From NCBI RefSeq assembly GCF_003950295.1, contig NZ_RHNP01000024.1:1-39386 (forward strand): DNA of 39,386 nt. Direction: 5' to 3'. Under the pieces are notes generated by a model. That model ran no database searches, had not been told where the DNA came from, and saw only the letters and a list, made by a program, of their open reading frames with translations. This DNA comes from Loigolactobacillus iwatensis (GTDB taxonomy: Bacteria > Bacillota > Bacilli > Lactobacillales > Lactobacillaceae). The position numbers and the translations under genes were made by a program. Every line of letters starts with the position of its first letter. Position 1 is the stretch's first letter. Below, piece by piece: positions 1 through 39,386 of the stretch.

Positions 1-24
1 TGTAACGGACAAAAAGAAAAATCC

Positions 25-59
25 GGTAAGAACTGGAAAACTCACCAGTTCTTACCGGA
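25..59 (-). terminator. Terminator hairpin after corA
   Basis: Perfect 14-bp stem CCGGTAAGAACTGG / CCAGTTCTTACCGG with an 8-nt loop. On the minus strand it is followed by a T-rich tract (ATTTTTCTTTTT), so it fits a Rho-independent terminator for the corA gene reading leftward. Confidence 0.8.
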
Positions 60-89
60 ACTAATCTTAGATTGTTTACTATTTTTGAA

Positions 90-152
90 CATTATTCTAG
101 AGCGTGCTCCAAAATCCTGATTTCACAGCCTAACTACGGCTAGTCCACTGCC
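90..152. repeat. Family-2 intergenic repeat, degenerate copy a
   Basis: The segment around TTCTAGAGCGTGCTCCAAAA and CCTAACTACGGCTAGTCC matches the repeat seen better preserved at 19113-19250, 37345-37497 and 38205-38300. It lies directly after the corA stop codon. Confidence 0.55.
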
Positions 153-154
153 AT

Positions 155-1063
155 TTAAATCTGGCGGTGAACTTTCAGCGCAACCAACAACCACACAATT
201 AGCGCTAAGGACAGCGCAATGATAAGTAGCCAGGCCCCACCTAATTTAGCTAATGGTAAATGGACGTTCATCCCGTAAAAACCGGTAATAATTGTCGGCA
301 CGGCCATTGTCAGCGACCAAATCGTCAGCACTTTCATGGTATCGTTCATATTGTTATTGACAATACTATCAAACGTATCCGCAATTCGATCCACAACCTG
401 CGTTTCAATCGTAATCATTCGCTGCACCTGCTCGGCTTCAATGGTTGCGTCCTCCAGCATCTCTTTTTTAGTTTGATCGGAAACTTTACTAAAATACGTC
501 TTTGGCAGTTCGTCTAGTAAATCAAGGTTCGATTGGGCCGCACTTGAAAAAAAGGTCAGTGTTTGGCGTAAATACGATAACGCCAACAGATCTTTGTTTC
601 GCGCATTTTTATTAAGTAACTTATCCAACTGATTGCGACGCTTAGTGATCGCCTTAATAATTGAAATATAACTATCCATCAATGAAAATAGCGCCCGCAA
701 AACAAACGAATCGTTCCGTTTAATCTCAGGATTTTGTTTAACCGTCTTAAAAATGGCGTTGACCCAATCAAGGCCACTTTCATTAAACGTAAATAACGTT
801 CCTTGATGAATCAAAAAGCTGACTGGGCGGGTGATATAGCGCAACTGCTCCAAATCAAGTATGTACGGCACATGAACGATGAAAAGCTCAATATTCTCAT
901 CGGCATCATAGACGTAATGCGGGTTTTCATCTTTATCAGTCACATAAGTGATCATCTCATCAGTTAAGCCATACTGCTGCTTGAGTTTGACGCACTCCGG
1001 GGCCGTTAATTTCTCCGTTTCGATCCATTTATAATTATTAAGCGTATTTGCCGCATTAATCAT
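155..1063 (-). CDS. corA: CorA-family magnesium/divalent cation transporter
   Basis: A 302-residue protein of the CorA family, which forms a pentameric membrane channel for Mg2+ and sometimes Co2+ or Ni2+. The long N-terminal part is the cytoplasmic alpha/beta and helical funnel domain. Two hydrophobic helices close the C-terminus, and the signature GMN motif (residues 264-266, in FYGMNV) lies between them, as the family requires for selectivity. A short basic tail follows. The start ATG has AAGGAG about 7 nt upstream. A possible extended -10 (TGGTATAAT) lies at 1180-1188 on the minus strand. The gene appears to be a single transcription unit with a terminator at 25-59. The family call is firm; the exact ion is not determined by sequence. 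Confidence 0.93.
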   Translation of the reverse strand: MINAANTLNNYKWIETEKLTAPECVKLKQQYGLTDEMITYVTDKDENPHYVYDADENIELFIVHVPYILDLEQLRYITRPVSFLIHQGTLFTFNESGLDWVNAIFKTVKQNPEIKRNDSFVLRALFSLMDSYISIIKAITKRRNQLDKLLNKNARNKDLLALSYLRQTLTFFSSAAQSNLDLLDELPKTYFSKVSDQTKKEMLEDATIEAEQVQRMITIETQVVDRIADTFDSIVNNNMNDTMKVLTIWSLTMAVPTIITGFYGMNVHLPLAKLGGAWLLIIALSLALIVWLLVALKVHRQI

Positions 1064-1203
1064 GACTGCGTCTCCTTTTTTCGAGCAATGGGTTGTAATT
1101 TATTTTGAAAGACTTTTTTACGCTTGAAGGGTTCAAAAAATGATCACTTTACGCAAACTTGCTCTAATTCTCAGAATCGATTATACCACATTAGCTTTTT
1201 TAA

Positions 1204-1667
1204 ATATGTTTACACCAGAGTGTCAAAGAAAGGCGCTCGGCTTCTACTTCGTAATTTTGAGGTAGAGGCTGAGCGCCTTTCTGGTAGAAACGTGTTTAAA
1301 AAAGCAGATTCCTGCGGTTGCCATGTTTCAACTTGGCGGTTTTCGCCGTAGTTGAATGGACAACGTATGAAGCATCTAGATTATTAGCGTTTTGTGCTAA
1401 TAATCCTCAATTGCGTAATAGTAGCTACAACAGCCAAATCACCTTTTTCAAAGGTAATTTGGCTGTTTAGGCTGCGATTCGGACTTCGGCTCATCTTAGT
1501 CCGATCGACATCGTAAGTAATGCTCAGAAGCTGAGCGCCTTTTCTATTGGAAACGTGTTTGGAAAGGCAGCTTCTTCCGCTTAGCTACAATCGCCAAATA
1601 ATTCATTTCATGAATTATCCGTCAATTTAGGCTAATGCTCAGAAGCTAAACGCCTTTCCAAACACTC
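1204..1667. repeat. Modular palindromic repeats (family 1), region 1
   Basis: This non-coding stretch between corA and mntH holds a simple hairpin (1228-1280, arms AAAGGCGCTC / GAGCGCCTTT) and two family-1 units (about 1288-1541 and 1551-1667). The second unit has the clean outer stem GTGTTTGGAAAGGC / GCCTTTCCAAACAC. Internal hairpins include ATTATTAGC/GCTAATAAT, CAGCCAAAT/ATTTGGCTG and TCGGACT/AGTCCGA. The unit ends directly at the mntH stop codon (TAA then GAGTGTTTGG on the minus strand). Confidence 0.85.
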
Positions 1668-3035
1668 TTACAATCCCATGGTTTGCAAGATCAGGTAGAT
1701 GTTCAATCCAACCAGCACCACTGCACACGTCCAGGCTGTGTACTTCACCCAGGTTCGGTTTGCAAACTCTCCCATTAACTTCTTATCACTCGTAAATTTA
1801 ACTAATGGGACAATCGCAAACGGTAAGGCGATACTCAGGAATACCTGTGAGAAGGTCAGTAGGTTTTCGATCTTGGCCTCATTGCCGTGGTAGTAGATGG
1901 CGAACGCTAGGACTGGTGAGACTGAAAGCAACCGTGTTACTAGCCGTTGCGCCCACAGTGGCATTTTCAAATGAATGAAACCTTCCATAATAATCTGGCC
2001 GGAAAGCGTTCCGGTGATGGTTGAGCTTTGGCCGGAAGAAAGTAGTGCAATGGCGAACAGCATGCTGAGTACTGGGCTGGCAATCGCACCGATAACGTGT
2101 GAATTGCTAAGTGAATTAAACAGGTCAACGAAGCGGCCAACTGAGCTGTTAGTGCCGAAGAACAACGCCGCACCAAGAATTAATAGTAGGCTGTTAACGA
2201 TAAAGGCAATGGTCAATTGAATATTGGAATCAATTGTGGAAAACTTAAGTGCCTTGGCAACTGCCTTATGGTCCTTACGATCAACCGCTCGTGTTTGTGA
2301 AATTGATGAACCAAGGTAAAGGTCATGGGGCATGATTGTTGCACCGACAATACCTAAGGCCAAGTACAGCATGGACTTATTTGTCACAATCTTGGCGCTT
2401 GGAACGTAACCCGCAAACAAGGGGCCCATTTCCGGCTTTGATAGAAACACCTCATACGAGAAAACCAGTAAGATGACGGCCACTAAGGTTGCCACAACGG
2501 CCTCGATCTTCCGGAAACCTAGCTTCATTAATAGTAGCAAGATTAAAACGTCCGCAGTCGTGATTAGAATCCCAACAATCAGAGGAATTTTGAACAATAA
2601 TTCTAATGCAATCGCCGAACCAATAATCTCAGCGATATCAGTCGCCATAATAGCAAGTTCCGTAATAATCCATAAAATAAATCCAGTTCGCTTGGAAGTT
2701 CTTTCTCGCGTTAGTTGGGCGAGATCCTTACCAGTTACAATTCCTAACCTGGCCGCCATAGCTTGTAGTAACATGGCAATCAAACTTGAAATCAAAACCA
2801 CTGACAACAAGCTGTACTTAAATTGAGCACCACCGGAAATCGATGTTATCCAATTGCCGGGATCCATGTAGCCCACCGCAATTAAAACACCAGGTCCAGT
2901 ATAACTTAGTAATGTTCGCCAGAAGCCCGCATTCTTAGGGACCTCGACACTCCCATTGATCTCGTCTAAACTCTTACTGTCGTTTCCGGCATCCGCAAAC
3001 AACTTATTCTTTGGTTCCGTTACACTCGCGCGCAT
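1668..3035 (-). CDS. mntH: Nramp-family Mn2+/divalent metal:H+ symporter
   Basis: A 455-residue polytopic membrane protein of the Nramp (MntH) family, which imports Mn2+ and Fe2+ with protons. It has the family signatures DPGN (residues 58-61, in GYMDPGNW) in TM1 and MPHDLYLGS in TM6, whose Met and the DPGN Asp/Asn form the metal site. About 11 transmembrane segments are visible. The roughly 40-residue hydrophilic N-terminus is ordinary for lactic acid bacteria. The start ATG follows GAGGGCGG. The promoter is on the minus strand (-35 TTGATT 3136-3131, -10 TATAAT 3114-3109, 16-bp spacer). A motif shared with the tetR and acyltransferase-operon promoters lies just downstream, so control by the adjacent TetR protein is inferred. 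Confidence 0.94.
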
Positions 3036-3077
3036 TTAAGCCGCCCTCTTTCCATTGATTTGGAATTCAGTCTTTAC

Positions 3078-3136
3078 TGAGTGAGTACTCAATTAACTTC
3101 CAACACTTATTATAGCCACATTTAAAGTTTAATCAA
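3078..3136 (-). promoter_or_regulatory. mntH promoter with putative TetR operator
   Basis: Minus strand: -35 TTGATT (3136-3131), 16-bp spacer, -10 TATAAT (3114-3109). The motif GAGTGAGTACTCAATTAA occupies 3079-3096, just past the expected transcription start. The same motif occurs at 3235-3251 and 8151-8168, in the same position relative to the promoter of the acyltransferase operon. Confidence 0.7.
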
Positions 3137-3198
3137 GCCTAACTTTTATATTATTCGCTAAATATTAATTATTTAAGGACAAGTATCGGCTGTTATCC

Positions 3199-3251
3199 TT
3201 GACAAACGCTGTTAAACTCGTATACTCAAGCATTGAGTGATAACTTAATTA
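3199..3251 (+). promoter_or_regulatory. tetR promoter with putative autoregulatory operator
   Basis: Plus strand: TTGACA (3199-3204), 16-bp spacer, TATACT (3221-3226). Overlapping and following the -10 are the inverted repeat ACTCAA-GCA-TTGAGT (3224-3238) and GAGTGATAACTTAATTA (3235-3251), which matches the motif in front of mntH and the 8.0-kb operon. The resulting leader would be about 150 nt. The rest of 3036-3385 shows nothing further. Confidence 0.7.
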
Positions 3252-3385
3252 CGCCGTGAAAAATCTGACACACTTGATGGTAAGTAAAAGATATTTCCCG
3301 TAAATTAATTAAATCATTTTTAAAAACATTTTCGAATTTATGTACTCTACTAAAAAAGACGTTAATAAATTTTTATCATTAAGGG

Positions 3386-4033
3386 ATGGTGAATTACTTG
3401 GAAGACGTCGAATTACAGATATTTAAAGAAACCCATGTTTTTGAGAACATGACCACTAAACAGATGCACATTTTGGTTGCCGCGATTGATATTTTCGCGG
3501 AAAAAGGCTACGCAAACACAAGCACCAAAGAAATCGCGACCAAGGCTGGTGTCGCTGAAGGCAATATCTTTAGTAAATTTAAAAATAAGCGCGGTTTATT
3601 AAATGCAATTATTGCCCCAATTATTGACTCAATCTTTCCCGCGTCAATGAACGATTTTATTAAAACGCGCCTAACTAAAGAATATTCAACACTACACGAT
3701 TTTTTCGATTCAATCATTAAGGACCGCGTTGCCTTTCTAGCGGCCAACTCCAAAATCATCAAAATCTTTGTTTCCGAAATGTTATACGATCAATCAGTTC
3801 GACAACAGATCATTGAAAAATTTTCTGGCGCCTACTGGTCCAACATTAATCAAGAACTGAATCGGTTGAAGGCCAAACACTTAATCGTTGAGCTGGATAA
3901 CATCGAAATTCTAAAGATTATGTGGTCAATCACCGGGGGCATTATTATTGGTCATTTATATTTCGGCCAATCGCTATCCGCCGATAAAATTGATCACGCC
4001 ATTGGGGCCTTAGTTAAGGCACTAAGCCGCTAA
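3386..4033 (+). CDS. TetR/AcrR-family transcriptional regulator
   Basis: A one-component regulator of 215 residues if started at the ATG. The TetR helix-turn-helix lies at about residues 25-70 (AAIDIFAEKGYANTSTKEIATKAGVAEGNIFSKFKNK), followed by an all-helical ligand/dimer domain. The start is uncertain: AAGGG directly abuts ATG 3386, leaving no spacing, while TTG 3398 (12 nt after AAGGG) or ATG 3449 are alternatives. Those would remove only the leading segment before the helix-turn-helix. It is divergent from mntH. A related palindromic motif in front of this gene, mntH and the 4.6-8.0 kb operon suggests that it represses all three. The ligand is unknown. A strong terminator follows. Confidence 0.88.
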   Translation: MVNYLEDVELQIFKETHVFENMTTKQMHILVAAIDIFAEKGYANTSTKEIATKAGVAEGNIFSKFKNKRGLLNAIIAPIIDSIFPASMNDFIKTRLTKEYSTLHDFFDSIIKDRVAFLAANSKIIKIFVSEMLYDQSVRQQIIEKFSGAYWSNINQELNRLKAKHLIVELDNIEILKIMWSITGGIIIGHLYFGQSLSADKIDHAIGALVKALSR

Positions 4034-4090
4034 AGTGGCGCCTTACCGACACTTTTCAGCTCAAATAGCTGTAGTAAAATCCAGCACGCA

Positions 4091-4136
4091 AAAAGACGTT
4101 TCCCTGAGTTTTCAATAACTCAAGGAAACGTCTTTT
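4091..4136 (+). terminator. Rho-independent terminator after tetR
   Basis: A 20-bp near-perfect stem (AAAAGACGTTTCC..TGAGTT / AACTCA.GGAAACGTCTTTT) with a 6-nt loop and T-run. The arm's A-run makes it usable in both directions. Confidence 0.9.
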
Positions 4137-4269
4137 TTGATTTGAACGTTAATTTTCCCAAATTAGGCAGGAAAATTCTCGTAAAAGTAACCGATAAGTT
4201 ACGCAGCATTAAAGCTGTGGTTTCTACTCAATTAGACTAACTAAACAATTAAATTGGCCAATAATCAAG

Positions 4270-4562
4270 GCTCAACCACTGCCAAGGTGGAATGGAGGCG
4301 CTGGCGTATCAGCCGTGTCGAAGGTACTTGATGACCGAATCCTAGTCATTTAGTACCTTGCGTGATTGACAAGATCCATTTTCTTTTCCGAATGGGTTTA
4401 ATCGGAAAGAAAATTAGCTTGTCAACGCGCCACGCGTTCCATACGCCAGCGCCGGAATGGAACCTAACTAAATCTGCCCATGTGTAATTCAGTAGTCAAG
4501 CGGCATAAGCACTATTTTTAATAGCGCTATAATTCAATTTAAATATGAGCGCTACACTCTAC
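4270..4562. ncRNA. Structured multi-stem element, copy 1 (strand undetermined)
   Basis: This fills the non-coding gap between the tetR terminator and the acyltransferase stop codon. Outer stem P1 GGCGCTGGCGTAT (4297-4309) / ATACGCCAGCGCC (4441-4453). P2 4321-4357. P4 GCGTG + bulged A + TTGACAAG (4360-4373) / CTTGTCAA + CGCGC (4418-4430), enclosing ATCCA, hairpin P3 (4379-4413) and TTAG. P4 is followed by CACGCGTTCC. A second copy at 14840-15115 keeps the linkers and changes the stems in paired fashion (see findings). No ORF or match to an RNA family known to me. Confidence 0.6.
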
Positions 4563-4567
4563 CACCA

Positions 4568-5473
4568 TTAGTTCATTGAATTCACAGATGCCTGCATTTC
4601 TGTTTTTGGTGGCATCCAACCAGCAATATCGGTTGTCCGGAAACTATAGTCTAATGGCACGTGATAAGCTTTTTCGTAGGCCGCACACTTTTGCGCGTAG
4701 TCTTGCTTCATCATTGCCAAACTATTGTCGCGAACACCCTTGGCTGGATCAGGATAGATCGGCTTCAAAACATGCATGATGTACGCAACTTTTTTAAAAT
4801 TGTCGCTTTCGATATCGGGCAAATCGCGCATTTCCACAAAACAAGAAATAATTGGCACGTTAAACTTAGCCGCATAATAGTAAGCCCCACGTTTTACCGG
4901 CCGCGGTTTGCGGTAATTAAACCACATTTCCTGCTCCGAATAAATCAAAATAAGTTGTTTCTGGTCCAAAATATTTTTTAAGGCTTCGGGAAATTGTCTG
5001 CCCATATAATCTTTATCTGGTCCCAACGGAATTGTGTCGTAGTAGGTCATCAAATAGCCCAAAAAACCTGGCATTTGCAAGTTTTCCAGTTCGCTAACGA
5101 CATAAAGGCGTGACTTACTCATTTTTTTGACGGCTTTGTGCACAACTAAGCTATCCAGCGGACTAAAATGATTGCTGGTGACAATCCCACCGCCATCGAC
5201 ATTTTGGACATTTTCCAGTCCTTCAATTTGAGTACTGTGCAAGATCACTCTAGTTGCAATGTTCATAATTTCCCGCGTAACGACGTTATTATATTTATAG
5301 GTTTTGGTTGTTTCTTTCTCAAGGTAGCTTGCTAAAAATTCTTCTTGCTGCTTACGGGACAACTCTGGATCATCGGTCTCCACTTTATCATTGAAGCGTC
5401 CCTCTTCGGCGGCCTTTTGAATATTGGCAATCACCTGCGTTCGGCCACCCTGAACAATCAATTTATCAATCAT
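4568..5473 (-). CDS. PlsC-like 1-acyl-glycerol-phosphate acyltransferase family protein
   Basis: A 301-residue acyltransferase of the PlsC/LPLAT fold. Motif I is NHFSPLDS, giving the catalytic H102-x4-D107 pair. The later block is IYSEQEMW instead of the usual FPEGT. Family members move an acyl chain from acyl-ACP or acyl-CoA to a glycerolipid or sugar hydroxyl at the membrane. A charged N-terminal extension of roughly 90 residues precedes the domain. It is the last gene of a four-gene operon, overlapping the upstream glycosyltransferase by 4 bp (ATGA). The context of two glycosyltransferases and a second acyltransferase suggests acylation of a glycolipid or envelope glycan. The substrate is not known. 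Confidence 0.85.
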   Translation of the reverse strand: MIDKLIVQGGRTQVIANIQKAAEEGRFNDKVETDDPELSRKQQEEFLASYLEKETTKTYKYNNVVTREIMNIATRVILHSTQIEGLENVQNVDGGGIVTSNHFSPLDSLVVHKAVKKMSKSRLYVVSELENLQMPGFLGYLMTYYDTIPLGPDKDYMGRQFPEALKNILDQKQLILIYSEQEMWFNYRKPRPVKRGAYYYAAKFNVPIISCFVEMRDLPDIESDNFKKVAYIMHVLKPIYPDPAKGVRDNSLAMMKQDYAQKCAAYEKAYHVPLDYSFRTTDIAGWMPPKTEMQASVNSMN

Positions 5474-6432
5474 AACCGGATTTTTTCGCCTCCTAATGCT
5501 GCCTTCTTGAAGTTCATCGCCGCTTGGGCAACTTTTGGCGCCGTGACCAGCAAACCGGACAAATTGCTCTGATCGTATTCTTGTTGTTCTGCGGAATAAT
5601 TATCCCGCATCGCAATCAATTGATCATAGTAAGGCGTCTCTTTAGCGTAGGGCCAAAAATAACTTTCAAAGGCCGTATGCTTGTACTGCCACGGCTTAGC
5701 AAACAAATTATAGTGAATCAGCTTGGGTGAAACATCCTTTTCCTTAACCGCAGCAGCTTGTGTATTCCATTCGACGCCTAAACGCAAAATTCTGTCGTGG
5801 CCCATTGCGTTAAGGTAATCTTGGTCCGGCGCAATTGTTTGAAAATGATATTTATTGTATAAAGTCACAAATTCATGGCCCAATTTGGTTGCCCGTAATT
5901 CCTTTAGGTTCATCACCAAAATACCAGAATTGATGTAATCAGTAACCGGCACGCCCACCGCTTCTTCACTATATTCAACAGTTTCCGGATTGCTGCCAAT
6001 AAAGACATCCGGTATCCCGGCAACTAAATTGTTACCAAGCTCAATGTTAAAGAGCTGCGAAATATCCCCGGGAACAACGATATCAGCGTCAAGGTAGATC
6101 GCCTTATCGTATTCTGGGAACATGTCGGCGATAAACAGGCGGAAGAAAATTGTGTAAGTAAAGTAGTCTCCCCGGAGCTTAGCCTGCTCACCAGTAATGA
6201 CGTTTTCTAAACGGCCTTTCATTGAAACAAAGCGAATTGGAAATTGGTCAGTCCCAATAGCGGCAATATCCTTTTGATTTTGTTCCGAAATACCTTCGTG
6301 CAAAATAATAACTTGGTAATCATAACCGGCCGTAGCGTTATCAATAATTGATTTTAGCGCCACAGCTAAGAATGGTACGTATTTGTCATCAACCGAAAAG
6401 AATAACGGTATCGTTTTTTTTGTCGTTTTCAA
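5470..6432 (-). CDS. Family 8 glycosyltransferase
   Basis: A 320-residue GT8 (LgtC/glycogenin-like) retaining glycosyltransferase. The N-terminal IPLFFSVDDKYVPFLAVALKSI is the nucleotide-sugar-binding start of the GT-A fold. The metal-binding DxD is D115-A-D117 in YLDADIVV. The INSGILVMNL and APDQDYLNA blocks are typical of the family. The start is TTG at 6432 with GAAGGGA upstream, lying in the 3' end of the previous gene; no better ATG is near. It lies 4 nt after one GT8 gene and overlaps the acyltransferase gene by 4 bp, so translation is probably coupled. The donor and acceptor sugars cannot be read from the sequence. Confidence 0.9.
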   Translation of the reverse strand: MKTTKKTIPLFFSVDDKYVPFLAVALKSIIDNATAGYDYQVIILHEGISEQNQKDIAAIGTDQFPIRFVSMKGRLENVITGEQAKLRGDYFTYTIFFRLFIADMFPEYDKAIYLDADIVVPGDISQLFNIELGNNLVAGIPDVFIGSNPETVEYSEEAVGVPVTDYINSGILVMNLKELRATKLGHEFVTLYNKYHFQTIAPDQDYLNAMGHDRILRLGVEWNTQAAAVKEKDVSPKLIHYNLFAKPWQYKHTAFESYFWPYAKETPYYDQLIAMRDNYSAEQQEYDQSNLSGLLVTAPKVAQAAMNFKKAALGGEKIRL

Positions 6433-6436
6433 TAGT

Positions 6437-7270
6437 TTATAATCCCTTCATTTTTGGCATCAAATGGCGGTATTCAGTTAAGATATCGTCATATTCGTAT
6501 AATCCTAGTTTATCGTGGACCTTATCGACTTCCCACGGCTTAACCTTCAAGGTGTGAATCCACGGGAAAAGGCGGAAGCTGGTGGTGAAATGTTGGAACA
6601 CCGTTTTTCTATGCAAACGGCGCTGATCATTAAAGCGATGGGACACGATTTTCTTAGATGTCGCCAACTTGTTAATTGCTGATTGATCAGGCATGAACAT
6701 CTTTTTTTCTTGGCACATTGAGCGACACTGACTAAATAACCCAGTTTTTTTAATTAATTTGAGGTTTAACAGTAAGACACCGGAATTCACGTAATCAAAA
6801 TGGTCCACACTATTGTGGAAAAACCACTTGCCGTAATAATCCAATACGCCAACAAACTCGTTGCGGCTAATATCCTGGTGGTAAAATGACCGAAAATTCC
6901 TGTGGCAAACAATGTCAGTATCAAGGTATAAAAGTTTGTTGGGCAAGTTTGGCACTAAATCGGCAAAAAGGCGCAACATACAATAAGGTGTAAAAATGGT
7001 GTTCAGATTAGCCAAAGGTTTTTCTTCATTAAATAACGTTGTTACATCAATCTTTGTCACTGAATTTAGCGGATTAACTTGTTTAACCTGCTGCTCCAAA
7101 AATTGAACTGTCCGATCACTCACGGGATAATAGCTTGTTTTATTGGTTTGAATGGATGCCGTCATAATATAAATGTTGAGTGGTTCGGTGCTATGTTTTA
7201 AAAGTGAAAGAATCGAAATTAGTAACCCGTCCGCCATCTTCTCGTTGCCGCAATATAAGATATTCATCAT
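6437..7270 (-). CDS. Family 8 glycosyltransferase
   Basis: A second GT8 enzyme, 277 residues from the ATG at 7270 (starting MMNILYCGNEK), with AAGAGA upstream. This start follows the previous stop (TGA 7274-7272) by one base, so it is preferred over an upstream in-frame start at 7336 that would overlap the acyltransferase. The DxD is D117-T-D119 in YLDTDIVC. YVNSGVLLLNL and MPDQSAINKL correspond to the family's acceptor-side blocks. It is clearly diverged from its GT8 neighbour, so this is either an old duplication or independent recruitment. Its role is probably to add a second sugar to the same acceptor. Confidence 0.9.
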   Translation of the reverse strand: MMNILYCGNEKMADGLLISILSLLKHSTEPLNIYIMTASIQTNKTSYYPVSDRTVQFLEQQVKQVNPLNSVTKIDVTTLFNEEKPLANLNTIFTPYCMLRLFADLVPNLPNKLLYLDTDIVCHRNFRSFYHQDISRNEFVGVLDYYGKWFFHNSVDHFDYVNSGVLLLNLKLIKKTGLFSQCRSMCQEKKMFMPDQSAINKLATSKKIVSHRFNDQRRLHRKTVFQHFTTSFRLFPWIHTLKVKPWEVDKVHDKLGLYEYDDILTEYRHLMPKMKGL

Positions 7271-7271
7271 A

Positions 7272-8036
7272 TCATCTCTTTTCGTACTTAACGTATTCAT
7301 AGGTGCTATTTTGGCTGCGTTGCACCATGCAATCATGAACTTCCCTGCACAATTTTTCTTGCTGAGCCTTCTTGCTAAGCGTTTGATCAGGTAAAAATGG
7401 CCCGTCCACGTACAGCGTTAACCGCGGTTTCTGCCCAAAACGGCGTTTCTGGTAGGTCGTCGTCATACAAAACGCTGGCACCTTATTTTGAACGGGGTAG
7501 TGAAAGGAAACGGTGGAAAAAGGCCGAATCTTCGTATAGTACGGCCAGACGTGGGCCTCCGGATAAATTGTCACAAAATGGCCTTGCTGCACCTTCTGCC
7601 CCACTGCCGCGGTAAAAGCACGCATTTGGTGTAAGGAACCCGGAATGACTAGCCCACCCATCATTGGGATCACCCGCCCGATCACTGGAATTCCTAAATT
7701 TGCTTCACTGGCAATGACGTAAGCCCGCTTGGTCAGCGCAACTTGCAGTGGGATGACAACATCGCCGATTGGCTGCGTGTGATTACCGTATAAGAAAAAG
7801 CCAGATTTTTGGTATTTTTTGATTACTTGTCGGTTTTTAACCTTAAGGTGCAAGCCTAACTTGCAATAACAAAAGCCCAGCAGCCAGGCGATTGCATAGG
7901 TAATCGCTGAACCAAGCTGGTAAAACACATTGGTGTGAAGCCACTTGTAGTCTTTTGGTAAGTGCTTATTTTGATTTTTGCTAGTCACCATATCGTCCGT
8001 AAACGAGTGATAATACTGAACGTTTTCCGCTTTCAC
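7272..8036 (-). CDS. PlsC-like acyltransferase family protein
   Basis: A 254-residue acyltransferase and first gene of the operon. It starts at GTG with AGGAGGGGG about 7 nt upstream. A hydrophobic segment at residues 40-62 probably anchors it to the membrane. Motif I reads NHTQPIGD (H86, D92): His and Asp are five residues apart, not the canonical four, so either the pair is shifted or the protein is a divergent branch. IYPEAHVWPYY stands where FPEGT is expected. The promoter and putative TetR operator lie at 8151-8210. Glycolipid acylation is inferred from the neighbours; catalytic competence needs testing because of the altered motif. Confidence 0.8.
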   Translation of the reverse strand: MKAENVQYYHSFTDDMVTSKNQNKHLPKDYKWLHTNVFYQLGSAITYAIAWLLGFCYCKLGLHLKVKNRQVIKKYQKSGFFLYGNHTQPIGDVVIPLQVALTKRAYVIASEANLGIPVIGRVIPMMGGLVIPGSLHQMRAFTAAVGQKVQQGHFVTIYPEAHVWPYYTKIRPFSTVSFHYPVQNKVPAFCMTTTYQKRRFGQKPRLTLYVDGPFLPDQTLSKKAQQEKLCREVHDCMVQRSQNSTYEYVKYEKR

Positions 8037-8150
8037 CTAAATCCCCCTCCTGACTTGCGCGTGGCGAATGATTTAGCGTTCGTGCCCACGGTTGGTAATG
8101 GAAAATTAATCAATCCCTATATTTTAACACAATTAGCGCTTTGCTCATTT

Positions 8151-8210
8151 AAGTGATTACTCAATTAATTCTCCCAATCCAAAGTATATTCAATTATAAT
8201 GTTTAGTCAA
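8151..8210 (-). promoter_or_regulatory. Promoter and TetR-type operator of the glycosyltransferase/acyltransferase operon
   Basis: Minus strand: -35 TTGACT (8210-8205), 16-bp spacer, -10 TATACT (8188-8183). The motif AAGTGATTACTCAATTAA (8151-8168) lies just downstream. The layout copies the mntH promoter. The leader is about 140 nt. No gene is seen in 8211-8430. Confidence 0.7.
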
Positions 8211-8438
8211 CCCTAACTTTAATTTCAATTAGAATTATTTTATTTATGGCCGCCATTCTAGTCAATCGATTAGAAAATTATGAAATAGTTTCAAGCAAAG
8301 GCCTGTTTATCTGCTTAATTACTTCATTAAAGTATAAGAAAGTAACGATTAACTTTCAAATATTTAGGCCTGAAGGTTACTCGGACTTTAGTCAGTTAGG
8401 TCATACACCTTTACTAGTCCCTTTCTGGCCGATTAGTG

Positions 8439-9045
8439 GAAACGCGTTAAAAAAGCAGATTCCTGCGGTTGCCATGTTTCAACTTGGCGCCTTTCGCCTT
8501 GCTAGTTCTTGCGGCACGAACTTTGCCACAAGAATAGACAACATTCGAAGCATCCTAAGTTATTTGCGATCTTTGCAAATAACTCACCGTAATTGCGAAG
8601 TAGTAGTTGAATGGACAACGTATGAAGCATCAAAATTATTAGCGTACTTAGCTGCGATTCGGACTTCGGTTCACCTTAGTCCGATCGACATCGTAAGCGA
8701 AGCCAGTAATAATTCTCAATTGCGAAATAGTAGCTACAGCAGTCACTTCGGCCGTTACACGGCCAAAGCGCCTACTTAGGCTAATCCTCAGAATCTAACC
8801 GCTTTTTTTAGCACTCTCTATTCTGAAACGTGTTTGAAAAAGCAGATTCCTGCGGTTGCCATGTTTCAACTTGGCGCTTTTCGCCGTAGTTGAATGGACA
8901 ACGTATGAAGCATCAAAATTATTAGCGTACTTAGCTAATAATTCTCAATTGCGAAATAGTAGCTACAGCAGTCACTTCGGCCGTTACACGGCCAAAGCGC
9001 CTACTTAGGCTAATCCTCAGAATCTAACCGCTTTTTCAAACACTC
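8439..9045. repeat. Modular palindromic repeats (family 1), region 2
   Basis: Two units. The first (8439-8818) is one of the longest in the window and carries extra hairpin modules: AGTTATTTGC/GCAAATAACT, a TTCTTG..CAAGAA arm pair, TCGGACT/AGTCCGA and TTCGGCCG/CGGCC. The second (8826-9045) has the outer stem GTGTTTGAAAAAGC / GCTTTTTCAAACAC. The second unit ends at the stop codon of the following TetR gene (TAA then GAGTGTTTG on the minus strand). No coding gene is seen. Confidence 0.85.
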
Positions 9046-9627
9046 TTAGTCTGTTCCAATCGCTCCCCAAATCATTGCGCTAATATCTTCATAGGTGAAT
9101 TTGTCGGCTGGGTAAATGCCGTTTTTGATGTTTTGGACGTGGCGCTGGACGATGGAAAACACTGCCGTCATGTGTAAACTAACGTGGGTTGGTCTAAGAA
9201 TCCCCGCCTTGATGCCGGCATTCAGTAATACCGTTACCGGGTTGGCAATTTTCATTGCGTCATCAATGTAAGCTTGGCCTTGACCCCGCAAGGATTTGAT
9301 TTGTTCAATGACGGTTAAGCTATCGGGATTGGCCAGGGCAAAATCATAAATCGACCTTGTATAAGTCCGCAAACGTTGCCGCAAAGGAAGCTCCGAGTCC
9401 GTAATTTGCGCCATGTCCGTTGTTGCCACAACCTTCTCTAACTCTCGCCGATAAACGCTGCTTAGCAGAGTTCGCTTATCCTTAAAGTACAAATAAATGT
9501 TCGACTGGGCAATATTGACTTTTTTGGCAACTTTAGTCGTTGAAACGGCCGCCGCGCCTTCATTAATAATGATCTGCGCCGTCGCGTTCAGAATCCGTTC
9601 TTCTTTGGTTATATCTCTCTTTTTCAT
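9046..9627 (-). CDS. TetR/AcrR-family transcriptional regulator
   Basis: A 193-residue TetR repressor starting MKKRDITKEERIL at ATG 9627. A longer in-frame start at 9672 would lie within the promoter and has no ribosome site. The helix-turn-helix spans about residues 10-55 (STTKVAKKVNIAQSNIYLYFKDK). The C-terminal helical domain is typical. It is divergent from an NAD(P)-binding reductase gene. A perfect 18-bp palindrome fills the spacer of the intervening rightward promoter, so it probably represses the reductase and itself in response to an unidentified small molecule. Confidence 0.9.
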   Translation of the reverse strand: MKKRDITKEERILNATAQIIINEGAAAVSTTKVAKKVNIAQSNIYLYFKDKRTLLSSVYRRELEKVVATTDMAQITDSELPLRQRLRTYTRSIYDFALANPDSLTVIEQIKSLRGQGQAYIDDAMKIANPVTVLLNAGIKAGILRPTHVSLHMTAVFSIVQRHVQNIKNGIYPADKFTYEDISAMIWGAIGTD

Positions 9628-9665
9628 GTATTTAGTGTACGCGAGATAAGTAAATCCTGTCAATG

Positions 9666-9727
9666 TTGACAAAGATAGATCTATCTTTTATACTAGCAAC
9701 AATCCAGTTAAAAGATAACTATATCTG
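9666..9727 (+). promoter_or_regulatory. Reductase promoter with operator palindromes
   Basis: TTGACA (9666-9671), 17-bp spacer, TATACT (9689-9694). The perfect palindrome AAAGATAGATCTATCTTT (9671-9688) fills the spacer. A second imperfect copy (AAAGATAACTATATCT) lies at about 9711-9726. Binding by the divergent TetR is inferred. Confidence 0.85.
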
Positions 9728-9744
9728 CAAAGGAGTCTTTAATT

Positions 9745-10674
9745 ATGAAATTAACTTTACTTGGATCACTTGGAAATATTGGTCGGCTGACAGTGCCGGC
9801 CCTAGTTAAGGCCGGCCACGAGGTAACGGTTATTACAACTAATCCAAAACGACAAACTGCCATTAAAGCAATCGGCGCCATCCCCGCTGTTGGGTCGATG
9901 GCGGACGAACAATTTTTAACGACGGAATTTACCGGCGCCGACGCCGTTTACCTAATGTTATCCGGTAACGCCGGTACTGATCTACTAGCGGCGGCCAAAA
10001 CCCAAGCGCAAATTTTTCGGCGGGCAATTACGGCCGCCCACGTGCACAACGTGGTTGATCTCAGCAGCATTGGCGCTGACGGCGGCCCAGATGTTGGTTC
10101 ACTCTACGCCTACCATTTAATTGAAGATGAGCTACGAAAGCTCAGTGACGTGAATCTCGCCTTTGTGCGGCCAGTTGGTTTCTACAGTAATTTGTACGCC
10201 AATCTCCCCACGATTCGCGCACAACACACCATTTTTGCCAACATCCCGGCCACGGTACAGCGGGCCTGGACTGACCCACGAGATATCGCTGCAACCGTTG
10301 TGCCTTTACTTGAGGCAACTCCGGCAGGTCAAACTGTTCACTACGTCATCAGTGATCATTTTTCCGGCGAACAATTAACAGCTGCACTACAATCCGCCCT
10401 GGCGCTACCAGACCTTAAGTACATTGAAATCAGCGACAAACAGTACACCAATAATTTACTGGACCAAGGCGTTCCTAAACAAATTGCCGCTTCATTTGTT
10501 CAAATGAGCACAGCCCAGCGGCAACCCGAAAAATTCTACGCCGACCTGAAGCAGCATAACCCAACCTACGGCAAGATCAAGCTAGCCGATTTTGTCCGTG
10601 AATTTACCGCTGCTTACAATAACCCAGCAAACAAAAAAACGGCCGCAACCTTAGCCGAAAGAACGAAGAAATAG
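9745..10674 (+). CDS. NmrA/SDR-type NAD(P)-binding protein (atypical reductase)
   Basis: A 309-residue protein with an N-terminal Rossmann fold. The dinucleotide motif is LGSLGNIG (residues 6-13), a GxxGxxG variant typical of atypical SDR/NmrA-like proteins, including NAD(P)H:quinone-type reductases. ADAVYLMLSG is the usual second strand block. The protein has no obvious Y-x3-K pair. Members act as redox sensors or quinone/azo-type reductases in the cytoplasm. The gene has AAAGGAG upstream and a TetR-type operator in its promoter. The context suggests an inducible detoxification function; the substrate is unknown. Confidence 0.85.
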   Translation: MKLTLLGSLGNIGRLTVPALVKAGHEVTVITTNPKRQTAIKAIGAIPAVGSMADEQFLTTEFTGADAVYLMLSGNAGTDLLAAAKTQAQIFRRAITAAHVHNVVDLSSIGADGGPDVGSLYAYHLIEDELRKLSDVNLAFVRPVGFYSNLYANLPTIRAQHTIFANIPATVQRAWTDPRDIAATVVPLLEATPAGQTVHYVISDHFSGEQLTAALQSALALPDLKYIEISDKQYTNNLLDQGVPKQIAASFVQMSTAQRQPEKFYADLKQHNPTYGKIKLADFVREFTAAYNNPANKKTAATLAERTKK

Positions 10675-10691
10675 TTGTTTTTAAACTGAAA

Positions 10692-10755
10692 GACCAACTT
10701 TAAATGGTTGCTTTGAAGGCTGAATTACCTTTAAAGTTACTGTTTAAAGTTGGTC
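10692..10755. terminator. Bidirectional terminator between reductase and yfhO genes
   Basis: Inverted repeat GACCAACTTTAAA (10692-10704) / TTTAAAGTTGGTC (10743-10755) with a smaller hairpin inside its loop. It lies between two convergent stop codons, with a T-run on the plus side. Confidence 0.75.
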
Positions 10756-10758
10756 CTT

Positions 10759-13395
10759 TTATTCATTACTTTTTCTACCCAAATCAATAAATACACGTCT
10801 AAAATAGAAGCTAAATAAGCCCAGAAGTGTCATTAAACTAACTATTAGCCCCGCCTTTAGTCCTCTAGGAACAAAATGAAGCCTAATCTTATTTGCCCCG
10901 TTATTTGCCAACTGGATTTTAGTTAGCTCACCATACGCTCGTTTTACTGAAACTTCATGGCCATTAACAGTGGCGTGCCAGCCAGTGTCATAAGGTACCG
11001 TCATAATTACAGTTTGGCGTTTCTTACCAGTGATTTTTGCGGTCACAGTACTGCCAGCAATATGCTGCTGGCTAACGTGATGGCGAACTTGTTGTAGCTG
11101 GGAAGTAAGCTTTGCGTTAGGTTCCAATGAGGCAACGCTTGGGTGATTAATCAATAAATTATTTTGCGGAGCACGATCAAGCGTGAACTTAACTGGTTGC
11201 CGCGCCCGACCATAACCAAGATCAAGGATTCCATTTTCACCGAAATTAAAATCAGTCAGCACCGACTTTCGGTCACCTCGCGAAATCGTCACTGGTGCGT
11301 AATGCAAATTATTGCTGAAACCAGTTGCATTTAAGTAAAGATATAGCTCACCATTAGTGGTTGGCGTTATCTGATAGGTTTGGCGTAAACCAATTTTCTG
11401 AAGTGGCACGGCCTTAACCAAACGTAACACCGGCCGCTTAAATAATCCCTTAGCTAGGATATTTTGATTAACAAAAGGTGTCGTTTTACTAGTCAAAATA
11501 TTTTGCTTGGTATTATCGAACTTTGACGGAAACAGTAAGGGTAAACTACCAGCATTGTGGGCCACACTTAAATGACTACCGGCTATTTTTTTGTGTGTCT
11601 GGTAACTACCACCGTAAGTAGTAGGTTGACCGTGTCCCATATAACCATTATTTCGAATTAGTGCATCCAGTGAATGCAGCGGATCTTCGACCACATTGCT
11701 AATACCAAAGTAACGGTCCATAAACGCAGTACTACCATTACTGTAGTTGGTCCAACGCTGGTCCTGTAAATAACCTAATTTGGCCATTAATCGAATGGTT
11801 TGCTTGGATTCACTGCTACTATAGTGCGACATTCCCGCATAGTTAAAAAGCAACGGATCGTTATCACTTCTTGAAAACGCCATTTCCGTGCGTAAATTAC
11901 GTAAAGTTAAGTTTGGTAATTGGTCTAAAGCAGCAGCAACTTGGTCAGTAAATGTACTGAAATCAGTGGTACTCGGCGCCGTGTAATTATTTGCCTCAAT
12001 GTGTCGATCGTTAAACGCAACCTCCCCAACAGCAACCAACAACAGAAGATAAATCAGGCCTGATGTGAGTTGCTGGCGGCGTAATGCGTCCTTTTGCGGC
12101 CACAGCATTATCAAAACAACATTGAACACCAATAACATTAAATTGAGCATGGCCGCCTTTAAAGATAGAAAATAAGGGTATTTAAAATGATAAACAAATA
12201 TCACTATAAAAATGAGACCACTTATGCCAATAAATCGTTTTTTATCGAGACCAGCGGCCATTTGTGATAAGCCAACATAGGCCAAATACAGCATAAAAAA
12301 GACAATCACAAACGCAAAACGATTATAGAACCCCTGTGGTGGCGTACCACCGTGCCAAAGCGTGTTTAAGGGTGTAAACCACGTACTAAACACTAAAAAT
12401 GCTAATACAATGGCCGCCGAGATTTTAGCACGCCGAGAAATTGCCCGGGCACAAAAATACGCCAAAATTAAAACAAAAATTAGACTGGAACAATAAATTA
12501 ATGGTGCTCCATTGACCGCCCGATCAAAATTTGATGAATACGTACCGGCCAAAAATGACCGTCCAAACCCGTGAGAAAGACTGTAGCCTTTTCCAATCAT
12601 TAATAAGTTGGCCACTGAGGAGCGCTTAATATTATGTAACGAATTCAACGTTGGTAACCAAATGACCGTTGTCACAGCAACCGTCGCCACGACCGCCAAA
12701 ATAAAGTGCTTGAGCGCTGGCCAAATCGGTTGCTTGATCCTGCCTTGCAACCGGTATAATAACCAGACAAAGCTAAAAAAGCCAACCATAAAGGCTATGT
12801 AATAATTGAGCACAATCGTAATGCTTAACGTTATAATCAACCAACTTATTTTACCGGTCGCAAGCAGATGATCCACCGCCAGTAATACCAGTGGCAACAT
12901 GATGATTGCATCAAACCAAATTATGTTCATTGAAAAGCCGATAAAAAAAGAACTTAAAGCGTATAACGTACTAAAAATCAGTTTAACCCAGGCCGCATTT
13001 TCACTATTTAGATTCTTATTGGGCTGCCGGGCAAAAAAGAGCACCATCGTTAGACCCAATAACCCAATTTTCAAACTAGTGATTATCGTTATTGCAGCTG
13101 CCAGATGAGGCAGTGGCACCAGCAAAAGGATAAGATTCAGTGGTGACATTAGATAATAGGTAATAAATCCAAAAATATTACCGCCTAAAGTAAATGAAAA
13201 TGAATAAAACGAGTGCCTAGCTATTATTTGTTTAAACGCCGCGAAATAATTGATATATTGATTATTTAAATCACTTCGTAGCAACGTATTGGTCCCAAAT
13301 GGCGTGATGTGCAATGAGGCCAAAATAATTAATAAAATTAAAATTGGTAGACACAACGATAATGTATAAAAAAGTTTCCGGTTTTTAGCCAACAT
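10759..13395 (-). CDS. YfhO-family membrane protein
   Basis: An 878-residue polytopic membrane protein of the YfhO family, members of which take part in glycosylation of lipoteichoic acid or envelope glycans. The N-terminal half has about 12 or more transmembrane helices (GT-C-like layout: TPFGTNTLLRSDLNNQYINYFAAF near the first loop is a family hallmark). A large extracellular C-terminal domain follows, closed by a final helix and basic tail. The start MLAKNRKLF at 13395 has GGAGGG upstream; the in-frame start at 13452 lacks a good site. The gene is monocistronic with a convergent terminator. The molecular substrate is not determinable here. Confidence 0.88.
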   Translation of the reverse strand: MLAKNRKLFYTLSLCLPILILLIILASLHITPFGTNTLLRSDLNNQYINYFAAFKQIIARHSFYSFSFTLGGNIFGFITYYLMSPLNLILLLVPLPHLAAAITIITSLKIGLLGLTMVLFFARQPNKNLNSENAAWVKLIFSTLYALSSFFIGFSMNIIWFDAIIMLPLVLLAVDHLLATGKISWLIITLSITIVLNYYIAFMVGFFSFVWLLYRLQGRIKQPIWPALKHFILAVVATVAVTTVIWLPTLNSLHNIKRSSVANLLMIGKGYSLSHGFGRSFLAGTYSSNFDRAVNGAPLIYCSSLIFVLILAYFCARAISRRAKISAAIVLAFLVFSTWFTPLNTLWHGGTPPQGFYNRFAFVIVFFMLYLAYVGLSQMAAGLDKKRFIGISGLIFIVIFVYHFKYPYFLSLKAAMLNLMLLVFNVVLIMLWPQKDALRRQQLTSGLIYLLLLVAVGEVAFNDRHIEANNYTAPSTTDFSTFTDQVAAALDQLPNLTLRNLRTEMAFSRSDNDPLLFNYAGMSHYSSSESKQTIRLMAKLGYLQDQRWTNYSNGSTAFMDRYFGISNVVEDPLHSLDALIRNNGYMGHGQPTTYGGSYQTHKKIAGSHLSVAHNAGSLPLLFPSKFDNTKQNILTSKTTPFVNQNILAKGLFKRPVLRLVKAVPLQKIGLRQTYQITPTTNGELYLYLNATGFSNNLHYAPVTISRGDRKSVLTDFNFGENGILDLGYGRARQPVKFTLDRAPQNNLLINHPSVASLEPNAKLTSQLQQVRHHVSQQHIAGSTVTAKITGKKRQTVIMTVPYDTGWHATVNGHEVSVKRAYGELTKIQLANNGANKIRLHFVPRGLKAGLIVSLMTLLGLFSFYFRRVFIDLGRKSNE

Positions 13396-13685
13396 GTTTG
13401 GCCCTCCAAATATTTTCAACTCCCAGCTAAGGCCAATATTAGCATAATTCAAAAGCTTATAGTAGACCTTCTTTATTGGCCAATATTCAGCCTATAATCA
13501 TCTAACCCATGGCTCTTTAGCAAGATCATTTGGCTTTAGATTCACTTTGCTATTCATCATCAATCCCGATAAACAATATTTTCATTAGCAATTCACCAAT
13601 TAATTCCCGCTAATGCTACACTATTACTTGCACCAGCAAAAAATCACTTTCGTAACCCAACATTCAAATTAATTAGGAGCACACT

Positions 13686-14096
13686 ATGATTAAACAAATT
13701 ATGCATGATCCAAATTTTTTATCTAAAAAGGCAGTGCTGGCCACCAAAATGGATGCCAGCGTCATCACCGATTTACGCGACACCCTCAAGGCCAACGAAG
13801 CCAATTGTGTAGGCATGGCCGCGAATATGATCGGCGTCAATAAACGAATCATCGTTTGCCAAATGGGCGCAATGGCTATTCCCTTAGTCAATCCTATAAT
13901 CACGAAAAAGATTGGGGCCTTCACAACTGAGGAAGGTTGTCTATCATTATCCGGCGAACGTTCAACCAAACGTTACAAAACAATCGAGGTCAGTTATCGC
14001 GACCAAAACTTTGTCGCCCACAAACAAGAATTCTCCGGATTTATTGCCCAAATCATCCAACACGAAGTAGACCATTGTGAAGGAGTGCTGATCTAG
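13686..14096 (+). CDS. Small peptide deformylase-like metalloprotein
   Basis: A 136-residue member of the polypeptide deformylase family, which removes N-formyl groups from nascent proteins using a Fe2+/Zn2+ centre. Metal ligands C85 (EEGCLSL) and H126/H130 (HEVDH), plus the catalytic E127, are all present. Motif 1 reads CVGMAANMIG instead of GxGLAAxQ, so the glutamine that stabilises the transition state is Met. This variant is known to me from a short deformylase-like subfamily in Firmicutes, whose activity may differ from the housekeeping Def. AGGAG precedes the ATG. The stop codon TAG is followed directly by a family-1 palindrome. Confidence 0.85.
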   Translation: MIKQIMHDPNFLSKKAVLATKMDASVITDLRDTLKANEANCVGMAANMIGVNKRIIVCQMGAMAIPLVNPIITKKIGAFTTEEGCLSLSGERSTKRYKTIEVSYRDQNFVAHKQEFSGFIAQIIQHEVDHCEGVLI

Positions 14097-14815
14097 AGAG
14101 TGTTTAAAAAAGCGGTTAGATTCTGAGGATTAGCCTAAACAGACGAATTATCTGTGCAACAGATGATTTGGCTGTTGTAGCTAACCGCAGGAATCTGCTT
14201 TTTTAAACACGTTTACGCTAAGAGTGTTGGAAAAGGCGCTTAGCTTCCGAGCATTAGCCTAAATTGACGAATAATTCATGCAATGAATTATTTGGCGATT
14301 GTAGCTACTATTACGCAATTGAGGATTATTAGCTTAAATACGCTAATAATCTTGATGCTCCATACGTTGTCCATTCAACTAAGGCGAAAAGCGCCAGGTT
14401 GAAACATGGCAACCACAGGAAGCTGCCTTTTCCAACACGTTTACACCAGAGTGTCTAAAAAGCGCTTAGCTTCCGAACATTACTGACGTTGTCGATCGGA
14501 CTAGGATAAACCGAAGTCCGAATCGCAGCCTAAACAGCCAAATTATCTGTGCAACAGATGATTTGGCTGTTGTAGCTACTATTCCGCAATTGAGGATTAT
14601 TAGCCAGATGCGCTAATAATCTTGATGCTCCATACGTTGTCCATTCAACTACTACTTCGCAATTACGGTGAGTTATTTGCAAAGATCGCAAATAACTTTT
14701 GATGCTACGAATGTTGTCTATTCTTGTGGCAAAGTACGTGCCGCAAGAACTAGCAAGGCAAAAAGCGCCAAGTTGAAGCATGGCAACCGCAGGAAGATGG
14801 TTTTTTAAACACAAT
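14097..14815. repeat. Modular palindromic repeats (family 1), region 3
   Basis: Three units in reversed orientation: 14097-14214 (outer stem GTGTTTAAAAAAGC / GCTTTTTTAAACAC), 14220-14443 (GTGTTGGAAAAGGC / GCCTTTTCCAACAC, perfect) and 14449-14812 (a long version sharing the AGTTATTTGC and TTCTTG modules with 8439-8818). The first unit begins at the base after the def-like stop codon. Confidence 0.85.
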
Positions 14816-14839
14816 AACTGCCAGAGACACAAATAACGC

Positions 14840-15115
14840 TTAAATGTTCCACTGCGGCCAGATTTCATTTTGGTGCGCGAGGGCCAGCTGTGTCGATGAT
14901 TATTAATGGCGGTCTGGGCCATTTAGAATCATGCGGGCTTGGCGAGATCCACTTTTACCCCATCTTTGCCTTTATCTGGTAAAAGTTAGCTCGCCAACCC
15001 GCCACGCGTTCCGTCCTCGCGCACCGGAATGTAATCTAATCTGTTTTGCATTGTTCCAGTCGAGTTTTGCGTTCTGAAAACTGGCTAATAATTTTAAATA
15101 TGACTGCTACGATGC
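14840..15115. ncRNA. Structured multi-stem element, copy 2 (strand undetermined)
   Basis: P1 GGTGCGCGAGG (14872-14882) / CCTCGCGCACC (15015-15025). P2 14896-14932. P4 GCGGG + bulged C + TTGGCGAG (14933-14946) / CTCGCCAA + CCCGC (14990-15002), enclosing ATCCA, hairpin P3 (CTTTTACC/GGTAAAAG) and TTAG. CACGCGTTCC follows at 15003-15012. The linkers are identical to copy 1 (4270-4562), while the stem bases differ but still pair. It lies in a convergent intergenic gap, like copy 1. Confidence 0.6.
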
Positions 15116-15142
15116 ACTAACAAAAAAATCCACTCAACCAAA

Positions 15143-15170
15143 AAAATCATCTTCCGTAGAAGATGATTTT
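15143..15170 (-). terminator. Terminator of the MarR-ABC operon
   Basis: Stem AAAATCATCTTC / GAAGATGATTTT with a CGTA loop. Read on the minus strand it is followed by a T-run. Confidence 0.85.
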
Positions 15171-15220
15171 CAAAAACAGTTACCGACTTCACCATAGCGA
15201 AGCCGATATTAATGTAGCAA

Positions 15221-17131
15221 TTAAGCCAATTCCGGCGCACCCAGTGTCACATTGTCAGGCGTCACATCAGCAGGCGTGTCGTCTTTCTTTTCGCCGCCGA
15301 ACTGATTTTCAACGTATTCGCGGTATAGTGCGTGGTGCTCCACAAGGTAATCATGAGTTCCGTGGCCGCTTACCGTGCCGTTTTCAATAAAGTAGATCTG
15401 ATCAGCGTTGACAATTGTGCTCAAGCGGTGGGCAATAACCAAGGTTGTCCGGTTGTGCATCAATTTATTCAACGCCTTTTGGACCATCATTTCTGATTCT
15501 GCGTCCAAACTAGCAGTTGCTTCATCCAACATTAAAATTTGTGGATCACGCAGGAAGGCTCGGGCAATCGCAATTCGTTGCCGTTGTCCGCCAGAAAGTT
15601 TGACCCCACGTTCACCAATCTGCGTGTTCAGGCCAGCAGACATGTTTTTCACAAAGTCCTTTGCGTAGGCCATCTCAAGGACACTCCACAATTGTTCGTC
15701 TGAATATTCGCCATCCAGCCCGTAAGTCAGGTTGTAACGAATCGTTCCGGCCAGCACAGCGGCGTCTTGGCCGACTAAACCAATCTGTTGCCGCCAGTTA
15801 GTCAAGTTCACGTTAGCGATATTCGTGTCACCAATTTTGATGGTTCCACTTTCTGGTTGGTAGAATCGTTCCAGCAAACTGAAGATAGTCGATTTACCAC
15901 CACCGGAAGGACCGGCAAAGGCAATAACCGTGTTGGGTTCAGCTTTAAATGAGACATCGTGTAAAATTGGTTCACCAAGATCGTAGGCGAAATCAACATT
16001 GTTAACACTCAACGTTTTGCTGTGGGCATCAACGGTTTCACCGGCTGTGTGATCTTCTTCGGCGACGCTCATCAAATCCTGAATTCGCGTTGTAGAACCA
16101 CTAGCCTTGGCCAATGATGAGAAGAACTGGCCTAAAGTGGTGAACGGGCCAATCAATTGGACCAAGTACATCAAAAATGAGAACATGGTGCCCATAGTCA
16201 TCGTTCCCTGAGCCACACGACTAGCGCCGTACGCTAAGATGCCGACAATCATGCCCATCATTGCCATCGTCATCAAGGGGCCGGCGATTGAATCATAAAC
16301 GGCCTCTTTCATGCCAAAATGATAGAGATGATCGACTTTTTGGTGGCCAGACTCACGTTCGACGTTTTCCGCAGTGGACGATTTCATTAACCGGGTCTCA
16401 CTAATGACTTCGTTGGCCTCGCCACTAAAACTGGCCAACTCGTCCTGGCGGGATATCGCAATCGTTCGGGAACGAGTTCCAATTGGTAGCGCAATGAGAA
16501 TGACGACTGGCACCACGATAAACATCAGTAACGTCATCTTCCAATCCATCAGCACCATCAGTACCATCGCACCGACTAATTGGAGCAAAGAGGTCACCAT
16601 GTTAGGCAACGTGTTCGCTAACAGATCCTTCACCTGCGTAGAGTCATTGACCAACCGGGAAGAGACTTCACCGGCCTTATGGTCATCAAAGTAACTCACT
16701 GGCAAGCGCAAAATCTTGTCCCAGAGAAAATCACGCAACTTTGCAACGACGTTCTCACCAAAAATTCCCAGTGTTGTACCGGAAACCGCACTGATAGCCG
16801 CACTTAGTACGAATAGTGCCACGACCCCCGCCACGAGAGTCATATTCACGTTGTGGCCTAACTGATTAATCAACTTTTGTGCAAGTTTAGGCACCATCAG
16901 TTGCATGATTGTGGCCACTAAACCTAGTCCCAAACCAAGCCACAACTGCCAGAAACGTGGCTTTACGTCACGAATCAGGCTAAAGAAACCTTTGAAATCA
17001 AATCCAGAGCGTTTGAACGGCTTGCCATTCTGCGGTCCCTTAAATTCTTGTCCTGGCTGTGGGCCCTGAAACTTGTTACCCTGATCAGTTTCCTGAAATC
17101 CCTTTTTTTGATCAAATTGTTGTTCTTGCAT
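15221..17131 (-). CDS. ABC exporter (membrane domain fused to ATPase)
   Basis: A 636-residue half-size multidrug/lipid exporter of the MsbA/LmrA type. Six transmembrane helices (about residues 50-340) are followed by the nucleotide-binding domain: Walker A GPSGGGKST, Q-loop, signature LSGGQRQR, Walker B ILMLDEATASLD and the switch His in IAHRLST. It probably dimerises. ATG 17131 is chosen because GAAGGAG stands 8 nt before it; an in-frame start at 17158 lacks this. The first roughly 45 residues are an unusual hydrophilic Gln/Gly/Pro/Lys-rich tail with repeated FQGPQ/FKGPQ. It follows the MarR gene closely (35 nt) as one operon, so a MarR-controlled drug or antimicrobial exporter is likely. 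Confidence 0.93.
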   Translation of the reverse strand: MQEQQFDQKKGFQETDQGNKFQGPQPGQEFKGPQNGKPFKRSGFDFKGFFSLIRDVKPRFWQLWLGLGLGLVATIMQLMVPKLAQKLINQLGHNVNMTLVAGVVALFVLSAAISAVSGTTLGIFGENVVAKLRDFLWDKILRLPVSYFDDHKAGEVSSRLVNDSTQVKDLLANTLPNMVTSLLQLVGAMVLMVLMDWKMTLLMFIVVPVVILIALPIGTRSRTIAISRQDELASFSGEANEVISETRLMKSSTAENVERESGHQKVDHLYHFGMKEAVYDSIAGPLMTMAMMGMIVGILAYGASRVAQGTMTMGTMFSFLMYLVQLIGPFTTLGQFFSSLAKASGSTTRIQDLMSVAEEDHTAGETVDAHSKTLSVNNVDFAYDLGEPILHDVSFKAEPNTVIAFAGPSGGGKSTIFSLLERFYQPESGTIKIGDTNIANVNLTNWRQQIGLVGQDAAVLAGTIRYNLTYGLDGEYSDEQLWSVLEMAYAKDFVKNMSAGLNTQIGERGVKLSGGQRQRIAIARAFLRDPQILMLDEATASLDAESEMMVQKALNKLMHNRTTLVIAHRLSTIVNADQIYFIENGTVSGHGTHDYLVEHHALYREYVENQFGGEKKDDTPADVTPDNVTLGAPELA

Positions 17132-17166
17132 GTTACTCGCTCCTTCTTTCATAAGCAACCGGAATA

Positions 17167-17757
17167 TTATTTCCGGTCAAACCCAAATGGACGACCACGG
17201 TGACCGGCAAAACCTTCAGGACCAGCATCTGGATTCATGGGTCTCTGGCCACCGCGCTGGGATTGCTTCCAATTATGGTTCCAGCCCTTAGACCAGTCAC
17301 CACCACGACTCCAGTTATCATCTTCCGCCGGCATTGCAGCCAACATTTTACGCATATTAGCAATTAGCTGATCCACTTCTTCATCTGATAATCCGGAAAA
17401 GGCAGTATTTTTGTATTCATCCTGCGCGTGCAACGTTTTGCGGCCAGCAGCAGTCAGTGAAATCAGCGAAACCCGCTTATCTTCAGTTGAACTATGCCGT
17501 TCAACCATATTCACTTCTTCCAGCTGACTGATCAACGCACTCACGGAACTTGGCCGAATATCGAAGGCCTCCGAAATGGCCGTGTTGGTTAATTCACCCT
17601 TATCCTCCAACAACTGCAAAATACGCATTGGTCCGCGTTCATTTTGATATTGCCGGGTTGATTCTGGCATGTTACTCGCCAAAGCAGCACCCACAAAGCC
17701 ACGGCGCTGGAACAACTGTCCAAATAATTTCATTAATTCATCTGATTTTTTAGTCAT
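17167..17757 (-). CDS. MarR-family transcriptional regulator with Trp/Gly-rich tail
   Basis: A 196-residue regulator. The winged helix-turn-helix (about residues 45-115) includes LTNTAISEAFDIRPSSVSALISQLEEVNMVERHSSTEDKRV, with the D-x-R wing of MarR proteins. From about residue 148 there is a low-complexity tail rich in Trp, Gly, Arg and Asn (WSRGGDWSKGWNHNW), absent from ordinary MarR proteins and similar in style to the Gln/Gly-rich start of the neighbouring exporter. It is the first gene of the exporter operon. Its promoter is full of TTAGTTAG-type sites, so autorepression is inferred. The inducer is unknown. Confidence 0.9.
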   Translation of the reverse strand: MTKKSDELMKLFGQLFQRRGFVGAALASNMPESTRQYQNERGPMRILQLLEDKGELTNTAISEAFDIRPSSVSALISQLEEVNMVERHSSTEDKRVSLISLTAAGRKTLHAQDEYKNTAFSGLSDEEVDQLIANMRKMLAAMPAEDDNWSRGGDWSKGWNHNWKQSQRGGQRPMNPDAGPEGFAGHRGRPFGFDRK

Positions 17758-17782
17758 AATTAAGTCCCCTATTCGTTTGCTA

Positions 17783-17868
17783 TTTAGTTAGTTTTGTTTT
17801 CGTTCCTAACTAACAAAATGAAGTTTATACCAATAGTTAGTCTCTGTCAACAACAAACTAACTATTTT
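17783..17868 (-). promoter_or_regulatory. MarR-ABC operon promoter with repeated operator half-sites
   Basis: Minus strand: -35 TTGACA (17850-17845), 17-bp spacer, -10 TAAACT (17827-17822). The core TTAGTTAG or its complement occurs near 17785, 17806, 17835 and 17858, including within the spacer. These are the likely MarR operators. Confidence 0.75.
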
Positions 17869-17869
17869 T

Positions 17870-18265
17870 TGAAAAAGTTTTTTCGCTAAATTAAGTTGTT
17901 TGAAAGGAAAAATTGCCGTCTAAACTGCATTGTTACGCGCCTGATTCACTTTAGCATTACTGGTAGTGGTACTCAATAAATCCCCTACCCCGAAAAATAA
18001 TTTCACTTTATTGCGGATTTCCTACCTATAATAAGTTAAATAATAGAACCAGTCGCAGAACATTAATTATATAACAAGAGTTGGTGCAATTCTTTGCCTA
18101 CTGAGCATTATTATTTTTCCCCTACTGCAATAATTAACATCGCTTTAAAATACAATAAATAGTTTCCTAATTGTTGTAATTGAAAGAGTAGAAGCTTATT
18201 ATATAGCCAGATAAAATTTAACAGCTTTATTTAGAGCATCAAAAAAACTACTAGGAGATCCTATT
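17870..18265 (+). promoter_or_regulatory. Non-coding region with SDR promoter
   Basis: AT-rich and without a credible gene. A weak promoter, TTGTAA (18174-18179) / TATTAT (18197-18202), 17-bp spacer, points to the SDR gene. TAGGAG lies in front of its ATG. Nothing else is seen. Confidence 0.45.
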
Positions 18266-19021
18266 ATGGCTGAAACACATGAAATAATTACTTTAATTAC
18301 CGGTGCCGATAAGGGCGTCGGCTTCGAAACTGCCAAAGAACTTGGGCAAAAGGGACAACGGGTTATCGTTGGCTCGCGCAATGTTGAACGTGGCCACGAC
18401 GCCATTGGCCAATTGGCCGCGGCTGGTGTCAAAGCTGATCTGGTTCAACTTGACGTTACTGATAAGGCTAGCATCAAAGCGGCCGCGGACACAATCGAGC
18501 AAGAATACGGCTATTTAAGCATCCTGATCAACAACGCCGGAATTGCCGCCGACCATCATCAACCAGCCTCGCAACTACCTACCGATGACATTCGCAAAGA
18601 CTTCGACGTTAACTTTTTCGGCCTGATTGACGTCACCCAGACAATGTTACCTCTACTGAAAAAAGCACCTTCCGCAAAAATTATTAATATTTCCAGCAAT
18701 ATGGGGTCATTAGGTTTAGCAACGGATCCCAATTCACGCTTCTTTAAGGTCAGTTCCATGGGCTACCAAGCTTCCAAGGCGGCCGTCAACTTTGTCACAA
18801 TTAGCCTCAGCAAAGAATTGCGGGATGCAAATATTTCCGTTAATTCGGTCAATCCAGGTTGGACCGCAACCGAATTTGGTGGTCGGCCGCTGGACAGTCC
18901 CAAAATTCCAGGAATGCAGTCCGTTGAAGAAGGCGCCGCCCGCATCGTTGCCATCGCTAGCGACCCGGATAATAGCACTACCGGCACCTTTACTGAAAAC
19001 GCCGGGACACTGCCTTGGTAA
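18266..19021 (+). CDS. Short-chain dehydrogenase/reductase (classical SDR)
   Basis: A 251-residue classical SDR oxidoreductase. The cofactor motif TGADKGVG occupies residues 12-19, NNAG follows at about 90, and the active-site Ser (in INISSNMGS) precedes Y-Q-A-S-K (the YxxxK pair). The Gly-rich loop followed by basic residues (SRNVERG) favours NADPH. PGWTATEFGG is the usual substrate-loop region. Such enzymes reduce carbonyl compounds in the cytoplasm; the substrate is not identifiable. The gene is monocistronic, followed by a terminator at 19041-19091. Confidence 0.92.
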   Translation: MAETHEIITLITGADKGVGFETAKELGQKGQRVIVGSRNVERGHDAIGQLAAAGVKADLVQLDVTDKASIKAAADTIEQEYGYLSILINNAGIAADHHQPASQLPTDDIRKDFDVNFFGLIDVTQTMLPLLKKAPSAKIINISSNMGSLGLATDPNSRFFKVSSMGYQASKAAVNFVTISLSKELRDANISVNSVNPGWTATEFGGRPLDSPKIPGMQSVEEGAARIVAIASDPDNSTTGTFTENAGTLPW

Positions 19022-19040
19022 AACCGCGTAATAGCTAAAA

Positions 19041-19091
19041 GCAAAAGCAGCAGTTAACCGCCATTTTTGACGATTAGCTGCTGCTTTTTGC
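19041..19091 (+). terminator. Terminator after the SDR gene
   Basis: Stem GCAAAAGCAGCAG / CTGCTGCTTTTTGC with additional pairing towards the loop and a following T-rich stretch. Confidence 0.75.
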
Positions 19092-19112
19092 GGTTATTTT
19101 GAAAACTGTTGC

Positions 19113-19250
19113 GGGAGTGGGACAAAAGTCGGTTTTTGGTTTACTGCGTAACGTAAGTTAATTCAATAACCATACTATGGTCATTAAATTAACTGTAGTT
19201 AGGCACGTGAACCCAAACTTTTGGCGCACGTTCTAGAGTGAATTTCGAAA
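19113..19250. repeat. Family-2 intergenic repeat, copy b
   Basis: It begins GGGAGTGGGACAAAAGTCGG and runs through TTACTGCGTAACGTAAGT, a hairpin, TAGTTAGGCACGTGAACCC and TTTTGGCGCACGTTCTAGA. It is the reverse orientation of copies c (37345-37497) and d (38205-38300), and lies between the convergent SDR and PadR genes. Confidence 0.75.
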
Positions 19251-19292
19251 ATTATTTTCACTAACGATTTCCTAAATTCAACGTCCAACCAA

Positions 19293-19856
19293 CTATCCCT
19301 GCCTATTGAATTTCTGTTGTTCGGCCAACTCAGTTTTGAGCCAATCAACGTAATCCGTTTCCCGATTAATTGCCCGGCGTAAAATTAAATAATGACCGTA
19401 GTTGGTCTTAATCGCAGTCGCCGTGCTAAATAATAGTCGTTGCCGCGCCTTTAGGTGGGACAAATTTTGCTGATGGTTACTTAATTGTTTGGTCATCATC
19501 GTGGCGATAATTGGATCGGCCTGGGAACTCACAAAATAGAGCTTTAACGCGAACTCATCGTGACTGACCGGCAAATCATCAGTGGGTGACTGAATCCAGT
19601 CAGCCAACACCGTGGTTCCCTTTGCAGTTAACGAATAAAGCTTTTTTTCTAATTTTTCACCAACAATTTCAGTGCGAAAAGTAACGAGGTCAGCCGCCAA
19701 CATTTTTTTCAATTCAGGGTAAATTTGGCTATGTTTGGCCTGCCAAAATTCACCAATCTCATTTTCAAAAGCAGTCCGAATCGCGTAACCACTTAACTCA
19801 CTTTTCGATAATAAACCCAAAATAATGTAAGGCAACGTATTCTTTTTGGCCACCAC
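19293..19856 (-). CDS. PadR-family transcriptional regulator
   Basis: A 187-residue PadR regulator. The N-terminal winged helix (ILGLLSKSELSGYAIRTAFE, then FWQAKHSQIYPELKKMLAADLV) is typical. The C-terminal helical domain (about 95-187) is the dimerisation/effector part. It starts at GTG 19856 or the next GTG (19853), which is better spaced from GAGGG. In lactobacilli and Bacillus, PadR represses phenolic acid decarboxylase until hydroxycinnamates are present. The padA gene lies just upstream on the same strand and carries an ATGT-N8-ACAT operator, so this is the probable pair, although repeats separate them. A direct gene symbol is not assigned because PadR paralogues are common. Confidence 0.9.
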   Translation of the reverse strand: MVAKKNTLPYIILGLLSKSELSGYAIRTAFENEIGEFWQAKHSQIYPELKKMLAADLVTFRTEIVGEKLEKKLYSLTAKGTTVLADWIQSPTDDLPVSHDEFALKLYFVSSQADPIIATMMTKQLSNHQQNLSHLKARQRLLFSTATAIKTNYGHYLILRRAINRETDYVDWLKTELAEQQKFNRQG

Positions 19857-19891
19857 AAATCCCTCTTTTAAAGTTATTGCGTTAATTATAG

Positions 19892-20600
19892 CAGAGTGCT
19901 TGGAAAAGCGGTTAGATTATGGAGTATAGCCTACTACTCCGCAATAGCGGAAGTATATTAGCAAAGAACGCTAATATTCTTTGATGCTACGGACGTTGAC
20001 CATTCTTGTGGCGAAGACTAGGGAGCACAGTTATAAAGTCCATAACTGTGTTTCCTCGACTAAGTTCGCCTCAGTCACCGCAAGAAACATGGCAGCCAGG
20101 CGAAAAGAGACGCGCAGCGGATCGTTCGACCGGCGTAGCTATACGTAATAATCTGCTTTTTCGAGCACGTTTCAACCAGAGTGCTTGAAAAAGCGTTCAG
20201 GTTCTGAGGATTAGCTTAGATTGACGAATTATCTGTGCAACAGATGATTTGGCAATCGTAGCTAACCGCAGGAACCTGCTTTTCCAAGCACGTTTACATT
20301 AGAGCTGCCTTGAAAAAGCGGTTAGATTATGGAGTATAGCCTACTGCTCTGCAATAGAGGAAAAATATTAGCAAAGAACGCTAATATACTTTGATGCTAC
20401 GGACGTTGACCATTCTTGTGGCGAAGACTAGGGAGCACAGTTATAAAGTCCATAACTGTGTTTCCTCGACTAAGTTCGCCTCAGTCACCGCAAGAAACAT
20501 GGCAGCCAGGCGAAAAGAGACGCGCAGCGGATCGTTCGACCGGCGTAGCTATACGCAATAATCTGCTTTTTCGAGCACGTTTCAACCAGAGTGCTTTTCC
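19892..20600. repeat. Modular palindromic repeats (family 1), region 4, with a tandem duplication
   Basis: Three units: 19892-20171, 20179-20295 and about 20304-20600. The first and third are almost identical. For example 20006-20165 repeats at 20416-20575 with a single visible difference, a direct repeat at 410-bp spacing. They contain the hairpin CACAGTTAT/ATAACTGTG. No gene is supported in 19857-20651. Confidence 0.85.
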
Positions 20601-20651
20601 AAGCACATTTACGTCACTTTAGAGATTTACTTCTAACCCTCTCACCAAACG

Positions 20652-21230
<579 letters not shown>

Positions 21231-21284
21231 TTAACCTATATTTTCCATTTGTCAAATGACTGACTAAAAAAATCCAATTAAAAA

Positions 21285-21311
21285 GAGGATAGAAATTAGT
21301 TTTCTATCCTC
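21285..21311 (-). terminator. Terminator hairpin between SnoaL-like gene and padA
   Basis: Perfect 11-bp stem GAGGATAGAAA / TTTCTATCCTC with a 5-nt loop, followed by CTTTTT on the minus strand. Confidence 0.85.
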
Positions 21312-21463
21312 CGATTGAATTATTTACTAGCGGCAAATGCGGCATTGTTTCCTAATCAAACAGTCAATTAGATTGAAACACCTTTAAAATTGCCATCATT
21401 CGCTTTGCTTTTGTTGTTGAATTTAAATTTTACCTTCACATATTTTTTCAAATGCTCTCTAGT

Positions 21464-22096
21464 TTATGCAAAGAACCAAGCGCTTGCCTCATTGTACAGT
21501 TTGGCGACCGTTTCAGGCTTATCTTCGCCAGGTAAATCCTGACTACTTTGTAAGCCAGTTCGTGCCAAAATGTAACACAGGCCTTGATAGCTTGAGCGAT
21601 AGGTCGCAAGTTCTTTTGTATCGATGGCAATGGCCTGTCCTGGTACGGCGGGAATTAATTCGTCCCGCTCGTAAATGCAATCACCATCAGTTAATTTCCA
21701 CACGCCGTTAACTTTTTTTAGGCGCGAAAAAATGCGTGCGTATGAATGAAGATCAACTTCTTGACCATCAAGTTTAGTGCGTGGCGACAGCATCATCACT
21801 GTCATCTCACCGATGGCCTTGTTGCCATTCACCCAAACAGAGGTGCTATTTATTTTATGCTTAGCGCCACCGCCATTTGCGGCAGAAACCTTTTCAAAAT
21901 AACCTTTGGCCGGACCATCATACCAAGAAACGTGAATGCGAGCATCATCACTATAGCAGGCCGCTTCCTGTGGATAAAGGCCATTATCACGGCAGTAGCG
22001 TTCATATTCAAGTAACTCACGAATTTCAGCACGATCTTGAAAAGCTGCCTTATCAAGCTGGTTCAGTGGTGCATCATAAAAATTTTTAGTTGTCAT
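21464..22096 (-). CDS. SnoaL-like (NTF2-fold) domain protein
   Basis: A 210-residue protein from ATG 22096 (MTTKNFYD), which has AAGGAGA upstream; a longer in-frame start at 22147 has none. The central 120 residues are a SnoaL/NTF2-like cone fold (RAEIRELLEYERYCRDNGLYPQEAACYSDDARIHVSWYDGPAKG...). Family members include hydratases, dehydratases, isomerases and ring-hydroxylating partners. Lying beside padA and an aromatic-acid-decarboxylase-like amidohydrolase, it may act on an aromatic or derived compound. This is inference; no catalytic residues are assigned. Confidence 0.8.
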   Translation of the reverse strand: MTTKNFYDAPLNQLDKAAFQDRAEIRELLEYERYCRDNGLYPQEAACYSDDARIHVSWYDGPAKGYFEKVSAANGGGAKHKINSTSVWVNGNKAIGEMTVMMLSPRTKLDGQEVDLHSYARIFSRLKKVNGVWKLTDGDCIYERDELIPAVPGQAIAIDTKELATYRSSYQGLCYILARTGLQSSQDLPGEDKPETVAKLYNEASAWFFA

Positions 22097-22196
22097 TGCT
22101 AGGTCTCCTTTTTTGGTAATAGGTTCATATTTATATTGATCCTGCATAAACGTGTTTGAAAAATATCTTTACTAGTCACGCCTTGGCCAATTTAGT

Positions 22197-22588
22197 GGAA
22201 ACGTGTTTGAAAAAGCAGCTTCCTGCGGTTGCCATGTTTCAACTTGGCGTTTTTCGCCATAGTTGAATGGACAACGTATGGAGTATCAAGATTATTAACG
22301 TTTTTGGTTAATAATCCTCAATTGCGGAATAGTAGCTACGATCGCCAAATCATCTGTTGCACAGATAATTCGTCAATCTAGGCTGCGGTTCGGACTTCGG
22401 TTCACCTTAGTCCGATCGACATCGTTAGTAATCCTCAGAATCTGGGCGCTTTTTCAAACACTCTCTAATCTAAACGTGCCTAAAAACGCAGATCACTGCA
22501 CCTAGCTACGCTCACCAAACGATCCGCTGCGCGGCTCTTATTGGCAAGCTAGGCTAGGTTCCGCGATCTAAACGCGTTTTGAGGCACT
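22197..22588. repeat. Modular palindromic repeats (family 1), region 5
   Basis: Units 22197-22466 (outer stem GTGTTTGAAAAAGC / GCTTTTTCAAACAC) and 22474-22588. The second unit has the divergent but still pairing outer stem GTGCCT.AAAACGC / GCG.TTTTGAGGCAC, and ends at the MBL hydrolase stop (TAG then AGTGCC on the minus strand). Confidence 0.85.
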
Positions 22589-23449
22589 CTAATCAACGTT
22601 CAATTCATTATACATAATAATAAACGGGCTATTCTCGCTGCGGTGGGCCCTGGGGTGCATTGTTTCTGTATCTTTAACGGCACCGGTTGGCATCTTTGTT
22701 AATGGTTGATCGGCTGCTGTCTTGCCGGCCTTAATTTCGGCGATTCCTTTTTCCAGCATCGTCAAACTACCGGCTGGAAAGGCGTCTGCGCGATGGCCAC
22801 TAAATAGTTGCGCCTGATCGCCGACGATGGCCTTTAGCTGGTGAATGGCATTTTCCCAGGCAGTCAGACTTGCGCAGCGTGTATCGTAAAGCTCGCTCAT
22901 GACGGCGGTGGCCAGACTGTCGCCGGTGAAGCCATAGTGATTGGCGGCGTCAACAAAACACATACTGCCCTTTGAATGGCCAGGCAATGCGACCGCCTGA
23001 AGTGTGATGCCCCCTAAATCAAAACGATCTCCGTCCTGCAGGGGCTGATAGTTAAAGAACGCAGCAGTTGGCATCTTTTCTTTCATGTGCGTCACAAGTG
23101 CCTGATTGTGCCCGCTCGCAATATCCACATCGTGCAGCCGCTCGGCAGGCGCAAAGGCCGCTTTCATAATTTCATCATCGGTCGGATTCATGTAAACTGA
23201 CTCAAATAACGATGCGCCGCCAGTATGATCTGGGTCACCATGCGTTAACAAACAAATAATCGGCTTAGTGGTCACCTGGCGAATGATCTTGATTAAATCA
23301 GTGTCAATCCCAAAACTAGCGTCAATCAACGCGGCTTTGTCTTCACCGACAACAAGTTGTTGCGCGAATTTAATCGGCCGGTCAGTGATGTTTTCAGTAA
23401 TGTTGTAAACGTGCTCCCCGACTTGGGTGATTGTATATAAATCGTTCAC
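22589..23449 (-). CDS. Metallo-beta-lactamase-fold hydrolase
   Basis: A 286-residue MBL-fold protein of the glyoxalase II-like group. The metal motif reads T-H70-G-D72-P-D74-H75, with Asp replacing the second His of the canonical HxHxDH. Further blocks are GHSKGSMCF, FTGDSL and SGHRAD, giving the remaining ligands. It starts at GTG with GGAGG 8 nt upstream. The gene lies 12 nt after the amidohydrolase gene in one operon, so it probably processes a related ester, thioester or lactone. The unusual ligand may alter metal preference. The substrate is unknown. Confidence 0.88.
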   Translation of the reverse strand: MNDLYTITQVGEHVYNITENITDRPIKFAQQLVVGEDKAALIDASFGIDTDLIKIIRQVTTKPIICLLTHGDPDHTGGASLFESVYMNPTDDEIMKAAFAPAERLHDVDIASGHNQALVTHMKEKMPTAAFFNYQPLQDGDRFDLGGITLQAVALPGHSKGSMCFVDAANHYGFTGDSLATAVMSELYDTRCASLTAWENAIHQLKAIVGDQAQLFSGHRADAFPAGSLTMLEKGIAEIKAGKTAADQPLTKMPTGAVKDTETMHPRAHRSENSPFIIMYNELNVD

Positions 23450-23461
23450 AGTGAAGACCTC

Positions 23462-24478
23462 CTACTTATCTAAATGTAGTAATTTAGTCGCATTCCCGAA
23501 CGCAATTTTTTCTTGGTCGGCGGCACTTAGCCCTGCATCGGCCAAAAAGGTTGCGGCACCGGTGGGATGATTGTAGGGATAATCGACGGAGTACATCAGA
23601 TGATCACTACCAACTTCAGTTAAATCAAGCTGCAACTGGGCATTGAAGAACATCCCACTTGGCGTGATGTAAAAATTATCGCGGTAAGTTTCACTGATAC
23701 TGCGGTCCAGGTGCGCCGTCAATCCCAAGGTTTGATCCATTCGTTCGAGGAAGTTGGGCACCATTTCCCCCCAGTGACCGGTGATGATGTGTAAATTAGG
23801 GTGGCGATCAAAGACGCCTGCCAGAATGAGGCGCACCATTTGAACGCCAAGATCCTCATGCCAACCCCAACCAGCGCCGGCAAAAGTGAAGGCCGTTAAT
23901 TCGGACCAGCCGCTACCTTGATAGTAGTGCTCGCTAATTTCGGCAGGAATGACTGCTGGATGAAAATATAAAGGAACATCAAGTTCTTCCGCCTTGGCAA
24001 AAATTGGTTCGTAAAATGGATCATCAAAGAATTTGCCATTATAATAGCCATGAATCATCGCGCCTTGCAGCCCTTTTTTCGTGACTGCACGTTCAAGTTC
24101 TGCTGCGGCTGCTTCAGGATCGCCAACTGGTAAAACGGCCCAACCACCAAAGCGGTCCGGGTGAGTGGCAATCGCCGCGGCCAAATCATCATTGGCCATC
24201 CGTGCTAAATCAACGGCTACCTTTGGATCAAGGTTTTGCGGTGAATTGTCGCCGTAACCCATAATCTGCTTGTCAATCTGGTTAGCGTCCATGAATGCCA
24301 AACGTTTAGCGCCAACACTGGTTAACTCGGTGTTGTCCTTTTTGGATTTGGCCATAAATTCTTCAATGCTGTGGTCGTCTGGGTTCTTATGCGGATTGGT
24401 TGGTGCCGGCATGTAAGGCTTTGCCGCCGCGTTAACCCGTTCAGATTCCCAATGTTCCTCAAGTGTGATAAATTTCAT
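23462..24478 (-). CDS. Amidohydrolase-2 family decarboxylase-like protein (gamma-resorcylate decarboxylase/ACMSD group)
   Basis: A 338-residue TIM-barrel protein of the amidohydrolase-related family, which contains metal-dependent non-oxidative decarboxylases of hydroxybenzoates and aminocarboxymuconate semialdehyde. Visible family blocks: LEEHW (residues 6-10, first metal ligands), QGAMIHGYYNG, PLYFHPA (metal His), ITGHWGEMVP (catalytic region) and MYSVDYPY (metal Asp). AGGAGG stands in front of the ATG. It is the first gene of a two-gene operon with the MBL hydrolase, divergent from a TetR regulator with a strong operator palindrome between them. A role in aromatic acid decarboxylation fits the neighbouring padA, but the exact substrate is not shown. 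Confidence 0.88.
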   Translation of the reverse strand: MKFITLEEHWESERVNAAAKPYMPAPTNPHKNPDDHSIEEFMAKSKKDNTELTSVGAKRLAFMDANQIDKQIMGYGDNSPQNLDPKVAVDLARMANDDLAAAIATHPDRFGGWAVLPVGDPEAAAAELERAVTKKGLQGAMIHGYYNGKFFDDPFYEPIFAKAEELDVPLYFHPAVIPAEISEHYYQGSGWSELTAFTFAGAGWGWHEDLGVQMVRLILAGVFDRHPNLHIITGHWGEMVPNFLERMDQTLGLTAHLDRSISETYRDNFYITPSGMFFNAQLQLDLTEVGSDHLMYSVDYPYNHPTGAATFLADAGLSAADQEKIAFGNATKLLHLDK

Positions 24479-24588
24479 AATTGTTACCTCCTAAATTTTT
24501 TAAACGTCATTTTACGTATTCGCAATTGCTTCTTGGAAATATCTTTTACTTTACGGTTCCTATAATACTCAGCTGAACACTAAATTAA

Positions 24589-24616
24589 TACCCCATTTCG
24601 ATGTCAAAATGGGGTA
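24589..24616. promoter_or_regulatory. Operator palindrome between amidohydrolase and TetR genes
   Basis: Perfect 10-bp inverted repeat TACCCCATTT (24589-24598) / AAATGGGGTA (24607-24616) with 8-bp spacer, in the divergent intergenic region. It is the likely binding site of the TetR protein encoded to the right. A TATAAT box at 24561-24566 points towards that gene. Confidence 0.75.
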
Positions 24617-24644
24617 AACTGTCACATAAGGAGGCCGTGCTTAA

Positions 24645-25220
24645 ATGAATACGATCAAAATGCAGTTGGCCCATAATCAGCACGTTGATAAACGCTTACA
24701 AGAAACGCAAAATCGATTGATTGCCGCACTTAAACGTTGTTACCTTGCCAAGCAGGAATTCAGCACGATTCACGTCACTCGCCTTTGCCAAGAAGCCCAT
24801 GTTGCGCGGCAAACCTTTTACCGCCATTACGGCAGTATCAGCGAAATTATCGAAGTTAGTTGCGTACGGATGATCAACCAATTTTTACAACAGGTTGATC
24901 GCACGCCGGATTCAACCCGAATTTCTGCGCGGTTAATTGTGACCACCCTGCTTAATCACCGTTCCTTACTGGAAATCATGTTCTGGGGCGGCGCGGCGGA
25001 AAAAGCTATTCTGCTAATCACCGGTGACATTCTTCGCGTTTACAACTTTCAAAACATCCGCGAATCCCATACACCATTCATTGCCGAAATGATGGCCCGC
25101 AGCATCATTAGTTTCGCGCAAGTCATGCTGAAAAATCCCCCAATTAATGAAAAAGATCTCGTTGCGCTTTACACCCGATTGGTGCTGGCACCGACGACGA
25201 TGTTTAAAGATATTGAGTGA
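24645..25220 (+). CDS. TetR-like transcriptional regulator
   Basis: A 191-residue regulator. The helix-turn-helix (about residues 40-70) contains FSTIHVTRLCQEAHVARQTFYRHYGSISEI, close to the DhaS/TetR type that keeps the Q-TFYRHY recognition end. The C-terminal half is helical. AAGGAGG lies upstream of the ATG. It is divergent from the amidohydrolase-MBL operon and is its probable local regulator through the 24589-24616 palindrome. A terminator follows at 25289-25330. Confidence 0.88.
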   Translation: MNTIKMQLAHNQHVDKRLQETQNRLIAALKRCYLAKQEFSTIHVTRLCQEAHVARQTFYRHYGSISEIIEVSCVRMINQFLQQVDRTPDSTRISARLIVTTLLNHRSLLEIMFWGGAAEKAILLITGDILRVYNFQNIRESHTPFIAEMMARSIISFAQVMLKNPPINEKDLVALYTRLVLAPTTMFKDIE

Positions 25221-25288
25221 TATTTAGCTCAACGCTGATTTGGTGTTGCGTTGGGCAAAACAGTGCTGCCAGAAAAATCTATTCAAAA

Positions 25289-25331
25289 AGCTTCCAAAAA
25301 GTTAGCCAGTAAAACCAACTTTTTGGAAGCC
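25289..25331 (+). terminator. Terminator after TetR gene
   Basis: Stem GCTTCCAAAAAGTT / AACTTTTTGGAAGC around a 13-nt loop, followed by CTTTATTTTG. Confidence 0.85.
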
Positions 25332-25459
25332 TTTATTTTGTTGAAATTCGTGTTCGACCTAAAACCAAAAATCGCAAATAAACGTAAGTTAAACGCTTCT
25401 ATTTTTAAAGATCAGCAAAGGTCTAGTGTCTATTTTTAGAAAATTAAGAAAATCCATCA

Positions 25460-26137
25460 CTATAGCAGCATTGCCAGAACGTTACTTAAAAGATGGGCCA
25501 GAATACTAAAGCGGATATTCTTAGTTAAAAGATAGATCACACCTAGAATTAGGCCTGAAATAATGTAGCCCAAAGTTGCCCACGAGACCGTTACGCTATG
25601 TAAAAGCCCAAAAAGAATGGCGCTAGTAATTAACCCCGTCCATTGGGCCCACGCAGCATCGCTTTTAACAAAGTACGCAAAGAAAATTCCTCGGCTCAGT
25701 AATTCTTCATAAATGGGCCCAAACACGCTGACAACGATAAAAATTGGAACTGGGTACATTGCCAGCAACTTCGCGGTTGCGTTTTGATCGGCCGACGTTT
25801 GACCAGGCCAAAAGTACTGAACCGCAATCCAAATTATCAGAATTATCAGTGTAAAGATGAGCTTCCACGGTCGCTCTTTGAAAATGGTCGCTAGTGAAAT
25901 GCGAAGTGGATTTTTCTGTTTAATGACAGTTTCATACTGCCGTGCGAGTAGAAATACTGTTCCGGCTCCTAATGCGGAACAAACCACCGCAAGAATGGTT
26001 TGAACCAATATTCCCCGATTTAGAATAAAATATGCGGCAATAAAAATTGGCATAACCATGATGTTATGGATAAACAGCCATAAAACAAACTTAACGCTAT
26101 TAATAAAGATATTATGTATTTGAACCTTCTGACCCAT
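25460..26137 (-). CDS. CPBP-family intramembrane metalloprotease
   Basis: A 225-residue integral membrane protein of the CPBP (CAAX protease and bacteriocin-processing, Abi) family. The motif EELLSRG (EExxxR) and the later H in LLHSVTVS and HLLSN supply the zinc-site residues. Six to seven transmembrane helices are visible. Members process prenylated proteins or act in bacteriocin self-immunity. ATG 26137 is preceded by GGGGGGA. It lies at the left edge of the AT-rich island and faces away from the invertible cassette; a functional link to it is not shown. Confidence 0.88.
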   Translation of the reverse strand: MGQKVQIHNIFINSVKFVLWLFIHNIMVMPIFIAAYFILNRGILVQTILAVVCSALGAGTVFLLARQYETVIKQKNPLRISLATIFKERPWKLIFTLIILIIWIAVQYFWPGQTSADQNATAKLLAMYPVPIFIVVSVFGPIYEELLSRGIFFAYFVKSDAAWAQWTGLITSAILFGLLHSVTVSWATLGYIISGLILGVIYLLTKNIRFSILAHLLSNVLAMLL

Positions 26138-26656
26138 TATCGTCCCCCCGTATTCAACCTAATCCATCTAATTGTAGGACTTAGACTGCATTAAAAACAT
26201 CGGCCAATTGATTGAATGGGGCTAGTCCCAGGCATGAGGTTGAAAGCGGGTATGCGGAAGAGCTATTTTGCAACTAGGCTGCTGAAAGTATTTCATCTGG
26301 TATTTTCCGATATTGATAGTTATTGTATTCTTCAATTAAAACAATCAATTTATCCATTTTCTCATGTACCTCGATCAAAAATTAATCAATTTATTATGAA
26401 CAATAATCTGTCTATTTTCTGTGGTATTTTAAATATTTACTTCTAAAATGTGATAAATGGCTATCATTCCTGATAATAACAACAAATTTGATCAGTAGAT
26501 TCAATATAATATATGATACTTTAGATTTTATATTTTAGTAAGGAGGAGAGGGCTTTCTATTTACACAAAAAGCCTAGTATTTTCTTAACTATAAGTTATT
26601 AAAAATATACTCAATCATTTTTTTACAATGCTATAATATTATTAAAGTTTATCTAT
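26138..26656 (+). promoter_or_regulatory. AT-rich leader and promoter region of the invertible cassette
   Basis: A gene-poor stretch. AAGGAGGAG at 26541-26549 is not followed by any start codon at usable distance. A GGCTTT..AAAGCC hairpin lies at about 26551-26575. A strong extended -10 TGCTATAAT is at 26629-26637 and points right, ending 19 nt before the left recombination repeat. There is no clear -35. Transcripts starting near 26644 would run into whichever gene lies to the right of the site. Confidence 0.6.
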
Positions 26657-26685
26657 AAATAACTACTAATTATTTGGAGGTGTTT
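26657..26685 (+). repeat. Left inverted repeat / recombination site of the invertible cassette
   Basis: 29 bp identical to the complement of 30123-30151. It consists of AAATAA (26657-26662), a 7-bp core CTACTAA (26663-26669) and the inner arm TTATTTGGAGGTGTTT (26670-26685), which includes the GGAGG ribosome site of the NTPase gene. The outer arm only partly matches the palindrome consensus. Confidence 0.9.
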
Positions 26686-26686
26686 C

Positions 26687-29065
26687 ATGACAAAAGTATT
26701 CTCCTATCCAGAATTGACACACCTTGATCAAGAACTTGGTTTCTTAGCTATAGGTAACAATAATCCTAAAGGAATCCCTACTAAAAGTGTTCTCATTGGT
26801 CATGACGGAGCGGGTAAACATTATCATATAAAGCAAACTCTTAACAACATCATTTCTTCAACCAATCAGAGTTCTGATCAATGGGAAATCTTCGATTGTC
26901 AAATTTCTAGTTCTGGACAAATAAACCAAGAGTATTGGGGAGAGAAGATCAAACAACATATCTTTTCTAAAAATCATGTTAACTCATTACAAAAATTATT
27001 ACTTAACATATCACTATCTCTTGGTCCAGTTAGTACACCATCACTGCAAGATATATTTCCAAGCCTTATCGCAAACACTTCAAAGCGATTGATTGTTATT
27101 GAGAATGAGTACAAAAGCCTAAATTTTGATAACTGGTTAATCAATCTTATTCTCAGTCAAGAAGATGCACATTATTTGTTAGTATTCAGTGACCCACCTC
27201 AACAGATCGTAACCAAGTTGGACGTATTAAAACACAGCTTGGTCTTGGTTGTCACACAGATGCCCAAATTACCACCTAACGTTATGACATTAGACCTTGA
27301 CTCCAATGCGTATAAAGCCATACGTCAGGCAATTAAAAATGTTGCGCGGCTGATGCACTGTGATACTGATAGTGTCGTTAAACAATTTCGTTCGCGTCCC
27401 GGAATGATTTTTAAATTAGCTAATATGAAGTCTAAAACAAATTTTCGGGATGTCTTAAAAAAACTAATAGCCGGACTGTCTCTTACAGAAGATTGCTTAA
27501 AGACTGTACACTCCGTATTGCGTCTTCTCAATGATGGTACTACGGAAGAAGATCTAGCACAGCTGATTGGAGCAGATAAAGCACTCCATATTTTTAAGTA
27601 TTTGAGGAAGGAACATCTCATTGAAACAATTCAGGGTATTGATCGCCTAGGACCAGTTTTGAGACTCTATTATCAAACATTAGACAAACCAATTCCAAAC
27701 CATATTGCCAAAAGAATCGACCAAATTTTTAAACGTAAAATGCCATGGAATTATGCAATTCGCGCGAAGATTGCTAAAGCAGCCGAATGTGAGTTGGAGA
27801 CCGATAGTTTTCTTGCCCTAGATGCACTAAGAGTTAATTCTGCTAATTTACAATACAACAGTGATAATTCTCACGTACGATTGGCCGTCCAATTACATGA
27901 AGCTACTCTTAAAGATAAAGCAACCGATATAGAATCACTACGCCAGTCATCATATCAATTATTAAATTGCAGTGAACCATTGTTGCTCAAGGCACAGTTT
28001 TATCTCATTTTAATTCAATATGCTAAAAAAGCTCGTATTGAGTCGTTATTGACGATTGCAATTGAAGAAGCTATTCCAATATATATACAACTCCGCAAAA
28101 ATGAGGAATATGAGATGCAATTTCGACTAGGGTTAGAATTAGCTCCGGATATTCGTAACTATAATCTTGATCGTCACTATCTCGATTCAGGCCATATGTT
28201 TGCAGACTTGCACTATCTCCTTGACGACTCGAAGGTAGACTGGCCTAATGATATCAGACTTACCTTTAAAATTATGTTGACACGACATGAGGGCGTCTTT
28301 AACAACATGGAAACACAGCGCTCACAACTGAAGGACTTATTAAGTGACGAAGTAGCCTCGTCACTTAATAAGGGTGAACGACTTCGGCTACTGACAAATC
28401 TAGTTGGTATTGATATGTGTCGATCCATTTCACCTTCAAATCAAAAAAATCTTCCTTATATTGACCAACTTAATCAATGTTTAAAAGATACACAACCGAC
28501 ATTTAAGGCTTGCAATAACCTTGCAATCGGAAGGTATTTCCAAGGAAAAATAGAACTCAAAGATGTCATTCATTATTTATGCAAACATTGCTATTCAAAT
28601 TCTGAATTAACTGATATAGCCTCTAATCCCATCCCTAAAACCAGTCATAAGGTTATTCATATGAATTTAGCACTACTATTAGCTGAAGAGGACATGAAAT
28701 ATATTCCCCAATCCCTTTCCATGCTATCAATCACGTTAAATAATGCTCCACAGGATGATTTTTATAGATTCTACGTTGAATACAATCGATTAATGCTTAA
28801 GTTTAAGAATAGGACGATATCTAAGTATCGATTACAAAACCGACTTGCAAAATTGCAAGTTCCAGCCTTATTTGAAGGATTGGAATCGGGTGATATGTTA
28901 TACAGACGTCTTGATAATCTAAACCAATTATTAGAATCAACTGCAATTAAGAATTATAGTAATTTGACTAGAAAATATCAAAAACAGATAAGAAATGCTG
29001 CCTGGCAAAGCTCATTACTTAGCCAATCGTTGTTACTTTATAGCGATTTACAATATTGGGATTAA
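26687..29065 (+). CDS. Predicted STAND/AAA-like P-loop NTPase with helical repeats
   Basis: I do not recognise a named family for this 792-residue protein. An N-terminal P-loop is visible: IGHDGAGKH (residues 37-45), a Walker A in which the usual final Ser/Thr is His. A Walker B-like strand RLIVIENEY follows at about 145-152. Residues about 265-335 resemble a winged-helix region (TEEDLAQLIGADKALHIFKYLRKEHLIE). The remaining 450 residues look all-helical, like TPR-type repeats. The architecture recalls STAND regulatory or defence NTPases, but no C-terminal DNA-binding domain is evident. Its GGAGG site lies in the left recombination repeat and a promoter lies just upstream, so it is the gene in the ON position in this assembly. 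Its stop overlaps that of the opposing ATP-grasp gene. Confidence 0.75.
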   Translation: MTKVFSYPELTHLDQELGFLAIGNNNPKGIPTKSVLIGHDGAGKHYHIKQTLNNIISSTNQSSDQWEIFDCQISSSGQINQEYWGEKIKQHIFSKNHVNSLQKLLLNISLSLGPVSTPSLQDIFPSLIANTSKRLIVIENEYKSLNFDNWLINLILSQEDAHYLLVFSDPPQQIVTKLDVLKHSLVLVVTQMPKLPPNVMTLDLDSNAYKAIRQAIKNVARLMHCDTDSVVKQFRSRPGMIFKLANMKSKTNFRDVLKKLIAGLSLTEDCLKTVHSVLRLLNDGTTEEDLAQLIGADKALHIFKYLRKEHLIETIQGIDRLGPVLRLYYQTLDKPIPNHIAKRIDQIFKRKMPWNYAIRAKIAKAAECELETDSFLALDALRVNSANLQYNSDNSHVRLAVQLHEATLKDKATDIESLRQSSYQLLNCSEPLLLKAQFYLILIQYAKKARIESLLTIAIEEAIPIYIQLRKNEEYEMQFRLGLELAPDIRNYNLDRHYLDSGHMFADLHYLLDDSKVDWPNDIRLTFKIMLTRHEGVFNNMETQRSQLKDLLSDEVASSLNKGERLRLLTNLVGIDMCRSISPSNQKNLPYIDQLNQCLKDTQPTFKACNNLAIGRYFQGKIELKDVIHYLCKHCYSNSELTDIASNPIPKTSHKVIHMNLALLLAEEDMKYIPQSLSMLSITLNNAPQDDFYRFYVEYNRLMLKFKNRTISKYRLQNRLAKLQVPALFEGLESGDMLYRRLDNLNQLLESTAIKNYSNLTRKYQKQIRNAAWQSSLLSQSLLLYSDLQYWD

Positions 29066-30120
29066 TCTGTAGTACCCAAGATTGCAGCTATTAAGTTACA
29101 TTGTTGTTCTTTCATTTGACTGACAGCCCATACCGGTGAAGAGTGTTGAATAACGTATGGTGTAGTCGCAATATCAAAACAGTAAAGTTGACCATCGGTT
29201 GTCACACGAAAATCAATTCTTGCATAATTGGATAAATTAAGAAAAGTTGCGACCTGACAGGCTCGATTTATTAGCCGGCACTCGATGAGCTCAGCATCAA
29301 CATTTATACGTCCACATAACATTTTAAACAATGAGTAAAACTCATAATCATAATTATTAGATCGAGTTTCACTTAATACTGAATTTTTGAAATAATATTG
29401 TTCATTGAAACTTAATCCAACTGGCGATAGCGCACGAAACTGTTTGTTTTCACCTACATGGCACTTAAGGACAGGCACTTCCACCTCAAAACCTTGAATT
29501 AGACGTTCCGCAATTTTTGTTCCCATTGAATCGCGTAATTTATCGTTGACCTCATTAGCTGTAAGTACAGGCCTTTCAGAATCATCTAGACCAATGCTAG
29601 CCGATCCACTGGCGTTCTTAAAAATAATTTGTTGTGTTCCTTGAAAATTAGCTGGATCCGTAATGGTGTATGTAGGAATATTGATTTCGAGCGGCTTGAT
29701 TAGCTGTTCAAAAGTGTGCTTATCTCGGCAAATATTCATGGCCTCAACTGAAGAACCAATATAGGATACTTGATTGAAATCGGCTAGACTAGTAATCACT
29801 GACTTTTTATTACCATTTCCACCTTGTCGTGTTAAGTTCCAAACTACATCTTGATCTACATTAATTTGCCCACTCATAATCTGCTTAGTGAAGTCCATCT
29901 CTGATGTTAAAAGTTTATATGGAATGCTCACTTCAGATAAAGCACTCGTAATTTCCATAATTTCCTCCTCACTAAAGAAATCGCTATCAGGTTGTTCTAA
30001 ATCACGTTTTACTGTTTGACCGACAATATTGGCAACTACAACAAGTTGGTGTGATTTAAATCTTTTCTGGCCGTGATCACTTAGTCTGCTTAGGTCATTC
30101 TTTGTCATTCTATAGTACAA
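29062..30120 (-). CDS. D-Ala-D-Ala-ligase-like ATP-grasp protein
   Basis: A 352-residue ATP-grasp protein resembling D-alanine-D-alanine ligases in length and blocks: WNLTRQGG..NKKSVITSL and YIGSSVEA (N-domain), RDKHTFEQL, the Gly-rich loop KNASGSASIGL (168-178), EVEVPVL and RIDFRV. The metal site is altered: FDIATTP (D316, A318) stands where ligases have E-x-N, so the Mg-binding Asn is Ala. Activity or substrate may differ (amino-acid or peptide ligase, or a degenerate enzyme). It starts at TTG 30120, with GGAGG 7 nt upstream inside the right repeat; the ATG at 30108 is 19 nt away. In the present orientation it follows the recombinase gene and its ribosome site can be buried in a hairpin, so it is probably silent. 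Confidence 0.8.
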   Translation of the reverse strand: MYYRMTKNDLSRLSDHGQKRFKSHQLVVVANIVGQTVKRDLEQPDSDFFSEEEIMEITSALSEVSIPYKLLTSEMDFTKQIMSGQINVDQDVVWNLTRQGGNGNKKSVITSLADFNQVSYIGSSVEAMNICRDKHTFEQLIKPLEINIPTYTITDPANFQGTQQIIFKNASGSASIGLDDSERPVLTANEVNDKLRDSMGTKIAERLIQGFEVEVPVLKCHVGENKQFRALSPVGLSFNEQYYFKNSVLSETRSNNYDYEFYSLFKMLCGRINVDAELIECRLINRACQVATFLNLSNYARIDFRVTTDGQLYCFDIATTPYVIQHSSPVWAVSQMKEQQCNLIAAILGTTD

Positions 30121-30122
30121 AC

Positions 30123-30161
30123 AAACACCTCCAAATAATTAGTAGTTATTTGGAGGTGTTT
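30123..30161 (-). repeat. Right recombination site: perfect 16-7-16 palindrome
   Basis: AAACACCTCCAAATAA (30123-30138), core TTAGTAG (30139-30145), TTATTTGGAGGTGTTT (30146-30161). The inner 29 bp (30123-30151) equal the complement of 26657-26685. Two arms around a 7-bp core is the classic layout of a tyrosine-recombinase crossover site. The outer arm also encodes the recombinase's last codons and TAA stop. Confidence 0.9.
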
Positions 30162-31087
30162 GTTAAATTCCGTAAATTTATAGTATTCCTCATATTAAAT
30201 TGCTTTAATGCATTAACCTTGTTAACAGTAGCAATTTCAGTATAGATCTGTGTTGTAGTAATGCTCGCATGCCCCAGGAGTTCTTGGACAACCCGTAAAT
30301 CAGCACCATTATTCAATAATTCCGTAGCAAAAGAATGTCTGAGATAGTGCGGTGTCGCGGACCGGTTTATTCCGCTTAAATCACGATACTTAAAGAAAAT
30401 ATTTTCTATTGACCAGATGGACAAACGATCGCCATATTTGTTTAGAAATAATGCAGAACTTTTTGGCACATATTTGCTTCTAATTTTTAGAAATCTTTTG
30501 ATGGCTACTCGAGTTTCATAACTTGATATAAATAACAAACGTTCTTTTTTCCCTTTTCCATGAACAATAAATATCCAGCTATTTAAGTCTAAATCCTCAA
30601 TGTTCATTAAGCTTACTTCACCAATTCTCATTCCAGTACAAACGAGCATTTCAATAATTGCAGTATTCCTAGTTGTTTGAAGCTCTGAAAATAGTGTATT
30701 GGCAAGATCCTGTTGATCATAAGCACCCTTCAGCAGCATTCCAACGTCATTATTATTTAGAACTCTTGGTAAGTCATGCCTTCTCTGTGACTTATAATTA
30801 AGTATCTTTGAGTCAAAGTCTGCAATCATTTTATTTTCCGTCAAAAAATTTCCAAATAGTTTCAGCGAAATTATTCTTCGATGAATTGTACTATCCTTAT
30901 ATTTCATTTTAACTAAATGATTAATAAAGCTTTGAAAATCATTGATCTCAAGACCGTCCTCCTTGTCACAAAATTTTATGAATTGATCTATATCACTTTT
31001 ATAAGCTTTCATACTTTTATTCGATAATCCTTTTTGACTCAAATTAGTAATAAAATTTTGATATTGTTCCTTCTCAGTGATCCGCAT
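30146..31087 (-). CDS. Tyrosine recombinase (XerC/D-like), predicted inverter of the adjacent cassette
   Basis: A 313-residue recombinase from ATG 31087 (MRITEKEQ), with AAAGGA 12 nt upstream; an in-frame TTG at 31108 lacks a site. The N-terminal SAM-like core-binding domain spans roughly residues 1-90. The C-terminal catalytic domain shows the complete set: Arg in [10 protein letters not shown]-x-x-R in HYLRHSF, the second H in LLGHAS and nucleophile Y in TTQIY. The stop codon lies inside the outer arm of the right crossover site, so the gene is physically welded to its substrate. The divergence from host XerC/XerD and the AT-rich context point to a dedicated, horizontally acquired enzyme. 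Inversion activity is inferred from the sites. Confidence 0.92.
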
Positions 31088-31116
31088 AAACTTAACAATT
31101 CCTTTCAATAAAAAAA

Positions 31117-31145
31117 CATATTCAAAGTATAGCGCATTGAATATG
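31117..31145 (-). promoter_or_regulatory. Inverted repeat around the recombinase -10 box
   Basis: CATATTCAA (31117-31125) / TTGAATATG (31137-31145), perfect 9-bp arms. The 11-bp centre contains TATACT (31131-31126, minus strand), a plausible -10 for the recombinase gene. No strong -35 is visible. This is operator-like. Confidence 0.5.
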
Positions 31146-32078
31146 CTTCAATATCTAGAATCTTTATTATTTGATTTACTGTTTCCACTGTCGAAATTGA
31201 TAAGACTATCATGCCGTCTACTGTTTGTACAACTTTACTTCAGTTACTTGATGCTAAAACGTAGCCTTACCTTAAATACATCAGAACTCTTTGAAGTTAT
31301 TCTTCCGCATTTTTATCAAGACCCCACGAATTTATACTTAAGATCCATTCTCCTAACAACTAATGAAATTATCCCACCCTCAAAACTGCTTGCAATACTT
31401 AAAATTTCATTGGCTAAATCTCGGCCATCTCCCCCCTCGAATTTGAATCATTAGCGTTAGGCCTGATGTCACATTCCGGGTTTTGATCCATCACTTACTG
31501 CTATATGGCTTGTACTTCATTCCATAATTTTACTTTTGAGTGGTCTTTGCTAATGCCTACCTTATTTTAAAATGAGCCTTTTATCAAAGTTTTTATTATA
31601 CTAAAATTCATGTTTGACCTAAAAATTTCAAATGAACATATTTCTCTCAATTAACCACTTCCATTTTTTTCAAAACCAATATTTCGATTCAGCCTTTTTG
31701 TAAAATTGACGGAAACTTTTTGTAAACTTTTTGCAAATTTTTTGTAAAGTTTACAAAAAACGTCTTTTTTGAAGAGATTAGGCCAATTTAGGTCACAAAT
31801 CGGGCTGCTAATTTGTTATTAGTACTGTTAGGGTTAAAAAGAAAGAAGTTTAAAGAATGGTTTAATGACTAAATAACTTTTTTAAAAGCACTTAAAACCA
31901 TTATTTTTTTAAACCATCTTCAACCAAGAAAAAGATTTTTTATACTAAAAATAATGAGCCACTTAGATATAGTTGTAAGTCTAATAATTCATTTGACAAT
32001 AAAACTAGATGTGCTATTATTCTTCTTGCAATAGTTGTAATTACAATTTATTTTTTCAAATTGTCTGGAGGCCAGTAG
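31146..32078 (+). promoter_or_regulatory. Long non-coding gap with phased repeats and the helD promoter
   Basis: No convincing gene is present. TTTTTGTAAA-type repeats lie at 31695, 31717, 31728 and 31739 (steps 22, 11, 11), followed by an inverted copy GTTTACAAAAAACG at about 31750-31763. A helD promoter, TTGACA (31993-31998) / TATTAT (32015-32020), 16-bp spacer, is followed by the small palindrome TTGTAATTACAA (32035-32046). GGAGG is at about 32065. Confidence 0.6.
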
Positions 32079-34124
32079 ATGGACAAAATTTTCAACGCTG
32101 AACAAACAAAACTTAAGCAAACCTACCAACAATTACTACGAAAACAGCTAGGTTTGCAAGAACAGTTAGCTGAAACGAAAAAGCAAGGCGTTGCCGCCAA
32201 GAGCACACTTGGTCGCGATATTGCGCTTAACTTTGATACTGACATCAAAACAATGGAGACACTGGCCGATATTGAATCCCGTAACCGGGAAATCGATACC
32301 TATAATTTTGATCGGGAAATTACGACCACAACTTTAGATAAGTTGAACCTTTTACTGGAACATCCCTATTTTGCAAAAGTTAACTTACAGTTCTCAAATG
32401 ACGAGACCCCAGAGGATTTTTACATTGGTGCTGTTGGTATGACGGATGAAAATGATCAGCAGCTAATTATTGACTGGCGTTCCCCGATTGCTGAAACTTA
32501 TTACAATCAAAAAAACGGCCCAACCACCTACCGCGTTAATCAGCGGACGATTAGCACTGATTTAAAGTTACGCCGGCAATTCCAAGTGCAGCGTGATCAG
32601 TTGCAGACCTACTTTGATACAACAATTGCCCTTGAAGATCCCCTTTTACGGGCCTCACTTTCAAAGCAGCAGACCACTAAAATGCAGGCAATCACGGCCA
32701 CCATTCAAAAGGAACAAAATACGATTATTCGTTACCCTGATGTTCCGGTGCTGCTGGTGAACGGAATCGCCGGTAGTGGAAAAACATCCGTCTTACTCCA
32801 GCGAATTGCTTACCTGCTGTACCAAAAGCGCGGTGAGCTCTTACCAGACGACATCTACTTGTTTACGCCCAATACCATCTTTCAGCAGTATATCAGCACC
32901 GTGCTGCCAAATTTAGGTGAGCGCAACCCCATTAACTTGACCTGGGACCAATTCATTGAGCAATTAGGACTTTCCCAGCGCCACTTTACCGCAACAGCGA
33001 CGGACGGCCAAAAGTTAGTTCAACTTGAGCGGCGCCTCACCACTTTGAAGTTTGCGGAAACTGACTTTAACTCGCTCAAATTAGGCGCTGAAACGATTCT
33101 TTCAGCAAAACAACTGCAAACTATCGCCGAACAGTTCAACCAGATTGTGGTGGGTCCCAGACGAATTACGGCAATTCGGACTGAACTAACACAACAACTA
33201 AACCGGCGCTTGGCCCAACAAGCTCATACGCGAGGTGCCCAAGATGCGATGTTAGAGCTTAGCGAACAGCAACAAGAACGTATTTTCCAGCAGCAAATTA
33301 ATCCGCAAACAGAAAAAGAAATTTATCAGCGGACTTATCAGCATCAAAAATTTCGCTACCAACAACTCTATACGGCGATCAACGAAAGCCAGTGGTTATC
33401 TTTTGAACAACTGGGTCAACGCCTATTGCAGCAACCAACAATCACACTAGAGGAGTGGCTTTACCTCAAAATCATTTTAACTGGCTATGGTAATTCACGA
33501 GCCAAGTTCGTCATGATTGATGAAATTCAGGATTATTCAGAAGCCCAATTAATGATTTTAAATCGTTTTTTTAAGCAAGCCCACTTTATGTTGTTAGGTG
33601 ATGAAAATCAAGCGATTAATGCTGGTAACGCCTCTTTCGGTCAGATCAAAACACTTTTCGAAAAAACAAGGCCGCTTGTGGCAACTTGCCGCTTGTTAAC
33701 TAGTTACCGTTCAACTCCTGAGATTACGGCGCTGTTCACTAAACTTTCGGCAACCAAACAATCAATTAAAACGACCTCTGTCCAGGCGGCTGGACGAGAG
33801 CCAACGATTAAGATTGCGACATCGGATCACGCCTACCAACAGGATTTAAAAAAATTAGTGACGGATTTTACGACCAGTGCTGGTTTAACCGCCGTCATCG
33901 CTGAAAATAACGCACAACTTGACTGGCTAGCCCAAACGTTGGCGCCAATCCCCCATGTTGTGATCAAACAAAATAGCCGCTTGCCAACCCAAGGAACTAT
34001 TTTAATCACGTTACAACTTGCAAAAGGGCTTGAGTTTGATCGCGTCATTATTCCTGATTTAAAACAAACCTTGTACCCTGCTAACACAATTGCTCGTCAC
34101 CGGCTATACACGGCCATTTCTTGA
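32079..34124 (+). CDS. helD: HelD-like helicase/RNA polymerase recycling factor, interrupted by a stop codon
   Basis: A UvrD-like superfamily 1 protein of 681 residues. HelD binds RNA polymerase and releases stalled enzyme using ATP. Hallmarks: N-terminal coiled coil (1-60), DWRSPIAETYY (132-142), Walker A GIAGSGKT (229-236), LFTPNTIFQQYISTVLPNLGE, Walker B FVMIDEIQDYSEAQL, GDENQAINAG, SYRSTPEI and motif V TLQLAKGLEFDRVI. The reading frame stops at YTAIS-TGA, where motif VI should continue S-R-A. Translation beyond the TGA gives ATHHICILANQ to a TAA at 34197-34199, so a single CGA-to-TGA change explains the break. The product lacks the motif VI arginine and is probably inactive, unless the stop is read through or is a sequencing error. 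Confidence 0.9.
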   Translation: MDKIFNAEQTKLKQTYQQLLRKQLGLQEQLAETKKQGVAAKSTLGRDIALNFDTDIKTMETLADIESRNREIDTYNFDREITTTTLDKLNLLLEHPYFAKVNLQFSNDETPEDFYIGAVGMTDENDQQLIIDWRSPIAETYYNQKNGPTTYRVNQRTISTDLKLRRQFQVQRDQLQTYFDTTIALEDPLLRASLSKQQTTKMQAITATIQKEQNTIIRYPDVPVLLVNGIAGSGKTSVLLQRIAYLLYQKRGELLPDDIYLFTPNTIFQQYISTVLPNLGERNPINLTWDQFIEQLGLSQRHFTATATDGQKLVQLERRLTTLKFAETDFNSLKLGAETILSAKQLQTIAEQFNQIVVGPRRITAIRTELTQQLNRRLAQQAHTRGAQDAMLELSEQQQERIFQQQINPQTEKEIYQRTYQHQKFRYQQLYTAINESQWLSFEQLGQRLLQQPTITLEEWLYLKIILTGYGNSRAKFVMIDEIQDYSEAQLMILNRFFKQAHFMLLGDENQAINAGNASFGQIKTLFEKTRPLVATCRLLTSYRSTPEITALFTKLSATKQSIKTTSVQAAGREPTIKIATSDHAYQQDLKKLVTDFTTSAGLTAVIAENNAQLDWLAQTLAPIPHVVIKQNSRLPTQGTILITLQLAKGLEFDRVIIPDLKQTLYPANTIARHRLYTAIS

Positions 34125-34199
34125 GCCACACACCACATTTGCATTTTGGCCAACCAAACTTTAACGCCATTATTAACAGAACAGAATACCAAAAAATAA
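34125..34199 (+). pseudogene. In-frame tail of helD after the premature TGA
   Basis: 24 further codons in the helD frame, beginning A-T-H-H-I-C-I-L-A-N and ending at TAA, keep the expected end of a UvrD-like motif VI domain. They have no start codon of their own at a ribosome site, so they are the severed C-terminus. Confidence 0.75.
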
Positions 34200-34215
34200 A
34201 GAGGAGATCATTAAT

Positions 34216-34518
34216 ATGTCACAAAAAATTAACGCTGAAACACTTTACGAAAGCTACGAAGGCCTACACAATAGTACTTACGATAACCAAATGGTCACAG
34301 TAACTGGAACCGTCACCTACGTCGGCCCTGACTCATACGGCCTACCCTCAATCGAAATTGGAAATCCGAACGACGGCAAAGCCTGGGTAATTTGCGTTGT
34401 TTCAGATTTTGCCGGCGCACAAAGCGGCAATCAAATTGAAATTACAGGACACGCGGAAGGCTTCACCCAAGGAGTTGTCGTGTTGAAGCACTGCACGGTT
34501 GATGAAGTTAGCGATTAA
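34216..34518 (+). CDS. Small OB-fold (tRNA_anti-like) protein
   Basis: A 100-residue protein resembling the OB-fold tRNA_anti-like family: N-terminal helix, then alternating beta strands (QMVTVTGTVTYVGPDSYGLPSIEIGNPNDGKAWVICVVSDF..IEITGHAEGFTQGVVVLKHCTV), a five-stranded barrel. There is no signal peptide or lipobox in this copy, so a cytoplasmic location is likely. GAGGAG precedes the ATG. It lies 17 nt after the end of the helD tail and may be cotranscribed. The function is unknown; oligonucleotide or ligand binding is only suggested by the fold. Confidence 0.75.
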   Translation: MSQKINAETLYESYEGLHNSTYDNQMVTVTGTVTYVGPDSYGLPSIEIGNPNDGKAWVICVVSDFAGAQSGNQIEITGHAEGFTQGVVVLKHCTVDEVSD

Positions 34519-34615
34519 ACTAGATTAGTTAGAAAAATACCATTAAAAGTATTTTTCAGGCCTTCTCTAGACTTTCATTTGCACACCATACAAAACTTTC
34601 AGAAATTAATTTAAT

Positions 34616-34646
34616 TTGACATGGAACGCGTTCCACAATTTATACT
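34616..34646 (+). promoter_or_regulatory. HAD gene promoter with LacI-type operator
   Basis: TTGACA (34616-34621); perfect palindrome TGGAACGCGTTCCA (34622-34635); -10 TATACT (34641-34646, 19-bp spacer) or TTTATA (34639-34644, 17 bp). The near-identical TGGAACGCGTTTCA lies just after the -35 of the EIIA-like gene. The centre is GC, not CG as in CcpA cre sites, so the nearby LacI protein is the better candidate. Confidence 0.75.
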
Positions 34647-34674
34647 GGACAAAACATAAGGGAGCGCGAGCAAC

Positions 34675-35499
34675 ATGACAATTCAACATATTTTTTCGGA
34701 CTTGGACGGCACACTTTTAAACAGCGCTGGCCAAGTCTCTGCGGTCAACCAAAAGGCGATTAGCGCCTGCAAGCTGCCACTAACCTTGGTCTCGGCGCGA
34801 GCGCCACAAGAAATGGCGAGCATTATCACTAAATTAAATCTAAGTACACCGCAGATTGCCTTTAACGGCGGCCTGGTTTTCAAACCCAGCGCTAGCAAAT
34901 TGGAGGTCCTTAGCCAAAGTACGATCGATTTCAATTTGGCCGGCCGCCTGCTAACGGTGCTGAAGCTCTATTTTCCGCAGGTTAGCCTCAGTTTTTATGA
35001 TTTGCATAACTGGTATACTGAACGTATTGATAAAGGCATTCGCTACGCTCAAAACTTGAATCATCAGCCGGTCACCCAGTTGAAAACGACGACCTTTTTC
35101 AGTCAGCACCACCATGACGTTTTCAAAATCATGTTGCTCACTTTTGACCTAAACAAAATGGCTGCCTTAATCGATTTTCTGGCCAAACTCAACATTGCCG
35201 GCGTCAGCATTCAACAATCAGGTGACTATTGCTTAGAAATCACCAGCGAACAGGCCAAAAAATCCCGCGGCATCAACTATATTCTGCAAGCAGAACATTT
35301 AGCGGCGCGAGAAGCCACGGCCTTTGGCGACGGCTATAACGACTTATCCATGCTGGAAATGGTCGGCTACCCGATCGTGATGGGTAATGCGTTTGACGAT
35401 CTCAAAACAAAAGACGTTTTCGTCACTAAAACCAACGATGAAAATGGCGTCAGTTATGCGCTGGATCATTTGATCAGGCATAATTTGGTTAACGTTTAG
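34675..35499 (+). CDS. Cof-type HAD-superfamily phosphatase
   Basis: A 274-residue haloacid dehalogenase-like hydrolase of the Cof/IIB group, which dephosphorylates sugar phosphates, FMN or similar small molecules. Motif I is FSDLDGTLL (nucleophile and acid Asp residues), motif II SARAP, then a type IIB cap domain (about 85-190), motif III with K in QAKKSRGI, and motif IV FGDGYNDLSML. GGGAGCG precedes the ATG. A LacI-type operator in its promoter, shared with the EIIA-like gene, suggests coordinated control with sugar uptake by the LacI regulator at 35.9 kb. The substrate is not determined. Confidence 0.92.
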   Translation: MTIQHIFSDLDGTLLNSAGQVSAVNQKAISACKLPLTLVSARAPQEMASIITKLNLSTPQIAFNGGLVFKPSASKLEVLSQSTIDFNLAGRLLTVLKLYFPQVSLSFYDLHNWYTERIDKGIRYAQNLNHQPVTQLKTTTFFSQHHHDVFKIMLLTFDLNKMAALIDFLAKLNIAGVSIQQSGDYCLEITSEQAKKSRGINYILQAEHLAAREATAFGDGYNDLSMLEMVGYPIVMGNAFDDLKTKDVFVTKTNDENGVSYALDHLIRHNLVNV

Positions 35500-35538
35500 G
35501 GTGACTGGGGTAGTAGTTTTTCTGGCCGATTTAGCGTA

Positions 35539-35888
35539 AACGTGGCAAAAAAAGCAGCTTCCTGCGGTTGCCATGTTTCAACTTGGCGGTTTTTGCCTTA
35601 GTTGAATGGACAACGTATGGAGCATCAAGATTATTAGCGTACTTAAGCTAATAATCCTCAATTGCGGAATAGTAGCTACGATCGCCAAATCATCTGTTTC
35701 ACAGATAATTCGTCAATCTAGGTCATATTTGAAAAATGCTTTTTACTAGTCTTTTAGGCTGATTTAGCGTAAACGTGTTTGAAAAAGCAGCTTCCTGCGG
35801 TTAGCTACAACAGCCAAATCATCTGTTTCACAGATAATTTGGCTGTTTAGGCTAATCCTCAGAAGCTGGACGCTTTTTCAAACACTCT
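35539..35888. repeat. Modular palindromic repeats (family 1), region 6
   Basis: Unit 35539-35723 lacks its expected distal outer arm. Unit 35772-35888 is a compact complete example: GTGTTTGAAAAAGC / GCTTTTTCAAACAC outer stem, ACAGCCAAAT..ATTTGGCTGT inner stem. Both are preceded by the same leader GATTTAGCGTAAACG. They lie between the HAD and LacI genes. Confidence 0.85.
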
Positions 35889-35909
35889 CTTATTAAATGA
35901 GGTAATTAA

Positions 35910-36890
35910 ATGGCAACAATTCGTGATGTTGCTCGGATTAGTGGTTATTCGATTTCCACGATCTCGCGGGCAATTAATCAAAGCGGCTACGTCTCTAAGG
36001 CCGCACAATTGAAAATAAATCGGGTGATCCACGATTTGGATTACGTGCCTAACGCAATCGCCCGTGATCTTAGCACCGGTAGAACGCACAAAATTGGCGT
36101 TATTTTACCGCATATTCGTGATCCCTATTTTTCTAAAATTCTCAACGGCATTATGGACGCTGCCTTCGCTGCTGATTACAGTTTGATCCTTTTGCCATCT
36201 GAGTACGATGAAGCGCTGGAAATGCACTATTTGGAGCAACTAAAGCGTAAGGAATACGATGGCTTGATCATCACTTCACACGGCATCCCGCTGGAACGTT
36301 TAGAAAAATATAACCAGTACGGGCCGATTGTTTGCTGCGAGGATACTGGCGATACGCAATTAAGTTCGGTTTTTTCTGATCGCGAATCTGCCTACACCGC
36401 GGCCTTCAAATGGTTGAAACAAAAACGGATTGAACGAATCGCCCTTTTATTCAGTCGTCGCGCCGGCGTTAGTGCCACTAGTAGCATCACTTTAAAAACC
36501 TTCGCCCAAGTTTACGGTAGGCTTCCACCAGATAATTTTATGATCACTGGAATCAGTACCCCTGCCGCTGGTTATTTAGCCGCAGAAAAATTGGTCAAAA
36601 ATACCACTGACCTACAATATATTTTCGGCAACGGCGACGATATCATCAGTGGCGTCCGCCAATATTACGTCGATCAGCAGCTGCCGGTACCAGGACTAAT
36701 TGGCCAAGGTCACCAAATATCTGGTGTTACCAGCGCAATTCCAACGATTGATCCCCACTTTTATGAAATCGGCGGACAGGCCCTACAGCTCGTGCTTGAA
36801 TCAGGCAATAATATCCGCAAAATAAAAATGCACTCCGACTTCATTATTAACAATAAAATCGATTTAACATCGAATACATTTATTAATTAG
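35910..36890 (+). CDS. LacI-family transcriptional regulator
   Basis: A 326-residue LacI/GalR repressor. The N-terminal helix-turn-helix is ATIRDVARISGYSISTISRAIN, with the hinge helix at DYVPNAIARDLSTG, followed by a periplasmic-binding-protein-like sugar domain (KIGVILPHIRDPYFSKILNGI..., SVFSDRESAYTAA, LIGQGHQIS). GAGG precedes the ATG. Two palindromes of the type TGGAACGCGTTCCA, in front of the HAD phosphatase and EIIA-like genes on each side, are its likely operators. The effector sugar is unknown. Its TAG stop codon is followed immediately by a family-1 palindrome. Confidence 0.93.
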   Translation: MATIRDVARISGYSISTISRAINQSGYVSKAAQLKINRVIHDLDYVPNAIARDLSTGRTHKIGVILPHIRDPYFSKILNGIMDAAFAADYSLILLPSEYDEALEMHYLEQLKRKEYDGLIITSHGIPLERLEKYNQYGPIVCCEDTGDTQLSSVFSDRESAYTAAFKWLKQKRIERIALLFSRRAGVSATSSITLKTFAQVYGRLPPDNFMITGISTPAAGYLAAEKLVKNTTDLQYIFGNGDDIISGVRQYYVDQQLPVPGLIGQGHQISGVTSAIPTIDPHFYEIGGQALQLVLESGNNIRKIKMHSDFIINNKIDLTSNTFIN

Positions 36891-37230
36891 AGAGTGTCTC
36901 AAAAGGCGCTCAGATTCTGAGGATTGGCCTAAACAGACGAATTACCTTTGAAAAAGGTGATTTGGCTGTTGTAGCCACTATTCCGCAATTGAGGATTATT
37001 AGCTTAAGTACGCTAATAATCTTGATGCTCCATCCGTTGTCCATTCAACTACAGCGAAAACCGCCAAGTTGAAACATGGCAACCGCAGGAATCTGCCTTT
37101 TTAGACACGTTTACGCAAACTTAGTCCGAAATATTACTAGTAAGAGAATTTCCCAAATACTTGCTAGAATTAACAAGCAATAGATCGTTGCTAACCGCAG
37201 GAAGCTGCTTTTTCAAACACGTTTCCGCCA
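36891..37230. repeat. Modular palindromic repeats (family 1), region 7
   Basis: Unit 36891-37113 begins right after the LacI stop codon, with outer stem GTGTCT.AAAAGGC / GCCTTTTTAGACAC. A solitary half unit follows at 37192-37230 (GCTTTTTCAAACACGTTT). Confidence 0.8.
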
Positions 37231-37280
37231 AATCTGTAAAAAACAATCATTAAACGTTCTCCCAAACAAACACGCACTAG

Positions 37281-37311
37281 CCTGATTCGCAATCGCGAGT
37301 CAGGTTTTTTT
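37281..37311 (+). terminator. Rho-independent terminator
   Basis: CCTGATTCGC-AAT-CGCGAGTCAGG stem with a run of seven T. It probably ends LacI transcription reading through the repeats. Confidence 0.85.
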
Positions 37312-37324
37312 GTGCGCCAAAAAG

Positions 37325-37497
37325 AGACCGGGAAAAAATCCTGGCCTCTCACTATTTTCGATCATTATTCTAGAACGTGCGCCAAAAGTCCGGGTTCACG
37401 TGCCTAACTATAGCCAATCCCATAACCATAGTACGGTTATGGGATTGACTTACGTTACGCAGTAAACCCAAAACCGACCTTTAGCCCACTCCCACTA
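37325..37497. repeat. Family-2 intergenic repeat, copy c
   Basis: Contains a GAGACCGGGA..TCCTGGCCTC hairpin, TTCTAGAACGTGCGCCAAAA, GTTCACGTGCCTAACTA, a CCATAACC/GGTTATGG hairpin, TTACGTTACGCAGTAAA and ACCGACC..CCCACTCCC. It directly follows the EIIA-like stop codon, as copy d follows the LPxTG gene stop. Confidence 0.75.
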
Positions 37498-37500
37498 ATA

Positions 37501-37980
37501 TTAACGTTCTGCACCTTTACCAACTAAGGCACCGGCAGTAACGTCTTTGGCAGCACTGCATTTGAAATTATCCAATTTATCGGCGGCATTGAAAATCAAA
37601 ACTGAAACCGTTGTTGCCTTGCCAGCAGTTTTGATTTGTTGCAAATCCATCGTTGCCAACTGTGTCTCTGGTGTCACTTGATCGCCGACCTTGACCTGCA
37701 TTTTAAACGGCATGCCATTCAATTCAGCAGTGTCAACGCCTAAGTTAAGCAAAATTTCTAAAGCACCAACTTTGAGACCCAATGCGTGATGCGTCGGAAA
37801 CAACGAAGTCACTTCGCCGTTCACCGGACTATAAACCGCACCATCAGTCGGTTCCACCGCATAACCAACATCCATCTTGCCATTAGCAATGTTTGGATCG
37901 GCCACTTCGCTTAACGCCTCTAATTTCCCGTTAACTGGTGCAAAAAACTTGGTTTTCTTCGTCAATAAAAATATACTCAT
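37501..37980 (-). CDS. PTS EIIA(Glc)-like protein lacking the phosphorylation histidine
   Basis: A 159-residue single-domain protein of the glucose-type PTS IIA family (crr-like barrel), which normally accepts phosphate from HPr and passes it to IIB. The fold is well kept: FFAPVNGKL, DGAVYSPVNGEV, FPTHHALGL (accessory His, H65) and GVDTAELNG. The phosphoacceptor His in L-[LIV]-H-[IFL]-G is Asn (N79, EILLNLGVDT, codon AAC), so it should not be phosphorylated at the standard site. It may be a regulatory or sensor protein or a decaying gene. AAGGAAGG precedes the ATG. An operator like that of the HAD gene lies at 38033-38046. Confidence 0.88.
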   Translation of the reverse strand: MSIFLLTKKTKFFAPVNGKLEALSEVADPNIANGKMDVGYAVEPTDGAVYSPVNGEVTSLFPTHHALGLKVGALEILLNLGVDTAELNGMPFKMQVKVGDQVTPETQLATMDLQQIKTAGKATTVSVLIFNAADKLDNFKCSAAKDVTAGALVGKGAER

Positions 37981-38032
37981 TGATTTCGCCTTCCTTAACC
38001 TTATTTGTTTACCACAAGTTCACGATAACTGA

Positions 38033-38052
38033 TGGAACGCGTTTCAGGTCAA
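38033..38052 (-). promoter_or_regulatory. EIIA-like gene promoter with LacI-type operator
   Basis: Minus strand: -35 TTGACC (38052-38047) followed at once by TGAAACGCGTTCCA (complement of 38033-38046). This is the same arrangement as the HAD promoter. The -10 is weak. Confidence 0.65.
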
Positions 38053-38169
38053 GGGTTTAGCGTAAAACTCTTTAGAAAGTTTTGGCGCAAAATTCAAAAT
38101 TTAATTTCCACTGTAAATAGGTTCATGAAAACCTTAACCTGCCGCTTTTTCCTCCAAAAAATCTCCAGC

Positions 38170-38300
38170 ACAAAAAAGGGCTGAGACAAAAGTCCTAGTC
38201 CTTTCTTGTTTCCGAACATTGCTCTAGAACGCGCGCCAAAAGTCTGGGTTCACATGCCTAACTACAGCTGATCCAAAACCGACTTTTGTCCCACTCCCTT
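38170..38300. repeat. Family-2 intergenic repeat, copy d
   Basis: A hairpin GGGCTGAGACAAAAGTC..AGTCC, then CGAACATTGCTCTAGAACGC, GGTTCACATGCCTAACTAC and ACCGACTTTTGTCCCACTCC, matching copies a-c. It lies immediately after the surface-protein stop codon. Confidence 0.75.
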
Positions 38301-38318
38301 AAACTAACTATCAATAAA

Positions 38319-39386
38319 CTAAACTCGTGAATGTCGCCGCCGTACAAACCAAGCAACGCCACCAAGAATCAGGATTCCTAAGCCAATAAAAATAGTTGAT
38401 GCTACTTCACCAGTTTGTGGTAACAAGCGTAATAATCCTTTTCGCTTAGCAGTCGTTTGCCGCTTAACCGATTGCTTAGTCTTCTTCGTCTGTGCCGGTT
38501 GACTAGGTTGATTTACCTTTGCCGGTTGCGTCGGTTGACCTGGCGTATTTGGCTTAACCGCTGGCGTTGGTTTATTTGGCTTGTTGGGTTTTGCCGGTTG
38601 CGTCGGTTGATTTGGCTGATTCGGTTTTGCCGGCTGAGTTGGTTTGTTCGGCTTGTTCGGCTTATTAGGTTGATTTGGTTTCCCAGGTACATGTGGTTTC
38701 CCCGTTACCGTCAAAGTATTAGTAAAGTTGAAACCATTTTGCTCACTCGTGTAATCCTTAACCGCTTCTTCCTTAGTCGTATAGGTAATCAGCTTACCTT
38801 GATTGTCGTATTTATCCAAACCTGTGAAACTATACTGCCAATCATCGGCCGCCGTTACTTGCTTACTCGAAACTTTATTACCATTCTTATACAAGTCAAC
38901 AGTGATACTCCTCGGCCGCGTGTTAGTGGCATTGTTGTCATCAACCCACGTCTTCGTCCCATTTACTGATGTTGTGCCAGATTTCAAGGTATTGGTAAAA
39001 TTATCACCCTTTTGCGTACTACTGTAATCTGGTACCGTCGCTTCTTTAGTGGTGTAAGTAATCAACTTACCTTGAGCGTCATACTTATCCAAATTCTTAA
39101 AGCTATACTGCCAATCATCGGCCGCTGTCACTTGCTTACTCGAAACTTTATTACCATTCTTATACAAGTCAACAGTGATACTCTTTGGCCGTGTGTTGTT
39201 GGCGTTATTGTCATCAACCCACGTCTTAGTCCCATTTACTGTCGTTGTGCCAGATTTCAAGGTGTTGGTGAAATTATCGCCTTTTTGCGTACTGCTGTAA
39301 TCTGGTACTGTCGCTTCTTTAGTGGTGTAAGTAATCAACTTACCTTGAGCGTCATACTTATCCAAATTCTTAAAGCTATACTGCCA
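38319..39386 (-). CDS. LPxTG-anchored Cna_B-repeat surface protein, C-terminal part (5' end outside window)
   Basis: The frame stays open to the window edge, so only the C-terminal portion (about 355 residues) is seen. It holds three Cna_B-type domains of 91 residues (273 bp), the outermost incomplete. Each has a K in VNGTKTW, the Glu in TTKE and Asn in FTNT, the Lys-Glu-Asn set expected for intramolecular isopeptide bonds. A Pro/Lys/Asn/Gln-rich wall-spanning stretch of repeated KPNQP/KPNKP follows, then LPQTGE, a hydrophobic helix and the RRRHSRV tail, the sortase A anchor. The protein is a probable adhesin displayed on the cell wall. Confidence 0.93.
   Translation of the reverse strand, partial: WQYSFKNLDKYDAQGKLITYTTKEATVPDYSSTQKGDNFTNTLKSGTTTVNGTKTWVDDNNANNTRPKSITVDLYKNGNKVSSKQVTAADDWQYSFKNLDKYDAQGKLITYTTKEATVPDYSSTQKGDNFTNTLKSGTTSVNGTKTWVDDNNATNTRPRSITVDLYKNGNKVSSKQVTAADDWQYSFTGLDKYDNQGKLITYTTKEEAVKDYTSEQNGFNFTNTLTVTGKPHVPGKPNQPNKPNKPNKPTQPAKPNQPNQPTQPAKPNKPNKPTPAVKPNTPGQPTQPAKVNQPSQPAQTKKTKQSVKRQTTAKRKGLLRLLPQTGEVASTIFIGLGILILGGVAWFVRRRHSRV

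Follow-up and report, generated by a model that had tools for sequence, protein, structure and literature searches.

A probable self-inverting two-gene expression switch of modular, immune-type character in Loigolactobacillus iwatensis and related genomes

The window, a 39,386-nucleotide stretch of DNA from Loigolactobacillus iwatensis (contig NZ_RHNP01000024.1, positions 1 to 39,386), contains a recombinase-linked segment that we consider quite probably to be a self-inverting, phase-variable expression switch for two genes, modular in build and immune-type in content. Inversion is seen in relatives, and for the window segment 26657-30151 it is, from sequence, very likely. In the mechanism that we propose, a dedicated tyrosine recombinase would flip the segment by strand exchange within the 7-bp core common to two inverted sites, each site carrying the Shine-Dalgarno sequence of the gene that adjoins it. 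At the promoter-side site, with the promoter just outside, transcription probably starts within the site, which would leave the ribosome-binding site free and allow the gene to be made; at the other site the palindromic outer arm would cause a transcript entering from outside to hide the ribosome-binding site in a hairpin. It is likely that one gene is ON while its partner is OFF or weakly expressed, and that inversion exchanges these states. In window-type cassettes the recombinase gene would read into this hairpin and stop in or just before it, and recombinase translation may conceivably open the ribosome-binding site of the second gene, giving a pulse of the second protein with recombinase synthesis, a step that we put forward only tentatively.

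Table 1. Features of the cassette in the window
Feature	Position	Strand	Basis or remark
Left recombination site, promoter side	26657..26685	+	AATAA-CTACTAA-TTATTTGGAGG; degenerate outer arm
Right recombination site	30123..30151	-	exact inverted copy of left site
Extended -10 promoter element TGCTATAAT	26629..26637	+	just outside left site; best -10 match on that side
STAND/AAA-like NTPase, putative effector, 792 aa	26687..29065	+	open reading frame; class assigned through relatives
ATP-grasp (D-Ala-D-Ala-ligase-like) enzyme, 352 aa	29062..30120	-	open reading frame; profile matches
XerC/D-type tyrosine recombinase, presumed invertase, 320 aa	30146..31108	-	TAA stop inside right site
Full palindrome of right site	30120..30164	-	halves 30120-30141 and 30143-30164, 95%

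The two sites of the window are exact inverted repeats of 29 nt, 100% complementary and separated by 3437 nt (Table 1). Among the matches listed, the remaining inverted pairs of at least 27 nt across the 7-kb region are 70-74% complementary, and the 29-bp repeat is therefore far beyond chance. The core CTACTAA occupies 26663-26669 in the left site, with its complement in the right, and GGAGG lies within both repeats, at 26676-26680 for the NTPase gene and at 30132-30128 on the minus strand for the ATP-grasp gene, 6-7 nt upstream of each start. An earlier note on this DNA had described identical 29-bp inverted repeats with this common core, two convergent genes with overlapping stop codons, a ribosome site for each gene inside the repeat and a recombinase ending within the right site; the repeat search and the sequence, the open reading frames (stops overlapping at 29062-29065), the two GGAGG motifs and the position of the recombinase stop bear out each of these points. 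The window thus combines identical inverted sites flanking a segment with a linked recombinase, the arrangement of a DNA-invertase switch. In the present orientation the NTPase gene is on the promoter side and the ATP-grasp gene on the recombinase side. The extended -10 element ends 20 nt before the AATAA of the left site, and a -35/-10 scan of the window listed no promoter at that position. As RNA, the palindrome of the right site is predicted to form an 18-bp hairpin that hides GGAGG, with a folded leader of -26.1 kcal/mol. No intrinsic terminator was called at the palindrome in the window, so that a ribosome-binding-site hairpin is all that is claimed for it.

The window recombinase matches Phage_integrase (1.3e-38) and the XerD model (4.8e-64). 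Residues R161, K185/K188, H254, R257, H280 and Y289, which we take to be the catalytic residues of a tyrosine recombinase, are kept in all 21 aligned cassette recombinases, the window's included, in agreement with the earlier description of a catalytically complete enzyme. The Phage_integrase domain and the R-K-H-R-H-Y residues place the protein in the XerC/XerD-type tyrosine recombinase superfamily. That it is a housekeeping XerC or XerD is rejected on scores and tree: it reaches 216.4 and 216.5 bits, under the NCBIfam equivalog cut-offs of 335.15 and 329.6, and the cassette recombinases split from 17 Xer-type proteins, although the cassette clade as rooted has a support of only 0.45. The cassette recombinases also have common residues that are absent or rare among those 17 proteins, and the window genome has separate Xer-type genes on contigs C2 and C8. 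At all 30 window-type loci tested, the recombinase stop falls between -2 and +18 nt relative to the hairpin-site AATAA; in L050, L099, L105 and L146 transcription of the recombinase gene runs outward from the cassette.

Inversion itself is recorded within three single assemblies that hold both orientations. In G1390 the chromosome and a 17,061-bp contig have flanks that are 99.97-99.98% collinear around a 3,596-bp segment that is reversed and 100.000% identical; in G1225 junctions of the TIR gene with either flank are present, as are junctions of the promoter flank with either gene; and in G1218 two 2,259-bp copies, 100% identical, lie in opposite orientation, and an N gap separates stretches of the same flanks. 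Two pairs of assemblies differ at the same locus, the cassette aligning on the minus strand at 96.2% inside plus-strand flanks of 84-86% (L182/L183) and at 99.1% inside flanks of 93-95% (L184/L185). These five cases answer the suggestion that related genomes be searched for the middle segment reversed. A further candidate, L099/L100, is not one cassette in two orientations, its payloads being different. Five assemblies (G677, G680, G1270, G1395, G1324) have a contig of its own for the cassette, with ends exactly at the repeats, and in G677 and G680 this contig overlaps each flank by exactly 97 nt, the shared repeat being only 25-28 nt, which is what a k=97 graph would produce from reads of both orientations. 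In 18 of 18 pairs the two sites have the same core, and there are 8 core versions among 19 cassettes. The window's own genome has the full segment once, in one orientation and without an assembly break; the inversion that the earlier note proposed is thus upheld in relatives, while the window assembly displays a single state. Contig C2 of G1390 and the G1218 duplication are probably assembly artefacts themselves, though of two real orientations, and a record labelled 'plasmid' can turn out to be such a locus in inverted copy.

The two-gene cassette with exchangeable payloads, Thoeris among them, is one family that extends beyond the window. It was readable in 43 genomes, with two convergent genes in every one and sites of the form AATAA-N7-TTATTTGGAGG. 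The site pattern searched backwards as a control for chance was found in 0 of 105, 5 of 398 and 5 of 374 genomes, against 13, 13 and 36 forward; 30 of the 36 genomes matched in the 374-genome search were counted. Pattern matches without an adjoining recombinase relative were dropped (L104, L155, L188, L190-L194), and so were G1357, G1388 and five g67 genomes with another core, in one region of which (L106) no site was found on examination. Also left out were loci with the recombinase and a payload absent or beyond the DNA examined: L147, L149, L051, L189 (G999), L235/L236 (G1254), L245 (G1242) and L259/L260 (G1240). The repeats are present with the recombinase in the relatives examined, so that conservation of the one alongside the other, which was tested, holds there. 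Twenty-one cassettes, the window's included, carry an ATP-grasp/STAND-like NTPase pair; six carry the TIR and SIR2-STALD proteins of Thoeris, of the ThsB/ThsA kind (L050 and L102 by PADLOC, L187 by Pfam, L233, L261 and L263 by BLAST); and 16 carry five other kinds, namely SHMT-like/STAND, methyltransferase/TM, prenyl-synthase/TM, aminotransferase/pentapeptide and radical-SAM/NTPase pairs, the enzymes of which are metabolic in type. STAND-like partners occur in 28 of the 37 non-Thoeris cassettes, and the payloads appear to pair an enzyme with a putative effector, 'effector' being an interpretation. With PADLOC, none of 24 non-Thoeris payload proteins tested gave a full-length match to a defence family, and outside the window such payloads gave only weak or partial matches, the strongest of them to mad2, at 1.6e-9, for the methyltransferase of L105. 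A phage origin was considered and rejected: 34 viral stretches found by a looser site pattern contained no recombinase relative in the DNA examined, and a search of 50,697 phage records with the L102 recombinase gave relatives of no more than 37% identity. Among plasmid records that of IHBB 10380 stood out, at 41-47% as against at most 37% for others.

Each cassette examined has one degenerate and one palindromic outer arm. The GGAGG of the non-promoter site folds into a hairpin in 18 of 18 cassettes examined, with a predicted unpaired probability of 0.0002 as against 0.35 on the promoter side (18 of 18 pairs), a contrast that is partly by construction, the promoter side having been named by its degenerate arm; in the window the promoter-side ribosome-binding site is only 0.13 unpaired in the fold. 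In 15 of 18 pairs the promoter side has the better -10 score, the other 3 being ties (p=6e-4), and six Paenibacillaceae-type cassettes (L117, L182-L185, L187) have no good -10 near the promoter-side site. The degenerate outer arm at one site and the ribosome-binding-site hairpin at the other would favour one gene per orientation, and expression of the two genes would on this sequence evidence be mutually exclusive. In window-type cassettes reading from the recombinase gene continues into the hairpin site, so that the second gene may be expressed there at a low, coupled level.

The payload proteins of the window are less readily classified. The 792-residue protein has a degenerate Walker A motif (GHDGAGKH), and searched alone it stays below the cut-offs of all Pfam families; among nine aligned members some match AAA_22 (4), AAA_16 (3), NB-ARC (3) or nSTAND models. 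A profile comparison with NB-ARC/TPR partners gives a probability of 96.7, falling to 70.9 with a three-member profile, and a TPR-like helical C-terminal region is assigned through relatives. Of the 'P-loop NTPase' in the earlier note the NTPase class is provisionally kept by way of these relatives, as STAND/AAA-like; the P-loop itself is degenerate. The ATP-grasp protein belongs to the broader fold family (PF07478, 30.2 bits against a cut-off of 24; PDB profile matches to Ddl) and falls outside the D-Ala-D-Ala ligase (Ddl) subfamily, at 48.9 bits against an NCBIfam cut-off of 245.65. No close relative was found in 7 other genomes of its genus; a family-wide search of 397 genomes, its own included, gave 13 others with weak matches only (E 7e-6 to 9e-4), which are taken as Ddl-type enzymes, and one scan of genome contigs with six short peptide patterns gave two relatives only. 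PADLOC assigned no defence family to the pair, and it is not Thoeris, with no TIR and SIR2-STALD ThsA match.

Some other readings concern the inversion itself. That it is an assembly artefact, or that the repeats arose by chance, is very hard to credit: the two probable artefacts in G1390 and G1218 lend this something, but the same site form stands beside a recombinase of one clade in genome after genome, and opposite orientations occur in independent assemblies. Somewhat less improbable, and still very unlikely, is that the repeats are mobile-element ends or an exchange site, inversion being a by-product of payload exchange. L183 and L184 have flanks 95-97% identical around payloads that cannot be aligned at the DNA level, a sister species (G005) has neighbouring genes and no cassette over the 10 kb examined, and L149 is one apparently empty site; against these stand both orientations inside single strains and a placement of ribosome-binding site and promoter that fits a switch.

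Other readings accept the switch and differ on what is switched. It is rather doubtful that both genes are always on, high on the promoter side and low on the other, so that inversion tunes the ratio of effector to enzyme between alert and tolerant states; recombinase read-through in window-type cassettes and the TATAAT boxes that four cassettes (L148, L150, G680, L154) have outside the recombinase-side site, at a distance of 31 nt, speak for it, and the strong hairpin found at that site in every cassette examined speaks against it. As to function, Thoeris in six genomes of the family and the STAND-like partners in most other cassettes lead us to lean towards the window pair being a phase-variable system of anti-phage or similar immune type. 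We find it unlikely that the alternation is instead between cell-surface or metabolic states, for example through a modified cell-wall precursor, in the manner of surface-antigen switches: the D-Ala-D-Ala-ligase-like enzyme, the metabolic type of the other payload enzymes and the PADLOC result on the metabolic-type payloads sampled agree with such states, and Thoeris and STAND-like partners within the same cassette family do not. Thoeris needs both of its proteins, and strictly exclusive expression therefore sits badly with it. Both proteins might be needed and co-present only just after a flip or during recombinase synthesis, inversion (on infection, for example) arming the system; the Thoeris pairs, whose proteins act together, the recombinase stop near the hairpin-site AATAA, which allows translational coupling, and payloads that combine an enzyme with a putative effector are in keeping with this, but coupling is impossible in the four loci where the recombinase points away, and we regard the idea as improbable. 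Equally speculative is a modular, horizontally exchanged immune switch that deliberately holds enzyme and effector in mutually exclusive expression states, immunity being armed in just-flipped cells only or only where two cell types of a clone divide the labour, with a recombination site that would double as ribosome-binding site and RNA lock. Were this so, the ATP-grasp/NTPase pair and the five other non-Thoeris kinds would be undescribed two-component defence systems.

If the preferred reading of an immune-type, phase-variable switch is true, phase variation acts on whole two-component immune-type systems with their components split between orientations, and the idea that bacteria meet the cost of immunity by keeping it disassembled becomes open to test. 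Together, site and recombinase provide a search handle, having retrieved 43 payload pairs, 37 of them non-Thoeris, and the cassette is a compact natural two-state gene switch. No published description of an invertible Thoeris or of this cassette was found by titles and abstract openings, with subscription papers and bioRxiv thinly covered, nor in the portions consulted of PMC12529663 (PinQ) and PMC5903667.

The cassette shares elements with several known systems. In fimS, acted on by FimB/FimE, and in the Mpi system of Bacteroides, a site-specific recombinase and inverted sites flip a promoter, whereas in the cassette the coding genes flip and the promoter stays; the reversed two-gene segments of relatives support the earlier contrast between a flipping coding payload and promoter-flip systems. 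The G segment of phage Mu and the C segment of P1 flip alternative coding genes behind a fixed promoter, as the cassette would, and use serine recombinases and variable tail-fibre genes, without an enzyme/effector pair. Thoeris proteins of the ThsB/ThsA kind occur in six of the 43 cassettes, but there the genes are convergent in an invertible segment. These phage segments and Ureaplasma UU172/UU171 are precedents for inverting entire coding genes behind a promoter that stays in place, so that this feature alone is not novel. At the Ureaplasma loci mba/UU376 and UU172/UU171, alongside which Mycoplasma vsp/vpma are named, adjacent coding genes are expressed in turn from a single promoter through DNA inversion between short inverted repeats, as the cassette's would be; these loci differ from the cassette in encoding surface proteins, in fusing a 5' gene part to either open reading frame and in other gene content, and the portion of the account consulted mentions no palindromic site bearing a ribosome-binding site (PMC3047005). 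The pneumococcal PsrA / hsdS inversions are likewise driven by a recombinase, at a restriction-modification locus, but rearrange the hsdS specificity genes of one system (PMC7096588, PMC4948785). The CwpV switch of C. difficile resembles the cassette in a promoter outside the invertible segment and in a proposed silencing of the OFF orientation by RNA structure, but it flips 195 bp of non-coding DNA, turns a single gene ON or OFF and, in the part of the source drawn on here, is explained by a terminator rather than by a hairpin over the ribosome-binding site (PMC2784873).

Both arms of the 29-bp inverted repeat claimed in the earlier note are present in the window with perfect complementarity, and the anatomy proposed around them holds as well: genes for an NTPase-like protein of 792 aa and an ATP-grasp protein of 352 aa converge with overlapping stops, and the stop codon of a 320-aa tyrosine recombinase falls inside the right site. 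The right arm is one half of a near-perfect palindrome and the left arm is not. The full-length segment occurs once in its own genome, in one orientation. Its GC content (0.36, with 0.32 in the recombinase, versus 0.42-0.44 in the flanks) and the sister species G005, where the HelD, amidohydrolase and regulator genes lie near each other without a cassette in the 10 kb read, are compatible with horizontal gain, without proving it; the amidohydrolase/regulator pair of G005 is reversed relative to HelD when compared with the window neighbourhood, so this locus is not a clean empty site.

Coordinates of the window cassette and of individual loci in relatives
Sequence	Position	Strand	Feature
Window	26657-26685		left site
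Window	26687-29065	+	NTPase
Window	29062-30120	-	ATP-grasp
Window	30123-30151		right site
Window	30146-31108	-	recombinase
L100	5122-5637		recombinase by SHMT-like/STAND cassette, cut to 171 aa through internal loss
L147	7000-7827		shortened recombinase and single site; apparent decayed locus
L149	about 7853-8836		recombinase and single site without payload; apparent empty locus
L104	7712-7738		perfect site-like palindrome, different core, no recombinase relative nearby
L231	4763-7157		cassette NTPase broken into several frames, apparently decayed

Invertible two-gene cassettes linked to a recombinase form a family, to which the window cassette belongs. Six short peptide patterns, run in a single scan against a collection of 84,980 species, yielded two relatives of the recombinase, the short contig L051 and L050 from Lactococcus piscium, which has the window anatomy with different genes: 40-nt inverted repeats (98%) flank convergent TIR and SIR2-STALD genes, identified by PADLOC as ThsB and ThsA (ThsA 4.5e-112) of the Thoeris anti-phage system. 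The common recombination site, AATAA-N7-TTATTTGGAGG, occurs in one family in 13 of 105 genomes (reversed pattern, 0), in the class in 13 of 398 (reversed, 5) and in the family of genome G952 in 36 of 374 (reversed, 5). The G952 family is called Paenibacillaceae here on account of its member G1390, which matches a Paenibacillus record (see below). In the window's order, presumably Lactobacillales, a looser first pattern matched 13 of 395 genomes. A readable cassette with payload is present in 43 genomes (13 Lactobacillales-type and 30 Paenibacillaceae), counting five whose second site matches just 19-22 of 23 letters (L234, L237, L248, L251, L252) and one, L186, with a single complete site.

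It is in these relatives that the cassettes invert. A reversed middle segment, which the earlier note proposed looking for in related genomes, occurs both within single assemblies and between genomes. In the Paenibacillaceae genome G1390, the chromosome (C1) and C2, a contig of 17,061 bp, are 99.97-99.98% identical on both sides of a 3,596-bp segment that is reversed between them at 100.000% identity, the comparison covering C2 up to base 15,219. C2 was deposited as plasmid NZ_CP010977.1 (L268, compared with L266/L267), and 16,700 bases of this Paenibacillus sp. IHBB 10380 plasmid record are contained in it exactly. Instead of a true plasmid, this 17-kb record appears to be the chromosomal locus in its alternative orientation; whatever it is, one strain shows both orientations. 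One contig of G1225 has the promoter flank at each cassette end while another joins the recombinase flank to the TIR gene, and in G1218 an N gap separates two identical, oppositely oriented cassettes, where stretches of 126 and 134 nt from the same flanks appear twice. Between genomes, the cassette is reversed at 96.2% in L182/L183 (flanks collinear at 84-86%) and at 99.1% in L184/L185 (flanks at 93-95%).

Assembly breaks point the same way. Cassette-only contigs in G677 and G680 overlap each flank by exactly 97 nt, versus a shared repeat of 25-28 nt, as expected of a graph with a 97-nt word size only if both joins were read. Those in G1270, G1395 and G1324 have 25-35 nt in common with both flanks, which is the length of the repeat they end in. 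Weaker evidence comes from contigs broken at the site in G689, G960, G1254, G1240 and G999. Strand exchange by tyrosine recombinases needs an identical core at both sites, and accordingly the 7-bp core is equal in 18/18 pairs, with eight versions among 19 cassettes. The window cassette presumably inverts as well.

What inversion would control was compared in these 19 cassettes, an early-collected subset giving 18 pairs (the other side of G689 is cut by the contig end). The promoter site (P) was taken to be the one whose outer arm is degenerate (matching at 6-9 of 11 letters versus 10-11), which makes the hairpin contrast partly one of construction. Mean GGAGG unpaired probability is 0.35 at P versus 0.0002 at the other site, all 18 pairs agreeing in direction, and mean leader energy is -7.9 versus -23.0 kcal/mol; on the window P side the unpaired probability is just 0.13. 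For the -10 score, P exceeds the other site in 15 of 18 pairs and ties with it in three (p=6e-4). TATAAT (11) or TACAAT (2) ends 5-20 nt outside P in all 13 non-Paenibacillaceae cassettes, nine having TG one base ahead; six Paenibacillaceae-type cassettes (L117, L182-L185, L187) have no such box at P. Either kind of gene occurs on the promoter side: L183 and L184 have the NTPase there, L182 and L185 the ATP-grasp. We infer that one gene is expressed at a time. Because the recombinase stop is -2 to +18 nt away from the AATAA of the non-P site in 30/30 window-type loci (a selection in which L117 and L249 are one strain), a ribosome terminating there could open the ribosome-site hairpin of that site.

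The cassette recombinases share residues that are rare or absent among 17 Xer-type proteins (R210 in 1, K224 in 0, K240 in 3, K297 in 0). One branch of their tree, with support 1.0, comprises L050, L051, L099, L105 and L146; wherever the cassette is readable in this branch, the recombinase adjoins the promoter site and is oriented away from it. At the remaining loci of the tree it is directed into the other site. The L100 switch may be locked, its recombinase being shortened to 171 aa. The L104 palindrome adjoins putative McrBC-like restriction genes. Five g67 genomes (e.g. L086-L090) have a conserved palindrome, CTCCAAAT-N11-ATTTGGAG, with TTCGAA at its centre; the single g67 region inspected, L106, contained no cassette-form site.

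All 43 cassettes hold two convergent genes. Assigned by BLAST to reference members and by Pfam, the payloads comprise ATP-grasp with AAA/STAND-like NTPase (21; L115 has an extra GNAT gene and L231 a broken NTPase), Thoeris (6), SHMT-like PLP enzyme with STAND/TPR protein (5), methyltransferase with probable membrane protein (4; the L105 partner is not recognisably that of L099), polyprenyl-synthetase-like with probable membrane protein (3), aminotransferase with pentapeptide-repeat protein (2) and radical SAM with NTPase (2). Judged from their sequences and partners, the partner proteins are putative membrane proteins or effectors. Payloads appear to have been exchanged between cassettes, since payload type shows no correspondence by eye with the tree of recombinases, and in L183 and L184 flanks of 95-97% identity surround payloads unalignable as DNA.

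The window ATP-grasp and NTPase share 35% and 23% identity with those of L148. Eight of nine aligned members of the ATP-grasp set match the D-Ala-D-Ala-ligase C-terminal family, the ninth (L186) being a radical SAM protein, and the alignment profile, L186 included, matches Ddl structures. Ddl enzymes have E-x-N at the last metal-ligand motif; the eight ATP-grasps (alignment A1) have D-I-A/S/T, so their chemistry, in metal binding or substrate, may differ. In the window NTPase the Walker A motif is degenerate, and the connection of this protein with NB-ARC/TPR partners appears at profile level only (probability 96.7; 70.9 with a three-member profile).

An immune role is suggested by Thoeris in 6 of 43 cassettes and STAND-like partners in 28 of the 37 others; sampled non-Thoeris payloads gave weak or partial PADLOC matches only. 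Published accounts already describe coding-gene flipping in Ureaplasma (PMC3047005), proposed RNA silencing of the OFF state for CwpV (PMC2784873) and phase-variable restriction systems. The literature searched yielded no RBS-bearing recombination site, exchangeable enzyme/effector payloads or the whole combination.
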